A stretch of 64,000 nt of DNA, from assembly GCF_025790165.1 (NCBI RefSeq), contig NZ_CP094970.1, positions 1,922,001 through 1,986,000 of the forward strand, written 5' to 3'. Position numbers and translations under genes: made by a program. This stretch comes from Solicola gregarius (GTDB taxonomy: Bacteria; Actinomycetota; Actinomycetes; Propionibacteriales; Nocardioidaceae). A model generated the notes under the pieces. That model was given only the letters and a program-made list of their open reading frames with translations. It was not told where the DNA came from and did no database searches. Positions 1 through 64,000 of the stretch are shown in pieces (position 1 is the stretch's first letter; every line of letters starts with the position of its first letter).

Positions 1-527
1 GCCTCGCCGAGCAGGTCGTCGGAGAACATCTGCAGGTCGACGAGCACGCCGTCGGGTGCCTCGTCGTGCAGCGCCCGACCGCCATCTGTGACGTCGCGGA
101 TCGACAGCACTGCTTGCGTTTCGTCGAACTCGCAGAGCACAGCCTCCGCGGCGTCCTCCGCGAGGTAGCGCGACTCCGCGACGACGATCGCGACCGGCTC
201 GCTGGCGTACCGCACCCGGTCGTACGCGAGCAGCGGCATCTGCGTGGCGACGAACTCGGCGCGCTCGAGCGCGGCCGTGAGCTGCGGGTAGCCGAGGTCC
301 GCGGCGGTCAGCACCGCATGCACACCTGGCATGGCGAGCGCTTCGGACGCGTCGATCGACGCGATCCGGCCGGCAGCGATCGGGCTGCGCACGAACGTCG
401 CGTGGTAGGCGTGCGGATCAGCGATGTCGTCGACGAAGCGGCCGGCGCCCCGCAGCATCCGTGGGTCCTCGCGGCGGGGCAGCCGGTTGCCGACCCACCG
501 CTGTGGCTTCGCGGTCGATGCCGTCAC
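1..527 (-). CDS. Molybdenum hydroxylase large subunit (CoxL/XdhA type), N-terminal part
   Basis: This is the start of the large, molybdopterin-cytosine-dinucleotide-binding subunit of an aerobic CO dehydrogenase/xanthine dehydrogenase family enzyme; about 175 residues are in the window and the rest lies beyond base 1. The N-terminus shows the family pattern VGNRLPRREDPRMLRGAGRF, followed by a segment on taking up the substrate and a conserved run ending MPGVHAVLTAADL. The GTG start at 527 overlaps the TGA of the coxM gene (GTGA), so the two are translationally coupled. The active-site loop that separates true CO dehydrogenases from other hydroxylases is outside the window, so the substrate is unknown. 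Confidence 0.88.
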   Translation of the reverse strand, partial: MTASTAKPQRWVGNRLPRREDPRMLRGAGRFVDDIADPHAYHATFVRSPIAAGRIASIDASEALAMPGVHAVLTAADLGYPQLTAALERAEFVATQMPLLAYDRVRYASEPVAIVVAESRYLAEDAAEAVLCEFDETQAVLSIRDVTDGGRALHDEAPDGVLVDLQMFSDDLLGE

Positions 528-1390
528 GACGCACTCCTGGCGTACGCCTCGGCGAGTGCTCGCGTCGTGAGCGTCTCGACCAGATGTCGGCGGTAGTGCT
601 CGTCGCCGTGTACATCACTTGTCGGTCGGATCGCCGCGGCTGCACACCGGGCGGCCTCGGCCCAGACGGACTCGGAGGGCTCCGCGCCGTCGACGATCGC
701 CTCGGCCTCAGCGACCCGTAACGGCTCCGTGGCGACGCCGCCGAGGACGATCCCGACGTCGCTGCATCGGCCGTCGACCACGTCGAACGCCACGGCCGCC
801 GCCGCGATCGCGAAGTCGCCGCGACGGCGCGCGTACTCGGTGAGGGCTCCGTACGGGCGGGGCCGGTTGAAGCGGGTCTCGACGACGAACTCGTTCGGCT
901 CGGCGGCCGTGGTCAGGAAGCCGGTGAACCAGTCGGCGCTCGCGACCCGACGTGTGCCACGCTGTCCGAGGACGACGATGTCGGCGTCGAAGAGGCGCGC
1001 GAGCAGGCACCATTCGGCGGTGGGATCGGAGTGCGCGATGCTGCCGCCGACGGTGCCGCGCGAGCGGATCGGATAGTGGCCGATCCAGCGCGCGGCGCGG
1101 GGCAGCAGGTCGAAGCCGTCGCGTACCTCAGGCGCCCTGCTCGTCTCGAGCGTGCGGTGGCGGGTGAGGGCGCCGACGCAGAGGGCGTCACCGTCGCGGC
1201 GGATGTAGTCGAGACCCTTGACCCGGTTGATGTCCACCAGCGCGCTCGGCCGGGCCAGGCGGAAGTTCAGCATCGGCGCGAGGGACTGGCCGCCGGCGAG
1301 GACCTTCGCCTCGTCGCCGAGCTCGGTCAGCAACGCGACGACCTCCTCGGACAGGTACGCCCGGTGGTACTCGAACGGCGCTGGTTTCAC
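524..1390 (-). CDS. FAD-binding medium subunit of molybdenum hydroxylase (CoxM type)
   Basis: The 288-residue protein is the FAD subunit that passes electrons from the iron-sulfur subunit to a quinone or NAD in CoxLMS-type hydroxylases. Both FAD-binding motifs are present: AGGQSL at residues 32-37 and TVGGS at 113-117. Length matches the family. The GTG start at 1390 has an AAGGGG Shine-Dalgarno sequence. It heads an operon with coxL downstream. No small [2Fe-2S] subunit (coxS) is seen between them, so coxS must follow coxL outside the window or be encoded elsewhere. Whether this is a real CO dehydrogenase cannot be told from this subunit. Confidence 0.92.
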   Translation of the reverse strand: MKPAPFEYHRAYLSEEVVALLTELGDEAKVLAGGQSLAPMLNFRLARPSALVDINRVKGLDYIRRDGDALCVGALTRHRTLETSRAPEVRDGFDLLPRAARWIGHYPIRSRGTVGGSIAHSDPTAEWCLLARLFDADIVVLGQRGTRRVASADWFTGFLTTAAEPNEFVVETRFNRPRPYGALTEYARRRGDFAIAAAAVAFDVVDGRCSDVGIVLGGVATEPLRVAEAEAIVDGAEPSESVWAEAARCAAAAIRPTSDVHGDEHYRRHLVETLTTRALAEAYARSAS

Positions 1391-1413
1391 ACGTCACCCC
1401 TTCGAACGGCCGA

Positions 1414-1427
1414 TGATATACCATATC
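1414..1427. promoter_or_regulatory. Operator-like inverted repeat between coxM and the crotonase gene
   Basis: The divergent promoter region contains GATAT-ACC-ATATC, an inverted repeat at 1415-1427. The 10-mer TGATATACCA (1414-1423) is repeated exactly at 2291-2300 before the SDR gene. The pattern resembles GntR-family sites, but no regulator gene for it is in the window. Binding is an inference. Confidence 0.5.
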
Positions 1428-1471
1428 GCAGGAGTGCGACGGAGCACAGTGCGCAGAGTCAGGGGATCCGA

Positions 1472-2161
1472 ATGAGTGATCTACGCGTCGACCGACCGGC
1501 CGCGCTGGCCGGAGCGACGCGGGTGCTGATCGACCGGCCCGCGCGTCGCAACGCGCTCACGTACGAGACGGTGCGCGAGCTCCACGATCTCCTGGGCGAC
1601 ACCTCCCACGGCACCCTCGTACTCGGCAGCGCGAGCGACGGAATCTTCAGCGCGGGCGCCGACCTCGACACCGACGACGACACGCGTACGCGACTCTCGG
1701 ACCTGCTGTACGCATGCTACGAGCGCATCGTGACGCGGCCCGGGATCGTGCTCGCGGTCGTCGACGGCCCGGCGGTCGGCGGCGGTGCGCAACTGTGCGC
1801 GGCGGCCGACCTGCGGATCGCGTCGAGTCGCGCTCGGTGGCGCTGGCTCGGGCCCGGCCACGGCCTCGCGGTTGGTGCGTGGATCCTGCCCGATCTGATC
1901 GGCCGCTCGCTCGGACTCGAACTCACGCTCACCGGGCGCTGGCTGGGCGCCGACGAGGCGGTACGCAGCGGTTTCGTCGGCGAGCTCCACGACGACCCGT
2001 GGGCGCGTACGCGCGAGGTCGCGGCCGGGCTCGCGACCGCCGACGCCGACGCGCTCGCCCGGACCAAGCAGGCCGCGACCCGGCCGTACCTGCTCGATGC
2101 GCTGAGCGAGGAGCGCCGCCGCAACGCCGCGGCGTGGTCCGGCCGCGCGCCGGAGCGATGA
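1472..2161 (+). CDS. Enoyl-CoA hydratase/isomerase (crotonase) family protein
   Basis: The 229-residue protein has the crotonase fold signature GPAVGGGAQLCAAADLRIA, which forms the CoA oxyanion hole, and is somewhat shorter than the usual 250-270 residues. The start at 1472 (MSDLRVDR) is chosen because upstream in-frame codons run into the divergent coxM promoter. Two acidic catalytic positions look replaced: the GGGCEL glutamate is Gln (GGGAQL), and the later FxxPE glutamate is absent (ARWRWLGPG). So simple hydration of an enoyl-CoA is doubtful and an isomerase, hydrolase or other crotonase reaction is possible. It is divergent from coxM and precedes the SDR-coxG-hydrolase unit, suggesting one catabolic pathway. 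Confidence 0.8.
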   Translation: MSDLRVDRPAALAGATRVLIDRPARRNALTYETVRELHDLLGDTSHGTLVLGSASDGIFSAGADLDTDDDTRTRLSDLLYACYERIVTRPGIVLAVVDGPAVGGGAQLCAAADLRIASSRARWRWLGPGHGLAVGAWILPDLIGRSLGLELTLTGRWLGADEAVRSGFVGELHDDPWARTREVAAGLATADADALARTKQAATRPYLLDALSEERRRNAAAWSGRAPER

Positions 2162-2166
2162 GACCG

Positions 2167-2202
2167 GTGGATGTTTACCATGTTAACATGGTAAACATCC
2201 AC
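2167..2202. repeat. Perfect 36-bp palindrome after the crotonase gene
   Basis: Bases 2167-2184 are the exact reverse complement of 2185-2202, with GTTAAC at the centre (2182-2187) and no spacer. It starts 6 bp after the crotonase stop. The arms are AT-rich (for example TTTACCATG) in a GC-rich region. No T-run follows. It may be a terminator hairpin or a regulator site; the sequence alone does not decide. Confidence 0.75.
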
Positions 2203-2264
2203 TGTGCACGGCGAATTCGGCATGCAGAGCGGACGCTTGCCGCGCAGAGTTCGGCCACCGACCC

Positions 2265-2300
2265 TTGACGCACCCGGGTACAACGGTATTTGATATACCA
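2265..2300 (+). promoter_or_regulatory. Promoter and operator of the SDR-coxG-hydrolase unit
   Basis: A TTGACG box (2265-2270) is followed 16 nt later by TATTTG (2287-2292) as a possible -10. The -10 is covered by an inverted repeat GGTAT-N5-ATACC (2285-2299) that contains the 10-mer TGATATACCA also found at 1414-1423. A repressor bound here would block the promoter; this is inference. Confidence 0.5.
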
Positions 2301-2320
2301 ATCGGCTGAAGGAGGACGAG

Positions 2321-3118
2321 ATGGACCTGAACCTGACCGACAAGATCGCGTTCGTCACCGGCGCAAGCAAGGGCATCGGACGCGAGGTCGCGGCCCGTCT
2401 GGCCTCCGAGGGGTGCGACGTCGTCATCACGGCCCGCGGCCAGGAGGATCTGGAGCAGACCGCGACCGAGCTCGCCGCCACGAGCGGCCGCAAGGTCGTC
2501 GCGCAGGCCGGCGACATGAGCAGCCCGGACGACGTCGACCGCTGCGTACGAGCGGCGCTCGATGCCTTCGGTCGGATCGACATCCTGGTGACCTGCGCCG
2601 GCAGCTCACCCGGCGGCCTCCTCGAGGAGCTCACCGAGGACCAGTGGATGCAGAGCCTGAATCTCAAGTTCATGGGCTACGTACGCACGGTGCGCTCGGT
2701 CGTACCGCACATGGTCGAGCGCGGCTCGGGCTCGATCGTGCTCGTGGTCGGCAACGACGGCCTCAAGCCGAGCTTCTGGGAGATGACCGCGGGCGCCGCG
2801 AACGCCGCCGATCTCAACTTCGCCTCGTCGATCGCCGACCAGTACGGCCCCAAGGGCGTCCGCGTCAACACCGTCAACCCGGGTCCGGTCGACACCGACC
2901 GCTGGGACGGCCTCGAGAAGGCGTTCGCGCGCGATATGGGCGTCGACCAGGCGGAGGCCCGCCGACGTGCGGAGGCGTCGATCCCGTTCGGGCGCATCAC
3001 CCGCCCCGACGAAGTCGCCGCGCTCGTCGCCTTCGTCGCGTCCGACCTCGCGGCGAGCGTGCACGGGGCGCACATCCCCATCGACGGTGCTCAACGCAAG
3101 GCCCTGATGGAGCGCTAG
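2321..3118 (+). CDS. SDR-family oxidoreductase with non-canonical active site
   Basis: The 265-residue protein has the Rossmann motif TGASKGIG near residues 14-21, the VTCAGSS segment in place of NNAG, and the C-terminal GVRVNTVNPGPVDTD region, so it is an NAD(P)-dependent short-chain dehydrogenase. The start at 2321 has a GGAGGA ribosome site. Counting back from GVRVN, the positions of the catalytic YxxxK are Ala and Asn (AGAANAADLNF). This matches a minor SDR group with an xAGxxNAA pattern rather than classical enzymes, so the chemistry may differ. It is followed directly by coxG (TAGTG overlap). Confidence 0.85.
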   Translation: MDLNLTDKIAFVTGASKGIGREVAARLASEGCDVVITARGQEDLEQTATELAATSGRKVVAQAGDMSSPDDVDRCVRAALDAFGRIDILVTCAGSSPGGLLEELTEDQWMQSLNLKFMGYVRTVRSVVPHMVERGSGSIVLVVGNDGLKPSFWEMTAGAANAADLNFASSIADQYGPKGVRVNTVNPGPVDTDRWDGLEKAFARDMGVDQAEARRRAEASIPFGRITRPDEVAALVAFVASDLAASVHGAHIPIDGAQRKALMER

Positions 3119-3753
3119 TGAAGCTCACCAACTCGTTTCGGATCGAGCGGCCCGCGGCCGAGGTGTTCGACGCGTTCCTCGACATCGAGCGGGTAGCCAC
3201 CTGTATGCCGGGCGCCCGCTTGGTCGGACATCCCGCCGAGGACACGTACGACGGCGAGGTCTCCGTCAAGGTCGGGCCGCTCGGCGTCTCGTACGCGGGC
3301 CAGCTGAAGGTGCTCGAGGTCGAGCACGCCGAGCGCCGGCTGACGATGCGCGCCAAGGGTCGCGAGCAGCGCGGTGCCGGCAACGCCGACGCGTACGTCA
3401 TCGCGCACGTGCGAGACGATGACGGCGGCACGCTCGTCGAGATCGACACCGAGCTGAACATCCGCGGCAAGGTCGCGCAGTTCGGCCGCGGCGTGATCGG
3501 TGAGGTCACCGACGGAGTGATGCAGGCCTTCGCCGCCAACGTGGCTGACCTGCTCTCCGGCAAACGTGCTCCCGTCGGCGTCCCATCGGCCACCACCGAG
3601 ACGCCGGAACCCGTCGCGGCCGAGCAGAGTCTCGACGCCTGGCGGATGCTCGTACGCCCCGTGCTGCAACGTCATGCGAGCGAGATCGCGACGGTCGCCC
3701 TTGCCGGTGTCGCCGCATACGTCGGCGCGCGGCTCGGTACGCGCCGCCGCTAG
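3118..3753 (+). CDS. CoxG-type SRPBCC membrane-anchored protein
   Basis: The 211-residue protein is a CoxG family member: an SRPBCC (START-like) domain over the first 150 residues beginning KLTNSFRIERPAAEVFDAF, then a linker and a hydrophobic helix near the C-terminus (VALAGVAAYVGARLG) ending in Arg residues. CoxG proteins are known to help anchor CO dehydrogenase-type hydroxylases to the membrane. The GTG start at 3118 overlaps the TAG stop of the SDR gene, so the genes are coupled. Its presence supports linking this operon to the divergent coxML genes. Confidence 0.85.
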   Translation: MKLTNSFRIERPAAEVFDAFLDIERVATCMPGARLVGHPAEDTYDGEVSVKVGPLGVSYAGQLKVLEVEHAERRLTMRAKGREQRGAGNADAYVIAHVRDDDGGTLVEIDTELNIRGKVAQFGRGVIGEVTDGVMQAFAANVADLLSGKRAPVGVPSATTETPEPVAAEQSLDAWRMLVRPVLQRHASEIATVALAGVAAYVGARLGTRRR

Positions 3754-3767
3754 TCCAAGGAGGAACC

Positions 3768-6148
<2,381 letters not shown>

Positions 6149-6169
6149 CGCTCGCGGCGATCCCGCCCG

Positions 6170-6228
6170 CTGAGCCGCACGTTCGTGTGGGACACGCCGG
6201 GCGTTTCCCACAAGATCGTGCGGCTCAG
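6170..6228. terminator. Bidirectional hairpin between argG and ABC permease
   Basis: CTGAGCCGCACG (6170-6181) pairs with CGTGCGGCTCAG (6217-6228), and inside it TGTGGGA (6186-6192) pairs with TCCCACA (6206-6212). It sits between two convergent genes. A related sequence occurs at 12063-12119, so this may be a dispersed element used as a terminator. Confidence 0.75.
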
Positions 6229-6240
6229 GGGGCGGTCAGG

Positions 6241-6996
6241 TCAGGCGTTCTCCTTGCGGAAGGTGCGCGTACCCCACCAGAGCGCGACGGCGAAGAGCAG
6301 CAGGCTCCACAGCGTGCCCGCCATCAGGTCGCCGGTGCCGAAGTCGCCCATGAACGAGCCGCGTACGGCGTCGACGACGTGCCGGATCGGCATGAAGTCG
6401 CTGACCGACTGCAACCAGTCGGGGCCGATCGTCATCGGGAGCAGGATGCCCGACAGCAGCAGCACCGGCATCATCACCATGTTGATCACCGGTGCCATGA
6501 CGTCCTCGCTCTTGGTGGTGAGCGCGAGCGCGTTCGACGCGGCCGCGCACGCCCCGCCGATCAGGATCGTCAGCAGTACGCCCAGCACCATTCCGCCGAA
6601 CGACGCATCCATGCCCATGAGGTAGCCGAGGACCACCAGGATCACTGCCTGCACCAACAGCTGCAGCTCATCGCGCGCGAGGCGCCCGACGAGCAGGGCC
6701 GTACGCGAGGCGGGTGTAACCCGCTCGGCCTCGATGACGCCCTCGCGCCATTCGCCGATCAGGCTGAAGCCGGCGAAGAACGCGCCGAACATCCCGAGCT
6801 GCACCAGCAGCCCGGGTACGAAGAACGTGTAGGCGTTCTGTTCACCGAACTGGCTGACGAGCGGCTCGAGCAACGGGCCGAACAGCAGCAGGTACAGGAT
6901 CGGCTGCAGCGCCCCGATGATCACCCACGCCGGATTGCGCAGGTTCATCCGCAGCTGGCGGCGGAAGACGATGAAGCTCTCGCGGGCGAATCTCAC
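6241..6996 (-). CDS. ABC-2 type exporter permease
   Basis: The 251-residue membrane protein has the six-helix ABC-2 layout: an N-terminal cytoplasmic segment (RFARESFIVFRRQLRMNLRN), then hydrophobic helices and the conserved MPIRHVVDAVRG-like stretch before the last helix. It is of the DrrB/daunorubicin-resistance group. The GTG start at 6996 overlaps the stop of the upstream ATPase gene (GTGA), so the two subunits are made together. Substrate unknown; drug or lipid export is the usual role. Confidence 0.88.
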   Translation of the reverse strand: MRFARESFIVFRRQLRMNLRNPAWVIIGALQPILYLLLFGPLLEPLVSQFGEQNAYTFFVPGLLVQLGMFGAFFAGFSLIGEWREGVIEAERVTPASRTALLVGRLARDELQLLVQAVILVVLGYLMGMDASFGGMVLGVLLTILIGGACAAASNALALTTKSEDVMAPVINMVMMPVLLLSGILLPMTIGPDWLQSVSDFMPIRHVVDAVRGSFMGDFGTGDLMAGTLWSLLLFAVALWWGTRTFRKENA

Positions 6997-8072
6997 TGGT
7001 CGGCTCCCGTCAGTGCGCTGTCGTTCGATGTATCCGCGTCGTCGGACGTCTCGGCATCGCCGGCAGGGTGCTCGCCGGCCGCCTCGGCCGCGTCTTCGGC
7101 GTCACGCAGGGACCGACCGGTGAGAGTCAGGAAGACGTCATCGAGCGTCGGCCGATGCACCTCGATCGAGTCGAGGGTGATGCCACCCTGATCGAGATCC
7201 CGGAGCAGACCGGGAATCGCCCGACCGGCCCGCTGCACCCGCCCGCGTACGTGCTGTTCCTCGATCTCGACGCCGGGGAGGCCGTCGCGCGGCGGTTCGG
7301 CGATCGACCCGAGCTTCTCGGCCGCCACCGTGAGCCTGTCGGGATCGCTCACCTCGAGGTCGATGAGGTCACCGGCCACCTGTGCCTTGAGGTTCTCGGA
7401 GGTGTCGGCCGCGACGATCCGGCCGCGATCGATGATCAGGATGCGGTCGCTCAGGGTGTCGGCCTCGTCGAGGTAGTGCGTGGTGAGGAAGACGGTCGCA
7501 CCGCGGCGGGCACGCAGATCGGCGATGTGCTCCCAGAGGTTCGCCCGGGCCTGCGGGTCGAGGCCGGTGGTCGGCTCGTCGAGGAATACCAACGTGGGCT
7601 CGTGGATGAGCCCCATCACGATATCGAGGCGACGCTTCTGCCCGCCCGACATGTTCTTCGGCATGCGGGTCCACAGCCCGTCGAGCTGCAGCTGGTCGAA
7701 CAGCTCCTTGCCGCGTTTCTCGACCTCGGCCTTCGTACGCCCGTAGAGCATGCCGTGGTCCATCACCTCCTCGCCGGCGCGCGCGGCGCTGAACGTGCCG
7801 CCCGCCTGCGAGACGTACCCGATGCTTCGGCGTACGTCTTGTGCCTGGCTCACGACGTCGTACCCGGCGACGGTCGCCTCACCTGCCGTCGGCTTCAACA
7901 GGGTGGTGAGCATCCGAAGCGTCGTCGTCTTGCCGGCGCCGTTCGGACCGAGGAAGCCGACGACCTCGCCCTCCTCGACGTCGATGTCGACGCCGTCGAC
8001 CGCACGCACCTCGGTCTTCTGCTTGCCTTGACGCGTGTGGAACGTCTGCACGAGTCCACGGGCACGGATCAC
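6993..8072 (-). CDS. ABC-2 type exporter ATPase (DrrA family)
   Basis: The 359-residue nucleotide-binding subunit has Walker A GPNGAGKTT near residues 42-50, signature MSGGQKRR, Walker B LVFLDEPTTGLDP and the switch His in TTHYLDEAD. A C-terminal domain of the type found in DrrA proteins follows. The GTG at 8072 is chosen because AGAGGAG precedes it at good spacing; an in-frame codon at 8114 has no such site. It pairs with the permease downstream. A small HTH gene lies divergently upstream but nothing shows that it is the regulator. Confidence 0.92.
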   Translation of the reverse strand: MIRARGLVQTFHTRQGKQKTEVRAVDGVDIDVEEGEVVGFLGPNGAGKTTTLRMLTTLLKPTAGEATVAGYDVVSQAQDVRRSIGYVSQAGGTFSAARAGEEVMDHGMLYGRTKAEVEKRGKELFDQLQLDGLWTRMPKNMSGGQKRRLDIVMGLIHEPTLVFLDEPTTGLDPQARANLWEHIADLRARRGATVFLTTHYLDEADTLSDRILIIDRGRIVAADTSENLKAQVAGDLIDLEVSDPDRLTVAAEKLGSIAEPPRDGLPGVEIEEQHVRGRVQRAGRAIPGLLRDLDQGGITLDSIEVHRPTLDDVFLTLTGRSLRDAEDAAEAAGEHPAGDAETSDDADTSNDSALTGADQ

Positions 8073-8253
8073 TGGAGCTCCTCTTCTGGGTGGGTCGACC
8101 AGTATGCGACGCACGCATCCGGCGCGGCGAACGATTTCTCGGTTGGCTGACGGGTTCTACCAACCATTCTCATCGGTCCCGGTGACAGACTCGCTCGCCG
8201 TGCGAGCGCGTACGCCGGAGCGCGGACGATACCCTGGCGCAGGGAGGTAGAAC

Positions 8254-8463
8254 GTGAAGGACTGGATGACGACAGAGGAGGCCGCCGCGGCGGTGGGCAT
8301 CAAGGCGGACACACTCCGCCACTACGCCCGCAGCGGCCACGCCCCTCAGCCCGAGCACTTCGGCCGAATGCTGATGTGGAACCGCAAGGTCATGGAGGAC
8401 TGGCAGGCCCACCGGCCCGGGCGCGGCGCGCGCACCGACCTGACGGCAGAGGACGACCAGTAG
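8254..8463 (+). CDS. Small helix-turn-helix protein (MerR/AlpA-like)
   Basis: The 69-residue protein contains an excisionase/MerR-type winged helix: TTEEAAAAVGIKADTLRHYA followed by an acidic-basic tail. GTG at 8254 is used because GGGAGG lies 8 nt upstream; an ATG at 8266 is the alternative. No integrase, attachment site or phage genes are nearby, so a role as a phage excisionase is not supported. It lies between the divergent ABC exporter and proline dehydrogenase genes and may be a local regulator. Confidence 0.75.
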   Translation: MKDWMTTEEAAAAVGIKADTLRHYARSGHAPQPEHFGRMLMWNRKVMEDWQAHRPGRGARTDLTAEDDQ

Positions 8464-8565
8464 CACGCGGCGAGCGCTGCCCGCCCGGCAGCTGACCCCG
8501 ACAGTCGTGCCGGTCGGCCGATCGGCGACGGTCGACCGGCACGAGCGCCCTGGCACCATGTGCGT

Positions 8566-9444
8566 ATGCCACTCGACCGCACCGTACTGTTCCGCCTCGC
8601 CACCAGTTCCCGCTTCGAGACCGCGGTACGCTCCGTGCCGCCGACGGCTGCTCGGGCCAGGCGGGCCGCCGCTCGTTATGTCGCGGGCACGTCGTACGCG
8701 GACGCGCGCCGCGCTGCCGAAGAACTCACGGCCATCGGCGTTGCGTCGACGATCGACCAGTTCGGCGAGCTGGTCGACGACCGGCAACGCGCACGGCAGG
8801 TCGCCGACGACTACCTCGCACTGGCCCGAGACGTCGGGTCGTTGCCGGAGTCCGCATGGCTGGCGATCGACCTCTCCCACCTGGGCCTCGACGTCGACGC
8901 GGCTACCTGCGCGGACGACCTGATGGCAATCGCCGCCGCCCTGCCGGCAGGCCGACGGATCCAGGTCGGCGCCGAGGACTGGGAGCGTGCGGACGCGGTC
9001 CTGGAGTGCGTACTCGCCGCTGCCGAGCGTGGGTACGCCGACCGGCTGAGTGCAACCGTGCAAGCGAATCTGCGACGGTCGAGCACCGATCTCGAGCGGT
9101 TCGTCGACGCCGGCGTCCACATCCGGCTGGTCAAGGGCGCGTACGTCGAGCCGCTCGAGCGTGCGTGGCCGTACGGTGAGCAGACCGACATCGCATTCGT
9201 CCGACTCGCGCACCGCCTCGCCGAGCGCGGCGCGGCCTTCACGCTCGCCACCCATGACGGCGTGATCCGCGAGGCGCTGCTCGCCGCACTCGGACCGGTG
9301 CAGGTCGAGCAGCTGTTCGGCGTACGCCCCGAGGTCGCCGAAGAACTCGTCGGGCGCGGTATCCCGGTGCGGGTGTACGTGCCGTTCGGCGATCAGTGGT
9401 TCCGATACTGGATGCGCCGGGTCGCGGAGTCGCGCGGCGCGTGA
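8566..9444 (+). CDS. Proline dehydrogenase
   Basis: The 292-residue enzyme is a monofunctional FAD-dependent proline dehydrogenase, oxidising proline to pyrroline-5-carboxylate. Family motifs seen are IQVGAEDWERAD, IRLVKGAYVEP, LATHDGV and the C-terminal RVYVPFGDQWFRYWMRR. The ATG at 8566 is taken because the protein there begins MPLDRTVLF; a GTG at 8560 is in frame but no Shine-Dalgarno helps to choose. The partner P5C dehydrogenase is not in the window. Confidence 0.9.
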   Translation: MPLDRTVLFRLATSSRFETAVRSVPPTAARARRAAARYVAGTSYADARRAAEELTAIGVASTIDQFGELVDDRQRARQVADDYLALARDVGSLPESAWLAIDLSHLGLDVDAATCADDLMAIAAALPAGRRIQVGAEDWERADAVLECVLAAAERGYADRLSATVQANLRRSSTDLERFVDAGVHIRLVKGAYVEPLERAWPYGEQTDIAFVRLAHRLAERGAAFTLATHDGVIREALLAALGPVQVEQLFGVRPEVAEELVGRGIPVRVYVPFGDQWFRYWMRRVAESRGA

Positions 9445-9454
9445 TGCGCCGCGC
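9432..9454. terminator. Hairpin over the proline dehydrogenase stop
   Basis: GCGCGGCGC (9432-9440) and GCGCCGCGC (9446-9454) form a 9-bp GC stem whose 5-nt loop contains the TGA stop. The downstream genes are convergent, so it may end transcription from both sides. No T-run follows. Confidence 0.5.
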
Positions 9455-9466
9455 GCCCCGTTGACT

Positions 9467-9580
9467 TCACGCGCCGCGCCGCCGGCGGTCGGACAGGTTG
9501 AGGGCCACCAGCGCGGCCACCAGGCCGCCCCAGATGATCAGCATGGCGACGATCATCATCGCGATCGCGGATCCGCTCAT
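9467..9580 (-). CDS. Small subunit of methionine/alanine-type NSS transporter (MetS-like)
   Basis: This 37-residue protein is one hydrophobic helix (SAIAMMIVAMLIIWGGLVAAL) followed by a basic tail DRRRR. It matches the tiny MetS-type subunit that accompanies bacterial sodium:methionine/alanine symporters of the NSS family. Its ATG overlaps the TGA of the transporter gene (ATGA), giving strict coupling. It is too short for most gene callers, but position, overlap and composition agree with the known pair. Confidence 0.8.
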   Translation of the reverse strand: MSGSAIAMMIVAMLIIWGGLVAALVALNLSDRRRRGA

Positions 9581-11148
9581 CGGACGTCCTCCTCGGGCTG
9601 GTCGATGGGTGCTTCCTCGGGTACCTCGAGCGACGTCTGCCGTCGCCACGGAATCAGCGCCGCCAGCAAGCCGACGACGATGACGCCGCCGGCGACTCCC
9701 CAGCCGAGCGTGTTGACCATCCAGTCGGGATAGGCACCCTCGCCGTACGTGGTCTCGATGTTCTTCCGGAACTGGTCGACCAGAACCCAGATCAGCGCGG
9801 CCGGCGTGATCACCGAGACGAGCGCCCGCCAGACCCACCCGAGCTTCAGCGAGCCGTTGCGGTTGAGGTGCGCGGCGAGCGCGGGCACTACGCGGAATGC
9901 CCAGGCCAAGGCCAGCATGCTCACGACCGCGACCAGCAGGATGCCGAACTGGTTGATGAAGTTGTCGATGATGTCGAGCGAGTACAGGCTCGTCGTCGTG
10001 CTGAACAACAGCACGCTCGCGATCGCGGCCGGTACGCCCACCACGAGCACGGCCGCGATCCGAGGGAGCTCGAACTTGTCTCGTACGGAGGCGATGACGA
10101 CCTCGATCACCGAGATCAACGACGTGATGCCGGCGATGACGAGCGAGACGAAGAACAGCACGCCCAGCACCGCGCCCGCGGGCGCCTCGTTGATGATCGT
10201 CGGGAACGCGATGAACGCGAGCCCGATGCCCCCGCCTTGAGCGGCCTCACCCGGATCGCCGCCCGTCGAGGAGGCGATGAACCCCAGGGCCGCGAAGACA
10301 CCGATGCCGGCGAGCAGCTCGAAGCCGGAGTTCGCGAAACCGACGACGAGGCCGGAGCCGGTCATGTTCTCGCGCCGGTCGACGTACGCGGAATAGGTGA
10401 TCATGATGCCGAAGCCGACCGACAACGAGAAGAAGATCTGCCCGTACGCGGCGATCCACACGTCGGTGTTGCTCAACGCGTCCCAGTCGGGGGTGAAGAG
10501 TGCGTTGAGGCCGTCCCCGGCACCGTCGAGGAACAGCGCCTGCACGACGAGTGCGACGAAGGCGACCACCAGGATCGGGATGAAGATGACGGAGAGCATC
10601 CCGATGCCCTTCTGCACACCCATCGCCATGATCACCAGCAGGACGACCCAGACGATGACGAGCGGAATCAACAGACCGTTGACGAAGTCCAGCGAGATCC
10701 CCGGATCGCCGCCCTCGAGGAAGTCGACACTGAAGTACGTCGCCGGGTCGTCACCCCACGACTTGTCGAAGGAGAAGATCGCGTACACCGACGCCCAGCC
10801 GATGATGGCCGCGTAGTAGATGGCGATGACGAAGCAGATCGCGACCTGCCACCAGCCGAGCGGTTCACCCTTGCGGCTGATCCGGGCGAACGACAGCGGA
10901 GCCGAGCCGCGGTTGCGGTGGCCCATGCCGTAGTCGAGCATCAGGAACGGCAGACCGGCGGTCAACAGCGCCACGATGTACGGGATCATGAACGCGCCGC
11001 CACCGTTGTCGTACGCGACGTACGGGAAGCGCCAGATGTTGCCGAGCCCGACCGCCGAGCCGATCGCCGCGAGGATGAACACCCGACGACTCGAGAAGGC
11101 GCCGCGCTTCTTCTCCTCGGCCGGCATCCCGTCTGTGTCCGTGACCAT
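9577..11148 (-). CDS. Sodium-dependent amino-acid symporter, NSS family (MetP-like)
   Basis: The 523-residue membrane protein is a neurotransmitter:sodium symporter family transporter. The first helix holds the sodium/substrate motif AVGLGNIWRFPY, and further helices follow to about twelve. With the overlapping 37-residue subunit it resembles the Corynebacterium MetPS methionine/alanine importer; the exact amino acid here is inferred. ATG at 11148 follows a GGAAGG site. It has its own upstream region (11149-11335) with no gene. Confidence 0.9.
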   Translation of the reverse strand: MVTDTDGMPAEEKKRGAFSSRRVFILAAIGSAVGLGNIWRFPYVAYDNGGGAFMIPYIVALLTAGLPFLMLDYGMGHRNRGSAPLSFARISRKGEPLGWWQVAICFVIAIYYAAIIGWASVYAIFSFDKSWGDDPATYFSVDFLEGGDPGISLDFVNGLLIPLVIVWVVLLVIMAMGVQKGIGMLSVIFIPILVVAFVALVVQALFLDGAGDGLNALFTPDWDALSNTDVWIAAYGQIFFSLSVGFGIMITYSAYVDRRENMTGSGLVVGFANSGFELLAGIGVFAALGFIASSTGGDPGEAAQGGGIGLAFIAFPTIINEAPAGAVLGVLFFVSLVIAGITSLISVIEVVIASVRDKFELPRIAAVLVVGVPAAIASVLLFSTTTSLYSLDIIDNFINQFGILLVAVVSMLALAWAFRVVPALAAHLNRNGSLKLGWVWRALVSVITPAALIWVLVDQFRKNIETTYGEGAYPDWMVNTLGWGVAGGVIVVGLLAALIPWRRQTSLEVPEEAPIDQPEEDVR

Positions 11149-11335
11149 GGACCTTCCTTCCGTACGAAACGTGCGGCCGGAACCGTACCTCCCCGCCGAC
11201 GCCGAGTCGTTGGCCGGTCGATGTCCGAGACGAACCCGCCGTTCAGCTACGATCCTGTGCCTTCATTGTCGGACAGTCCAGTACATCGCGCACGGCGAGG
11301 CGGTCGCCCTGACCGACCAGCACCCGACCTCAGCA

Positions 11336-11370
11336 GAGCGCTGACCTGGTCGGCTACCAGGTCAGCGCTC
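11336..11370 (-). terminator. Terminator of the DoxX-family gene
   Basis: GAGCGCTGACCTGGT (11336-11350) and its exact complement (11356-11370) form a 15-bp stem with a 5-nt loop, 6 bp beyond the stop of the minus-strand DoxX-family gene. There is no T-run, as is common in actinobacteria. Confidence 0.8.
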
Positions 11371-11376
11371 GCACTG

Positions 11377-11883
11377 TCATGAGTCGCGGCGCAGGCGCCC
11401 ACCGAGCGCGTACGCTCCGACGACAAGCCCGCCGGCTGCGAGCACGATGTCCTTGAAGACGTACTGGGCCGTCAGCGTCGGCCCGTCCCCGAGGAGATCG
11501 CCCGGGAACAGGACAAGCGGCGACATGATGCCGACGAGCGCCCCGGCGAGCACGATCAGGCCGACCCGCAGGAAGCGACCGGTCGTCAGCGTGAGTCCGA
11601 TGACGGTCTCGGTGACGGCAGTCAGCAGCAGCGCTGCCGAACCCGAGATCACTCCGAACGTCAGCTTGTCGATCGTTGCGATGGAGAGATCCTCTGCGGG
11701 GCTCACACCCGGAAAGAACTTCAGTACGCCGAAGGCCAGGAACGTTATGCCGAGACTGACCCGCAGGGCGGTGATGCTGTGCGCGTTGAGCCACTCCGAG
11801 GCCCGCATGACGACGGTGTCGATGGGGCGACGGCGATCGGTCGGTTCGTGCCGATGGGGCCTGTCGAGAACTGCGTGCGACAT
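11377..11883 (-). CDS. DoxX/YkgB-like integral membrane protein
   Basis: The 168-residue protein has a charged N-terminus of about 35 residues and four predicted helices, with the family-like start ITALRVSLGITFLAFGVLKFFPG and a last helix FKDIVLAAGGLVVGAYALG. It belongs to the DoxX-like/DUF417-type membrane proteins, whose roles are poorly defined (redox or stress responses in some). It is a single gene with its own terminator. Confidence 0.7.
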   Translation of the reverse strand: MSHAVLDRPHRHEPTDRRRPIDTVVMRASEWLNAHSITALRVSLGITFLAFGVLKFFPGVSPAEDLSIATIDKLTFGVISGSAALLLTAVTETVIGLTLTTGRFLRVGLIVLAGALVGIMSPLVLFPGDLLGDGPTLTAQYVFKDIVLAAGGLVVGAYALGGRLRRDS

Positions 11884-12033
11884 GATCTGTACTCCCGTTT
11901 CCCTTGTGTGGTTGGCGGTTACAGACTTGTCGAAATCGGCGGTCAGGGAATCCGGCAGGCGGGGGCAATGCCCGTGCGTCTGCTGGGGTAGCGCTGCGCG
12001 TGCCGAGTACGTCCAGGTGGGTCAGCGCGTCGC

Positions 12034-12061
12034 GGGGCGTACGCCAACCGGCGTACGCCCC
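12034..12061. terminator. Strong hairpin downstream of the CG0192-like gene
   Basis: GGGGCGTACGCC (12034-12045), loop AACC, GGCGTACGCCCC (12050-12061): a perfect 12-bp stem. For the minus-strand gene ending at 12151 it is the second of two hairpins in a row. No gene ends before it on the plus strand. Confidence 0.65.
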
Positions 12062-12062
12062 G

Positions 12063-12119
12063 TGAGCCGCACGCTGATGTGGGACACACCGGTGTGTCGT
12101 CGCGCGAACGTGCGGCCCA
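12063..12119. repeat. Second copy of the GAGCCGCACG stem-loop element
   Basis: GAGCCGCACG (12064-12073) faces CGTGCGGC (12109-12116), enclosing a perfect 16-bp palindrome GACACACC-GGTGTGTC (12083-12098). The first half (TGAGCCGCACG-N4-TGTGGGACAC) matches the terminator at 6170-6228, so the two are related. It probably ends the minus-strand gene at 12151. Confidence 0.65.
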
Positions 12120-12150
12120 CGGTGCGCTGGGGCCTTCGCAGCTCGCGAGG

Positions 12151-12789
12151 TCAGCTGAACCGGGCGGTCGCCAGCAGGGCCGGATCGGACTGGCCGGCCC
12201 ACGTGCCGGTGAGACGGGCACCGTCGGGCGTCGCCGCGGGATCGATCACCCGCTGGACTCGCAGCTCGACCGTCGGCGTGCGGCACACCGTCACGGTCTC
12301 TGCCGTGGTGGCCGTCAGGGCGTCGGCCGAGAGGTCGCTCGGGGCGTCGCCGTCCCCGCCGGTGCCGGCGACCACGGCGGTGGGTTCGCGCGGCTCGCCT
12401 TGACCTTCGACCTCGAGGTACTCGACGGCCTGGGTACGCCGGCCGAGGATCGTCTCGGCGAGCGCCGTCACGTACACCGGGTCACCGCATGCGTCGTACA
12501 CCCAACGCCGGCCGAGCACCGAGTGCTCCATCGTGTCGATGAGATGGGCGTCGGCGCCGGGGAGCGGTGCACCGCGATAGGTCAGGGGCACATGGAGCAC
12601 GGGCCCGTCGCCCGCGCGTACGAGATGCGACTCGATGCCCACCTCGCCGGCGGGGTCGTCGAACCGGTACGCGCCGACGGCACGGAGCTCGGTATCGGTC
12701 TCGGCGGCGTACCAGGGCTGGTCCGGCAGCCAGCCGGCGAGGAGCTCGATCTTGGTTGGACGAATCTGTGCACGATGAATGGTGGCCAC
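12151..12789 (-). CDS. Maltokinase N-cap-like protein (CG0192 family)
   Basis: The 212-residue protein begins with a conserved pattern (ATIHRAQIRPTKIELLAGWL, then PDQPWYA) seen in actinobacterial CG0192-type proteins that resemble the N-terminal cap of maltokinase. No kinase domain follows, so it is a stand-alone cap-like protein of unknown role. The GTG at 12789 is chosen because similarity begins there; a longer reading frame upstream would overlap the divergent CAP gene. It is a single gene, closed by two hairpins. Confidence 0.7.
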   Translation of the reverse strand: MATIHRAQIRPTKIELLAGWLPDQPWYAAETDTELRAVGAYRFDDPAGEVGIESHLVRAGDGPVLHVPLTYRGAPLPGADAHLIDTMEHSVLGRRWVYDACGDPVYVTALAETILGRRTQAVEYLEVEGQGEPREPTAVVAGTGGDGDAPSDLSADALTATTAETVTVCRTPTVELRVQRVIDPAATPDGARLTGTWAGQSDPALLATARFS

Positions 12790-12882
12790 GGTCCGAGCGT
12801 AGGCGGATGCATGCAGGGCTCGCCATCGCACCGCCCGGTCGCCTACCTTGGACGATCCGTCCTTCCACCTCGTGAGGTCACC

Positions 12883-13392
12883 ATGAGATCCCGCATCCTC
12901 CCCACCATCGCCGGTGCCGCGCTCGTCGCAAGCGTCGCGGTCGCCGGCCCGACCGCGGCCGCACCGACTCCGACCGGATCGGCCACCGCGTCGGCCGCTG
13001 CAGACTCGAGAACGAGCCAGGCACGCGAGAAGCGGTACGAGCGCAAGGTCCGCGTCTACACGAACAAGGCGCGCAAGCGGCACGATCGCAGGCCCCTCCA
13101 CGGCGCGAAGTGCCTCGACCGCTTCGCCAACCGCTGGGCCCGCAAGATGGCGCGGCGCCAGGAGCTCGTTCACCAGGACCTCGGCCGGATCCTGCGCAGG
13201 TGCAAGCTGAGCATGGCCGGCGAGAACATCGCGTACGGCTACCCGAGCGGCAAGGCCGTCGTACGCGGGTGGATGCACTCCGAGGGCCACCGGGCGAACA
13301 TCCTCAACCGCCGCTACCGGCTGCTCGGCGTCGGCGTTGCACGCGACGACGACGGCCGGGCCTGGGCGTCACAGGTCTTCGGCCGCCGCTGA
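12883..13392 (+). CDS. Secreted CAP-domain protein
   Basis: The 169-residue protein has a signal peptide (RSRILPTIAGAALVASVAVA, cut probably after AGPTAAA) and a CAP/SCP domain from about residue 50 to the end. The motifs AGENIAYGY and HSEGHRANILN carry the conserved Glu and His residues. It is very basic around residues 48-70 (KARKRHDRR). Secreted bacterial CAP proteins are common but mostly of unknown activity. Start ATG 12883 follows GTGAGG. Confidence 0.85.
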   Translation: MRSRILPTIAGAALVASVAVAGPTAAAPTPTGSATASAAADSRTSQAREKRYERKVRVYTNKARKRHDRRPLHGAKCLDRFANRWARKMARRQELVHQDLGRILRRCKLSMAGENIAYGYPSGKAVVRGWMHSEGHRANILNRRYRLLGVGVARDDDGRAWASQVFGRR

Positions 13393-13440
13393 CGTAGCGC
13401 GAGGCGAGCGTGCGGCGCCGGTCTCGGCTAGCGTTCGTTC

Positions 13441-14475
13441 ATGGCCGAGAGCGCGGACAAACCGCGATGGCGACGTTGGCTGCGCTGGTTGGTGTTGCTC
13501 GTACTCGCCCTCGTGTGCGCCCGGATCATCGTCGGGCTCGTCGGATCCATCGACTGGGGAACGGTACGCGAGGCGCTCGGTCACCTCGCGCTGTGGCAGT
13601 TGCCCGTGCTGGTGCTCGCCGTGTTCTTCCGGCAGGTCTTCAACGCGGCCCCGCTCGCGATCTTCATCCCGGGGCTCGGCCTGCCGCGAGCGGTGGTCAA
13701 CGACCAGGCGTCCATCCTGATGTGCACGATCGCGCCACCGCCGTCGGACCTGGTGATCCGGGTGACGATGTTCAAGTCGTGGGGCGTCGAGGTGTCGCGT
13801 GCGCTCGCCGGCGTCGTGATGAACACCGTGTCGTTCTACATCACCCGTTGGTACGCGCCGGTGATCGGATTCGTGCTCGTGCTCTACGACCGGTTCGACC
13901 AGACCTTCGGCTGGGCGGCCCTGGTCGGCGGCCTCTCCGCCGCCGCACTGCTGGTCGTCGTACGCGTCATCGCGAGCGGAGAGCAGGCGGCGCGCTGGGT
14001 GGGCAGCGCCGCCGGCCGGATCGTGCGGCGGGTGCGTTCGGCCGTCGACCCGGATGCCTGGGCGGATGCGGTCTCTCGCTTCCGCGGCCACGTGCGGTCC
14101 AAGCTTCGTACCGGACTGCCCCGCAGCCTGCTCGCGCTCCTGGTGATGATGGTCTGCGACGCGTTCGTGCTGGTGCTTGCGATCCGTTTCGTCGACGTAT
14201 CGGGCGGAGCGCTTCCAACGGTCGAGATCGTGGCGGCGTACATGGTGACGTATCCGCTGACGATGTTCCCGGTGTTCGGTATCGGCATCCTCGACGCCGC
14301 GGCGCTGGCGATCATGGTCGGCTATGCCGGAGTGTCGTACGAGTCGTACCTGATCGCCGCGCTGGTGGTCTGGCGCATCGTCACGATCGGTACGCCGCTT
14401 GCGCTCGGTGCGATCGCGCTGCTGCTCTGGCGCCGGATGCGCCCGGTCGGTGAGGCGCTGAGCGAAAGCGGCTGA
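13441..14475 (+). CDS. Lysylphosphatidylglycerol synthase TM-region/flippase-like membrane protein
   Basis: The 344-residue protein is a UPF0104/LPG-synthase transmembrane domain protein with about eight hydrophobic helices and no synthase (C-terminal) domain. Such proteins are thought to be lipid flippases or transporters. TAGCGT (13429-13434) lies 6 nt before the ATG and no ribosome site is seen, so the mRNA may be leaderless. It stands alone; no catalytic partner is adjacent. Confidence 0.75.
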   Translation: MAESADKPRWRRWLRWLVLLVLALVCARIIVGLVGSIDWGTVREALGHLALWQLPVLVLAVFFRQVFNAAPLAIFIPGLGLPRAVVNDQASILMCTIAPPPSDLVIRVTMFKSWGVEVSRALAGVVMNTVSFYITRWYAPVIGFVLVLYDRFDQTFGWAALVGGLSAAALLVVVRVIASGEQAARWVGSAAGRIVRRVRSAVDPDAWADAVSRFRGHVRSKLRTGLPRSLLALLVMMVCDAFVLVLAIRFVDVSGGALPTVEIVAAYMVTYPLTMFPVFGIGILDAAALAIMVGYAGVSYESYLIAALVVWRIVTIGTPLALGAIALLLWRRMRPVGEALSESG

Positions 14476-14488
14476 GGTACGAAGGTCG

Positions 14489-14890
14489 TCAGCGATCGGC
14501 GCGGTCGAGCACCGAGAACGCGAGACCACCGATCATGGCGAGGTTCTTCTGGAACTGCACTCGCTGTTGCTTGCGCTGAATGGGATCCTCGATCGCCCAG
14601 AATGCGTGTCCGGCAAGCGTTGTCGGCACCAGCGAGGCAAGGATCGCGAGCGCGGATGCGCGTGGCAGTACGCCGGCGGCCAGCAGCACACCGCCGGCCG
14701 CTTGAGCGGCGCCGTTTGCTCGTACGACGAGCTCGTCGTCGACGGGCAGGGGCGCGACCCTGCGGAGTCGCGCGAGTGTCGGCGCGGCCTGGTCGACGCG
14801 AACGCCTGGGGCGCGAGCGGCGTCGAAGCCGAGCACCGCGTACGTCGATCCGGTCAGTACGCGTGCCGCGATGCGCAGCGGGTTCGCCAT
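14489..14890 (-). CDS. DoxX family membrane protein
   Basis: The 133-residue protein has four hydrophobic segments and the DoxX-like pattern LRIAARVLTGSTYAVLGFDAA with a C-terminal QKNLAMIGGLAFSVLD. ATG at 14890 with GGAAGG upstream is preferred to the longer frame, which runs into the ArsR promoter. It is convergent with the flippase-like gene and divergent from ArsR, so the ArsR operator at 14980-15005 could also affect it. Confidence 0.75.
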   Translation of the reverse strand: MANPLRIAARVLTGSTYAVLGFDAARAPGVRVDQAAPTLARLRRVAPLPVDDELVVRANGAAQAAGGVLLAAGVLPRASALAILASLVPTTLAGHAFWAIEDPIQRKQQRVQFQKNLAMIGGLAFSVLDRADR

Positions 14891-14979
14891 CGGGAGGAGC
14901 CTTCCGTCCGTGCTGGTTGTGTGGCGCACCGATCGTACCGATGGCGAGAATCCGGAGTACGCGCGCACCTTGCATCGTC

Positions 14980-15005
14980 AATGCGTAAGTACTAACTTAC
15001 GCATT
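14980..15005. promoter_or_regulatory. ArsR autoregulatory operator
   Basis: AATGCGTAAGT (14980-14990) and ACTTACGCATT (14995-15005) are perfect complements with a 4-nt spacer, ending directly before the ArsR ATG at 15006. The position over the likely leaderless start suggests autorepression by the ArsR protein. Confidence 0.7.
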
Positions 15006-15332
15006 ATGAGCGTTTCGACCGCCGAGGTGTGGACCGCGATGGGCGACACCACGCGGCGCGAGATCCTGGCCAGGCTGTCCACACAGCCGCGGTCGGTGAC
15101 CGAGCTCGCGGCGGAGCTGCCGGTCAGCCGGCCGGCCGTGTCCCAGCACCTCCGCGTGCTCAAGGACGCCGGCCTCGTGCGCCTTCACCGGACGGGCCGC
15201 CAGCACATCTACGAGGCGAGGCCCGAGGCGCTGAACGCACTCAAGGCCGAGCTCGAGGCGTTCTGGCGGCAGTCGCTGGCGACGTTCAAGCAGATCGCAG
15301 AAGCAGACGACAGGACAGGGGATCGACCATGA
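15006..15332 (+). CDS. ArsR-family transcriptional regulator
   Basis: The 108-residue winged-helix protein shows the ArsR-type DNA-binding unit: MGDTTRREILARLSTQPRSV and VSRPAVSQHLRVLKDAGLV. No metal-binding cysteines are seen (it has no Cys), so it is of the non-metal group often paired with SRPBCC/AHSA1 proteins. Its stop overlaps the start of the SRPBCC gene (ATGA). A perfect inverted repeat sits immediately before the start codon. Confidence 0.88.
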   Translation: MSVSTAEVWTAMGDTTRREILARLSTQPRSVTELAAELPVSRPAVSQHLRVLKDAGLVRLHRTGRQHIYEARPEALNALKAELEAFWRQSLATFKQIAEADDRTGDRP

Positions 15333-15814
15333 CCGAGACCACCGACAGCACCGCAGTACGCCTCGACATCGAGGTCGACGTACCGCGGAAGCGAGCGTTC
15401 CAGGTCTTCACCGAGCAGTTCGACCGCATCAAGCCACGCGAGCACAACCTGCTCGCGGTCGACATCGCCGAAACGGTCTTCGAGACGCGGGTCGGCGGGC
15501 AGGTGTACGACCGCGGCGTCGACGGCAGCGAATGCCGCTGGGCCGACGTGCTGGCGTACGAACCCCCGCAGCGGTTCGTGATCGGGTGGCTGATCAGTCC
15601 GCAGTGGCAGCTCGAGACCGACCCCGGCCGCAGGAGCGAGGTCGAGGTGAACTTCACCGAGATCGCACCGAGCCGCACCCGCGTCGACCTGGTGCACCGC
15701 CACCTGGAGCGACATGGCGCCGGCTGGGAGTCCGCACACTCCGCACTCGAGTCCGGCGGTGGATGGCCGCTCTACCTGCAGCGGTACCTCGACGTGGTGA
15801 CCGAAGAGTGGTGA
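15329..15814 (+). CDS. SRPBCC (AHSA1-like) domain protein
   Basis: The 161-residue protein is an SRPBCC/AHSA1 fold protein: an N-terminal strand pattern DIEVDVPRKRAFQVFTEQF and an ending GWESAHSALESGGGWPLYL typical of the ArsR-coupled group. It may bind a small hydrophobic ligand; the function of the ArsR-SRPBCC pair is not established. It overlaps the ArsR gene by 4 bp. Its last codons are part of a 14-bp tandem repeat. Confidence 0.8.
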   Translation: MTETTDSTAVRLDIEVDVPRKRAFQVFTEQFDRIKPREHNLLAVDIAETVFETRVGGQVYDRGVDGSECRWADVLAYEPPQRFVIGWLISPQWQLETDPGRRSEVEVNFTEIAPSRTRVDLVHRHLERHGAGWESAHSALESGGGWPLYLQRYLDVVTEEW

Positions 15815-15845
15815 CCGAAGAGGGGTGACCGAAGAGGGGTGACCG
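15797..15845 (+). repeat. 14-bp tandem repeat at the 3-prime end of the SRPBCC gene
   Basis: GTGACCGAAGAGTG (15797) is followed by two exact copies of GTGACCGAAGAGGG (15811, 15825) and a partial copy to 15845. The first copy encodes the last residues VTEEW and the stop, so the gene end has been duplicated downstream. Confidence 0.85.
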
Positions 15846-15879
15846 CACCGCGCCACGGTCGGGTGGGGGTTTGCGTTTG

Positions 15880-15907
15880 TGACAGTAACGATATATCGTT
15901 ACTGTCA
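15880..15907. promoter_or_regulatory. PadR operator, perfect 28-bp palindrome
   Basis: TGACAGTAACGATA (15880-15893) and its exact complement (15894-15907) form an uninterrupted palindrome 17 bp before the PadR start at 15925. The AT-rich centre ATATAT fits PadR-type recognition. Autorepression is inferred. Confidence 0.75.
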
Positions 15908-15924
15908 TACGAAAGGAGGACGTC

Positions 15925-16521
15925 ATGAATACGTCCAGAACTCCCCGAGACGGGGAACGCAGAGAACGTTCGCGCGGACCGCGCGGACACCACGGTCGGA
16001 CACGAAGCGGCGAATCACCGTTCGGCGCCGATCAGCCGAGGCGCGGGCGACGCGGCGGACGCGGCCGAGCCCCTCGAGGCGACGTACGCGCCGCCGTACT
16101 CACGCTGCTTGCCGAGGAGCCGATGCACGGCTACCAGCTGATGCAGGCGATCGCCGACCGGAGCTCCGGTCGGTGGACACCGAGCCCGGGCGCCATCTAC
16201 CCCACCCTCAACCAGCTCGAGGACGAAGGCCTCGTCGCCATCACCAAGGAGTCGGGGCGCAGGCTCGCCACCCTCACCGATTCGGGTCGCGAGCAGCTCG
16301 ATGCTCACCAGGAGCAGTGGGCCGAACTCTGGTCCGCGTACGAGGGCGCCGATAACGGTGTCGATCTTCGCGAGCTCCTCGCCGAGTTGCACTCCGCCGC
16401 TCGACAGGTCGGTAAGACCGGTACGGACACCCAGCGCGCCGCTGCGGCCGAAGTCCTGAAGGACGCGCGTCGCACGCTGTACCTGCTGCTGGCCGACGAA
16501 GAGTCGGACTCAGCACACTAG
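15925..16521 (+). CDS. PadR-family transcriptional regulator
   Basis: The 198-residue protein has an unusual Arg/Gly-rich N-terminal extension of about 50 residues, then a PadR winged helix (DVRAAVLTLLAEEPMHGYQL, SPGAIYPTLNQLEDEGLV) and a C-terminal helix for dimer formation. GAAAGGAGG precedes the ATG. It is alone in its unit and convergent with the methyltransferase gene (stop codons overlap), so its main visible target is its own palindrome. The basic extension may bind nucleic acid; that is a guess. Confidence 0.87.
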   Translation: MNTSRTPRDGERRERSRGPRGHHGRTRSGESPFGADQPRRGRRGGRGRAPRGDVRAAVLTLLAEEPMHGYQLMQAIADRSSGRWTPSPGAIYPTLNQLEDEGLVAITKESGRRLATLTDSGREQLDAHQEQWAELWSAYEGADNGVDLRELLAELHSAARQVGKTGTDTQRAAAAEVLKDARRTLYLLLADEESDSAH

Positions 16522-17126
16522 CTGCGCACCCGTCGCGCGCGCAGCACCAGATCGTTGACGAAGTGCGCGCTCACCTCGGGCGTATCGACCCGTGGTCGCG
16601 CCTCGTTGACCTCGATCTCCCACTCAACGTCGAGCAGCTCGGCCACGTCGGCCGGTGTGAAGTAGTCGCGTGGATCGGGGCCGTCCCAGTCGTGGTCGTG
16701 ATCGTCGGCGTCGAAGCCGGACAGATCGTGGCCGACGTACAGCAAGATGCCGCCCGCCGCGACCGAGTCGATCAGCCCGCGGGCCGCTTCCGGGTTGTTC
16801 TTGGGCAGCGGGAAGTACAGCGCCGACACCAGGTCGAAGGTACGCGGTGATGGTGGCTCCGCTGCCAGATCACCATGTACCCAGGCGATGTCGGCACCGT
16901 TCGCCCGCTCGGCAGCGCGCTCGAGCGCCACCCGAGAGATGTCCGTGGCTGTCACCCGCCAGCCGGCGGCCGCCAGCCACAGCGCGTCGCCGCCTTCGCC
17001 ACAGCCGACATCGAGGGCCTGCCCCGGCCGCAGCCCGGACGCCTCGACGGTGAGCGCGCCGTTCGGCCGACCGCTCCAGACGGCTTCGTGCTCGCCGTAC
17101 CGCGCGTCCCAAAACTCCTGGTTCAT
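16518..17126 (-). CDS. SAM-dependent methyltransferase
   Basis: The 202-residue class I methyltransferase has motif I ALDVGCGEGGDALWLAAAG near residues 37-55, followed by VTATDIS (motif II) and GDL (motif III). The N-terminus MNQEFWDARYGEHEAVWSG resembles the thiopurine/tellurite-resistance-type methyltransferase group. The substrate is not known. The ATG at 17126 is taken because homology begins there; the frame remains open upstream without meaning. It is convergent with PadR. Confidence 0.82.
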   Translation of the reverse strand: MNQEFWDARYGEHEAVWSGRPNGALTVEASGLRPGQALDVGCGEGGDALWLAAAGWRVTATDISRVALERAAERANGADIAWVHGDLAAEPPSPRTFDLVSALYFPLPKNNPEAARGLIDSVAAGGILLYVGHDLSGFDADDHDHDWDGPDPRDYFTPADVAELLDVEWEIEVNEARPRVDTPEVSAHFVNDLVLRARRVRS

Positions 17127-17222
17127 CACGCCAGTGTGCCTGGTCCGGGTCCGTACGCTCGGGCGGGCGGCGTCGGGCTCGTACCGCCGACGTCGACGGG
17201 GCGGAGAAATACAAGAAGCCTT

Positions 17223-17548
17223 GTGCAGTTCGCGGTCGGCCCGGCTCTCGGACTCGGCGTGGCATTTGCGCGTACAGCAGAAGCATTGGTCACCGCCGGC
17301 CCTGCTGTCGGCGGTGTTCGTACAAACCGTCGCACCGACATTCCTCGGCAGGGTCGCGTCCATCCAGCGCCTCGGAGACGATGCGCTCATGCCCGCGGCG
17401 ATGGTCGGCTTCGGGGTCCTCGCGGGCGGTGCCTCACTCGCGACGGCGTTCGGCGTCCTCGGCGGCGCGATGACCACCCTGATGCTCCTCAGCGCGACCG
17501 GTCGACGGTGGCGAGCTCCCGAGGAGACAGCCGGCGCGAGTAGCGACA
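17223..17548 (+). pseudogene. Remnant of an MFS transporter C-terminus
   Basis: Between the methyltransferase and RidA genes lies a stretch that reads as the end of an MFS transporter but in two frames: VAFARTAEALVTAG in one, then ALLSAVFVQTVAP and FLGRVASIQRLGDDALMP in another, followed by a final hydrophobic helix. The frame changes near 17301. No start or N-terminal part is found, and the 3-prime end runs into the RidA gene. It looks like a decayed fragment; the family call rests on pattern only. Confidence 0.4.
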
Positions 17549-17559
17549 CTGCGGTCGCG

Positions 17560-17955
17560 TCACCCGACGGCGGTCCCCTCGAGCTCGACCTCGAGGCCGG
17601 GGACTGCCAGCCGCGTCACCCCGAGCATCGTGGTGCTCGGTGCCACCCCGGCGGCGCCCAACCGTGACGCCAGCACGCCGTAGTGCTCGAAGAGCCGGTC
17701 GACGTCGGTCGTGAAGACATTGAGCCGGACGAGGTTCGCGAGGGACATGTCCGCCTCGCCGAGCACGGCCTCCAGGTTGTCGAGGCTAAGTGCCAACTGG
17801 GCCGCCAGGTCGCCGGCATGCTGGGGCGTACCGGCACCGCTCATCGCTGTCTGCCCGGAGCAATACAGGGTTCGGGTGTGCCCGGAGACGATCTCACCCT
17901 GGTTGTACCCCAGCTCCACCGACCACGTCCACGGATTGACCGCCGTCCGCTCCAT
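17560..17955 (-). CDS. RidA/YjgF family protein
   Basis: The 131-residue protein is a RidA-type enamine/imine deaminase-fold protein: SGHTRTLYCSGQTAMSG near the start, LVRLNVFTTDVD with the conserved Arg, and an ending VPGLEVELEGTAVG. ATG at 17955 (MERTAVNPW) is chosen; the frame is open for 20 codons upstream. It is divergent from the YafY-type regulator, sharing about 135 bp of promoter region. The exact substrate is unknown. Confidence 0.82.
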   Translation of the reverse strand: MERTAVNPWTWSVELGYNQGEIVSGHTRTLYCSGQTAMSGAGTPQHAGDLAAQLALSLDNLEAVLGEADMSLANLVRLNVFTTDVDRLFEHYGVLASRLGAAGVAPSTTMLGVTRLAVPGLEVELEGTAVG

Positions 17956-18091
17956 TGTCACATCAGCCCCATTCGATTCGTCGACAGTACGTACGTCCCG
18001 CGGCTCGGCAGCCACTATCTTTGACGTCGTGATGACCAGCCTCCCAACGAATCACGACATCCTGTGTCGGGTATTCCGGTAGAGGTTTCGG

Positions 18092-19055
18092 ATGCGCGCC
18101 GACCGGCTGGTTTCGCTGGTGCTACTCCTGCGCCGGCGCGGTCGTCTGTCCGCGGGCACGTTGGCCCGCGAGCTGGAGGTGTCCACCCGCACCGTCCTGC
18201 GCGACATCGAAGCGCTGTCGTCCGCCGGCGTCCCGGTGTACGCCGAGCGCGGCCGGCACGGCGGGTTCGAGCTGTTGCCCGGCTTCCAGACCGAGCTGAC
18301 CGGCCTGAACCACGACGAGGCGCTCGCCCTCGTGGTTGCCGGATCACGACGAGGCGCTCAGGCATTCGGTCTCGGCTCGGCGCTCGCCTCGGCCATGCGC
18401 AAGGTTGTCGACGCGCTACCCGAGGGCTATCGGGCCACCGCGACCGGCGCGGCCGAGCGACTGCTGATCGACCCGGATACCGACCTCCTGTCGCGCCGGC
18501 TGGTCGCGGAGGAGGTACCCGACGCCGTCGTGACCGAGATCCGTCGCCGGACACAAGCTGCGCATCCATTACGCGGCCGCGGGGCAGCGCCCGAAGTGGC
18601 GCACGGTGGACCCGATCGGCCTGGTGACGGTTCGCAACCAGGGCTACTTGTTGGCCACGAGGTCGGGCGCGGACCGCACGTACAGGCTGTCCCGAGTCCT
18701 GGCCGCCGAGGAGCTCCCCGAGCTCGCACAGCGACCAGACCGGGTCAACCTGGACCGCGCCTGGCAAGAACGCAGTGCGAACTTTCGTACCGGCGGCGAC
18801 CAGGTCACCGTGGAGGTACGCGTGGACCCGGCACGGCGGGACGAGCTGGTTGGTACCGCCCTGGCAGTGTGCGCCGAAGAAACCCATACGGCTGGCTGGC
18901 TGCGGCTGGAGCTGACCTTCCAGGACTCACGACACGCCGAGTGGGCGCTATGGCACCTCGCCACGAATGCCGAGGCCCTGGCCCCGCAGTGGTTACGCGA
19001 CTCGCTGCACGATCGCGCAGCCGCGATCGCCATCTCCTATGGAGCATCATCCTGA
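18092..19055 (+). pseudogene. YafY-family HTH/WYL regulator, frameshifted
   Basis: The frame from 18092 encodes an HTH domain (MRADRLVSLVLLLRRRGRLS, then TRTVLRDIEALSSAGVPVYA) up to VVTEIRR. The expected continuation GHKLRIHYAAAGQRPKWRTV appears in another frame from 18549 to 19055, which contains the rest of the WYL-type domain. The frame changes at about 18548, and the total length (964 nt) equals 321 codons plus one base. It is either a real pseudogene or a base error. If whole, it would regulate the divergent RidA gene or itself. Confidence 0.75.
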
Positions 19056-19082
19056 GCGTTGTCGGACCTCCCTCGACAACGA

Positions 19083-19457
19083 TCAGTGAGCCGAGCGCTC
19101 GCGCCTGCCCAATACCTCCACCACGACCGGAGCGGCGAGCTCCACGGCGAGCAGCAGGTCGTGGAAGCGGTGCGGCCTACCCAAGGTGGCGCGCGTCGCG
19201 ACGCGTCCGAGGCCCCCGACGGCCATGAGACCGGCGAGGACCCGCATCCGTCCCAGGTCCGGCTCGCTGTCCGCCGCGGCGTCGAGCCAGGCCAAGCCGT
19301 ACCCGGCGAAGACGGGACCCATGAAGCGAACGTGTGAGTCCACCGTCGCGTCGCCGGTCATGCCGGGCTCCCCGCGCACCCCGCCGACGAGCTGGATGCC
19401 CCCGATCGCCATGCAGGTCCATCCGGTCACTCGGCCAAGGGTGCTCAGCGCCGTCAT
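19083..19457 (-). CDS. DUF4345-like small membrane protein
   Basis: The 124-residue protein has about four hydrophobic helices and the pattern DSHVRFMGPVFAGYGLAWL seen in DUF4345-type proteins. Function unknown. ATG at 19457 (MTALSTLGRVTGW) is the best start. It lies 28 bp after the convergent YafY-type gene. Confidence 0.65.
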   Translation of the reverse strand: MTALSTLGRVTGWTCMAIGGIQLVGGVRGEPGMTGDATVDSHVRFMGPVFAGYGLAWLDAAADSEPDLGRMRVLAGLMAVGGLGRVATRATLGRPHRFHDLLLAVELAAPVVVEVLGRRERSAH

Positions 19458-19558
19458 GGGGCCATCTTGGCAGGTCTCGCCCCGTTGATGGCAACCTCCC
19501 GACGTCCTCGCCATCCCCGGTTGTCGGTGAGCACGACCTCGTCAGGGTGGCTGCCCCG

Positions 19559-19957
19559 TCAATCGGACCGGGTGCGGAGGCTCCGCGTCAGGGTGGGGAT
19601 CATCACCGTCGCAGCAACGAGGTGGAGGCCGAGGAGGGCGGTGATGGTGGCGGTGTCTGCCTCGGAGAGGACCGGCGGCACGAACGAGATCGCGGTCAGC
19701 GCCACTGCCGTCCACACGAATCGCTCGGCGGGGCGAGCGCTCCAACGAAGAATACCGGTGGCAATGACCACGCCCACGAGAGAGAAGGCGCCGGTCACCA
19801 CGGCGAACCCGGACAACGGGATCGTCTCGCCACCGTGGGGGATCTCGAAGCCGACGCCGACGGCTTGGGCAACCGCAGCGGCCAGGGTGGTGGCTGCGGG
19901 TTCCGCAATCCGCGGACGCGGGTACCGCGGGGCCAGAACCCGGCCCCGCGTCCGCAC
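19559..19957 (-). CDS. DUF6069-like membrane protein
   Basis: The 132-residue protein contains four hydrophobic helices, with a central motif GFEIPHGGETIPLSGFAVV like that of DUF6069 family proteins. Function unknown. A GTG start at 19957, 5 bp after the sigma-factor stop, places it in an operon with the sigma gene; such proteins often follow ECF sigma genes in actinobacteria. The first 20 residues are basic and the start is not certain. Confidence 0.65.
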   Translation of the reverse strand: MRTRGRVLAPRYPRPRIAEPAATTLAAAVAQAVGVGFEIPHGGETIPLSGFAVVTGAFSLVGVVIATGILRWSARPAERFVWTAVALTAISFVPPVLSEADTATITALLGLHLVAATVMIPTLTRSLRTRSD

Positions 19958-19962
19958 CGTGA

Positions 19963-20961
19963 CTACTCGGTGTCGTCCGCCGGCAGACGCTCCGGCAGCC
20001 CGAGCCGCGGGAACTGGTCGTCGTGGAACGTGACGATCTCGGTGATCGCTCCGCCGGTGATGCGCAGGACATCGATGGTGAGCGGCAGGTAGGCGCCTTC
20101 CGGCTTCCGCCACATGTAGAACGCGACGGCGGGCTGCCGGTTCACGGCGGTGGGGACGGCGCGCAGGTGCAACATGTCCTCGAAGCCGCTCTCGACCCAG
20201 TCGTTCACCACTGCGTCGCGGCCGACGTACAGGCCCGGCGTGGGCGGCATCGAGCAGCGGACGTCGTCGCGCAACAGTGCGGCGAGCCCGTCGATGTCCG
20301 TGGCGAGGCTGGCGTCGGTGTACCGGCGCACCAGCTCGCGCGTACCGGTGTCCTCCTCGCCGCCGGTCCAGTCCTGCCGTTCGGCGGGCAGGTGCTCCCG
20401 CACGCCGGCGCGGGCCCGCTGCAGCGCACTGTTCACGGAGTTGACCGAGTCACCGAGGAACTCCGCGACGTCCTTCGCCGGCCAGCCGACCACGTCCCGC
20501 AGGATCAGCACGGCCCGCGGGCGCGGTGCGAGGTGCTGCACCGCGATGAGGTACGCCAGCTCGACCGTCTCCCGCGCGATAGCGACGGCCTCGGGTTCGT
20601 CCGCGACGTCCGCGGCCAGCTCGTCGAGCAGCGGGTCCGGGTAGGGCTGCAGCCACCGGACCTCGCCGCCGGTCGCGGGCTCCGGGCGGCGCTTGGCGAG
20701 CAGGTCCAGGCAGGCGTTGGTGGCGATCCGGTAAAGCCAGGCCCGAAACGTCGACCGACCCTCGAAGGTCTCCCGCCGCCGCCAGGCGCGGAGGAACGTC
20801 TCCTGCACGGTGTCCTCAGCGTCCTGGAACGACCCGAGCATCCGGTAGCAGTGCACGTGCAGCTCTCGCCTGTGCCGCTCCGCCAGCCCCGAGAACGCCG
20901 ACTCGTCGACCTTGCCCAGATCGCTCACGCCGAGCTCCTCCCGCCGCGTGTCTGCACTCAT
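19963..20961 (-). CDS. ECF sigma factor with SnoaL-like C-terminal domain (SigJ/SigX5 type)
   Basis: The 332-residue protein joins an ECF sigma factor (region 2 at about residues 25-95 with FLRAWRRRETFEGRSTFRAW; region 4 at about 140-195) to a C-terminal SnoaL-like domain (residues 210-320). This layout is that of the ECF group whose activity is set by the fused domain instead of a separate anti-sigma factor. The DUF6069-like gene lies directly downstream. Upstream bases 20962-21136 hold no gene. Confidence 0.88.
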   Translation of the reverse strand: MSADTRREELGVSDLGKVDESAFSGLAERHRRELHVHCYRMLGSFQDAEDTVQETFLRAWRRRETFEGRSTFRAWLYRIATNACLDLLAKRRPEPATGGEVRWLQPYPDPLLDELAADVADEPEAVAIARETVELAYLIAVQHLAPRPRAVLILRDVVGWPAKDVAEFLGDSVNSVNSALQRARAGVREHLPAERQDWTGGEEDTGTRELVRRYTDASLATDIDGLAALLRDDVRCSMPPTPGLYVGRDAVVNDWVESGFEDMLHLRAVPTAVNRQPAVAFYMWRKPEGAYLPLTIDVLRITGGAITEIVTFHDDQFPRLGLPERLPADDTE

Positions 20962-21136
20962 CAGATCATCCTTCCGTCTCGTCGTGTCCCGTCGTACGTG
21001 TGACGGCTACGGGCGCGACAACTCATCACTCGGGTCCGTCGGCGTTGCCGATCGAGGGACGAACCCGCGCCGCCAGGCCCGTCTGCGCGCAGAAGGGGAC
21101 GGTTCAGTCGCCGTCCACGTCAACGTTCGGAGGGGA

Positions 21137-21607
21137 TCAGTCGAGCCGGTAGACGTGTTCAACGACATCCGCGGCAGGGCCGTCGGCCCACGACGTCTCT
21201 TCACCGATCTTCACGAAGCCGTTCCGTTCGAGCACCCTGCGCGATCCAATGTTGTGCTCCGCAGCACGTGCGTACAACGGCTTTCGGGGCTCGCCCAGGA
21301 TGCAGAGTCGCAGGGCTTCGGAGGCGATGCCGCGCCCCCATCGCGAAGGATCGACCCAGTAGGTCACCTCACGGTCACCCGCCATGGTGAAGCTCGCGAT
21401 CATGCCGACAAGCGCGCCGTCCTCGTCGATAGCCCGCGTCGTGTTCTCCGGGTTGGACCGCACGTGCTGGTAGTGAGCGTCGAACGCCGCCCGGTCCGTG
21501 GGGTCGGGACGGGTGAAGGCCGCCATGCTGGCCGCCGCAGGATCACTCTCCCATCGGAAGAGATCGCCGAGATCGCCGTCATTGAGCGCGCGAAGAGTGA
21601 TCGTCAC
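21137..21607 (-). CDS. GNAT family N-acetyltransferase
   Basis: The 156-residue protein is a RimJ/RimL-like GNAT acetyltransferase: TITLRALNDGDLGDLFRW at the start, the acetyl-CoA loop WGRGIASEALRL, and NIGSRRVLERNGFVKIGEE in motif B. GTG at 21607 is chosen because family similarity begins there. The acceptor is unknown. The 200 bp upstream (21608-21813) carry no recognisable feature. Confidence 0.82.
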   Translation of the reverse strand: MTITLRALNDGDLGDLFRWESDPAAASMAAFTRPDPTDRAAFDAHYQHVRSNPENTTRAIDEDGALVGMIASFTMAGDREVTYWVDPSRWGRGIASEALRLCILGEPRKPLYARAAEHNIGSRRVLERNGFVKIGEETSWADGPAADVVEHVYRLD

Positions 21608-21813
21608 AACAATCGAACCTAGGGGACGGGACCGACAATCCGTGCCCACCGCAGGCGGATCGGTCGGGCCGCCGAGCGTGCTGTCGAGATGCAGCGAACA
21701 TAGCTGAACGCCGCGCGTCAACTTCGATGAAACGGCGCTACTTGCACCTGAGTCGTCACGTACCTTCTCCCACCGCGACCTACCCAGCGCGCTGCGAAGA
21801 GTGGAAGCGTCAC

Positions 21814-22549
21814 TCAACGACCTGGATCGCGATCGCTCCACTCGAGCGAGCCGACCGAGTGAGCTTCACCGTGCCCGTCTTCTCCAGCGATCCTCAGCAG
21901 TCGATACGACACCGGCGCCAGCCAGGCAAACCACACGGTGAGCCCGACACGACTCGCGAGACCGCCGCCCGAGACCTCCATCCCGGTGAGGATCGTCCCC
22001 CCCGATGATCCCCGCGACCGATGCGAACCCAGCGACCAGCGTGGGCGTACGCAGGTTCTGCCAGTGCTCGGACTTCTTGAAGGCGCGCGCCAAGGCGAAC
22101 ACCGCCACAAACATCGCGGGCACCGTGATGAGCGACTCGATCTGGTGCGCGGTGGCATGCCATGAGGTCCCGCCGGCGCTGCAACCGGCATCGATGGCGC
22201 GACAGTCCAGGCGGAACCACCCATCGAAGAACACGCCCACTCCCGCGACAGCAAGGGCGGTCACTCCGACCTTTCCTGCCGTCCCGGAGCTGCCCGCTCT
22301 CCAGAGACCGCAGGCGAGGGCCGCTACGAGGAGGCCCGTCAGATTCGCCCCGATCTGGTTATAGATCCAAGCCTGGTCGGCGGTGAGCGCACCGAGATCA
22401 CTCACCTGGTCATCCAAGAGGCTGTAGGAATCCGGCTGGGCGACACCACCGGCGACCCACCCGACCAAGAACGTGATCGGCGCGAGCAGGCCTCCCAGCG
22501 CACACCAGCGAAGCAGCACATTCCGTCTGCGGCGATCAATGCTTGGCAC
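21814..22549 (-). pseudogene. DUF998 family membrane protein, frameshifted in a C7 run
   Basis: From GTG 22549 (GAGGAGACACG upstream) the frame encodes a multi-helix membrane protein of the DUF998 type with LLAPITFLVGWVAGG and DQVSDLGAL. At a run of seven C (21997-22003 on the plus strand) the frame is lost after GIIGG. Removing one base restores TILTGMEVSGGGLASRVGLT and a further helix, with the stop at 21814. The length is 245 codons plus one base. A homopolymer error is quite possible. Confidence 0.75.
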
Positions 22550-22806
22550 CGTGTCTCCTCGATCAGTGGGAGGCGGGAGAAGGACTTGTGCGGCCACCCG
22601 CCACAAACGATCCTCTTCCCCGGGCGTCCGCTGGTATCGGGAATGACCCCGATTAGGCCCCGAAGCCGACATGAGGGGCGGGTCCGGTGGTCACCGATCT
22701 TCGGGGAGAGCGGGCGCGCGTCGAGTCGCCACACGCCGACCTCCTTGACGTCGCGGGACGCAGGCGGCGGCAGAAACGGTGGTCGGCTGCATCTCGACAA
22801 ACGTCG

Positions 22807-24207
22807 TCAGAAGCCCTGGGTCATGTCGACGAAGCAGGAGTAGTGGCCCTGGAACGCGACGGTGACGTCGCGGATCGGGCCGGCGCGGTGCTTGGCGACG
22901 ATGAAGTCGGCCTCGCCGGCGCGCTCGTGCTCCTTCTCGTACATATCCGGTCGGTGCAGCAACAGGACCATGTCGGCGTCCTGCTCGATCGAGCCGGACT
23001 CGCGGAGGTCCGAGAGCATCGGGCGCTTCTCCGTACGCTGCTCGGGGCCGCGGTTGAGCTGGCTGATCGCGACGATCGGGATCTCCAGCTCCTTGGCGAG
23101 CAGCTTGATCTGCCGGGAGAACTCCGACACCTCGACCTGACGCGACTCGACTCGTTTGCCCGAGGTCATCAGCTGCAGGTAGTCGATCACGATCAGCTTC
23201 AGGTCATGGCGCTGTTTGAGGCGGCGCGCCTTGGCGCGGATCTCCATCATCGTCATGTTCGGCGAGTCGTCGATGAACAGCGGAGCCTCGGACACCTCGC
23301 CCATCTTGCGGGCCAGCTTGCCCCAGGCGACGTCGTTCATCTTGCCCGTACGCATCTCGTGCAGCGACACCCGCGCCTCGGCCGAGAGCAGCCGCATCGT
23401 GATCTCGATGCGGCTCATCTCGAGGCTGAAGATCGCGCTCGTCAGGCCGTTCTTGATCGACGCCGCCCGACAGAGGTCGAGACCGAGCGTCGACTTGCCC
23501 GCACCGGGACGAGCGGCGACCACGATCATCTGGCCCGGATGGAGCCCGTTGGTCAGGTCATCGAGGTCAACAAACCCCGTCGGTACGCCGGCCATCGAGC
23601 CGTCGCGACTCGCGATCGCGTCGATCTCGTCGATGGCGGCGTCCATGATCGCCGAGAGCGGCGCGTAGTCCTCGCTCGTCCGCTGCTCGGTGACCTGATA
23701 GATCTCGGCCTGCGCCCGGTCGACGATGTCGTCGACGTCGCCCTGGCCGGCGTAGCCCATCTGCGCGACCTTCGTACCGGCACCGATCAGTCGCCGAAGC
23801 ACCGCCTTCTCCCGCACGATGCCCGCGTAGTAACTTGCGTTGGCCGCGATCGGCACGCCCGCGACGAGGGTGTGCAGGTACGGCGCGCCGCCCACCTTGC
23901 CGAGCTCGCCCTGGCGCTGCAGCTCCGCGGAGATGGTGACGGCGTCGGCGGGCTCGCCGCGGCTGTAGAGGTCGATGACCGCGTCGAAGATGACCTCGTG
24001 CGCCGGCCGGTAGAAGTCACCACCGCGGATCGTCTCGACACAATCGGCGATCGCATCCTTACTCAACAACATCGCGCCGAGCACACTCTGCTCGGCGTTG
24101 TTGTCCTGCGGCGGAGTGCGGTCGAGCTGCGAACCGTAGCCGGCGTCGTAGTCACCGGGCGGCTCCGACAACGCCGCCTCACGACCGTGGAACTCCGCAA
24201 CGCTCAC
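22807..24207 (-). CDS. dnaB: Replicative DNA helicase
   Basis: The 466-residue hexameric helicase unwinds DNA at the replication fork. The N-terminal domain starts TPPQDNNAEQSVLGAMLLSK; the RecA-like domain has Walker A ARPGAGKSTL, Walker B LIVIDYLQLM and the C-terminal VAFQGHYSCF. No intein is present. The GTG at 24207 is chosen; another GTG at 24231 is in frame. In many actinobacteria dnaB is near rplI, but here 22 kb separates them. Its upstream region is an unusual 500-bp noncoding stretch. Confidence 0.95.
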   Translation of the reverse strand: MSVAEFHGREAALSEPPGDYDAGYGSQLDRTPPQDNNAEQSVLGAMLLSKDAIADCVETIRGGDFYRPAHEVIFDAVIDLYSRGEPADAVTISAELQRQGELGKVGGAPYLHTLVAGVPIAANASYYAGIVREKAVLRRLIGAGTKVAQMGYAGQGDVDDIVDRAQAEIYQVTEQRTSEDYAPLSAIMDAAIDEIDAIASRDGSMAGVPTGFVDLDDLTNGLHPGQMIVVAARPGAGKSTLGLDLCRAASIKNGLTSAIFSLEMSRIEITMRLLSAEARVSLHEMRTGKMNDVAWGKLARKMGEVSEAPLFIDDSPNMTMMEIRAKARRLKQRHDLKLIVIDYLQLMTSGKRVESRQVEVSEFSRQIKLLAKELEIPIVAISQLNRGPEQRTEKRPMLSDLRESGSIEQDADMVLLLHRPDMYEKEHERAGEADFIVAKHRAGPIRDVTVAFQGHYSCFVDMTQGF

Positions 24208-24417
24208 CCGAGAGCCACCCTCCGCCGACACCTGTCGAATAGTTGTGCACGATCCGCCGCGACCGCCGCCGAGACGCCCGCGTGTTCGAACGATTCGAAC
24301 GGTACGCACCGACACCGACAGAGTCCGTGCGTACGCGCCGTCGACCGCTCGAACCGATGCCGCCTTCCGGTAACCGCTCGGCAACAATAGGGACCCATTC
24401 GCCGACCGCATAGCCGA

Positions 24418-24679
24418 GTATCCACAGGGGGTGTGGACAACCGCGGGCTGGCGGTGGGAAACGCCGGTACAGCATGTGCACAGGCTGTTCATATCCCTGT
24501 GGAGAAACGTGGAAGGCGTACCTAAATATGCATCTTGACCTGCGGAAACTTCGTGCACCCGGTGTGGAGCAATGATTGTCCCGCGCGTTTCGCGCGAGCG
24601 TTTCGATGGTGAGTAAACATGTCGACAAACGGTCGGCAGAACGGCGATTCCCACCGATTTGGCGTCTGCCTGTGGATGA
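24418..24679. other. Cluster of DnaA-box-like 9-mers upstream of dnaB
   Basis: The 24208-24713 interval has no gene. It holds TGTGGACAA at 24432-24440, a perfect match (reverse strand) to the actinobacterial DnaA box TTGTCCACA. Near matches are GTATCCACA (24418), TGTGGAGAA (24498), TGTGGAGCA (24563), TGTCGACAA (24620) and TGTGGATGA (24671). No dnaA, dnaN or recF is near, so this is not the usual oriC layout. A DnaA-regulated promoter or a titration site is possible. Confidence 0.45.
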
Positions 24680-24713
24680 CACCGTTGTGTGACGCATGTC
24701 TCACGCCGGACAT

Positions 24714-25244
24714 TTACCGGTCACCCACAGTGCGCTGCCCGCCGTGCGCGGCGCGGTATGCGTGCCAACGCGCGAGTACGTCCTGCTGATCCTCTTGCAT
24801 GAACTCGAAGAACAACACGCCGTCTGCCAGCCGCCGGCCACCTGGGCGATCGGCTCCCAGCACCTCGACGGCTCGGCCGAACGCGTCGGACCACCGCCCG
24901 AGGACGGGAGCCCGCTGCGCGATCATCGCGCCGAAGACATCCTCGTCGAACACGCGGTAATGGTCACGGCGATCGCCGGGCAGGCGCTGCTTCGCGAGGA
25001 GTCCGACGTTGACGAGATAGCGAACCGCACCCGAGATCGCCGCCGGGCTTACCCGAAGCCCTTCGGACAGCTCACCCGCCGTGTAGATCTCCGCGTCGTC
25101 GGCAAGGACGTACGCGAAGACCCGTGCCGGCATCCGCGGCAGCCCCGACTCCGTCATGACCATCGCGAGGTGCTCGACGACCTCGAGCAGCGTCGCGCGC
25201 TCGTCGTCTGTGAGCGCCGTCGCCGGTGGGGCATCGTCCGCCAC
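24714..25244 (-). CDS. GbsR/MarR-type transcriptional regulator
   Basis: The 176-residue winged-helix protein has LLEVVEHLAMVMTESGLPRM leading into the DNA-binding part (YTAGELSEGLRVSPAAISGA, then VRYLVNVGLLAKQRLPGDRR), typical of the GbsR-like MarR branch. GTG at 25244 follows GGGAGG. It is divergent from the ABC exporter and the shared 90-bp region carries a TTCACA-N4-TGTGAA inverted repeat, so it most likely controls the exporter and itself. Confidence 0.85.
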   Translation of the reverse strand: MADDAPPATALTDDERATLLEVVEHLAMVMTESGLPRMPARVFAYVLADDAEIYTAGELSEGLRVSPAAISGAVRYLVNVGLLAKQRLPGDRRDHYRVFDEDVFGAMIAQRAPVLGRWSDAFGRAVEVLGADRPGGRRLADGVLFFEFMQEDQQDVLARWHAYRAAHGGQRTVGDR

Positions 25245-25298
25245 GGTGCCTCCCTCATTTCGTGAACCAATGCGGCTCAGATCATACACTTTTGTTAG

Positions 25299-25314
25299 TT
25301 CACACATATGTGAA
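25299..25314. promoter_or_regulatory. Operator between the GbsR-type regulator and ABC exporter
   Basis: TTCACA-CATA-TGTGAA (25299-25314) is an inverted repeat lying just upstream of a TACTGT box (25322-25327) that is 7 nt before the ABC ATPase ATG. It is the natural site for the adjacent regulator. Confidence 0.55.
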
Positions 25315-25334
25315 ATCTGTGTACTGTGACCGCT

Positions 25335-26246
25335 ATGGCACACGCAATCGACATTGCCGGTCTGGTCAAGACCTTCGGCGCAACGCGTGCCCTCGACGAG
25401 CTCGACCTCCAGGTCGACACGGGCGAGGTGCATGGCTTCCTCGGACCCAACGGCGCGGGCAAGTCGACCACGATCCGCGTCCTCCTCGGGTTGCTGCGCG
25501 CGGACTCCGGACAGGTACGCCTGCTCGACTCCGACCCGTGGCACGACGCCGCGGCACTGCACCGTCACCTCGCGTACGTCCCCGGCGACGTCAACCTGTG
25601 GCCGAACCTCTCGGGCGGCGAGGTGATCGACCTCCTCGGCCGACTGCGCGGCGGGCTCAACGAGAAGCGGCGCGCCGACCTACTCGACCGTTTCGAGCTC
25701 GATCCGACGAAGAAGGGGCGCACGTACTCGAAAGGCAACCGGCAGAAGGTGGCTCTGGTCGCGGCACTGTCATCCGATGTCGACCTGCTCATCCTGGACG
25801 AACCGACCTCGGGTCTCGACCCGCTGATGGAGTCGGTCTTCCAGGAATGCATCGACGAGGCCAAGGACGGCGGGCGGACCGTACTGCTCTCCAGCCACAT
25901 CCTCGCCGAGGTCGAGGCGTTGTGTGACCGGGTCAGCATCATCCGCGCCGGACGTACCGTCGAGACCGGCACGCTCGCCGAGATGCGCCACCTGACGCGT
26001 ACCTCCGTCGCCGCGGAGACGGCACGACCCCCGCACGGCATCGACGACCTGCCCGGCATCCACGACGCGGTCGTCGAGGGCACCCGCGCACACTTCGAGG
26101 TCGACACGGCACAGCTCGACACCGCGATCAAACGGCTCGGAGAGTTCGAGATCCGCTCCTTGACCAGTCAGCCGCCAACGCTCGAGGAGCTGTTCATGCG
26201 GCACTACGGCGACGAGGTCGAGGCCGAGCCGGAGGCCGCGCAGTGA
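25335..26246 (+). CDS. ABC exporter ATPase subunit
   Basis: The 303-residue nucleotide-binding protein has Walker [11 protein letters not shown], Walker [15 protein letters not shown] and the switch His in SSHILAEVE. The signature motif is YSKGNRQKV in place of LSGGQ, which is a known variation of this ABC-2 subgroup. ATG at 25335 is preferred over GTG at 25326 because a TACTGT box ends 7 nt before it. The next gene overlaps by GTGA and encodes the permease. Multidrug or polyketide-antibiotic export is the usual assignment; the substrate is unknown. Confidence 0.9.
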
Positions 26247-27868
26247 GTACGCTCACCGACGCCCGACCGAGCACTTCGAAGCCGACCAACGGACTCACCG
26301 GCACCTGGACGTTCATCCGGTTCTACCTCCGCCGTGACCGGATCGCCCTGCTGGCATGGACGATCGGCCTGTACATCCTCTACGTCACGCAGGCAGTGAG
26401 CACCGACGGCCTGTACAAGACGCAAGCGGAGTTCGAGGAAGCCGCCGCCACGATGGGCGACAACCCCGCGTTCATCGCAATGCTCGGCCCGCCGCAGGCG
26501 CTCGACACGCTGGGCGGCAACGTCGCCTGGCAGATCAGCGCGACCGGCGCGATCGCCGTCGGGCTGATGAGTATGTTCACGGTCGGCCGACACACCCGCG
26601 CCGAGGAGGAGAGCGGGCGCGACGAGATCGTGCGATCCGGAGTCGTGGGGCGGCATGCGACGTTCGCCGCCACCTCGATCGTCGCCGTTCTGGCCAACGT
26701 GATCGTCGGTATCGTGATCGCGGCCGGGCTCGCCGCGTACGGGCTCCCGACCGCGGGGTCCTGGGCACTCGGCCTGGGAACGGCCGCCGTCGGCATCGTC
26801 TTCACCGCGGTGGCACTGCTCGCCGCACAACTCACCGAGAGCGCCCGGGCGATGTACGGGATCGTCGGCGCGGTGATCGCCGTCGCGTACGTCGTTCGTG
26901 GCATCGGCGATGTCGGCGACGGCACCCTCTCCTGGCTCTCACCGATCGGGTGGATGCAGGGGATGCGCCCGTACGACAACGAGCGTTGGTGGCCGCTGTT
27001 GCTCTCGCTCGTCGTCGCCGCCGTGCTCGTCGGCGTCGCGCTTCGCCTGCTGGCCCGGCGAGACGTCGGCTCGGGCATCCTGCCGCCGCGCCCCGGCCCT
27101 GCCCGCGCGGGTGCCGGACTGCAGAGCGCGCTCGGACTCGCCTGGCGGCTACAGCGGGGTCCGTTCATCGGCTGGGCGATCGGCGTGTTCCTGGTCGGCA
27201 TTGCCTATGGGTCGATCGGCACGGACGTCGAAGACATCATGGGCAGTGGCGGCGCCGCCGATGCGGTCGCCCAGGCGGGCGGCGACCTCACCGACTCGTT
27301 CTACGCGACGACGGCGCTGATGATGGCGGTGTTCGCCTCCGCGTACGCGATCCAGGGTGGGTTGCGGGCCCGGAGCGAGGAGCTCGCCGGACGCGCGGAG
27401 CCCTTGCTGGCAACACACCTCGACCGAGTTCGCTGGTTGTGGGGACACACCGTCGTCGTACTCGTGGGCTCGCTCGTCATCGTTGGCCTCGGAGGCTTCG
27501 GCACGGGCCTGATGTACGGCGTGATGGCCGATGACATGTCGCAGGTGCTCCGGCTGTTCGGCGCATCGCTCGCGCACGTTCCCGCGACCTGGGTCCTCGC
27601 GGGCTTCACCGTCGCGGTCTCGGGACTCGTACCGCGGTTCGCCATGGTGGCATGGGCCGCGCTCGCGTACTGCTTCATCGTGATGATGTTCGGCGAGATC
27701 CTGAACCTGCCCGACTGGCTGACCGCGATCTCCCCGTTCGACCACAGCCCGATGGTCCCGGTGGCCGACTTCGAGATCGGGCCCCCACTCGCGCTGACGC
27801 TGGTCGCCGCCGCGTTGCTCGCGGCGGGTACGTACGGATTGCGCCGCCGCGACATCCAGACCACCTGA
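26243..27868 (+). CDS. ABC exporter permease (polyketide-antibiotic type)
   Basis: The 541-residue membrane protein has two six-helix halves (about twelve helices), with the typical opening [20 protein letters not shown] and a second half starting [20 protein letters not shown]. It belongs to the large ABC-2 permeases that pair with the preceding ATPase. The GTG start overlaps the ATPase stop. A 12-bp stem terminator follows. Confidence 0.9.
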
Positions 27869-27877
27869 CGGTCGGGT

Positions 27878-27916
27878 CCGGTACGCCGCGCTCGCGGGGG
27901 TGGGGCGGCGTACCGG
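27878..27916 (+). terminator. Terminator of the ABC exporter operon
   Basis: CCGGTACGCCGC (27878-27889) and GCGGCGTACCGG (27905-27916) make a perfect 12-bp stem with a 15-nt loop, 10 bp after the permease stop. Confidence 0.75.
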
Positions 27917-27936
27917 GCGGGTGCGAGACTTGACGC

Positions 27937-28284
27937 ATGACCGACGAGGCCCCGGGAGTGGCGGCCACACCCCGGCCGCCGTACACGGCGGTGATCTTCA
28001 CATCGACACGTACGCCGGACGAGAACGGATACGCGCCGATGGCGCAGCAAATGTACGACCGCGCGGCGAAGCAGCCGGGATACCTGGGCGTCGAGAGCGC
28101 CCGTGAGGACATCGGCATCACGGTCTCGTACTGGCGTGACGAGGAGTCCGCGCGCAACTGGAAGCAGGTCGCCGAGCATCTGGTCGCACAGCGGCGCGGG
28201 CGGGATGTCTGGTACAGCGACTACCGAGTACGCGTCGCCACCGTGCACCGTGACTACGGGCCGGACGAGTCCGAGCTCGGATGA
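27937..28284 (+). CDS. Antibiotic biosynthesis monooxygenase (ABM) domain protein
   Basis: The 115-residue protein is a single ABM-type ferredoxin-like fold: YTAVIFTSTRTPDENGYAPM, QPGYLGVESAREDIGITVSY and WRDEESARNWKQ are characteristic. Similar proteins are small monooxygenases or heme-degrading enzymes, but many have no known activity. ATG at 27937 has no clear ribosome site. It sits alone between the exporter and the phosphotransferase gene. Confidence 0.82.
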   Translation: MTDEAPGVAATPRPPYTAVIFTSTRTPDENGYAPMAQQMYDRAAKQPGYLGVESAREDIGITVSYWRDEESARNWKQVAEHLVAQRRGRDVWYSDYRVRVATVHRDYGPDESELG

Positions 28285-28333
28285 AGCCGTCGGCCGCTCG
28301 AGGAGCGAGTGCCGACCGGCAGGAGCGCACACC

Positions 28334-29215
28334 GTGACCACCGACGTGCCGGAGCCTGCATCGCCCGATCCCGTACGTGCCTGGATCGCCACCGCCATGG
28401 GCGCCCCCGTCATCTCCATGACCAGGCTCGTTGGCGGTACGCACGCCGATACGTACGACGTCCGCACCGGACCACCCGCTCGCAACAGTGTGCTGCGGCG
28501 ATATCCCGTTGGCGACGACGCCGCACTGCGTGAGCGACGCGTGCTGGCTGCGCTGGACGGACTCGACGGCCTGTGCCCCCGACTCATCGCCGGCGACGAG
28601 GACGGGACCGTCACCGGGAGCCCCACCACGTTGATCTCGCGGCTGCGCGGCGAGGCGGCTATCCCGTCCGACAACACGGCGGGATGGGCAAGGCAGCTCG
28701 GCCGCGCGCTCGCTCGCATCCACGCATCCAGACCGAAGAAGCCGCTCCCACTGGTTCGGAACAAGTCGGGCGGGCAGCCGCGGGCCGTCTCCGGTCCGGG
28801 TCGCGACATCGTCCTCGACCGGTGGGACGACCTGTACGCCGCTCCCGAGGTGCTCACCCACCACGACTTCTGGTCGGGCAACGTCGTCGCCGAGGCAGAG
28901 ACCATAACGGGCGTGGTCGACTGGAACGGCGCGTGTCTCGGTCCGCCGTCCTTCGACCTCGGGTGGTGTCGGCTCGACCTCGTCCTCCTCTACGACGAGG
29001 CGGCGGCAGACGTCATGACCACCGCGTACGCCGATGCCCTCGATATGCAGACCCCTGACCCCTGGCTGGCCGACGTGTGGGCGACGGCACGTTCCCACGC
29101 TGACGTTCACACCTGGGCGTCGAACTACATCCCACTCGGACGAACAGATCTGACCCCGGACACCCTTCGGCGCCGACACGACGACTGGACCTCACGACTC
29201 CTCGCCCGCACGTGA
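28334..29215 (+). CDS. Aminoglycoside/choline-kinase-like phosphotransferase
   Basis: The 293-residue protein has the APH-fold catalytic loop THHDFWSGNVV (Asp as base, Asn for magnesium) and the metal motif VDWNGACLGPPSFDL. The N-terminal part includes a nucleotide-binding lobe starting RLVGGTHADTYDV. The GTG at 28334 is the best start. The acceptor may be a small alcohol, sugar or drug; nothing nearby decides it. Confidence 0.78.
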   Translation: MTTDVPEPASPDPVRAWIATAMGAPVISMTRLVGGTHADTYDVRTGPPARNSVLRRYPVGDDAALRERRVLAALDGLDGLCPRLIAGDEDGTVTGSPTTLISRLRGEAAIPSDNTAGWARQLGRALARIHASRPKKPLPLVRNKSGGQPRAVSGPGRDIVLDRWDDLYAAPEVLTHHDFWSGNVVAEAETITGVVDWNGACLGPPSFDLGWCRLDLVLLYDEAAADVMTTAYADALDMQTPDPWLADVWATARSHADVHTWASNYIPLGRTDLTPDTLRRRHDDWTSRLLART

Positions 29216-29247
29216 GTCCGGTCGGTGCCGTGACCTAGATTGAGTCG

Positions 29248-30564
29248 GTGTTGCGAGTTTTCAACGCCGACGACCGGCAGATCCTCAAGCTCGCCATACC
29301 TGCGTTCGCGGCGCTGGTCTCGGAGCCGCTGTTCCTACTGGCTGACACGGCCATCGTCGGACACCTGGGCACGACACCACTGGCCGGTCTGGCCATCGCC
29401 GCGACCGTCCTACAGACCCTGATCGGCCTGTGCGTCTTCCTCGCGTACGGCACGACGGCGTCGGTCGGCCGGCGGATCGGCGCCGGAGACCTGCGCGGTG
29501 CAATGGACGTCGGCATCGCCGGGGGATGGCTCGCCCTGCTCGTCGGCGGCGCGATGGCGGTCGTCTGCGTCGCCGGCGCCGACGTGATCGTCGGTTGGTT
29601 CGGCGCTTCCGCAGGCGTCCACGAGCAGGGCGTCACGTACCTGCGCGTCGCCGCGTTCGGCCTGCCCGCGATGTTGCTGGTGTTTGCGACAACCGGCGTA
29701 CTGCGCGGCATGCAGGACCTGCGTACGCCACTCGTCGTCGCCGTCGCCGCCAACATCGGCAACGTCGGACTCAACGTTCTGCTCGTTTACGGCTTCGACA
29801 TGGGAATCGCGGGGTCCGCCCTCGGCACGACCCTTGCCCAATGGGGCTCCGCGGCGTACCTGACCTTCGTGATCATCCGTGCCGCGCGTCGCGAAGGGTC
29901 CGTCGTACGCCCGCACCGGGGCGCGATCGGGCAGTCCGCACGCTCCGGTGTCGCACTCATCGTGCGGACGCTCACCTTGCGAGCAACGTTCCTACTCGCC
30001 ACCGCCGTGGCGACCACGATGGGCGACGCCTCGCTCGCGGCCCATCAGATCGCGCTCACCATCGTGTCCACGCTGGCGTTCGCGCTCGACGCGCTCGCCA
30101 TCGCGGGGCAGGCGCTCACCGGGCGCGCGCTCGGGGCCGGAGATGTCACCACCACCAAGCGTCTGACCCGCCGGATGATGGGTTGGGGCTGGTGGGCCGG
30201 TGTGCTCGCCGCGGCCGGTCTGCTTGCACTGCACACAGTGCTGCCACCGTTGTTCAGCTCCGACCAGGCCGTGCAGGATGCGCTCGTGCCGGCGCTCGTC
30301 GTGGTCGCGCTGATCCAGCCGATCTCCGGCATCGTGTTCGTGCTCGACGGGGTACTGATCGGCGCCGGCGACGGCACGTACCTCGCCTGGGCAGGCATCG
30401 CGGTACTCGCGGCGTACGCACCCCTGGTGGGCGCGGTGTGGCTCACCGACGCCGGCCTGGCGTCGCTGTGGTGGGCGTACGGCGGGTTCATCCTCGCCCG
30501 GATGGTGACCCTGGTGCTGCGCGAACGCTCCGATGCGTGGCTGGTCACGGGCGCCGGCGCGTAG
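29248..30564 (+). CDS. MATE family efflux transporter (DinF-like)
   Basis: The 438-residue membrane protein has twelve helices and MATE features such as LAIPAFAALVSEPLFLLADT and LGTTPLAGLAIAATVLQT. It exports drugs or metabolites in exchange for H+ or Na+. The GTG start follows TAGATT (29236-29241) by 6 nt with no Shine-Dalgarno, suggesting a leaderless mRNA. Its 3-prime end overlaps the convergent GATase gene by 20 bp. A MATE gene close to dnaB is common in this part of actinobacterial genomes. Confidence 0.9.
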   Translation: MLRVFNADDRQILKLAIPAFAALVSEPLFLLADTAIVGHLGTTPLAGLAIAATVLQTLIGLCVFLAYGTTASVGRRIGAGDLRGAMDVGIAGGWLALLVGGAMAVVCVAGADVIVGWFGASAGVHEQGVTYLRVAAFGLPAMLLVFATTGVLRGMQDLRTPLVVAVAANIGNVGLNVLLVYGFDMGIAGSALGTTLAQWGSAAYLTFVIIRAARREGSVVRPHRGAIGQSARSGVALIVRTLTLRATFLLATAVATTMGDASLAAHQIALTIVSTLAFALDALAIAGQALTGRALGAGDVTTTKRLTRRMMGWGWWAGVLAAAGLLALHTVLPPLFSSDQAVQDALVPALVVVALIQPISGIVFVLDGVLIGAGDGTYLAWAGIAVLAAYAPLVGAVWLTDAGLASLWWAYGGFILARMVTLVLRERSDAWLVTGAGA

Positions 30565-31264
30565 CCGACGCGTGCTCGACCAGCGCTTCGAACAGCCGCA
30601 GGTCGCTACCCGCCTCCGGGTGCCACTGGACCGCGAGGTGGAAGTCGTGGCCCGGCCGCTCCATCGCTTCGAGCATGCCGTCGTCTGCGCGCGCCGACAC
30701 GTCGAAGCCGGGATGTTCGCGTACGGCCTGGTGATGATGGCATCTGACGGTCGTACGCTCGCCGAGGATGTTGTGCGCGAGGGTGCCGGGATGGGTGATC
30801 ACCTCGACATCGCCGTAGCCGGCACCGCCCGGGGAGTGCGTCGTCGTCCCGAGATGGTCGGGTACGTGTTGGTCGAGCGAGCCACCTGCGCGTACGGCCA
30901 TCACCTGCATGCCACGGCAGATGCCGAGCACCGGAATGCCCCGTTCGTCGGCAGCATCGAGCAGGGCGGTCTCCCAAGCGTCCCGGTCGGGCCGCACCCG
31001 CACGGTCTCGGTGTGCGGCGGCTGGCCGTACGTCGCGGGGTCGACGTCGGCCCCACCGGCGATGATCAGCGCGTCGATACGGTCGACGACCGCGGCGGCA
31101 TGTGCGGGATCCTGAACGGGTAGCAGCATCGAGACGCCGCCCGAGCGCTCGACCGCGCTCGCGTACTCCGCGCACAGCAGGTCGGTGCGCTGGCTCCACA
31201 CGCCGTACGTGGCGTCCTCTCGGTACGCAGAAAGCCCGACGATCGGTTCGCTCACGGAAGCCAC
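30545..31264 (-). CDS. Gamma-glutamyl-amine hydrolase (PuuD-like class I GATase)
   Basis: The 239-residue protein is a class I glutamine-amidotransferase-fold hydrolase of the PuuD type: IIAGGADVDPATYGQ, nucleophile Cys in GICRGMQVM, and His-Glu in QWHPEA. In the gamma-glutamylation route it splits the gamma-glutamyl group from the oxidised amine, releasing glutamate. It is the last gene of the minus-strand set with SDR, ALDH and GS-like genes, 4 bp after the SDR stop. The real substrate depends on the amine used. Confidence 0.85.
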   Translation of the reverse strand: MASVSEPIVGLSAYREDATYGVWSQRTDLLCAEYASAVERSGGVSMLLPVQDPAHAAAVVDRIDALIIAGGADVDPATYGQPPHTETVRVRPDRDAWETALLDAADERGIPVLGICRGMQVMAVRAGGSLDQHVPDHLGTTTHSPGGAGYGDVEVITHPGTLAHNILGERTTVRCHHHQAVREHPGFDVSARADDGMLEAMERPGHDFHLAVQWHPEAGSDLRLFEALVEHASATRRRP

Positions 31265-31268
31265 CGTC

Positions 31269-32048
31269 TCATGACGGCGTCACGTACGCGGCCGCGATAC
31301 CGCCGTCGACCAAGAACGTCGTCGCCGTCATGAAGCTCGACTCGTCAGACGCCAGGAAGAGCACGGCATCTGCCATCTCACTCGCCTCGGCGAACCGCCC
31401 CATCGGTATGTGGACGAGGCGCCGTTGCGCCGCCTCCTCGTCGTTCGCGTAGAGCTCCTGCAGCAGCGGGGTGTTCACCGGCCCGGGACACAGTGCGTTG
31501 ACGCGCACGCCGTCGCGGGCGAACTGAACGCCGAGCTCCCGCGACATCGTGAGCACGCCGCCCTTGGACGCGGAGTAGGAGATCTGCGATGTCGCCGCGC
31601 CCATCGTCGCAACGAACGACGCCGTGTTGATGATGGAGCCGCGCCGTTGGTCCAGCATGTACGGCAGCGCCGCCTTGCAGCACAGGTAGACGCTCGTCAG
31701 GTTGACGTCCTGCACCTTGCGCCACGCCTCGAGGTCGGTGTCGAGGATCGACGTGTCGTCCGGCGGTGAGATGCCGGCGTTGTTGAACGCGATGTCGACC
31801 GAGCCGTAGGTGTCGTACGCGGTGCGGAACAACGCGTCGACCTCGGACTTGTCGGTCACGTCGACATGCGCGTACGTGACCCCGAGCTTCTCGGCGATCT
31901 CCGCACCCCGGTCGTCGTCGATGTCGCCCAGCACGACGTTCGCGCCCTCCTCGACGAACCGCTCGACGGTCGCGAGCCCGATCCCCGAGCAGCCGCCCGT
32001 GATGACCGCGGTACGGCCCTGTAGGCGACCCTGCATACGACTCGACAT
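31269..32048 (-). CDS. SDR-family dehydrogenase
   Basis: The 259-residue enzyme is a classical short-chain dehydrogenase: TGGCSGIG for NAD binding, NNAGISPP, INTASFVATMG, and YSASKGG with the intact YxxxK. GGAGGAG precedes the ATG at 32048. It stands between the ALDH and the hydrolase genes, where gamma-glutamyl-putrescine pathways carry the FAD oxidase PuuB. Here an alcohol dehydrogenase is found instead, which suggests an amino-alcohol substrate (inference). Confidence 0.88.
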   Translation of the reverse strand: MSSRMQGRLQGRTAVITGGCSGIGLATVERFVEEGANVVLGDIDDDRGAEIAEKLGVTYAHVDVTDKSEVDALFRTAYDTYGSVDIAFNNAGISPPDDTSILDTDLEAWRKVQDVNLTSVYLCCKAALPYMLDQRRGSIINTASFVATMGAATSQISYSASKGGVLTMSRELGVQFARDGVRVNALCPGPVNTPLLQELYANDEEAAQRRLVHIPMGRFAEASEMADAVLFLASDESSFMTATTFLVDGGIAAAYVTPS

Positions 32049-32062
32049 GTGGCTCCTCCTCC

Positions 32063-32123
32063 GAGATTTGTGACGTACCAGTCGATTTGGACGCTGCGAT
32101 TGCACCGTTACGTCACAAATCTC
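32063..32123. repeat. 15-bp inverted repeat between ALDH and SDR genes
   Basis: GAGATTTGTGACGTA (32063-32077) and its exact complement TACGTCACAAATCTC (32109-32123) are separated by 31 nt, in the 78-bp gap of the minus-strand operon. It may be an attenuating hairpin or two regulator sites. Confidence 0.7.
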
Positions 32124-32126
32124 TTC

Positions 32127-33485
32127 TCAGTCTGTTGCGATGAATACGTTCTTCTCTTCGGTGAAGGCGTACGGGGCGTCCGGGCCGAGCTCGCGACCGA
32201 GACCGGACTGCTTGTATCCGCCGAACGGAGTCCAGTAGCGCACCGACGCATGGGTGTTGACGCTCAGGTTCCCCGCCTGCACCGCCCGCGAGACCCGCAG
32301 CCCTCGACCGAGATCGCTGGTGTAGATCGAGCCCGACAAGCCGTACTCGGTGTCGTTGGCCATCGCTACCGCGTCCGCCTCGTCCTCGAACGGCAGCACT
32401 GCCACCACGGGTCCGAAGACCTCGTCACGCCAGATCCGCTGCTGCGTCGAGTCCGCCAGCACGACAGTCGGAGCGACCCAGAACCCATCTCCGTCGGGCA
32501 TCGAGCCGGTGTACGCCACCTCCGCATCGTCGATGAACGAGTGCACGGTCTCCCGCTGATGCGCGGAGATGAGCGGGCCCATCTCGCTCGAGCGGTCACT
32601 CGGATCGAGTACGCGTACGCCCTTGACGGCAGGCTCCAACAACGCCAGGAACTCGTCGTACGCCGACCGCTCCACGAGGATGCGCGAACGGGCACAGCAG
32701 TCTTGGCCGGCGTTGTCGAACACCGCGTACGGGGCGCTGGCGGCCGCCTTGGCCAGGTCGGAGTCGGCGAACACGATGTTCGCGCTCTTGCCGCCGAGTT
32801 CGAGCGTGCACCGCTTCACCTGATCTGCGCAGCCGGCCATGATCTGCTTTCCGACCTCTGTCGAGCCGGTGAAGCACACCTTGCGGACGTCGGGGTGCGT
32901 CACGAATCGCTGCCCCACAACGGATCCCTTGCCGGGCAGGACGGTGAGTACGCCTTCGGGGACGCCCGCCTCGAGCGCCAGCTCGCCGATCCGCATCGCC
33001 GTCAGCGGCGTCAGCTCCGCCGGCTTCAGCACGACCGTGTTGCCTGCCGCGAGTGCGGGCGCCATGCCCCAACCTGCGATCGGCATCGGGAAGTTCCAGG
33101 GCACGATGATACCGACGACGCCCACCGGCTCGTGGAAGGTGACGTTCACGCCCCCCGCAACCGGAATCTGCTTGCCTGCAAGACGTTCCGGCGCGCCGGC
33201 GTAGTAGTTCAGGACATCGCGTACATTGCCTGCCTCCCACGTCGCGTTGCCCCATGTGTGGCCCGCGTTGCGCACCTCGAGCTCGGCCAGCTCGTCGATG
33301 TGTGCGTCGACGACCTCGGCGAACCGGCGCAAGAGGGCCGCACGATCGCCAGGTGCAAGATCACGCCAGGCTGGAAATGCCTTACTGGCTTGAGCAATCG
33401 CCACATCGGTCTGCTCGACGCTCGTCAGCTCGACATCGGTGACCGGCTGCTCGGTGGCCGGATTGACGACGGTGTACGTACTCAC
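32127..33485 (-). CDS. Aldehyde dehydrogenase (PuuC/aminobutyraldehyde dehydrogenase-like)
   Basis: The 452-residue NAD-dependent enzyme has the catalytic Cys263 in GQDCCARSR, Glu229 in LELGGKS, and Asn131 in PWNFP. Length is slightly short for the family. It ends FTEEKNVFIATD. In this operon it should oxidise the aldehyde formed from a gamma-glutamyl amine or amino alcohol. The ATG at 33485 lies 4 bp after the GS-like gene stop, so they are co-transcribed. Confidence 0.9.
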   Translation of the reverse strand: MSTYTVVNPATEQPVTDVELTSVEQTDVAIAQASKAFPAWRDLAPGDRAALLRRFAEVVDAHIDELAELEVRNAGHTWGNATWEAGNVRDVLNYYAGAPERLAGKQIPVAGGVNVTFHEPVGVVGIIVPWNFPMPIAGWGMAPALAAGNTVVLKPAELTPLTAMRIGELALEAGVPEGVLTVLPGKGSVVGQRFVTHPDVRKVCFTGSTEVGKQIMAGCADQVKRCTLELGGKSANIVFADSDLAKAAASAPYAVFDNAGQDCCARSRILVERSAYDEFLALLEPAVKGVRVLDPSDRSSEMGPLISAHQRETVHSFIDDAEVAYTGSMPDGDGFWVAPTVVLADSTQQRIWRDEVFGPVVAVLPFEDEADAVAMANDTEYGLSGSIYTSDLGRGLRVSRAVQAGNLSVNTHASVRYWTPFGGYKQSGLGRELGPDAPYAFTEEKNVFIATD

Positions 33486-33489
33486 CCGA

Positions 33490-34863
33490 TCACATCCTCT
33501 CGAAGCCGCGGCGCAGCTCCCAGTCGGTCACTGCGGCGTTGTACGCCTCCAGCTCGACCTCGGCCATCCGAGCGTAGTGGTCGACAACATCGTCGCCGAG
33601 CGCTTTGCGGGCGACCTCGGAGCCGGCGAACGCATCGCGCGCCTCCTGCAGCGTCGTCGGTACGGTCGGCTTGCCGGACGTGTACGCGTTGCCGGTCGTC
33701 TCGGACTCCAGCTCGAGGCCGTTCTCGATGCCGTGCAGGCCACCGGCGAGCATTGCGGCCATGGAGAGGTACGGGTTGACGTCTCCGCCCGGTACGCGGT
33801 TCTCCATCCGCGCGCCCTTGCCCCGGCCGACGAGCCGCACCGCGCACGTACGGTTGTCGAGCCCCCAGCCGATCGTGGTCGGCGCAAACGAGCCGTCGGC
33901 GAATCTCTTGTAGGAGTTGATGTTCGGGGCGTACAGGAGGGTGAAGTCGCGCATCGTTGCGAGTACGCCGGCGACGAACTGGTCGTACAGCGGGGATCGT
34001 TCGCCACGCTCGTCGTCCCAGAACACCAGCGACCCGTCGTCGCCCCGAAGCGACAGATGGATGTGACAGGAGCTGCCCTCGAGATCGTTGTACTTCGCCA
34101 TGAACGTCAGCGACTTTCCGTGACCCGCTGCGATCTCCTTCGCCGCAGTCTTGTACACCGCGTGGTTGTCCGCCGTCACCAGTGCATCCGCGTACAGGAA
34201 CCCGATCTCGTGTTGGCCCGGGTTGCATTCGCCCTTCGCCGACTCGACGTCCATGCCCGCGGCGTACATGGTGTTTCGGATGTCGCGCAGCAACGGCTCG
34301 ACGCGCGTCGTACCGACGATCGAGTAGTCGACGTTGTACTGGTTCGCCGGCGTGAGCCCGCGATAGTCACGGCTCCACGCCTGCTCGTACGTGTCGTCGA
34401 AGACGATGAACTCGAGCTCGGTGCCGGCAAGGGCGCGGTATCCGCCGGCTGCCGCCCGCTCGAGCTGCTTGGTCAGGATGCGTCGCGGCGACTGCTCGAC
34501 CGGGCGATGGTCCATCCACACGAGGTCGCACTGGATCATCGCGGTCCCCGGCAGATGTCCGAGCACCCGGATCGTGTCGAAGTCGAGGACGAACTCCATG
34601 TCCCCGTAGCCCTTCTCCCACGACGTCATCTCGTATCCGGCCACGGTGTTCATGTCGACGTCGACGGTCAGCAGGTAGTTGCAGCCCTCCGTACCGTCGT
34701 CGACGACATGGTCCAGGAAGTACGCGGCGTGCAGACGCTTGCCTTGGAGGCGTCCCTGCATGTCGGTGAAGGCGACGATGACGGTGTCGATCTCGCCGGC
34801 GCGGATTCGGCCCTCGAGGTCCGGCAGCGTCAGGTACCGGTCGTTGTGTCGTGGTGTGTCCAT
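33490..34863 (-). CDS. Glutamine-synthetase-family gamma-glutamyl-amine ligase
   Basis: The 457-residue protein is a GS-fold ligase like PuuA/GlnA3/GlnA4: TELEFIVFDD, GQHEIGFLYADAL, EGSSCHIHLSL and NSYKRFADGSFAPTTI are seen. It would join glutamate to an amine with ATP. The conserved C-terminal adenylylation region of housekeeping GlnA is not evident. ATG at 34863 (MDTPRHNDRY) is the chosen start. The FadR-type regulator gene ends 20 bp upstream, on the same strand, so all may form one operon. Confidence 0.88.
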   Translation of the reverse strand: MDTPRHNDRYLTLPDLEGRIRAGEIDTVIVAFTDMQGRLQGKRLHAAYFLDHVVDDGTEGCNYLLTVDVDMNTVAGYEMTSWEKGYGDMEFVLDFDTIRVLGHLPGTAMIQCDLVWMDHRPVEQSPRRILTKQLERAAAGGYRALAGTELEFIVFDDTYEQAWSRDYRGLTPANQYNVDYSIVGTTRVEPLLRDIRNTMYAAGMDVESAKGECNPGQHEIGFLYADALVTADNHAVYKTAAKEIAAGHGKSLTFMAKYNDLEGSSCHIHLSLRGDDGSLVFWDDERGERSPLYDQFVAGVLATMRDFTLLYAPNINSYKRFADGSFAPTTIGWGLDNRTCAVRLVGRGKGARMENRVPGGDVNPYLSMAAMLAGGLHGIENGLELESETTGNAYTSGKPTVPTTLQEARDAFAGSEVARKALGDDVVDHYARMAEVELEAYNAAVTDWELRRGFERM

Positions 34864-34883
34864 GTCTGTTCGTCCCAACAGCC

Positions 34884-35609
34884 TTATCCCAGTAGTCCGC
34901 GCAACAACGCCTCGGTGTCGTCGCAATGGCTTTCCATGACGTGACGCGCCTTGGTCGGTCGACCCCCGAGGATCGCCTCGGTGATCGCCGCGTGCTGTCC
35001 GTCCGAGTGCTCGATGTTGACGTCGAGCACCGGAATCGCGGTCAGCATGTCGTGCAGGTCGGCCTGTGCGACGGTGACGGCATCGATGATCAGCGGCGAC
35101 TCCGTGACCGCGGCGATCGCCAGGTGGAACTGCGAGTCGGCCTGACGATGCGCGCCCCTGTCGGCCGCGTCCGCGACACGTTCATGTGCTTCCTGCAGTA
35201 GCGCCCGCTGCGCGGCGTCCAACGTGCGACCGGCGGCGACGTGGCTGGCACCGCCCTCCACAACCCGTCGGAAGACGAGCGAGTCGAGCAGCCGCTCGCG
35301 TCGATCACCGAGATCGGCGACGGTCTCGGGATGCGTCGGGTCGTAGTCGATGACCGTGCCCCCACCGCGCCCCCGCGTCGTACGCACGAGACCGGCCGTA
35401 CGCAGCGCGGCGATCGCCTCACGCAGGGTGGCGCGGGAGACCTCCATGCGGGCCGCGAGCTCGCGTTCCGGTGGCAGTACGTCGCCGTTCGCGTAGACGC
35501 CGAGGCGGATCGCAGTGGCCAGCCGACCGACGCACGACTCGAACGCGTGATGCCCGCGTACCGGGCGCAGAACGGCATCGGTCAGCCCGTCCTCGGTCGC
35601 GCGAATCAC
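34884..35609 (-). CDS. FadR-type GntR-family regulator
   Basis: The 241-residue protein has a GntR winged helix (RLATAIRLGVYANGDVLPPE, SRATLREAIAALRTAGLV) and an all-helical FCD domain with metal-binding His positions (DSQFHLAIAAVTES, DGQHAAITEAI). It heads the amine cluster and is divergent from the APC permease, so it likely senses a pathway intermediate. The start is uncertain: GTG 35609, GTG 35612 and TTG 35627 are all in frame and none has a good ribosome site. Confidence 0.87.
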   Translation of the reverse strand: MIRATEDGLTDAVLRPVRGHHAFESCVGRLATAIRLGVYANGDVLPPERELAARMEVSRATLREAIAALRTAGLVRTTRGRGGGTVIDYDPTHPETVADLGDRRERLLDSLVFRRVVEGGASHVAAGRTLDAAQRALLQEAHERVADAADRGAHRQADSQFHLAIAAVTESPLIIDAVTVAQADLHDMLTAIPVLDVNIEHSDGQHAAITEAILGGRPTKARHVMESHCDDTEALLRGLLG

Positions 35610-35724
35610 CACGCGGCCAGCCTGCAATTCGGCCGAGACTTTGTCAATGGTCTTACTTCAAACCAAATTTTGCGCTATACATCTGCCACGGGGTACACAC
35701 GTCCGGTTGCGCATCGACGACCAA

Positions 35725-35734
35725 AGGTCTAGAC
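35725..35734. promoter_or_regulatory. DasR-like operator before the APC permease
   Basis: AGGTCTAGAC (35725-35734) contains the 8-bp palindrome GTCTAGAC, the core of HutC/DasR-type sites (GGTCTAGACC). The same core occurs at 39387-39394. It lies 55 bp before the permease start. The HutC-type gene at 37491 is the probable regulator. Confidence 0.6.
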
Positions 35735-35788
35735 GCAATACTGCTCGCGCGTTAGCATCAGCCGACCTGCCTCACCCAGGGAGTCCCC

Positions 35789-37327
35789 ATGGCGGATCCG
35801 ACCAACCTTTCGGACGACGAACGCCGGCTCGCCGAGCTCGGCTACAAGCAGGAGCTCAGCCGAAACTGGTCGGGGTTCTCCAACTTCGCGATCTCGTTCT
35901 CGATCATCTCGATCCTCGCCGGCTGCTTCACGACGTTCGGTCAGGCCTGGAACAACGGCGGGCCGGTCGCGATCTCGTGGGGCTGGCCGATCATCTCGAT
36001 CTTCATCCTGATCATCGGCTTCACGATGTCCGAGCTGGTCTCGGCATACCCGACCTCCGGCGGCATCTACTGGTGGGCCGCCAAGATGGGTGGGGCGCGC
36101 GCGGGCTTCTACACGGGATGGCTGAACCTGATCGGTCTACTCGCCGTGACCGCCTCGGTCGCGTACGGGTGTGCGACGTTCGTCGACCTGATGCTCAGCA
36201 CGTTCAGCGAGAGCTGGGCGGACGGATACTCGCTGGGCCGGGTGTATCTGATATTCGTTGCCCTGCTGGCGATCGCCGCCGTGCTGAACATCTTCAGTGG
36301 CCACCTGATGGCGATCCTGAACAACATCTCAGTGTGGTGGCACGTCGCCGGCGCCGCCTTCATCATCCTGATCCTGGTGCTCGTACCCGATCAGCACCAG
36401 AGCCTCGACTTCGTCTTCACCGAGCGACTCAACAACTCCGGGTACGCCGACGCGAAGTACTGGTTCCTCGTCCTCCCGCTCGGCTTCCTGTTGACGCAGT
36501 ACACGATCACCGGCTTCGACGCGTCGGCACACCTGTCCGAGGAGACCGAGGCCGCGTCGGAGGGTGCGGCCAAGGGCATCTGGCGTTCGATCGCGTACTC
36601 CGCGATCGGCGGCTGGATCATCCTGCTGTCGTTCCTGTTCGCCGTTCAGGACGCGGACGGCGTCACCGCCGGCGGCGGAGCGGTCGACGTGATCTTCAGC
36701 CAAGCGCTACCGCAGGGCTGGCATGGAACGGTGCTGCTGATCTCGGCGGCCGGGCAGTTCTTCTGTACGGTCGCGTGCCTGACCAGCGCCTCGCGGATGA
36801 CGTTCGCGTTCAGCCGGGACGGCGCGATCCCCGGCTCGCGCCTGTGGTCGAAGGTCTCGAGCAGCAAGGTGCCGGCGAACGCCGTCGTCTTCGTCGCGGT
36901 CATCGGTGCGCTCATCACGCTGCCTGCGCTGAAGGGTGTCGGTGGCATCCCGGTCGCGTTCTACGCCGTCACGTCCGTTGCGGTGATCGGGTTGTACCTG
37001 TCGTTCGCGATCCCGATCTGGCTGCGCTGGCGGATGGGCGACGACTTCGAGCCCGGTAGCTGGACCCTCGGGCGCAAGTATCGCTGGATGAACCTCGTCG
37101 CGGTCATCGAGATCGCGATCATCTCGATCTACTTCATCATGCCGTTCACGCCCGCAGCGATCCCCGGACACGAGGACTTCTCCTGGGAGAACGTCAACTA
37201 CGCGCCGATCCTCACCATCGGCACGCTGATCCTGCTGACGATCTGGTGGTACGCCTCCGCGCGCAACTGGTTCACCGGACCGAAACACACCATCGACGAG
37301 GCCGTCGTAGAGGCCTTCGACGACTGA
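35789..37327 (+). CDS. APC-family amino acid/amine permease
   Basis: The 512-residue membrane protein has twelve helices of the amino acid-polyamine-organocation family; the first is preceded by ELGYKQELSRNWSGFSNFAI, typical of the GABA/choline permease subgroup, and YPTSGGIYWWAAKMGG is conserved. CAGGGAG lies before the ATG. It is placed between the gamma-glutamylation operon and the HutC-type cluster and may serve either; the DasR-like palindrome in its promoter points to the second. Confidence 0.9.
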   Translation: MADPTNLSDDERRLAELGYKQELSRNWSGFSNFAISFSIISILAGCFTTFGQAWNNGGPVAISWGWPIISIFILIIGFTMSELVSAYPTSGGIYWWAAKMGGARAGFYTGWLNLIGLLAVTASVAYGCATFVDLMLSTFSESWADGYSLGRVYLIFVALLAIAAVLNIFSGHLMAILNNISVWWHVAGAAFIILILVLVPDQHQSLDFVFTERLNNSGYADAKYWFLVLPLGFLLTQYTITGFDASAHLSEETEAASEGAAKGIWRSIAYSAIGGWIILLSFLFAVQDADGVTAGGGAVDVIFSQALPQGWHGTVLLISAAGQFFCTVACLTSASRMTFAFSRDGAIPGSRLWSKVSSSKVPANAVVFVAVIGALITLPALKGVGGIPVAFYAVTSVAVIGLYLSFAIPIWLRWRMGDDFEPGSWTLGRKYRWMNLVAVIEIAIISIYFIMPFTPAAIPGHEDFSWENVNYAPILTIGTLILLTIWWYASARNWFTGPKHTIDEAVVEAFDD

Positions 37328-37350
37328 TTTGCGTCGAGCCGCGTAGCGAG

Positions 37351-37461
37351 CGGGGACGCCCAGCTCTCGAACCGTTTGTGATCGGGGACGCCCAGCTCTC
37401 GAACCGTTTGCGATCGGGGACGCCCAGATTGCTACCTAGCGATGCCGGGCGTCCCCGATCG
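37351..37461 (+). terminator. Terminator with three tandem 5-prime arms
   Basis: Two exact-length 32-bp units (37351-37382 and 37383-37414, differing in one base) begin CGGGGACGCCCAG. A third diverged unit follows (37415-37446), then the single complementary arm GGGCGTCCCCGATCG (37447-37461). The proximal arm CGATCGGGGACGCCC (37411-37425) gives a 15-bp stem. The two upstream copies could also pair with the same 3-prime arm. It lies between the permease and the GntR gene. Confidence 0.8.
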
Positions 37462-37490
37462 TAACGCGGGCCGCCGGTAGGCTCGGCCGG

Positions 37491-38309
37491 GTGAGGACAC
37501 TCACCGTCGACGACAACGCATTCGCGTCGAAGCCCGACCTTCGGACGGCCGGCCGGGAGCCGTCGCATGCTCGCATCGAGCAGTGGCTCGCGGGCATGAT
37601 CGCCGACGGCGCGCTGTCGACCGGCGACAAGCTTCCGCCCGAAGGCGAGCTCGCCGCCGCGGTGGGCGTCAGCAGGATGACGCTGCGCCAGTCGCTTGCG
37701 GCACTCGAGCAACGCGAGCTGCTGGAGCGCCGTCGCGGTCGCGGCGGCGGCACGTTCGTCGCCCGACCGCGGATCGAGTGCGATCTCACCGGCCTGCCGG
37801 GCTTCACCGAGCAGATGCGCCGAGCACACGTACGAGCGGGCGCCCGGATGGTGACGGCGCGGGCGCGCCCGGCGCCGCCGGAGGTGTCGGCTGCGCTCAA
37901 GCTGCCGGCCGCATCCGAGGTCTACGAGATCGTCCGCGTCCGGCTGGCCGACCGAGAGCCCCTCGCCCTCGAGGAGACGTACCTGTCCGCCGAGGCGTTT
38001 CCCGGCCTGCTGGAGCGTCGCCTGACCGGGTCGCTCTACTCGCTGATGCGCCGCGCGTACCGCCTCGCGCCACACTCCGCCCGCGAATGGCTCGAGCCCG
38101 TCGTGGCAACCGACGAGCAGGCCCGGCTGCTCGAGGCAGCTACCGGCGCACCCCTGATGCTGGTCACCCGAACCGCGTATACGGAGTCCGGGATGCCGGT
38201 CGAGTTCGCGTACGATCGCTATCGCGCCGATCGCACCAGGATCGCCCTACGCACGAGCATCGCCGGCCCGGCGGCCGTCGAACCGTTTCGGGTCGAGATT
38301 CGCCGCTGA
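37491..38309 (+). CDS. HutC/DasR-type GntR-family regulator (UTRA domain)
   Basis: The 272-residue protein has an N-terminal GntR winged helix (IEQWLAGMIADGALSTGDKL, SRMTLRQSLAALEQRELLER, RGRGGGTFVARP) and a C-terminal UTRA effector domain with EETYLSAEAFPGLLER and SGMPVEFAYDRYRADR. GTG at 37491 is 7 nt after TAGGCT (37478-37483), so the mRNA is probably leaderless. Palindromes of the DasR type near 35727 and 39387 are likely sites for it. The effector is probably a phosphorylated or amine-bearing metabolite of the neighbouring kinase pathway (inference). Confidence 0.88.
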   Translation: MRTLTVDDNAFASKPDLRTAGREPSHARIEQWLAGMIADGALSTGDKLPPEGELAAAVGVSRMTLRQSLAALEQRELLERRRGRGGGTFVARPRIECDLTGLPGFTEQMRRAHVRAGARMVTARARPAPPEVSAALKLPAASEVYEIVRVRLADREPLALEETYLSAEAFPGLLERRLTGSLYSLMRRAYRLAPHSAREWLEPVVATDEQARLLEAATGAPLMLVTRTAYTESGMPVEFAYDRYRADRTRIALRTSIAGPAAVEPFRVEIRR

Positions 38310-38445
38310 GACAACCTCCTGGCGGGCAACTGCGTCGATCATGGTGGGTATATGTCTATGACGCTCGTGGTCATGTCTCGGAAGGCCCGGCGGTCGGCCC
38401 CGCTCCGTCCGCGTCCACGTCCGTATCGACGAATCGATGTGAGAA

Positions 38446-38703
38446 GTGTCCAAACCTACGTTGGCGAACATGATCGAGTTCCATCGTGCCCGCCTGATGG
38501 CGATCGACAACTGGAGCACCGTGCAGGGTGCGATGGCCGCGCAGGGTGACTCCGTCTCGGCGATCGCCCACGCACTCGGTGTCAGCCACCTCGGCGCGCA
38601 CTCGGTGATCGCGATGGCCAACGGGCCGCTGCCGTCGCGCCGCCATGTGGAGTCACAGCTCAACTCGCTCGACCAGCTCCGTCGCATCGTCGACGGAACC
38701 TGA
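38446..38703 (+). CDS. Small hypothetical protein, possibly GyrA-coil-like
   Basis: This 85-residue frame encodes a mostly helical protein (IEFHRARLMAIDNWSTVQGA, SAIAHALGVSHLGAHSVIAM). The pattern of helices loosely recalls the coiled region of DNA gyrase A, where a helix ends in QAxAILxM; this is a weak impression. Start codons are GTG 38446 or ATG 38470 and neither has a ribosome site. The last 51 bp overlap the convergent HAD gene. It may be real but unproven. Confidence 0.45.
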   Translation: MSKPTLANMIEFHRARLMAIDNWSTVQGAMAAQGDSVSAIAHALGVSHLGAHSVIAMANGPLPSRRHVESQLNSLDQLRRIVDGT

Positions 38704-39381
38704 GTCACCGGCGAGGTACGCCGGCGAGTCGAGCAAGCGGGGAGCAAGTTCATCGACAATGGGGACGCCGGCGGATTTCAGCATGCCCCGGTCGTGGGTG
38801 CCGGCGACCGCGATGCAGCGCATCCCGGCCGCCCGGGCAGCACCGATGCCCGCGAGTGAGTCCTCGAACACGACGGTCCTCGCTGGGCGTACGCCCACGG
38901 CCGCCGCGGCGAGCAACATGCCCGCGGGATCCGGCTTGCCGGCGCGTACGTCCTCCGCGGCGACGATGGCGGTGAACGCGTCCGCGATCCCGGCGCGTGC
39001 GAGCACGTGCTCGACGTCGCGGCGTTGAGCGCCGGTCACGATCGCCAACGGCACAAGGCGATCCGCTAACGCTCGGACAAGCGCTACGGTCGGTTCGCGG
39101 ACGGGCGACGACTCGGCCGTACGGGCGCGGTAGTGATCGCCACGGAGCGCGAGCAGCCGTTCGACCAGCGCGTCGGCGCCGGTACGCCGGTGCGCGTGGA
39201 CGACCGTCTCCACGATCTCGCGATCGCTGCGGCCCGCGAGCCGCCCGTAGTAGTCGGCATGCGTCAGCCGCACGCCGAGGTGCCGCTCGAACAGCCGGGT
39301 GAAGATCTCGAACAGGATCGGCTCGTCGTCGCACAGTGTCCCGTTGAAGTCGAAGATCACCGCGCGTTCGTCGTTCACCAT
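38653..39381 (-). CDS. HAD-superfamily protein with DFNGTL motif
   Basis: The 242-residue protein has the HAD fold of the beta-phosphoglucomutase/phosphatase type: motif I FDFNGTLCDDEP near residues 10-20, motif II IVTGA, and GKPDP with VFEDSLAG for motifs III/IV. The second Asp of DxD in motif I is Asn, which should change or weaken phosphatase acid/base catalysis. Start ATG 39381 or GTG 39378; a TAGACT box within the DasR-like palindrome is 7 nt before the GTG. It is divergent from the kinase gene. Confidence 0.85.
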   Translation of the reverse strand: MVNDERAVIFDFNGTLCDDEPILFEIFTRLFERHLGVRLTHADYYGRLAGRSDREIVETVVHAHRRTGADALVERLLALRGDHYRARTAESSPVREPTVALVRALADRLVPLAIVTGAQRRDVEHVLARAGIADAFTAIVAAEDVRAGKPDPAGMLLAAAAVGVRPARTVVFEDSLAGIGAARAAGMRCIAVAGTHDRGMLKSAGVPIVDELAPRLLDSPAYLAGDSGSVDDATELVERVEL

Positions 39382-39386
39382 TAGGA

Positions 39387-39396
39387 GTCTAGACCT
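39387..39396. promoter_or_regulatory. DasR-like operator between HAD and kinase genes
   Basis: GTCTAGACCT (39387-39396) carries the palindrome GTCTAGAC also present before the APC permease, with matching flank CCTTT. It overlaps the likely -10 box of the HAD gene and precedes the TAACCT box (39413-39418) of the kinase gene, so one protein could repress both. Confidence 0.65.
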
Positions 39397-39424
39397 TTTG
39401 GCCTTCGTCGGCTAACCTGCCGGA

Positions 39425-40339
39425 ATGGTCGAGACACGGGACCCGACGATCGCCTCCCTCGATGCCATCTCGATGCTGGCCGGGCCGCGCACCGTCGAGG
39501 AACTCTCCGGCGGCCTGACCAACCGCAACCTCAAGGTGACGACCCCCACCGGAACGTACGTCGTCCGCTGCAGCAGAAGTGACACCGCGCTGCTCGGCAT
39601 CGACCGCGACGCGGAGCACGCCAACTCGCGCTCCGCCGAGCTCGCCGGGGTGGGCGCACCGGTGCTCGACTATCGGCCGGATCTCGGCATGCTCGTGATC
39701 GGCTACATCGACGGCATCACGTACGACAACGCGAGCTTCCAACGCACCGGCATCGTCGCCCGCGCCGCCGCTGCCTGCCGCACGCTGCACTCGGGCCCCG
39801 CGTTCGTCGCCGAGTTCAACATGTTCGACCGGCAGGCGCGCTACCTGGCCATCGTGCGCGAGCGGGGCTTTCCGCTTCCGCCGGGGTACGAGGAGTTCAA
39901 CGAGAGGTTCGCGCGGATGCGCACCGCTCTCGACGTACGCCCCGATCCCCTGGTGCCGTGCAACAACGACCTGCTCGCCGGCAACTTCGTCGACGACGGC
40001 GACAAGCTGTGGCTGATCGACTACGAGTACTCCGGCAACAACGACGCCTGCTTCGAGCTCGGCAACATCGGCACCGAGTGCGACCTGGACACGGACCAGC
40101 TCGACGAGCTCGTCACGGAGTACTACGGCCGCCCGCTGCGGGGCAAGTTCGCCCGCACGCGGCTGCAGGCGATCGCCTCGCAGTACGGCTGGTCGCTGTG
40201 GGGCGCGATCCAGGATGCGACGAGCCCGCTCGACTTCGACTTCCACGCCTGGAGCATGGAGCGGTACGAGCGGGCGGCCGCGGCGTTCTCGTCCAACACG
40301 TTCGGCATCCTTCTCGAGGAGGCGCAACGAGTTGACTAG
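39425..40339 (+). CDS. Choline/ethanolamine-kinase-like phosphotransferase
   Basis: The 304-residue protein has the choline-kinase-type catalytic loop VPCNNDLLAGNFVDDG (Brenner-like, with Asn-Asp) and metal motif LIDYEYSGNNDACFELGNIG, near-identical in pattern to choline/ethanolamine kinases. The N-terminal lobe has LSGGLTNRNLKV for nucleotide binding. The ATG is 6 nt after TAACCT with no ribosome site. The FAD/GcvT gene follows closely, suggesting a shared pathway for an amino alcohol. Confidence 0.86.
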   Translation: MVETRDPTIASLDAISMLAGPRTVEELSGGLTNRNLKVTTPTGTYVVRCSRSDTALLGIDRDAEHANSRSAELAGVGAPVLDYRPDLGMLVIGYIDGITYDNASFQRTGIVARAAAACRTLHSGPAFVAEFNMFDRQARYLAIVRERGFPLPPGYEEFNERFARMRTALDVRPDPLVPCNNDLLAGNFVDDGDKLWLIDYEYSGNNDACFELGNIGTECDLDTDQLDELVTEYYGRPLRGKFARTRLQAIASQYGWSLWGAIQDATSPLDFDFHAWSMERYERAAAAFSSNTFGILLEEAQRVD

Positions 40340-40429
40340 GTCGTGTCTCTCGACCCGGCGTCGATCTGGGAGCGGGTCTCCGCGCCCGATCCGGCAAGGC
40401 GCGGGAGCGAGATTGGAGTCGGTTCTCCC

Positions 40430-42946
40430 ATGAGTGACCGCAACGAAGCCGGTCGGGATGCGGAGGCACGCGAGCCGGCGACGGGTCGGGAGACGCGGCC
40501 TGAACTACCCGCGCGGGCGCGCGTGGTGATCATCGGTGGCGGTGTGATCGGTACCAGCGTCGCGTACCACCTGACCAAGCTCGGCTGGACCGATGTCGTG
40601 CTGCTCGAGCAGGGTGAGCTGTCGTGCGGTACGACCTGGCACGCCGCCGGTCTCGTCGGCCAGCTGCGCGCGTCGGAGAGTGGCACCCGGCTCGTGCAGT
40701 ACTCGACCCAGCTGTACGCCGAGCTCGAGGACGAGGTCGGGCTCAGCGCCGGCTACCAGCGCTGTGGCGGCGTCACCGTTGCGCGGACGCCCGATCGGAT
40801 GATGCAGCTGCGTCGTACGGCGGCGACCGCCGAGGCGTACGGGCTCGAGTGCGAGCTACTCACACCGGCGCAGACGCAGGACCGCTACCCCGCCATGCAG
40901 GTCGACGATCTCGTCGGCGGTATCTGGCTGCCCGGCGACGGTAAGGCCAACCCGACCGACCTGACGATGGCACTGGCCAAGGGCGCCCGCATGCGTGGCG
41001 CGACGATCGTCGAGCGCGTACGCGTGACGGGCATCGGCGTCGAGGATGCAGCGGTGACATCGGTCCGTACCGACCGTGGCGACCTCGAGGCGGAGATCGT
41101 CGTCAACTGTGCCGGCCAGTGGGCCAAGCAGCTCGCCGATGCCGTTGGCGTCACCGTGCCGCTGCACTCGGCAGAGCACTTCTACGTCGTGACCGACCAG
41201 CTCGACGGCGTCCATCCGGATCTCCCCATCCTGCGCGACCCGGACGGCTACACCTACTTCAAGGAGGAGGTCGGCGGACTGGTCGTGGGCGGCTTCGAAC
41301 CGAACGCCAAACCCTGGCGTTCGCCGGACGACCTGCCGTACCCGTTCGAGTTCCAGCTGCTCGACGAGGACTGGGAGCACTTCTCGATCCTGATGCACAG
41401 CGCCGTGGAGCGCATCCCGGCCCTCGCCGACGCCGGCATCCGCAAGTTCTACAACGGACCCGAGAGCTTCACGCCGGACAACCAGTTCATCCTCGGTGAG
41501 GCGCCGACCCTGCGAAACTACTTCGTCGGTGCCGGTTTCAACTCGGTCGGCATCGCCTCCGCCGGGGGCGCCGGCCGTGCCTTGGCCGAGTGGATCGTCG
41601 CGGGCCAACCGACGATGGACCTGCTCGCGGTCGACATCCGGCGCTTCGCCCGGTTCAACGGCAACAACCGGTGGCTACGCTCGCGGGTCGCGGAGATCCT
41701 CGGGCTCCACTACGCGATCCCGTGGCCGAATCGAGAGCTCGAGACGGCACGCCCCTTTCGCCGCTCGCCTCTGCACGACCGCCTTGCCGAGCAGAACGCG
41801 TGTTTCGGCAGCCGGATGGGATGGGAGCGCCCGAACTACTTCGCACCACCGGGCGAGGATTCGGCGATCGAGTACGCGTGGGGAAAGCAGAACTGGCTGC
41901 CGTGGTCGGCCGCCGAGCAGCGTGCGACCCGCACCGCGGTGGCGGTCTTCGACCAGACGTCGTTCTCGAAGTATCTCGTCACCGGCCGAGACGCGGTCGC
42001 CGCTCTGCAGTGGATCTGCACCAACGACGTCGACGTGCCCGTCGGCCGCGCCGTCTACACAGGACTGCTGAACGAGCGCGGCACGTACGAGTCGGACCTG
42101 ACCGTGACGCGCACCGGCCCCCACACGTACCTGCTGGTCAGCAGCTCGGCGACCACCGAACGCGACCAGGACTGGATCCGCAAGAACGTCCCCGCGGGTG
42201 CCGATGTGCACATCGTGGACGTCACCTCGGCGTACGCGGTGTTCGGCGTGATGGGCCCACGCTCGCGGGACGTGCTGTCCCGGCTGAGCGATGCGGACCT
42301 CGGCGACGGCGCGTTCGGGTTCGGCGACAGCCGCGAGCTGACGATCGGGAGCGCCACGGTGCGGGCGACGCGCATCACGTACGTCGGCGAGCTGGGGTGG
42401 GAGCTGTACGTTCCGGCCGAGTTCGCCGTCGGCGTGTACGAAGACCTGATGTCGGCCGGCTCCGACCTCGGCGTCGCCAACGCCGGGTACTACGCGATCG
42501 AGTCGATGAGGCTCGAGAAGGGGTACCGCGCGTTCGGCCGCGAGCTGACCCCCGACTACGGGCCGGTCGAGGCGGGGCTCACGTTCGCCTGCAAGCTCAA
42601 GACCGACATCGACTTCCTCGGCAGGGAGGCGGTCGAGAAGGCGAAGGCCGCCGGCCCCAGGCGCAGGCTGGTCTCGTTCGTCGTCTCCGATGCCGAGCCC
42701 ATGCTGTGGGGCGGCGAGCTGCTGCTGCGCGACGGCGGCGCGGCGGGCATCGTCACGTCCGCCGCCTGGGCCGCGGCGACCGGTGCGTGCGTCGGGCTCG
42801 CGTATGTCTCGGCGCCGGATGGCGTGGTCGCGAACCGCGACTGGGTAGGTGGCGGCACGTACTCCGTCGACGTCGGTGGCACGACGTACCCGGTCGAGGT
42901 GTCGCTGCGGCCTCCGTACGACCCGGCGAACGAGCGGATCCGCTGA
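40430..42946 (+). CDS. FAD-dependent dehydrogenase with GcvT domain (sarcosine/dimethylglycine dehydrogenase family)
   Basis: The 838-residue protein has an N-terminal FAD domain: VVIIGGGVIGTSVAYHL near residues 32-48, then CGTTWHAAGLV, whose His is the covalent flavin site in this family. A GcvT-type tetrahydrofolate-binding C-terminal half (from about residue 430) includes LPWSAAEQRATRTAVAVFDQ, GWELYVPAEFAVGVYE and KGYRAFGRELTPDYGPVEAG. It should oxidise an N-methyl amine and pass the one-carbon unit to folate. ATG 40430 (GGAG upstream) is preferred to GTG 40343. Confidence 0.9.
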   Translation: MSDRNEAGRDAEAREPATGRETRPELPARARVVIIGGGVIGTSVAYHLTKLGWTDVVLLEQGELSCGTTWHAAGLVGQLRASESGTRLVQYSTQLYAELEDEVGLSAGYQRCGGVTVARTPDRMMQLRRTAATAEAYGLECELLTPAQTQDRYPAMQVDDLVGGIWLPGDGKANPTDLTMALAKGARMRGATIVERVRVTGIGVEDAAVTSVRTDRGDLEAEIVVNCAGQWAKQLADAVGVTVPLHSAEHFYVVTDQLDGVHPDLPILRDPDGYTYFKEEVGGLVVGGFEPNAKPWRSPDDLPYPFEFQLLDEDWEHFSILMHSAVERIPALADAGIRKFYNGPESFTPDNQFILGEAPTLRNYFVGAGFNSVGIASAGGAGRALAEWIVAGQPTMDLLAVDIRRFARFNGNNRWLRSRVAEILGLHYAIPWPNRELETARPFRRSPLHDRLAEQNACFGSRMGWERPNYFAPPGEDSAIEYAWGKQNWLPWSAAEQRATRTAVAVFDQTSFSKYLVTGRDAVAALQWICTNDVDVPVGRAVYTGLLNERGTYESDLTVTRTGPHTYLLVSSSATTERDQDWIRKNVPAGADVHIVDVTSAYAVFGVMGPRSRDVLSRLSDADLGDGAFGFGDSRELTIGSATVRATRITYVGELGWELYVPAEFAVGVYEDLMSAGSDLGVANAGYYAIESMRLEKGYRAFGRELTPDYGPVEAGLTFACKLKTDIDFLGREAVEKAKAAGPRRRLVSFVVSDAEPMLWGGELLLRDGGAAGIVTSAAWAAATGACVGLAYVSAPDGVVANRDWVGGGTYSVDVGGTTYPVEVSLRPPYDPANERIR

Positions 42947-42949
42947 GAC

Positions 42950-43729
42950 CTAGACCGGGTACATGCCGTTGCCCAGTAGCTCCGTCGCCGCCGCCTCGAC
43001 TGCCGCGACCGCGACCGCGTGGAGGGCCGGACCGACGCTGATCCGGCGGACGCCGGCGGCGGCCAGGTCGGCGACACTCGGAGCGCCCGGCTGCAGCATC
43101 ACGTTGACGGGTACGTCGAGAGCGCCGGTCAGCTCGGACAGCGCCGGCAGGTCGACCAACCCCGGCACAAACACTCCGTCCGCACCCGCATCGACGTACG
43201 CGGTGGCGCGGGCGAGCGTCTGGTCTGCGCGCTCGTCGTCCGGGAACCCGTCGACGAAGTACGTGTCGATGCGGGCATTGACGAACAGCGGTACGCCTGC
43301 GGCCGCGGCCGCCCGACGTACCGTCTCGATGCGGGCGGCCTGATCGGCAGCTGCGCGCAGCGATCCCGCATCGGAGTCCTCGATGTTGATGCCGACGACG
43401 CCGGTGTCGAGGATCGCCGCCATGTTGCGGGCGAGCGCGTCCTGACCATCGGCGTACCCCGACTCGATGTCCGCCGTCACCGGGACGTCGACCGCCGCGA
43501 CTATGCGGGCAAGGAGCGTGACGACGCCGTCGACGTCGAGATCGCCACCGTCGTTCCGGCCGAGGCTCCAGGCATGCCCGGCGCTCGTCGTCGCGACGGC
43601 AGCGGCACCTGCCCGTCGTACGGCGAGCGCCGACGAGACATCCCAGGCGTTGGGGAGGACGAGCGGATGGGTCGCCCGATGCAGACGGGCGAATGCCCGG
43701 GCACGTTCTGTTCGATCGGTTTGCGGCAT
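42950..43729 (-). CDS. Isocitrate lyase/PEP mutase family protein
   Basis: The 259-residue TIM-barrel protein belongs to the ICL/PEP-mutase superfamily: LVLPNAWDVSSALAVRRAGA, ATTSAGHAWSLG, DIESGYADG, GINIEDSD and NARIDTYF. It lacks the KKCGH loop of isocitrate lyase, so it is of the 2-methylisocitrate-lyase/phosphonomutase-like group with unknown substrate. It is convergent with the FAD/GcvT gene with 3 bp between stops. Whether it belongs to the same pathway is uncertain. Confidence 0.85.
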   Translation of the reverse strand: MPQTDRTERARAFARLHRATHPLVLPNAWDVSSALAVRRAGAAAVATTSAGHAWSLGRNDGGDLDVDGVVTLLARIVAAVDVPVTADIESGYADGQDALARNMAAILDTGVVGINIEDSDAGSLRAAADQAARIETVRRAAAAAGVPLFVNARIDTYFVDGFPDDERADQTLARATAYVDAGADGVFVPGLVDLPALSELTGALDVPVNVMLQPGAPSVADLAAAGVRRISVGPALHAVAVAAVEAAATELLGNGMYPV

Positions 43730-43778
43730 GGATCAATCACAGCACCAGCACACCGGGTGGGCTGGCGGTGATCGGACA

Positions 43779-44030
43779 TCAACCCGGATCTTTTGCCCGC
43801 CGACGCCGCAGCCACGGGAAGTTGGAACCGACCACGACGCCGGCCGCGAAGATCACCAGCAGCCAGATCCAGGCCGGCATGGACACACTCCAGAACAGGA
43901 AGTCGACCTGCCCCTTGCCGGTGTTCTGGAAGACGAAGACGAGCGCGAGGACGGCGATGACGACCCCGATGACGGTCTTCGGGCGGATCCGGAGCGGCGT
44001 GCCTTGGCCTCGATCGTGCTGTTCGGTCAT
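43779..44030 (-). CDS. LapA-domain (DUF1049) membrane protein
   Basis: The 83-residue protein has two hydrophobic helices (TVIGVVIAVLALVFVFQNTG and WIWLLVIFAAGVVVG) and a basic C-terminus RRRRAKD, the layout of LapA/DUF1049 proteins; the short FQNTG after the first helix is characteristic. ATG at 44030 is preferred. In other bacteria LapA takes part in envelope assembly; its role in actinomycetes is unknown. Confidence 0.78.
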   Translation of the reverse strand: MTEQHDRGQGTPLRIRPKTVIGVVIAVLALVFVFQNTGKGQVDFLFWSVSMPAWIWLLVIFAAGVVVGSNFPWLRRRRAKDPG

Positions 44031-44049
44031 CGCCAGGCTCCCGTCCGTG

Positions 44050-44871
44050 CTACGCCAGGCGCTCACGTAGCCAGGCGATATCGGCGCCGTGTTCGTCCGC
44101 GTCACCAGGAGTCTCGCAGACCACCGGTGCCCCTGCATCCCGAACGACCCCGGCCAGCAGGTCGGGGTCGATCAGACCGGCGCCGAGATTGGCGTGCCGG
44201 TCGGCGCCGGAGTCGAACTCGTCGCGGCTGTCGTTGCAATGCACCAGGTCGATGCGGCCGGTGATCGCGCGTACGTCGTCGACAACGGTGTCCAACGGGT
44301 TGCCCCCCGCGTGCGCGTGGCAGGTGTCGAGGCAGAACCCCACCTGCTCGAAGCCCTCGGCCGCAGAGATCGCGTCCCATACCCGCGCGATCCGCTCCAG
44401 GTAGCGGGTCATGGCGTTGTCGCCGCCGGCGGTGTTCTCGATCAGCACGGGCAGCTTGATGTCGGTCGCGGCGATGGCCTTACGCCAGTTGTCGAAGCCC
44501 TTCTCGGGATCATCGGTCTTGTTGACGTGCCCACCGTGCACGATCAGTCCCTTGGCGCCGATCGAGGCGGCGGCGTCGACGTGCTGCTGGAGCAGCTTGC
44601 GGCTGGGGATCCGGATCCGGTTGTTGGTGGTGGCGACGTTGATCAGGTACGGCGCGTGGACGTAGAGATCGATCCCGGCCGCCTCCGCATCGGCCTTGAG
44701 CCCCTCCGAGCCGCCGGCGTGCGCCCACTCCGGGCCCTTGTAACCCTGCGGGTCACCGAGGAAGATCTGCACGAGGTCGGCACCTCGCGCTCTCGCCTCG
44801 GCGATCGGGTCGGTCTGGTCGACGTGGGCACCGATCGAGACGGCGTCGGAGGTGCTGCCGGCGGAGGTCAT
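44050..44871 (-). CDS. Endonuclease IV (deoxyribonuclease IV)
   Basis: The 273-residue TIM-barrel protein is an Nfo-type AP endonuclease for base excision repair. Family features include IGAHV at the start, [49 protein letters not shown] and [20 protein letters not shown], which hold the zinc-binding His, Glu and Asp residues. The ATG at 44871 is 89 bp from the divergent iron-lipoprotein gene. Confidence 0.92.
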
Positions 44872-44944
44872 GGCACCACTGTAGGGATTGCCGCCGACGT
44901 ACGCGTCGGGCGGACCGACGGGGTAGCGACCGGCCGATCGGTGC

Positions 44945-44959
44945 AGGTTAGCCTTACCT
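44945..44959 (+). promoter_or_regulatory. DtxR/IdeR box before the siderophore lipoprotein
   Basis: AGGTTAGCCTTACCT (44945-44959) matches the iron-box consensus TTAGGTTAGSCTAACCTAA with the right arm varied at one base. It covers TAGCCT (44949-44954), which is 6 nt before the ATG at 44961. Iron repression by a DtxR/IdeR protein is inferred. Confidence 0.75.
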
Positions 44960-44960
44960 C

Positions 44961-45953
44961 ATGAATTTTGCCGTACGCCGCACCGCGGCCCTCCTCGCCA
45001 CCGGCCTGTTCGCGCTCGCAGGTTGCGGATCCGACTCGTCCGACGCTGACTCCGGTGGCGGCGCGACCGGCGATGCCTCTGCGTACCCGGTGACCGTGGA
45101 GACCTCGTTCGGATCGGTCGAGATCGAGGAACCGCCGGAGCGGGTCGTCACGATCGGGTTCAGCGACCAGGACTTCGCCCTCGCGCTCGGCGTCGAACCC
45201 GTCGGCGTACGGGAGTTCCTCGGGTACGACGCGCCGAACCGGCCATGGGCGCCGGTGAGCGTACGGGGCAAGGAGATCCCGACCGTCGGAGCCGAGGAGC
45301 TCGATGTCGAGGACGTCGCGGCGTTGCAGCCCGACCTGATCCTTGGACTGAACTCCTACATCGACGAGCAGACGTACGACCTGCTCGACGACATCGCGCC
45401 GACGGTTGCCGAACCCGAGACCGCCGCTCCGACGTGGCAGGACCAGACGCTGACCACCGGAAAGGCGCTCGGGCTCGAGGACGAGGCCGAGGCGCTCGTG
45501 GCGGAGACGAAGCAGAGGTTCGCGACGGTGCGCGAGGAGCATCCCGAGTTCGACGGTGCGAGTGCCGCGTTCGGATTCGGCGTCGGGTCCGGCGCGGTGT
45601 ACGCGATGGGTACCGACGACTACCGCACCGGGTGGCTCACCGACCTCGGCTTCGAGCTGCCCGATAAGAGTGGCGAGCTGAGCGAGGAGAAGCTGGAACC
45701 GCTCGACCAGGACGTTCTCGCGATCGAAGCCGCCAACCAGGATCTCACCGGCAGCGAGCTGTTCCAGAGCCTCGACGTCGTCGAGTCGAACCGCACCGTC
45801 GACCTCGGTCAGTTCTCCGACGACTTCGCGGGCGCGCTCGGCTTCAACAGTCCGCTGAGCCTGCCGTACGTACTCGAGGTGGCGGTGCCGCGGCTGGCGG
45901 CGGCGACCGACGACGACCCGTCGACCAAGCCCGCGCCATACCCGAAGGACTAG
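44961..45953 (+). CDS. Iron-siderophore ABC transporter substrate-binding lipoprotein
   Basis: The 330-residue protein has a lipoprotein signal peptide with lipobox LAGC (about residues 19-22) and a class III periplasmic-binding fold: PPERVVTIGFSDQDFALALG, EELDVEDVAALQPDLILGLN and WLTDLGFELPDKSGELSEEK. It captures ferric siderophore outside the membrane. No permease or ATPase genes follow, so it must use a transporter encoded elsewhere. The start is next to an iron box. Confidence 0.9.
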   Translation: MNFAVRRTAALLATGLFALAGCGSDSSDADSGGGATGDASAYPVTVETSFGSVEIEEPPERVVTIGFSDQDFALALGVEPVGVREFLGYDAPNRPWAPVSVRGKEIPTVGAEELDVEDVAALQPDLILGLNSYIDEQTYDLLDDIAPTVAEPETAAPTWQDQTLTTGKALGLEDEAEALVAETKQRFATVREEHPEFDGASAAFGFGVGSGAVYAMGTDDYRTGWLTDLGFELPDKSGELSEEKLEPLDQDVLAIEAANQDLTGSELFQSLDVVESNRTVDLGQFSDDFAGALGFNSPLSLPYVLEVAVPRLAAATDDDPSTKPAPYPKD

Positions 45954-45956
45954 TCC

Positions 45957-46053
45957 CGCTGACGAGAGAATCCCGGCCCTCCGAGGAGAGGATTCTGGCC
46001 GCCGGAGCGGGCCAGAAGTCTCTCGTCGAGGGGCCGGGAATCTCTCGTCAGCG
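45957..46053. terminator. Long bidirectional stem-loop between lipoprotein gene and rplI
   Basis: A 23-nt arm at 45957-45979 (CGCTGACGAGAGAATCCCGG...) pairs with 46031-46053 with one mismatch. A second imperfect stem lies inside (CGAGGAGAGGATTCTGGCC facing GGCCAGAAGTCTCTCGTCG). It separates convergent genes. Confidence 0.8.
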
Positions 46054-46058
46054 TTGGG

Positions 46059-46508
46059 TCAGCTGGCCGCGGCGACATCGAGGGCCAGCTTGGCCGACAC
46101 CTCGTCGTGGATCGAGACCGTGACCGTATGGCCACCGATCGACTTGATCGCGTTGCCGACCTCGATGCGACGCTTGTCGACGTCGATGCCGGTCTGGTCC
46201 TTGAGCGCGGCGGCGATCTCGGAGACCGTCACCGAGCCGAACAGCCGGCCGCCCTCGCCGACCCGCTCGCGGAGCTTAAGCGTGACGCCCTCGATCTGCG
46301 CCCGGATCTCCTCGGCATGGGCGACATCGCGGACCTCGCGGACCGTGCGTGCCTTCTTGATCGAGTCGATCTGCTTCTCGGCGCCGCGGGTCCAGCGCAG
46401 CGCGTACCCGCGCGGCATCAGGAAGTTGCGACCGTAACCGTCCTTGACCTCGACGACATCGCCGGGTGCGCCGAGGTTCGCGACCTCGTGGGTGAGGATG
46501 AGCTTCAT
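46059..46508 (-). CDS. rplI: 50S ribosomal protein L9
   Basis: The 149-residue protein is L9, which binds 23S rRNA at the base of the L1 stalk. The N-terminal domain [20 protein letters not shown] and [17 protein letters not shown] is typical, followed by the long linker helix and C-terminal domain. It is the last gene of the rpsF-ssb-rpsR-rplI operon, 17 bp after rpsR. dnaB usually follows nearby but here is far away. Confidence 0.97.
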
Positions 46509-46525
46509 CGTTATCTCCTCTGCGC

Positions 46526-46762
46526 TCAGCGGGTGGTCGAGGTGTACGGCAGCAGCGCCATCTCGCGGGCGTTCTTGATCGCGGTGGCGATCTTGCGCTG
46601 CTCCTGGACGGACACGCCGGTCACGCGACGGGCGCGGATCTTGCCCCGGTCGGAGATGAACTTGCGCAGCAGCGCGGTGTCCTTGTAATCGATATAGGTC
46701 ACGCCCGCCGTGAGCAGAGGATTCTGCTTCTTCTTCGGCTTGCGGATGACTGGCTTAGCCAT
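46526..46762 (-). CDS. rpsR: 30S ribosomal protein S18 (zinc-free form)
   Basis: The 78-residue protein is S18: [33 protein letters not shown] and a basic tail. It lacks the CxxC zinc pairs, so it is the zinc-independent form found in several actinobacteria, often the copy induced when zinc is low; here it is in the main rpsF operon, so it may be the only or main copy. ATG 46762 has GGAGCACCACA upstream. Confidence 0.95.
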
Positions 46763-46823
46763 TGTGGTGCTCCTCGTTACTGAGCCCGGCCTTCGTGGCC
46801 GGAATGGTCTTGTGGATTGGGTG

Positions 46824-47378
46824 CTAGAACGGAGGCTCGTCGGACGAACCCGCCGGCGCGCTCCCCGACGCCCAGGGATCGCCCTGACCGCCACCGGAGT
46901 TGCCGCCGCCGGAGTTACCGCCACCGGCCGGGGCCGCCCACGGATCGTTCGCCGGAGCGGACTGCCCGCCGCCCCCGCCGGAGAAACCGCCGCCGCCCTG
47001 GCCGCCGCCGGAACGGCTGGCGCGGGTGACCTTGGCGGTCGCGCTACGCAGGCTCGGACCGACCTCGTCGACGTCGATCTCGGTGCTCTGGCCGCGGGAC
47101 CCGTCCTGACGCTCGAACTGACGGATCTTCAACCGGCCCTGAACGATGACGCGCATGCCCTTCTCGAGGGACTCCGCGACGTTCTCGGCGGCCTGGCGCC
47201 AGACCGCACACGACAGGAACAGCGTGTCGCCGTCCTTCCACTCACCCGACTGGCGGTCGAACTGCCGCGGAGTCGAGGCGATGCGGAAGTTGGCCACCGC
47301 CGCTCCGGACGGGGTGAAACGCAACTCGGGATGGTCGACGAGGTTGCCGACCACGGTGATGACGGTGTCGCCTGCCAT
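46824..47378 (-). CDS. ssb: Single-stranded DNA-binding protein
   Basis: The 184-residue protein has an OB fold ([45 protein letters not shown]) followed by a long Gly-rich linker with many GGG repeats and the acidic tip SSDEPPF, which recruits replication and repair partners. It is placed between rpsF and rpsR, the usual order. Confidence 0.97.
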
Positions 47379-47476
47379 GAGGTCTCCGAAAGGTTGAGGG
47401 TCTGCTGCCTAGCAGTTAACCGCCTTCCGCCGACAGGTGGAAAGGTTCTCCACGGGCTGCGGTCGACGGCTGTGGA

Positions 47477-47767
47477 TTATCGGGCGTCCGGGCGTACGAC
47501 CTTCGTACGGATGACCGATTCCGACAGCGACATCTGGCGGTCGAGCTCCTTGACCGTCTCCGGCTTGGCACTGAACTCGACGACGGCGTAGATGCCCTCG
47601 GACTTCTTGTCGATCTCGTACGCGAGCCGGCGACGTCCCCAGACGTCGACGCTCTCGATCTCGCCGCCGTCCTGGCGCACGACATTGAGGTACTGATCAA
47701 GGTTGGGGGCGACGGTGCGCTCCTCGAGATCGGGATCGAGGATGACCATCAGCTCATAACGACGCAA
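47477..47767 (-). CDS. rpsF: 30S ribosomal protein S6
   Basis: The 96-residue protein is S6 ([40 protein letters not shown]). TTG at 47767 is chosen because AGGAGG lies about 11 nt upstream and the protein then begins (M)RRYELMVIL like its homologues; GTG at 47779 is in frame, but the ribosome site would touch it. It opens the rpsF-ssb-rpsR-rplI operon. A 7-bp stem lies 30 bp upstream. Confidence 0.93.
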
Positions 47768-47796
47768 GGCGTACTCCACCTCCTACGGACTCTGCG

Positions 47797-47815
47797 GTCA
47801 CGGTCTCTCCGTGAC
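47797..47815 (-). promoter_or_regulatory. Hairpin in the rpsF leader
   Basis: GTCACGG (47797-47803), loop TCTCT, CCGTGAC (47809-47815) forms a 7-bp stem in the 5-prime leader of rpsF. S6:S18 autoregulatory leaders are known in other bacteria; here the hairpin holds a CCG on the transcribed strand, but the match to that motif was not tested. Confidence 0.3.
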
Positions 47816-47916
47816 AGGAGGGCGTTGCATCCGCTCGCGCGCATGGGCGTACGAGCATCCGAAGCAGTGTAGCCGGGCGAGGGCGCCCGAAGCCAATCGA
47901 GCGGCCTCCCGGCGCA

Positions 47917-50457
47917 CTACTCCTCGGCGATCGCCGTCAGTACGTCGAGCCGCGCGGCTCGCCGCGCGGGCAGCACGGCCGCGAACACCCCGACGACGGC
48001 CGCGATCACCACGAACAGCACGAGCTGTGTGACCGGGATCGACAGGGCGGTGAAGCCCTGGTCGACCATCGCGCGTTGCAGGACGATCCCGAACGCCACG
48101 CCCATCACGATGCCGAGCACCGCACCGAGCACCGCGATGGCGACCGACTCGAGTCGCACCATTCGGCGCAGCTGCCGTCTGGTCAGCCCGACGGCGCGGA
48201 GAAGTCCGATCTCGCGCGTACGCTCGATCACGCTCAGCGCGAGCGTGTTGATGATGCCGAGCACGGCGATCACGATCGCGAGCGCGAGCAGCGCGTACAC
48301 GAGCAGCAACAGCTGGTCGACCTGCGCGCGCTGCGTGTCGATGAAGTCGGCCTGATCCTGCACGGTCACGAGCGGCTCGTCCTCGACGACCCGGTCGAGC
48401 GCCGACTCGAGATCCGACGCCGAAACACCCTCGGCCGCATTCACGCTCGTGGTGAAGTCACGCCGCTCGATGTCGGCTCCCCGCAACGCGGAGTACGGCA
48501 CGAGTACGCCGCCGATGACGTTCGAGTCCTCGTAGATGCCCGCGATCTCCGCCCGCTGCTTACCCGACTGGAACGTCAACGTCACCCGGTCACCGACACT
48601 CAGGTTCCGGTCATCGGCCGTCGACTCGCTCACGGCGACCTCGCCGGATCCGACCTCCATCGAACCGGAGACCATCGGGAAGTCGTAGATCTGGTCGAGC
48701 TCGGCCGTCTCCGCACCGGTGATCGTCGCCGCGTCGCCGTCGAGATCCCCGAACGCGATCTGGGTGGCAGCGACCGCGCCGGCCTCGTCGAGCTTTCGTA
48801 CGTCATCGGTGATCTGCGGGCTGAACCCGGTGAACGTCGGGTTCGACAGCAGGAAGTCCGCCTGGAACTCCTCCTTGACCGACTTCTCGATCGAGGTGTT
48901 CAGGGAGGCTCCCAGGATGGAGATCGTGGTGACGAGGGCGAGCCCGATCATCAGCGCGGACGCGGTCGCCGCCGTACGCCGCGGGTTGCGCAGGGAGTTC
49001 TGTGTCGCGAGCCGGCCGACCATGCGGAACATCGGGCGGTACGCGAGCCCGAGCGCCCGCAGGACCGGTACGCCGAGCACCGGACTCAGCAGCGCCGCGG
49101 TCATCAGCAGACCGAAGACACCCGCGCCCACCTCGATCAGGCCCGACGTGCCCTCGCTGAGGAGCCCGACGACCAGCAGCGCAACACTCGCCGCGCCGAG
49201 CACGCAACCGACGATCACGCGTACGTGAATCGCCGACTCGGGCAGCGCCACGTCGTCACGGAGCGCGGCAACGGGCGCGATTCGCGATGCCCGCCGCGCG
49301 GGAAGGTACGCCGCGACCACCGTGACGATCATCCCGACGAGGTACGAGACGACGACGGTGCTCGCGCTGAACACCAGCGGCGTCTCGGAGAGATCGAGCC
49401 CGATCAGCGCGAACAGCGCGCGCAGCAGCGCCGCGAGGGCCCAGCCGATCAGCAGTCCGATCGTCGAACCTATGAAGCCGACGACGACCGCCTCCAGGAG
49501 CACCGACCGGGTGACCTGTCTCCGCGAAGCGCCGAGCGCCCGCAACAGGGCGAGCTCGCGGCTGCGTTGGGCGACCAGGATCGAGAAGGTGTTGACGATC
49601 AGGAACGTGCCGACGACGACCGCGATCGCCGCGAACACCAGCAGGATCGAGCTGAAGATGTCGAGGAAGGGGCCGATCGCGTCCTGGGTCTCGTCGCTGA
49701 CCGTGTCGCCGGTCACGGCCTCGAGGCCGTCCGGGATCGCGGCGGCGACCTCGTCGCGTAGCTCGTCCTGGCTCACCCCGGGGGCGGCGGTCACCGACAC
49801 GGTGTTGAACGCGTTGCGCCCGTTCAGGAAGATCTGCTGCGCGGTCGACGTATCGAAGAAGACCAGACTCGCACCCGCGAGCCCGCCGCCGCCGAACTCC
49901 GCCAGCCCGACGAGCTTCGCCGACAGGCGCGACCGTTCACCGGCACTCGTCATCGAGACGGTGTCGCCGATCTCGTACCCGGCGCGATCGGCGGTGCTCT
50001 CGTCGACCGCAACCTCGTCCGGGCCGCTTGGGGCCTTGCCCTCGGAGATCGTGACCGCGGGCTCGCCGGTCATCGCGGGCGCGTCGTCGTAGTTGAAGGA
50101 CAGGGTCGGTGCTCCCTGCCCGCCGACGATCTTGTCGTCGGAGTCGAGCAGGAAGAGGTCCTGCCCCTGCACCGAGCCGTCGGCCCGCTCGGCATCGGGC
50201 ACGTCGCGCAGCTCGGCGACCAACGATGCGGGGATCGTACGCGCGTCGACGGAGCCGAACGTGTTGTCCGTCTCGCTGACCGGGCGGACGGTCACATCCG
50301 GCGACGAGCCCTCGACGATCCCGTCGAAGCTCGCGCGCATGGTGTCGGTGAAGATCAACGAGCCGGCGACGAACGCGACGCCGAGCACGATCGCGAGGGC
50401 GCTCAGTGCCAGGCGTACCTTGCGGGCGAGGAGGTTGCGGAACGTTACGCGCAGCAT
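47917..50457 (-). CDS. MacB/FtsX-type ABC transporter permease
   Basis: The 846-residue membrane protein has the FtsX-like double arrangement: an N-terminal helix (RKVRLALSALAIVLGVAFVA), a large extracytoplasmic domain (residues about 45-250), three helices, then a second helix set, another outer domain and a final three-helix bundle with ERTREIGLLRAVGLTRRQLR. Such permeases export peptides, lipids or lipoproteins, or signal across the membrane. The ATPase gene lies 4 bp upstream. Confidence 0.9.
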   Translation of the reverse strand: MLRVTFRNLLARKVRLALSALAIVLGVAFVAGSLIFTDTMRASFDGIVEGSSPDVTVRPVSETDNTFGSVDARTIPASLVAELRDVPDAERADGSVQGQDLFLLDSDDKIVGGQGAPTLSFNYDDAPAMTGEPAVTISEGKAPSGPDEVAVDESTADRAGYEIGDTVSMTSAGERSRLSAKLVGLAEFGGGGLAGASLVFFDTSTAQQIFLNGRNAFNTVSVTAAPGVSQDELRDEVAAAIPDGLEAVTGDTVSDETQDAIGPFLDIFSSILLVFAAIAVVVGTFLIVNTFSILVAQRSRELALLRALGASRRQVTRSVLLEAVVVGFIGSTIGLLIGWALAALLRALFALIGLDLSETPLVFSASTVVVSYLVGMIVTVVAAYLPARRASRIAPVAALRDDVALPESAIHVRVIVGCVLGAASVALLVVGLLSEGTSGLIEVGAGVFGLLMTAALLSPVLGVPVLRALGLAYRPMFRMVGRLATQNSLRNPRRTAATASALMIGLALVTTISILGASLNTSIEKSVKEEFQADFLLSNPTFTGFSPQITDDVRKLDEAGAVAATQIAFGDLDGDAATITGAETAELDQIYDFPMVSGSMEVGSGEVAVSESTADDRNLSVGDRVTLTFQSGKQRAEIAGIYEDSNVIGGVLVPYSALRGADIERRDFTTSVNAAEGVSASDLESALDRVVEDEPLVTVQDQADFIDTQRAQVDQLLLLVYALLALAIVIAVLGIINTLALSVIERTREIGLLRAVGLTRRQLRRMVRLESVAIAVLGAVLGIVMGVAFGIVLQRAMVDQGFTALSIPVTQLVLFVVIAAVVGVFAAVLPARRAARLDVLTAIAEE

Positions 50458-50461
50458 CGGA

Positions 50462-51220
50462 CTACGCGCTCATCGCGCGGGTCTGGATCGCGGCCATCTG
50501 CTCGAGGACGCGCTCGGCGTTCGGCTCGCGGATCTCGTCGACGATCTGGCCGTCGGCGAGAAAGATCACCCGGTCGGAGTACGACGCCGCAACCGGGTCG
50601 TGGGTGACCATGACGACGGTCTGGCCGAACTCGCGCACGCTTCGTTGCAGGAAGCCGAGCACCTCCGCGCCCGAGGTGCTGTCGAGGTTGCCGGTCGGTT
50701 CGTCGGCGAAGACGATCGACGGTCGCGACACCAGTGCACGTGCACAGGCGACCCGCTGCTGCTGACCCCCCGACAATGCGTTGGGTCGGTGGTCGAGTCG
50801 ATCTCGTAGTCCGACGGTGTCGATGACCGAGTCGAACCAGTCGCTGTCCGGCTTACGTCCGGCGATCGACAACGGCAGCAGGATGTTCTCCTCGGCCGTC
50901 AGCGTCGGTACGAGGTTGAACGCCTGGAAGACGAAGCCGACCTCCTCGCGTCGCAGCTTGGTGAGCGCGTTGTCGCCGAGGGATCCGAGCTCGGTCTCAC
51001 CGATGACGATCGTGCCCGCGGTCGCGTTGTCGAGTGCGGCGAGTAGGTGCATCAAGGTCGACTTGCCCGACCCCGACGGACCCATGATCGAGGTGAACTC
51101 GCCCGCGTACAGGTCGACGCTGACGTCGTCGAGTGCGCGTACTACTGCCTCACCGGTGCCATACGTCTTGGACAGCCCGGCTGCGCGAGCCGCGACACGG
51201 CGTTCGTCGGAATCGGTCAT
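50462..51220 (-). CDS. MacB-type ABC transporter ATPase (LolD/SalX family)
   Basis: The 252-residue ATPase has Walker A GPSGSGKSTL, signature LSGGQQQRVACARAL, Walker B IVFADEPTGNLD and the switch His in MVTHDP. GGGGGAGGACTCA precedes the ATG at 51220. It pairs with the large permease. The neighbouring gene is an Erm-like rRNA methyltransferase, which could mean a macrolide or peptide context, though this is only suggestive. Confidence 0.93.
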   Translation of the reverse strand: MTDSDERRVAARAAGLSKTYGTGEAVVRALDDVSVDLYAGEFTSIMGPSGSGKSTLMHLLAALDNATAGTIVIGETELGSLGDNALTKLRREEVGFVFQAFNLVPTLTAEENILLPLSIAGRKPDSDWFDSVIDTVGLRDRLDHRPNALSGGQQQRVACARALVSRPSIVFADEPTGNLDSTSGAEVLGFLQRSVREFGQTVVMVTHDPVAASYSDRVIFLADGQIVDEIREPNAERVLEQMAAIQTRAMSA

Positions 51221-51301
51221 TGAGTCCTCCCCCAGATGCGATGGCACAACGGTAGCGATGCGCCCGTTCCCCGGCCATCCCCCAAAGGTCGCGCGCGGTC
51301 G

Positions 51302-51847
51302 CTACCGTCGTCGGATTCGCAGCACTACCGAGTCGACCTTGGGCGGTGGGTTGAACGCCTTTCGTGGAATGGACATGCCCAGCTCGAACGTGTACCGCCC
51401 GGCGTGCCGGCCGACGGGCTCGCGTACGAGCCGCTTCGCTGCGGCGCGCTGCAGCACCAGGTCTGCGGAATGCAGCGCCGGCAGGGAGAGCAGCCGGCGT
51501 ACGAGCTGTGTGGTCAGGTTGTACGGCGGACTCGCGACTACCTGGAACGGCTTGCGCGGCCACCGCAGCTCGGCAATGTCGGCGCGTACGACGGTGACCG
51601 CATCGCCGGCGAAGCGGTCTCGAAGCGCGGCCGCCCGATCACGGTTGAGCTCGACGGCAATGACCCGCGCACCGCGGCGTACCAGCGGCTCCGTCAGGGC
51701 ACCGTTGCCGGCACCCACGTCGACAACGAGCCGACCGCCCAGGTCCGAGGACGCGACGACCGACTCTGCCCACTCAGGCTGGAGCGGATGCCATCCCCAG
51801 GACCGTCGGGTGGATCTGCGGTGCTGCCGCTGCCCGTACCCGGACAC
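51302..51847 (-). CDS. Erm-like rRNA adenine N6-methyltransferase, short form
   Basis: The 181-residue protein has a KsgA/Erm Rossmann domain: RSWGWHPLQPEWAESVVASS, motif I VVDVGAGNGALTEPL, VIAVELN and the target-base motif SPPYNLTT (usual N/SPPY). It ends just after PPPKVDSVVLRIRR, without the C-terminal helical domain of typical 250-residue Erm enzymes. The mycobacterial Erm(37) is also this short. So it may methylate 23S rRNA A2058 and give macrolide tolerance, but RsmA-like or other targets are possible. Confidence 0.82.
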   Translation of the reverse strand: MSGYGQRQHRRSTRRSWGWHPLQPEWAESVVASSDLGGRLVVDVGAGNGALTEPLVRRGARVIAVELNRDRAAALRDRFAGDAVTVVRADIAELRWPRKPFQVVASPPYNLTTQLVRRLLSLPALHSADLVLQRAAAKRLVREPVGRHAGRYTFELGMSIPRKAFNPPPKVDSVVLRIRRR

Positions 51848-51997
51848 GACGCACCATCGTGAACATGCTCATGGCGAAACCGTACGAATTCGGGATCGAT
51901 GCGGACAACGGGTTTTCTCGCGGCCGAACCTCGCGCGCACCCTCGATCAGATGCGATCGTGACGTAACGATCGGCTCGGGTCCGGACATGGGGGGAT

Positions 51998-52576
51998 ATG
52001 AGCGAGGTGGCCCGATTCCAGCGCCTGTACGAGGCGAACTTCACCCCGCTGCTGGGTTACGCCCTGCGCCGGGTCTCGTCGCCCGAGGACGCGGCCGACG
52101 CCGTCGGGGAGACCTTCCTCGTGGCCTGGCGGCGCGCGGAGCAGGTGCCGGAAGGGGATGAGGCGCGGCTGTGGCTGTACGGCGTGTGTCGCCGGGTGCT
52201 CGCCAACCACAATCGCGGCAACACTCGGCGTACGCGACTCGGCGCGCGTCTTCGCGCGACGCTCGCGGAGCAGACGATCCCGGATCCGGCCGGCGATGTC
52301 GCGCTCTCGGTGACGGTACGCGCGGCGCTGGCGAGACTGCGCCCGGCCGACCGGGAGCTGCTGCAACTGTCGTCCTGGGAGCACCTCGAGCCGCGCGAGA
52401 TCGCGGTTGTGCTCGGCGTCTCGGCCCGCTCGGCCAGGACCCGGCTGTCGCGTGCACGACAGCGCTTGCGGACCGAGCTCGACGGAAACGATCCACGCGA
52501 GGCCGGACATGTACTCCACGACCGAGCGGCGGCACCGCCGCCGCAATCTCGACTCGCACCGGAGGAGGAGCGATGA
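51998..52576 (+). CDS. ECF sigma factor
   Basis: The 192-residue sigma-70 family protein has region 2 (FQRLYEANFTPLLGYALRRV, then FLVAWRRAEQVPEGDEARLW) and region 4 (LLQLSSWEHLEPREIAVVLG, SARTRLSRARQRLRTEL). Its stop overlaps the start of the next gene (ATGA), a typical sigma/anti-sigma arrangement. The ATG is close to the -10-like AT region at 51955; no promoter motif for itself is recognised. Confidence 0.87.
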   Translation: MSEVARFQRLYEANFTPLLGYALRRVSSPEDAADAVGETFLVAWRRAEQVPEGDEARLWLYGVCRRVLANHNRGNTRRTRLGARLRATLAEQTIPDPAGDVALSVTVRAALARLRPADRELLQLSSWEHLEPREIAVVLGVSARSARTRLSRARQRLRTELDGNDPREAGHVLHDRAAAPPPQSRLAPEEER

Positions 52577-53685
52577 ATACCGACGAGGCGGTCGCGGCAG
52601 GCGACCCGTACCCACAGCAATCGGTTGAGGAGCTGTCCCTCCGTGCGGCGAGTCAGGAGCTGATGGAGGAAGTCATGGCGACACCGACCAAGCCCTCGAC
52701 GCCTGTCCGACCGGCAATCCCACACCGACCTCGCTGGCTGGCTCCGGCTGTTGCCGCAGTTGCGGTGGCGGCGGTCGTCGCGGGCGCCGTGGCTGTCATC
52801 GCACCGCAGTCGGAGCATGACCCGCGGCGGGCCGAAAGCGCGGGCGCGCCCTCGCTCGGAGCCGACACCGCTCCACCGACGGGTGCCGATCTCCGTTACG
52901 TCGTGCTCCGCGCCGATGACTGGAGAGTGACGAACGCGACGGATGGCGAGCACGGCGGGTCGCTGTCGTGGTCGAACGGCGCGAGCACGCTCGAGCTGGG
53001 CTGGTACGAGCGCGGCGACCACCAGACGTACCTCGACGATCGCGACGACGACGGCGACTACGAGAAGGAGCGGGTCTCGATCCTCGGCCAGACCGGCTGG
53101 GAGTTCCGAACCCGGCTCGACGCCCGGCGCGGCCTCATCGATCCGGTGCTCGGGAAGCCCGGCTCATCGGACCACGAGGGCCCCGGCAACGGCGACCACG
53201 CTCTCCGTGTCATGACGATCCTGCCGCCGGTCGGCGACTGGTTCCTCGAGCTGGATGCCACCGTGCCGGACGCAGCTGCCTACCGCGACCTGGTCTCCTC
53301 GCTACAGCGGGTCGACCGACGTACCTGGCTCGAGGCCATGGACAGCTCGGTCATCCGGCCTTCCGAGGCGGAGTCGTTCCTCGACGACGTCGGTCGGGAT
53401 GTGCCGATGCCGCCGGGAGTGACGGTCACGCCCGAGGATCTGAGACTTCCGCAGGATGCGTACGCGGCACGCGCCGCGTTCGTCGAGCCGGTGATGTGCG
53501 GCTGGGCCGAGGAGTACGTCGGCGGCGACGACCATGCCCTGAACGTCTTGCGTGAGAGCAAGGACTGGCGGGTCATGGATGCTCTTGCGGCGGAGGGTGA
53601 CCTGCCGTCGGTGTTCCGAGACGACGTACGCATCCTGGCACGGAATCCCGGGTACGAGGGCTGGCGCGAGATGTGGGGCTGCTGA
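52573..53685 (+). CDS. Membrane protein coupled to ECF sigma factor (putative anti-sigma/sensor)
   Basis: The 370-residue protein has a short cytoplasmic N-terminus (about 55 residues, with a helical EELSLRAASQELMEEVM), one transmembrane helix (RWLAPAVAAVAVAAVVAGAV), and a 290-residue extracytoplasmic part with acidic, Asp-rich loops (DDRDDDGDYEKE). No known domain is recognised. Overlap with the sigma gene suggests an anti-sigma factor or sensor, but the short cytoplasmic part lacks a clear zinc-anti-sigma motif. Confidence 0.75.
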   Translation: MNTDEAVAAGDPYPQQSVEELSLRAASQELMEEVMATPTKPSTPVRPAIPHRPRWLAPAVAAVAVAAVVAGAVAVIAPQSEHDPRRAESAGAPSLGADTAPPTGADLRYVVLRADDWRVTNATDGEHGGSLSWSNGASTLELGWYERGDHQTYLDDRDDDGDYEKERVSILGQTGWEFRTRLDARRGLIDPVLGKPGSSDHEGPGNGDHALRVMTILPPVGDWFLELDATVPDAAAYRDLVSSLQRVDRRTWLEAMDSSVIRPSEAESFLDDVGRDVPMPPGVTVTPEDLRLPQDAYAARAAFVEPVMCGWAEEYVGGDDHALNVLRESKDWRVMDALAAEGDLPSVFRDDVRILARNPGYEGWREMWGC

Positions 53686-53782
53686 CCGGTCCTTCCGCAG
53701 GAGCTGAGACCTGGCGGCGGTGACCGAGATCGCGTCGCAACGGGTGGGCACCAGCCCGATCACCTCCGGTAGCCTCGCGTGG

Positions 53783-54910
53783 GTGACTGCCTCCTTGACC
53801 GTGTCGACGATCAGTGCCGATCAGCACCGGGCGTTCATCGCCGGCCGGTCGAGTGCGAGCTTCCTGCAGATGCCGTCGTGGGGGGCGGTCAAGACCGAGT
53901 GGCGCAGCGAGTCGGTCGGCTGGTTCACCGACAACGGAGCGATCGCCGGAGTCGGGCTGGTGCTCTATCGCCAGCTGCCCAGGGTCCGCCGCTATCTCGC
54001 GTACCTCCCCGAGGGACCCGTGATCGACTGGGACGGCGACGACCTGAGCCGCTGGCTCGACCCGATGGTCGAGCACCTGCGCGGCAAGGGTGCCTTCGGC
54101 GTACGGATGGGTCCGCCGGTCGTCACCCGCCGGTGGGGAGCGGCGACGATCAAGAAGGCCATCGCCGACGACGCGCTGCGTACATTGGACGAGGTGCCCG
54201 CGGACGCCAACGACACCGCCGGGTTGGCGGTTGTCGACGCGCTCGCGTCGCTCGGCTGGCGGGAACAGGCCACCGAGGGTGGCTTCTCGGCAGGACAGCC
54301 GAAGTACAACTTCCATCTGCCGGTGGGTGACCGCGACGAGGACGCCGTGCTTCGTGGGATGAACCAGCTCTGGCGGCGAAACATCAAGAAGGCGACCAAG
54401 TCCGGAGTCGAGGTACGCCTCGGCGGTCGTGACGAGCTCGCGGACTTCCACCGCATCTACGCAGAGACCGCCGAACGCGACCACTTCACGCCACGCCCGC
54501 TTGCGTACTTCGAGAAAATGTACGACGCGCTGACGGATGAGGACCCGCAGCGGATGCGGCTCTACCTCGCCGAGCACGAGGGCGACCTGGTGGCGTCGAC
54601 GACGTTGGTGCAGGTCGGCGCGCATGCGTGGTACTCCTACGGCGCCTCGACGACCGAGAAGCGCGAGGTGCGTGGCTCGAACGCCATCCAGTGGCAGATG
54701 ATCCGCGACGCCATGGCATCGGGTGCGAGCGTCTACGACCTGCGCGGCATCACCGACACCCTCGACCCGAGTGACCCGCATGTCGGGCTGATCCAGTTCA
54801 AGGTCGGCACCGGCGGCGAGGCCGTCGCGTACGCGGGCGAATGGGACCTGCCGATCTCGAAGGTGCTGTACACGGCGTTTGATCAGTACATGAAGCGACG
54901 GAGGAGCTGA
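53783..54910 (+). CDS. FemX/FemAB-type peptidoglycan bridge aminoacyltransferase
   Basis: The 375-residue protein has two GNAT-like folds of the FemABX family: SFLQMPSWGAVKTEW near the start, GPVIDWDGDD, RRNIKKATKSGVEVRLGGRD, and TTLVQVGAHAWYSYGASTTE. It adds an amino acid from aminoacyl-tRNA to the lipid II stem peptide. GTG 53783 is chosen because TAGCCT (53770-53775) ends 7 nt upstream; GTG 53720 is also in frame. The next gene is a divergent alanine racemase and the 3-prime end lies in a 39-bp tandem repeat. Confidence 0.88.
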   Translation: MTASLTVSTISADQHRAFIAGRSSASFLQMPSWGAVKTEWRSESVGWFTDNGAIAGVGLVLYRQLPRVRRYLAYLPEGPVIDWDGDDLSRWLDPMVEHLRGKGAFGVRMGPPVVTRRWGAATIKKAIADDALRTLDEVPADANDTAGLAVVDALASLGWREQATEGGFSAGQPKYNFHLPVGDRDEDAVLRGMNQLWRRNIKKATKSGVEVRLGGRDELADFHRIYAETAERDHFTPRPLAYFEKMYDALTDEDPQRMRLYLAEHEGDLVASTTLVQVGAHAWYSYGASTTEKREVRGSNAIQWQMIRDAMASGASVYDLRGITDTLDPSDPHVGLIQFKVGTGGEAVAYAGEWDLPISKVLYTAFDQYMKRRRS

Positions 54911-54988
54911 ATGTACCGACGGCACAGCATGAAGCGACGGAGGAGCTGAATGTACCGACGGCACAGCATGAAGCGACGGAGGAGCTGA
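54890..54988 (+). repeat. 39-bp tandem repeat spanning the FemX stop and the next ribosome site
   Basis: A 39-bp unit starting ATGAAGCGACGGAGGAGCTG occurs at 54890 and 54929, with a 21-bp third copy at 54968-54988. Each copy holds an ATG, a GGAGGAG ribosome site and a TGA, so the mini-frame MKRRRS is written three times; the first is the end of FemX and the last gives the ribosome site of the racemase gene. Confidence 0.9.
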
Positions 54989-54989
54989 C

Positions 54990-56033
54990 GTGTCACTCAC
55001 CCTGCGGATCGATGGCGAGCGGTGGCGCGGCCACCTGCGCTCGGTCGCCGACGCACATCCCGGCCTGGTGCCGGTGGTGAAAGGCAACGGCTACGGCTTC
55101 GGCCGACCCGCGCTCGCGCGGCGCACGCAGTGGATCGGTACCGACACGATCGCCGTGGGTACGTACACAGAAGTGCCATCGGTGTTCTCGCGCTACGACG
55201 GTGACGTGCTGGTGATGAGCCCGTGGCGACCGTTCCTTCCCGAGGTGCGTGACGGCTCGGCGTACGACCCGCGGATCATCCACACGGTCGGTCGCCTCGA
55301 GGACATCGCGGAGCTCGCGCGCAGTCAGCCGGGAGCGCGCGTCGTCATCGAAGGGCTCACCTCGATGGAGCGGCACGGGCTCGACCGGCACTCGCTGAGC
55401 GAGGCCGCGAAGCTGCTGGGCCGGCTACAGCTCGAGGGCTTCTCGTTGCATCTACCGATGGCGGGCGACAACCTCGACGAGGCCGAGGGCTGGATCGCCG
55501 CTCAGCAGGCGTCCCAGCTCGACACGAACACGGTGTATCTCTCGCACCTGACCGACTCCGAGCTCACCACGTTGCGTGAGCGGCGCCCCGACGTCACGAT
55601 CCGACCGCGCATCGGCACCGACCTCTGGCTCGGCGACCGCCGTGCCTTGCGGGTACGCGCGAGCGTGCTCGACGTCCATGAGGTGCGCCGCGGCGAGCGG
55701 GTCGGCTACCGGCAGCGGGCGATGCCGCGTGACGGCCACCTGCTGGTCGTCTCCGGCGGCACCGCACACGGTGTCGGCCTCGAGGCGCCGACGTCGGCCA
55801 CGTCCGTACGCCAGCGGGCGACGTCGTTCGCCAAGGGCGGGCTCGAAGCGGCCGGCCTCGCGCTGTCGCCGTTCACCGTCGCGGGCAAGCAGCGGTGGTT
55901 CGCCGAACCGCCGCACATGCAAGAGAGCATGCTGCTCCTGCCGTCGTCGGTGACCCCACCACACGTCGGCGACGACATCGCGGTCGACGTGCGTTTCACG
56001 ATCACGACGTTCGATCGAGTTGAGATCGACTGA
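54990..56033 (+). CDS. Divergent alanine racemase-family protein
   Basis: The 347-residue PLP-dependent fold-type III protein has the PLP lysine in VVKGNGYGFG (about residue 31) and a C-terminal part with GYRQRAMP and GGTAHGVGLEAP. The classical GYADG segment is missing, so it is a distinct branch. It starts with GTG 54990 after GGAGGAGCTGAC and follows the FemX gene, suggesting that it supplies or changes an amino acid for the peptide bridge. Racemase activity itself is not proven. Confidence 0.78.
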   Translation: MSLTLRIDGERWRGHLRSVADAHPGLVPVVKGNGYGFGRPALARRTQWIGTDTIAVGTYTEVPSVFSRYDGDVLVMSPWRPFLPEVRDGSAYDPRIIHTVGRLEDIAELARSQPGARVVIEGLTSMERHGLDRHSLSEAAKLLGRLQLEGFSLHLPMAGDNLDEAEGWIAAQQASQLDTNTVYLSHLTDSELTTLRERRPDVTIRPRIGTDLWLGDRRALRVRASVLDVHEVRRGERVGYRQRAMPRDGHLLVVSGGTAHGVGLEAPTSATSVRQRATSFAKGGLEAAGLALSPFTVAGKQRWFAEPPHMQESMLLLPSSVTPPHVGDDIAVDVRFTITTFDRVEID

Positions 56034-57336
56034 CCCGGACCTCCGCCGCAGCGCCACCGGGGTAGCGGTGGTCGAGCATGATGCGGGCCGCCAACCACAC
56101 CTGCGTACCGATCCGCAGGGTGATCAGGACGGGGTAGATACGGTCGGCGTCGCCGCTGTCTTCGGTGAAGCCGGCCTCGTGCCACCACGTGCCCAGCACG
56201 AACAGGATCTCGGCGGCCTGCCACACCAACAGGTCTCGCCATCGCGGCCAGGCCAACGCGGCCAGCGGCAACAGGGCGAGTGCGTACTGCGGCTCGTACG
56301 TCTTGGTGAGCAGGAACCAGCCGAGTACCAGCAGGAACGCGAGCGTGGGAGCATCCGGCGCGCGGTACGCCTTCATCGCGAACACCGCCACGCCGATCAG
56401 CACGACCAGCATCCCGACGAGCAGCGCGAGGTTCAGGGTGTCGCTTGTCGGTGTCACGCCGAGGCCGCCCAGGATGTCCCAGATCGAGCCGGCACCGCCG
56501 TCGAGGTCGGCATAGCTCGAGATCGGGTCGACGTACGCGCCGCCGGAGATCACCACGAGGGGCAGTGCGCAGCACACCCAGGCAACGACCGCACTGCCGA
56601 CGGATCTGCCGACGGCGTCCATGACACCGCGCCGCATGCCCGACAGCGCAAGTGCCGGCAGGATCAGTAGCGGCCAGAAGGCAAGCACACCGGCGACTCC
56701 GAGGAGGGCGCCTGTGGCCGCGGCACGCTTGCGCGACCATGCCCACCACGCGGCACACACCAGCACGAACGGGATCATGTCCCACCCCAGCAAGGTGGTG
56801 AACAGGATCACTGGAGCTCCGGCGAGCACCGTGATCGTGTACGGGCGATCGGGCCGCGCACGTACGAGGAACAGCACGCCCACCAGGAACGCGATCAGCT
56901 GGATCGCCGCCGCGACGCCGAGGTACACGACCGCCTCGTGGCGCACCTCGCCGTCCTCCGCGAGGTCGACGACCGGCGCCGTGCGGCGTTCCTCGATGTC
57001 TGCGTCGCCGGTGATGCCTTGTGCGATCACGGCAGCAACGTACGAGAGCCCGGCGTCGGGAACCGTCTGCTCCGGGCGTACGACGTGCTGGTCGAGGCCC
57101 GCATCCCATGCGGGCATGCGCTCGGCGAGACCCGAGAACGCATAGTCGTTCGCGAGATCGGTGTGGCACGCCTTGGCGTAGTCGCGCGGCGAGTCCCACC
57201 ACGCTCCGGCGGCACACGGCGCCTTCGCCACCAGAGACAGCGTGAACATGACCGCCGCGATCGCGAGCACGACCCGCAGCGGAGTCCACCAGGGGTGCGG
57301 TCGCCCGTGCGCACCCAGGTCGGCGAGCCCGCTCAC
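56002..57336 (-). CDS. DUF2029/GT87 mannosyltransferase-like membrane protein
   Basis: The 444-residue membrane protein has about ten helices, an early DSPRDYAKACHTDLANDYAFSG loop carrying the acidic residues expected near the first helix of GT-C-type enzymes, and a C-terminal LLTKTYEPQYALALLPLAAL. Members of this family transfer mannose from polyprenyl-phosphate to envelope lipids in actinobacteria. The GTG at 57336 has GAAGGG upstream; GTG 57369 is possible. Its end overlaps the racemase gene by 32 bp. Confidence 0.85.
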   Translation of the reverse strand: MSGLADLGAHGRPHPWWTPLRVVLAIAAVMFTLSLVAKAPCAAGAWWDSPRDYAKACHTDLANDYAFSGLAERMPAWDAGLDQHVVRPEQTVPDAGLSYVAAVIAQGITGDADIEERRTAPVVDLAEDGEVRHEAVVYLGVAAAIQLIAFLVGVLFLVRARPDRPYTITVLAGAPVILFTTLLGWDMIPFVLVCAAWWAWSRKRAAATGALLGVAGVLAFWPLLILPALALSGMRRGVMDAVGRSVGSAVVAWVCCALPLVVISGGAYVDPISSYADLDGGAGSIWDILGGLGVTPTSDTLNLALLVGMLVVLIGVAVFAMKAYRAPDAPTLAFLLVLGWFLLTKTYEPQYALALLPLAALAWPRWRDLLVWQAAEILFVLGTWWHEAGFTEDSGDADRIYPVLITLRIGTQVWLAARIMLDHRYPGGAAAEVRVSRSQLDRTS

Positions 57337-57417
57337 CCCCGAACGCCCTTCATGCGCACACGATGCCACACGGCGTACACGAGTGGCCGCGCCGACGGCT
57401 CGCCGTCGGCGACTCAG

Positions 57418-59806
57418 CTAGCGCCCGGTCCCGCCCTGCGTGCCGCCTTCGGGCCCGCCTTGTCCGCCGCCATCGTCATCGCCGCCACCCTCGTCGGGTG
57501 GCGTCGTCGGATCGGTGTCCGGAGGACCCGTGTTCGTCGGACCGTCGGTGTCCGGACCGTCGGTATCGGGACCATCCGTGTCCGGGCCGTCGGTGTCCGG
57601 GCCGTCGGTGTCCGGGCCGTCGGTGTTGGGACCATCCGTGTCGGGGCCGTCGGTGTCCGGGCCGTCCGTGTTCGGATCGTCGGTGTCCGGGGTGTCATCG
57701 AGCGTCGGCTCGAGCTCGGTCGTCGGGTCCTGGGTCGTGGTGGTCTCGGGCGGAGTGTAGATCTCGCCCTCGTCGGCTTCGATGTACGCCGGCTCGGCGA
57801 ACTCGCCGCAGTCCTCGCCCTCGAGCACCTTGTTCATGTACGACTGGAAGGTCGCGGCCGGGTACGAACCGCCGTAGAACGACGGCATGTACAGCGACCC
57901 GTCGTTTCTGTAGGCGATATCGCCGTTGCCGTTCTTGCCGCGCACGTACATGACGGCCGTCGAGATGTCCGGGGACATGCCCGTGAACCACGCGGACGAC
58001 ACGTGGGTGTCCTCACCGGCCGTTGCCGTACCGGTCTTGCCGGCTGTCGGGCAGACGGTCGCGGCGGAGTTGCCGGTCGCGCCCGGAACATTCACGACCT
58101 GCTGCAGGGCGTACGTCACGTCCGCCGCGACATCCGCGGAGAACGCCCTGTCGCCCTTCTCCGGATGCTCGAAAACGCTCTCGCCGCCGGAGTCCTCCAC
58201 CGAATCGATGACGTACCAGTCGTTGTGCTCGCCGCCGTTACCGAAGGTCGCGTACGAGTTGGCCATGTCGATCACCGACACTGGCGCGTACCCGAGCGGG
58301 GTCACAGGCACGGGGTTCAGCCGTTGGTCCCTGGTGAAGACCTGCCGCACCGGGACCCCAGCGCGCTGAGCGGCATCGATCGTCTTCTCGCCGCCGTCCT
58401 CTATCTGCAGCATCAGGTCGATGAACGCGGTGTTGACCGAGTGCTCCGTCGCGTACTTCGAGCGAGATGGTGCCGAACGACTCGCCGCCGCTGTCGCCCT
58501 GGTTCTCGATATCGCTGCCGTCCGGCAGGTAGTACGGGGAGCTGCCGTCGACGCTCGACTGCAGACTGAAGCCGTTCTCCAGGCCCGCCGCCAGGGTGAA
58601 CGGCTTGAACGTCGAGCCGGGTTGTGCACCGTGCTCGGCCCAGTTGTACTGGCTCTTCAGGTAGTCGGGGCCGCCATACATCGCCCGTAGCGCGCCGGAG
58701 CCGGTCTCGATCGACGCAAGGCCGATGTGCAGACCCTGCATGCCCTGCTTACCGGCGGCCTCCTTTAGCCCGGTCGCCTGCTGCTGCTCGCGTACCGACT
58801 TGCGGGCGGCGATCTGGTCTTCGGCATCGAACGTCGTGACGACCTTCAGCCCGCCACCGTTGATCTGGGTGTCGCTGAAGCCCTCTTCCTGGAGCTGCTG
58901 CTCGACCATCCGCAGCAGGTAGCCCTTCGGCCCGCTGAATCGGTCCTTGGACTCGATGTCGGGGAACTTGGGCAGCCGCTTCTTCGCGTGCTCGGCCTTC
59001 GCCTCGTCGATCGCGCCCATATCGGCCATGCCGTCGAGCACGTAGTCATAGCGCTCCTTGAGCTGCTGCTTCGCTTCCTTGCCGTTGGCCGGGTCGTACC
59101 CGCTCGGGTTGTTCAGTACGGATGCGAGCACCGCGCTCTGGCGGAGACTGAGGTCTTCGACGTCGACATCGAAGAACGAGCGGGCCGCGGTCTGGATGCC
59201 GTACGCGCCGCGGCCGAAGTAGATCGTGTTGAGGTAGCCCTCAAGGATCTCGTCCTTGCTGTACTGGTTGTGGACCTTCAGCGAGAGGACGGCTTCCTTC
59301 AGCTTTCGGGTGTACGTCTGGTCCTGCGTCAAGTAGAGGATCTTGACGTACTGCTGGGTGATCGTCGAGGCGCCCTGGGTCGTGTCGCTGGTCGCGTTGT
59401 TGAACGCGGCTCGGACGATGCCCTGGAAGTCGACGCCGCGGTTCTCGTAGAACGTGCGGTCCTCGGCCGCGATCGCGGCGGCCTGGGTGATCTCCGGCAC
59501 CTGGTCGAGCTCGACCGACTCGCGGTTCTGGGTCTCGAACTTGCCGAGCACCGTCTTGCCGTCGGAGTAGTAGACGTACGTCGTCTCGGTCTGGAACTCC
59601 GCGTTGGCGCTCGGGATGTCGACGCTGCGGTAGAAGATGTAGCCGGCGACGACGAGCGCCACGAAGAGCACCGTGAACGTGATCGCGGACCACTTGAAGA
59701 ACGCGAACAGCTTCGGGTGCTTGCGTTGCTTCTTTTTCCTCTTACGCGTTCCGGAATCGTCGGGCGTGGGGTCTACGGGGGTCGAGCTGTCGTCGGACTG
59801 GCTCAC
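57418..59806 (-). pseudogene. Class A penicillin-binding protein, frameshifted
   Basis: The frame from 59806 encodes a membrane anchor, a GT51 glycosyltransferase domain (AEDRTFYENRGVDFQGIVRA, ASTITQQYVK, YLNTIYFGRGAYGIQTAARS) and the transpeptidase SxxK motif PGSTFKPF. At about 58459 the frame shifts: expected KYATEHSVNTAF with SxN, and AGKTGTA with KTG, are in the other frame that runs to 57418. The total is 796 codons plus one base. The C-terminal tail is a run of PDTDG repeats (57535-57690). Either one-base error or loss of the transpeptidase. Confidence 0.88.
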
Positions 59807-59966
59807 CGGCGTCTCCCAGTAGTTGTCAGGCCCTGTGGTCTGGGCAGTGTCTTGTTGCGGACATAAAGATCAAGCGGCGCGACGACGCACCAACTCAACA
59901 GTGTGCACCGTCGAGCCGCCGAATCCGAAACCGAGCGTACCCATGTGGTCGAAGTCGCATCGTTTC

Positions 59967-59987
59967 GATGTATCGTTGCGATACATC
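59967..59987. promoter_or_regulatory. PadR-type operator upstream of padR/ino1
   Basis: GATGTATCG (59967-59975) and CGATACATC (59979-59987) are perfect complements with a 3-nt spacer. The site is between the PBP gene and the PadR gene start at 60065 and may control both directions. Confidence 0.6.
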
Positions 59988-60064
59988 AGAACGTAGCGTT
60001 TGTCCGGTCCTTCGCTCGCAACCGCGAGCCGAAGGCGACCGGCGGAGTCGATCGGAGGTGGCCC

Positions 60065-60679
60065 ATGGCGCGACGCGGCGCGGCGCTCGAGCTTGCCGTA
60101 CTCGGGCTGCTCCAGGACTCTCCGATGCACGGGTACGAGCTGCGCAAGCGGCTCAATGCCTTGCTCGGCTGGGGTCGCGTGCTCTCGTACGGCACGCTCT
60201 ATCCCTGTCTCAAGGGGCTGCTCAAATCGGGCCACATCGAGTCCGAGGACGCTCCGGAGACAAGCCGTTCGGCGCGGCGGGCACGCATCGTCTACAAGCT
60301 CACGCCCGCCGGTAAGGAGCACCTGACCGAGCTGCTCGCGCAGTCGGGTCCATCGTCGTGGGACGACGAGACCTTCGGTGTCCGGTTCGCGTTCTTCGCA
60401 CGCACCGATTCACGCACCCGCGTACGCATCCTCGAGGGCCGGCGCAGCCGCCTCGAGGAGCGGGTCGAGAACGTACGCGCCTCTCTCGCGCGCAGCCGCG
60501 AGCGCGTCGACGCGTACACGCTGGAGCTCCAGCGTCATGGCCTGGAGGCCGCCGAGCACGAGGTGCGGTGGCTGACCGGCCTGATCAACGCGGAACGATC
60601 GGGCGCTCCGCCGCGCGGCGAGGACGACGACCCGTCCTCGGGCCGCGACAGCACTCGCCATCACAACACCGATCGATAA
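60065..60679 (+). CDS. PadR-family regulator upstream of ino1
   Basis: The 204-residue protein has a PadR winged helix (LELAVLGLLQDSPMHGYELR, SYGTLYPCLKGLLKSGHIES) and an extended coiled C-terminal part (about residues 110-190, with RLEERVENVRASLARSRERV). GGAGG precedes the ATG. It lies 9 bp before ino1, an arrangement conserved in actinobacteria, and probably regulates inositol synthesis and/or the envelope genes next to it. Confidence 0.9.
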   Translation: MARRGAALELAVLGLLQDSPMHGYELRKRLNALLGWGRVLSYGTLYPCLKGLLKSGHIESEDAPETSRSARRARIVYKLTPAGKEHLTELLAQSGPSSWDDETFGVRFAFFARTDSRTRVRILEGRRSRLEERVENVRASLARSRERVDAYTLELQRHGLEAAEHEVRWLTGLINAERSGAPPRGEDDDPSSGRDSTRHHNTDR

Positions 60680-60688
60680 GGAGAACCC

Positions 60689-61759
60689 ATGGGTTCGGTA
60701 CGAGTAGCAATCGTGGGCGTCGGCAACTGCGCGACGTCCCTCATCCAGGGCGTCGAGTACTACCAGGACGCCGATCCGCAGCACAGCGTTCCGGGCCTGA
60801 TGCACGTGCAGTTCGGCGACTATCACGTACGCGACATCGAGTTCGTCGCCGCGTTCGACGTCGACGCCAAGAAGGTCGGCTTCGATCTGTCCGACGCCAC
60901 CCGGGCGAGCGAGAACAACACCATCAAGATCGCCGACGTGCCGCCGACCGGCGTCACCGTGCAGCGCGGCCACACCCTCGACGGGCTCGGCAAGTACTAC
61001 CGCGAGACGATCGAGGAGGCCGACGCCGAGCCGGTCGATGTCGTACGCGTACTGAAGGAGTCGGGCGCCGACGTCCTCGTGTCGTACCTGCCGGTCGGCT
61101 CGGAGGCGGCCGACAAGTTCTACGCGCAGTGCGCGATCGACGCGGGCGTCGCCTTCGTGAACGCGCTCCCGGTGTTCATCGCGTCCGACCCCGAATGGGC
61201 GGCGAAGTTCGAGGCGGCCGGCGTGCCGATCATCGGCGACGACATCAAGAGCCAGGTCGGCGCGACGATCACCCACCGTGTGATGGCCAAGCTGTTCGAG
61301 GATCGCGGTGTCGTGCTCGACCGTACATACCAGCTCAACGTCGGCGGCAACATGGACTTCAAGAACATGCTCGAGCGCGACCGGCTGGAGAGCAAGAAGG
61401 TCTCCAAGACGCAGGCCGTCACGTCGAACCTCGGCCACGACCTCGGCGCGCGCAACGTGCACATCGGGCCGAGCGACTACGTGCAGTGGCTCGACGACCG
61501 CAAGTGGGCGTACGTACGTCTCGAGGGCCGGGCGTTCGGCGACGTGCCGCTCAACCTGGAGTACAAGCTCGAGGTGTGGGACTCACCGAACTCCGCCGGC
61601 ATCATCATCGACGCGATCCGCGCGGCGAAGATCGCCAAGGACCGCGGGCTCGGCGGCCCGGTGCATGCACCGTCGACGTACTTCATGAAGTCGCCGGCGA
61701 TCCAGCGCCCCGACGACGAGGGCCACGCCGGCGTGGAGGCGTTCATCCGCGGCGAATGA
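60689..61759 (+). CDS. ino1: Inositol-3-phosphate synthase
   Basis: The 356-residue NAD-dependent enzyme converts glucose-6-phosphate to inositol-3-phosphate, the first step to phosphatidylinositol, mannosides and mycothiol. Motifs: [20 protein letters not shown] for NAD binding, [27 protein letters not shown] and [20 protein letters not shown]. The length matches actinobacterial Ino1. AAGGAG lies before the ATG. It ends at a strong bidirectional hairpin. Confidence 0.95.
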
Positions 61760-61765
61760 GCCCCG

Positions 61766-61811
61766 ACAAATAGACATTTGTTATGCCCTGGCGTAACAAA
61801 TGTCTATTTGT
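61766..61811. terminator. Bidirectional terminator between ino1 and tetR-type gene
   Basis: ACAAATAGACATTTGTTA (61766-61783) pairs exactly with 61794-61811; the loop holds a small GCC/GGC stem. The AT-rich arms give A and T runs on both sides, suiting both convergent genes. Confidence 0.85.
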
Positions 61812-62459
61812 TCACCGGAGCCGGGGCCCGAACGCCGCGAGAAACGTGTCCACGCCCTCGCGTACCGACCGGTCGACGACGTCGTCGCCGACGGCGCGGT
61901 TTCCGTGACCGCTCGCCATCAGCGGTTCGTCGCTGACCAGTGCGAGGAGATGGCGTGCGGCCCGGTCCGCGTCGGTGAGCTCGAGCCGACCCCCGAGCGC
62001 GAGCTGGGCGAGCTTGCCCGCGAGCGCATCGATGGTCCGCTTGCGGTTGCCTTCACGTTGCCGCCCGATCAGCTCCGGAAATCGGGACTGCTCGCTGAGT
62101 TGGAGCCGCATCACCGCCAGACCCTCGTCCTTGCGGATGCAGTCGACGAGCGCGTACGCGACCCGCTCCAGCTCCGAGCGCACATCATCGGGCGCGGTGT
62201 CGAGGCCGTCGACAACTCCCATGACCTTCGCGTTCGCGCTCTCGGAGTAGCGCTCGAGAACCGCCGCGAACAGTGACTCCTTGTCGGCGAAGTGGTTGTA
62301 GACCGTCGGCTTGGCGACGGCGGCCTCCCGCGCTATCGCATCCATGCCCGCGTCGGCATATCCGTCGCGTGCGAACACGACCAGCGCGGCGTCGAGGATC
62401 GCCGTGCGCTTGAGCACCCGACCCGACGTACGCGCCTCCTGCACCGTGACCACGGGCAC
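61812..62459 (-). CDS. TetR-family transcriptional regulator
   Basis: The 215-residue protein has an N-terminal TetR helix-turn-helix (AILDAALVVFARDGYADAGM, AAVAKPTVYNHFADKESLFA) and a helical ligand-binding domain like AcrR/TetR_C types. It is divergent from an MFS efflux gene with two TGAAC-N6-GTTCA palindromes between them, so it should repress the pump. GTG 62459 or GTG 62453 can start it; TAGGCT is 6 nt before the second. Confidence 0.9.
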   Translation of the reverse strand: MPVVTVQEARTSGRVLKRTAILDAALVVFARDGYADAGMDAIAREAAVAKPTVYNHFADKESLFAAVLERYSESANAKVMGVVDGLDTAPDDVRSELERVAYALVDCIRKDEGLAVMRLQLSEQSRFPELIGRQREGNRKRTIDALAGKLAQLALGGRLELTDADRAARHLLALVSDEPLMASGHGNRAVGDDVVDRSVREGVDTFLAAFGPRLR

Positions 62460-62481
62460 AGCCTACCTCAGTTGCGAAACT

Positions 62482-62516
62482 TGAACCGGCGAGTTCATAA
62501 TGAACGCGCTAGTTCA
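62482..62516. promoter_or_regulatory. Double TetR operator
   Basis: Two palindromes TGAACCGGCGAGTTCA (62482-62497) and TGAACGCGCTAGTTCA (62501-62516) are 3 nt apart in the divergent promoter. Both share TGAAC-N6-GTTCA. They sit between the TetR and MFS genes. Confidence 0.8.
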
Positions 62517-62541
62517 AGTTTTCGTACGTGAGGATCAAGAA

Positions 62542-63960
62542 GTGTCCACATCACCGGACCGTGCCGACCGGTCCTTCGCAGTCCTTGTCACCGTGCTGGT
62601 TCTGGGCGCCGTGCTCGCCCTCGTCAACACCACGATCGTCGGCGTCGCCCTTCCACAGATCGGCACCGAGTTCGACGTCGGCATCGACGCGCTCTCCTGG
62701 GTCGGCACGGCGTACGTGCTCGCCATCGCGTTCGCCATCCCGTTGAGTGGCTGGGCATCCGTGCGCTTCGGCCTGCGCCGGACCTGGCTGATCGCGCTCA
62801 CCGTCTTCGTGATCGGCTCGGCCCTGTCGGCCATGGCGCCCGGGCTCGACCTGCTGGTCGCCGCGCGCGTCGTGCAGGGAGTCGGCGGCGGCATGCTCGA
62901 GCCGGTCATGCTCACGGCGATCGCTCAGGCGGCCGGGCCCGCGCGGATGGGGCGCGCGATGGGCATCGTCGCCGGCGCCATCGGGCTCGGCCCGCTCGTG
63001 GGCCCGGTACTCGGGGGCGCGACGGTCGACATACTCGACTGGCGCTGGATGTTCGGTGCGTTCGTACCGCTCGGCCTACTCGCGATCGCACTGTCCGCAC
63101 GCGTGCTGCCGGCGAGCGCTCCGACACCGAAGCGGCTCGATCTGGCCGGCCTGCTGCTGATCGGAACCGGCAGCGTCGGCGTCCTGTACGGGTTGTCGCA
63201 GGCCTCGCGTCCCGATGGCATCGCGGCATCGGGGTGGCTCACCGGGATTCTCGGAGTCGTCGTCCTCCTTGCGTACGTCCGATGGGCGGCGCTACGACAT
63301 GACGACGCGATCGTCTCGCTCGCACCGTTCCGCGTACCAGGGTTCGTACCCGCCGCGACCGTCATGCTGATGCTCGGCGTCACGATCTATCCGCTCTTCT
63401 ACGGACTACCGCAGTTCTTCCAGGGCGTGCTCGGGTACGGCCCGCTCGGGTCGGGCGTGCTCCTCGTACCGCACGGTGCCGGCGCCCTCGTCGGCATGAC
63501 GCTCGGCGGACGGCTCAGCGATCGGCACAGCACCCGGCTGCTGGTGATCGCGGGTGGGCTCGCCGCGACAACGGGCAGTGTCGCGTACGTCGCGGCAGGC
63601 AGCGATGCGCCGGTCTGGGTGTACGCCGCGTCGTCGGTGATCACGGGCGTCGGTGTCGGGTTCGTGGGTGGCCCGACCGTCTCGTCGCTCTACCGGGTGC
63701 TCGAGCCCGCGCTCGTCCCGACCGGATCCACTGTGTTGTTCATCCTGAACCAGCTCGGCGGCGCGCTCGGTATCGCCGTGATTACGATCCTGATCGGCGT
63801 CGCTGGTGACGGCGCCACCGCGTGGGGACCATCCGCGGGAACGCTGCCGATGCTGCTGCCGGCGCTCGGATCGGCTGTCGTCGTGCTGATCGCCGCGCGG
63901 CTTCCGGGTGCGCCGTCTGCGACACCGCTGCCCGAGTCGCAGGTGCGGTCGACCGCCTGA
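62542..63960 (+). CDS. MFS drug efflux transporter (DHA2 type)
   Basis: The 472-residue membrane protein is a 12-14 helix DHA2-like exporter. Features: ALVNTTIVGVALPQIGTEF (motif D1), WASVRFGLRRTW (motif A) and RVVQGVGGGMLEPVM (motif B), and GPVLGGATVDILDWRWMF (motif C). GTG 62542 is chosen because GAGG lies 8 nt upstream; an ATG at 62500 would be inside the operator. It is regulated by the divergent TetR-type gene, probably induced by its own toxic substrate. Confidence 0.9.
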   Translation: MSTSPDRADRSFAVLVTVLVLGAVLALVNTTIVGVALPQIGTEFDVGIDALSWVGTAYVLAIAFAIPLSGWASVRFGLRRTWLIALTVFVIGSALSAMAPGLDLLVAARVVQGVGGGMLEPVMLTAIAQAAGPARMGRAMGIVAGAIGLGPLVGPVLGGATVDILDWRWMFGAFVPLGLLAIALSARVLPASAPTPKRLDLAGLLLIGTGSVGVLYGLSQASRPDGIAASGWLTGILGVVVLLAYVRWAALRHDDAIVSLAPFRVPGFVPAATVMLMLGVTIYPLFYGLPQFFQGVLGYGPLGSGVLLVPHGAGALVGMTLGGRLSDRHSTRLLVIAGGLAATTGSVAYVAAGSDAPVWVYAASSVITGVGVGFVGGPTVSSLYRVLEPALVPTGSTVLFILNQLGGALGIAVITILIGVAGDGATAWGPSAGTLPMLLPALGSAVVVLIAARLPGAPSATPLPESQVRSTA

Positions 63961-63982
63961 CGCGGCGCCGTCGGTTCGCTCC

Positions 63983-64000
63983 GTACGATGGCGGGCGTGT
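63983..64000 (+). promoter_or_regulatory. Possible leaderless promoter at the window end
   Basis: TACGAT (63984-63989) is followed 7 nt later by GTG at 63997, the pattern seen before many genes here. The following gene is outside the window, so this is only a hint. Confidence 0.25.

Follow-up and report, generated by a model that had tools for sequence, protein, structure and literature searches.

The reductive nicotinate route of Azorhizobium and the isonicotinate route of Mycobacterium INA1 proceed by molybdenum (Mo) hydroxylation, reduction of a ring C=C bond, and ring opening to a CoA ester or to glutarate/glutaryl-CoA. The furoyl-CoA (Hmf) pathway combines a ligase, an Mo enzyme, and a crotonase and is not known to need an SDR or amidase. 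BadI and HmfE are crotonases that act as ring hydrolases, and in the crotonase family glycine-rich stretches of the FSAGADL and VGGGAQ types form the oxyanion hole. EchA6 of M. tuberculosis has been described as a crotonase without catalytic residues and was proposed to shuttle acyl-CoA (PMC5964476). Among SDRs, AerF of Microcystis has been titled an alkenal double bond reductase, and BacG (YwfH) of Bacillus makes H4HPP from the H2HPP precursor; both have solved structures and act as reductases of conjugated C=C bonds, and our literature search found no paper on the mechanism of BacG. In CO oxidizers, electrons are proposed to reach quinone from CO dehydrogenase by way of CoxG, and the CO-oxidizing CoxL carries the active-site motif AYXCSFR (PMC13240472).

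We analyzed a window of 64,000 nucleotides, the whole stretch of DNA considered here, from Solicola gregarius, in which a crotonase gene and an SDR gene lie between genes for Mo hydroxylase subunits and for a CoxG-like protein (Table 1). Routine annotation would label the pair as enoyl-CoA hydratase and oxidoreductase, hinting at beta-oxidation, and this is contradicted by their residues. The best explanation, which we hold tentatively and with slightly less than even confidence, is that both proteins are functional and serve a single dedicated catabolic pathway whose genes are regulated together, and that the genes are not decayed. Each is a member of a recognizable atypical class, and the new part is an undescribed cluster and regulon using both. 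The cluster is probably an uncharacterized pathway for the breakdown of what we take to be a nitrogen-containing ring compound.

Table 1. Positions in the window of the genes and putative regulatory elements discussed in the text
Feature	Positions	Strand	Basis
CoxL2, N-terminal part of a CoxL-type molybdenum hydroxylase large subunit	3-527	-	NCBIfam CODH/xanthine dehydrogenase large-subunit models
CoxM-type FAD subunit of Mo hydroxylase, divergent from crotonase	524-1390	-	NF041019, 233.6 bits, and XdhB models
Putative operator TGATATACCA, between CoxM and crotonase	1414-1423	+	Word counts genome-wide
Crotonase-fold protein without both catalytic Glu (Gln107, Gly127), EchA6-like; 229 aa	1472 (ATG)-2161 (stop)	+	
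Perfect 36-bp palindrome GTGGATGTTTACCATGTT/AACATGGTAAACATCCAC, crotonase-SDR gap	2167-2202		
Putative operator TGATATACCA, upstream of SDR	2291-2300	+	Word counts genome-wide
SDR of the K-G-x-N class (Lys116, Gly144, Ala157, Asn161), AerF/BacG-like, predicted C=C reductase; 265 aa	2321 (ATG)-3118 (stop)	+	
CoxG-like protein, predicted link from Mo hydroxylase to quinone pool	3118-3753	+	PF06240, 68.8 bits (cut-off 22.2)
Alpha/beta hydrolase, Ser-Asp-His signatures intact, predicted ring/lactam hydrolase	3768-4649	+	

The cluster was conserved in 6 actinobacterial genomes, namely, the window's genome (G000), its sister of the same genus (G001), G829 of the same family, the more distant G417 and G723, and G120. 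The crotonase gene was identified in 6 genomes, all with the residue state described below. The Pfam model ECH_1 placed the product in the crotonase superfamily with 83.5 bits (curated cut-off 27), and the FSAGADL and VGGGAQ stretches are retained. The 2 catalytic Glu residues of enoyl-CoA hydratase are both absent, with their replacements conserved in orthologues. The earlier note had claimed that Gln in GGGAQL replaces a catalytic Glu and that the second Glu is lacking; in our alignment of 28 homologues from related genomes, 4 orthologues, and 3 plasmid-borne homologues, Gln107 in GPAVGGGAQLCAAADLRIA indeed occupies the column of the first Glu, and Gly127, in the shortened loop WLGPGHGLAVGAW, that of the second as defined by hydratase-type homologues. 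Q107 and the string GPGHGL are invariant across the orthologues (approximately 43-76% identity), including those of G417 and G723, and both are also kept in the G829 orthologue (49% identity); His130 and Trp137 are likewise invariant. Between the window genome and the sister genome, dN was approximately 0.19 and dS approximately 0.71. Degenerate genes or sequencing errors, for which nothing speaks besides the absent residues, were ruled out by residue conservation in 6 genomes and by purifying selection, and we assign them a negligible probability. In the same alignment, many crotonases of related genomes are missing at least 1 Glu, some of them both, so loss of Glu by itself is not rare.

In sequence, the crotonase resembles EchA6, a known non-catalytic acyl-CoA binder. 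EchA6 was the best PDB match of a profile built from 5 orthologues (E 4e-31), and the 2 proteins (EchA6: PDB 5dtw, 3he2) share Gln in GxGxQL (GAGLQL in EchA6), the absence of the second Glu, and a GLA-x-x-W loop. They differ in that the loop after Trp is 3 residues shorter in the crotonase, His130 stands where the EchA6 side has Tyr or Asn, and the gene context is not the same. In the tree, the crotonase forms a clade separate from that of EchA6; each clade is fully supported, and the two are neighbors at 78/90, a moderate join, so a carrier role of the crotonase is not established by it. The AlphaFold model of the crotonase had a pLDDT of 89.9 and matched 4lk5 with Z 27.4 and rmsd 2.7 over 218 aligned residues. 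EchA6 ranked 50th by fold (Z 24.6), in ranks tied with many ordinary relatives, and given these ties the rank does not exclude kinship with EchA6.

An alternative that we consider possible but less likely is that the ligase acts early to give a heterocyclic acyl-CoA and that the Glu-less crotonase, in the manner of BadI and HmfE, itself opens the ring or hydrolyzes the CoA ester of this compound, with the alpha/beta hydrolase acting on a later intermediate. The invariant His130 and Trp137 would fit such a role, as would the position of the crotonase gene next to Mo hydroxylase genes in G000, G001, and the contig L035 and the occurrence of Glu-less crotonases near members of the alpha/beta hydrolase family in Paraburkholderia, Rhodococcus PD630, and Sphingobium CFD-2. 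Against it, EchA6, the closest relative with a solved structure, is non-catalytic, no compensating acid/base residue could be placed in space, and the loop is poorly predicted in the model (block pLDDT 66).

The SDR (adh_short, 169 bits) retains the cofactor motif TGxxxGxG as TGASKGIG at residues 13-20. Alignment confirmed the claim that Ala and Asn stand in place of YxxxK, that position reading A157-G-A-A-N161. Beyond what the earlier note had described, the tetrad Asn is replaced by Lys116 and the tetrad Ser by Gly144, and the Asn-Ser-Tyr-Lys tetrad of classical SDRs is thus entirely lost. We searched the sequence alignments of both proteins for a functional Glu or Tyr/Lys at equivalent positions and identified none, Lys116 lying in the column of the tetrad Asn and not in that of Lys. 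A joint alignment of 19 SDRs of the window's genome with AerF (PDB 6jh7, 6jha, and 6jhb), BacG (PDB 3u49), and homologues revealed the tetrad columns Lys-Gly-x-Asn (K-G-x-N) as common to the SDR, AerF, BacG, and orthologues, and these columns were also found in proteins of Paraburkholderia 22B1P, Methylobacterium, Rhizobium, Tistrella, Haladaptatus, and Rhodococcus. All K-G-x-N proteins fall on the same side of a branch that is supported at 96/88 and was recovered in 98% of bootstrap trees. Elsewhere in the window's genome, there is 1 further K-G-x-N SDR (L095), 2 SDRs (L096 and L098) lack YxxxK in other ways, and the other 16 carry YxxxK. L095 (G000:C1:474570-475450) is nearer to the type found in Methylobacterium and Rhizobium.

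By sequence, AerF is the nearest solved protein to the SDR (about 35% identity), and it also came first in the fold ranking of the SDR model (Z 38.2, rmsd 1.5, 260 aligned residues), tied within 1 Z with others, and the fold ranks are shared with many ordinary relatives. Membership in this clade predicts conjugate addition of hydride to a C=C bond by the SDR, and the K-G-x-N signature offers a simple rule for recognizing SDRs that are probable C=C reductases. The setting differs from that of AerF and BacG, which serve the synthesis of antibiotic or peptide precursors, whereas this predicted reductase is encoded alongside Mo hydroxylases in a cluster of catabolic type. Between the window and sister genomes, the SDR is under strong constraint (dN approximately 0.05, dS approximately 0.71) and is the more constrained of the 2 proteins compared. 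This constraint, together with the presence of 2 proteins described as active reductases on the K-G-x-N branch, argues against a reading in which the crotonase and the SDR are both non-catalytic and serve binding, scaffold, or regulatory roles; the absence of both textbook catalytic sets and the precedent of EchA6 speak for that reading, which we judge improbable.

To the left of the crotonase and divergent from it are CoxM and 2 CoxL-type large subunits with 1 CoxS between the CoxLs; the CoxL2 gene runs past the window start and is present in full in L036. Beyond these, still farther left, the genome encodes a GntR regulator, a transporter assigned by eye to the sodium:solute type, an amidase, and an acyl-CoA ligase. 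The large subunits keep GxGEGG, the amidase keeps GGSSGG, and the alpha/beta hydrolase keeps its signatures (GNSMG...GDED...SGHVTNL). The CoxG-like protein matched CoxG of aerobic CO dehydrogenase (PDB 8uds) with E 3.4e-29 and likewise has a full-length COXG domain and is encoded with CoxL, CoxM, and CoxS. In contrast to that system, its partner CoxLs read GTYRAPGR and, in CoxL2, APYRGVSR, without AYXCSFR, the active-site motif of form I Mo-CO dehydrogenase. A CO dehydrogenase operon was ruled out on these motifs.

The proposal that the crotonase and the SDR form an operon with CoxG held for the SDR, whose stop codon TAG (3116-3118) overlaps the GTG start of CoxG (3118), so that these 2 genes form a translationally coupled operon. 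It is less secure for the crotonase, which lies upstream across a gap of 159 bp holding the palindrome and the second operator copy, and which may therefore have its own promoter. The palindrome was not present in the matching crotonase-SDR gap of G001.

We counted the occurrences of TGATATACCA genome-wide and identified only 3 in the 4.9-Mb genome of the window, all 3 within the cluster, where they precede crotonase/CoxM, the SDR, and the transporter, respectively. The sister genome has 5 occurrences, again all (5/5) in the cluster, at the equivalents of these 3 places, at a second place beside the transporter, and before the ligase. The reversed control word had 0 occurrences. Because all genome-wide occurrences lie within the cluster, the flanked genes appear to form one regulon, and we infer that the GntR protein of the cluster binds the word. 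A cluster-specific operator that delimits the regulon makes the question of the substrate directly testable by induction. The shared operator, which links the 2 genes to the ligase/amidase region and the transporter, also weighs against an ordinary beta-oxidation-like hydratase and 3-hydroxyacyl-CoA dehydrogenase in a CO-dehydrogenase-linked operon. The family labels alone (ECH, SDR, CoxG, and CoxLM) would suggest such an operon, but with both catalytic sets gone and AYXCSFR absent from the Mo large subunits we consider it highly improbable. The earlier note had proposed unusual chemistry instead of simple beta-oxidation steps. This stands insofar as the textbook mechanisms are impossible and the context of Mo hydroxylases, ligase, amidase, ring-type hydrolase, and CoxG is not that of beta-oxidation; the 2 proteins are, however, no novel oddities, with the SDR falling in the AerF/BacG class and the crotonase sharing the state of EchA6.

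The gene set, including the ligase and the Mo hydroxylases, suggests an order of hydroxylation, C=C reduction, hydrolysis, and deamidation leading to glutaryl-CoA, and beyond the gene identifications we infer every step, including the reaction of the crotonase. A pyridine-type N-heteroaromatic compound would be hydroxylated by the Mo enzymes, whose electrons would pass to quinone via CoxG. The SDR would then reduce a C=C bond of the oxo-ring by adding hydride from NAD(P)H to the conjugated bond, as in AerF and BacG, and would not interconvert alcohol and ketone; for such an addition, the Tyr/Lys proton relay would not be needed. The resulting lactam or imide would be opened by the hydrolase, the amide cleaved by the amidase, and the acid activated by the ligase, giving glutaryl-CoA and crotonyl-CoA for central metabolism, with the ligase acting either on the ring acid or on glutarate. 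The crotonase would bind an acyl-CoA of the pathway and not act as a hydratase. It may only hold and hand over a reactive ester, as proposed for EchA6, or may assist a reaction needing only oxyanion stabilization, perhaps with the invariant His130.

The logic is similar to that of the nicotinate and isonicotinate routes described above, with no common gene identified; our literature search returned no matching paper on the genes of either route. To our knowledge, reductive N-heteroaromatic chemistry is known mainly from older biochemistry, and if the proposed route is true, genes would be assigned to it. The furoyl-CoA pathway shares the ligase, the Mo enzyme, and the crotonase and was set aside, as it is not known to need an SDR or amidase. 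In its most specific form, the proposal is of an undescribed aerobic reductive pathway for a pyridine-type ring, in which Mo hydroxylases, a K-G-x-N SDR, and lactam/imide hydrolases lead to glutarate, a Glu-less crotonase provides a new CoA-dependent step, and one 10-bp operator controls the genes; we regard this form as conceivable but doubtful.

Conserved partners across the cluster genomes are the Mo hydroxylase subunits, CoxG, the acyl-CoA ligase, and a hydrolase of either the alpha/beta or the cyclase type. An amidase is present in most loci and follows the ligase in G000, G001, G120, and G829 (the amidase and some crotonases were located by tblastn). The G120 cluster is split over 2 contigs, of which contig 26 is identical to L035 (MAG DX1.bin54, also L093); a contig search with the crotonase returned this locus only. 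Within the G417 family, 2 of 39 genomes have the crotonase, and the SDR was found in these same 2. A sample of 391 genomes from the order to which the window belongs added only G829 at E up to 1e-70, which indicates that the cluster is rare and scattered. A partial cluster was identified in G538 (L077:3873-6339), where CoxL2 directly meets a 3' fragment of the SDR gene in head-to-head orientation. The intervening CoxM, crotonase, and ligase are absent, which reflects either a deletion or an artefact of assembly.

In G120, G723, G538, and G829, the cluster comes with genes resembling that of glutaryl-CoA dehydrogenase, and none was found in the stretches read around the clusters of G000, G001, and G417. 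Over the full length, the closest solved relatives of the G829 acyl-CoA dehydrogenase are glutaryl-CoA dehydrogenases (3swo, E 2.6e-186; 3sf6, 5.4e-183; 1siq, 4.7e-107), and the proteins of G120 and G723 score below the cut-off of the NCBIfam equivalog NF045552. G417 and G723 encode a cyclase that has isatin hydrolase and kynurenine formamidase among its relatives, and the stretch read in each of these 2 genomes yielded no alpha/beta hydrolase relative. The G829 cluster (L123:3590-14063) has 1 CoxL instead of 2 in the stretch read and an ACMSD-family, decarboxylase-like amidohydrolase, so details differ between genomes. This cluster also carries a BMP-type ABC transporter, like that of the Paraburkholderia 22B1P cluster. 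Near the G417 cluster (L075:1-3807), we identified an HpaB-type flavin monooxygenase, a flavin-reductase/GntR fusion-like protein, and a RidA-like protein, which could contribute further steps for this substrate or one related to it.

Relatives of the alpha/beta hydrolase (44-55% identity) were found near K-G-x-N SDRs in Paraburkholderia, Methylobacterium, Rhizobium, Tistrella, Rhodococcus, and Neorhizobium; no K-G-x-N SDR was found beside a relative of the hydrolase in the loci of Bradyrhizobium, Microvirga, and Sphingobium. These recurring pairs, with those of hydrolase and Glu-less crotonase noted above, argue that the hydrolase, the SDR, and the crotonase handle intermediates that follow one another. 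On the Sphingobium CFD-2 plasmid (L074:10001-12900), the hydrolase relative lies directly beside a Glu-less crotonase and a CoA transferase. Further, plasmid clusters of Methylobacterium (L070:12014-16132), Rhizobium (L071:10047-15553), and Tistrella (L072:10002-14249) combine a K-G-x-N SDR and an aminotransferase with a member of the alpha/beta hydrolase family and an M20 hydantoinase/carbamoylase, and that of Rhizobium adjoins nucleoside uptake and salvage genes. These 3 clusters could encode an SDR-based reductive pyrimidine-like route.
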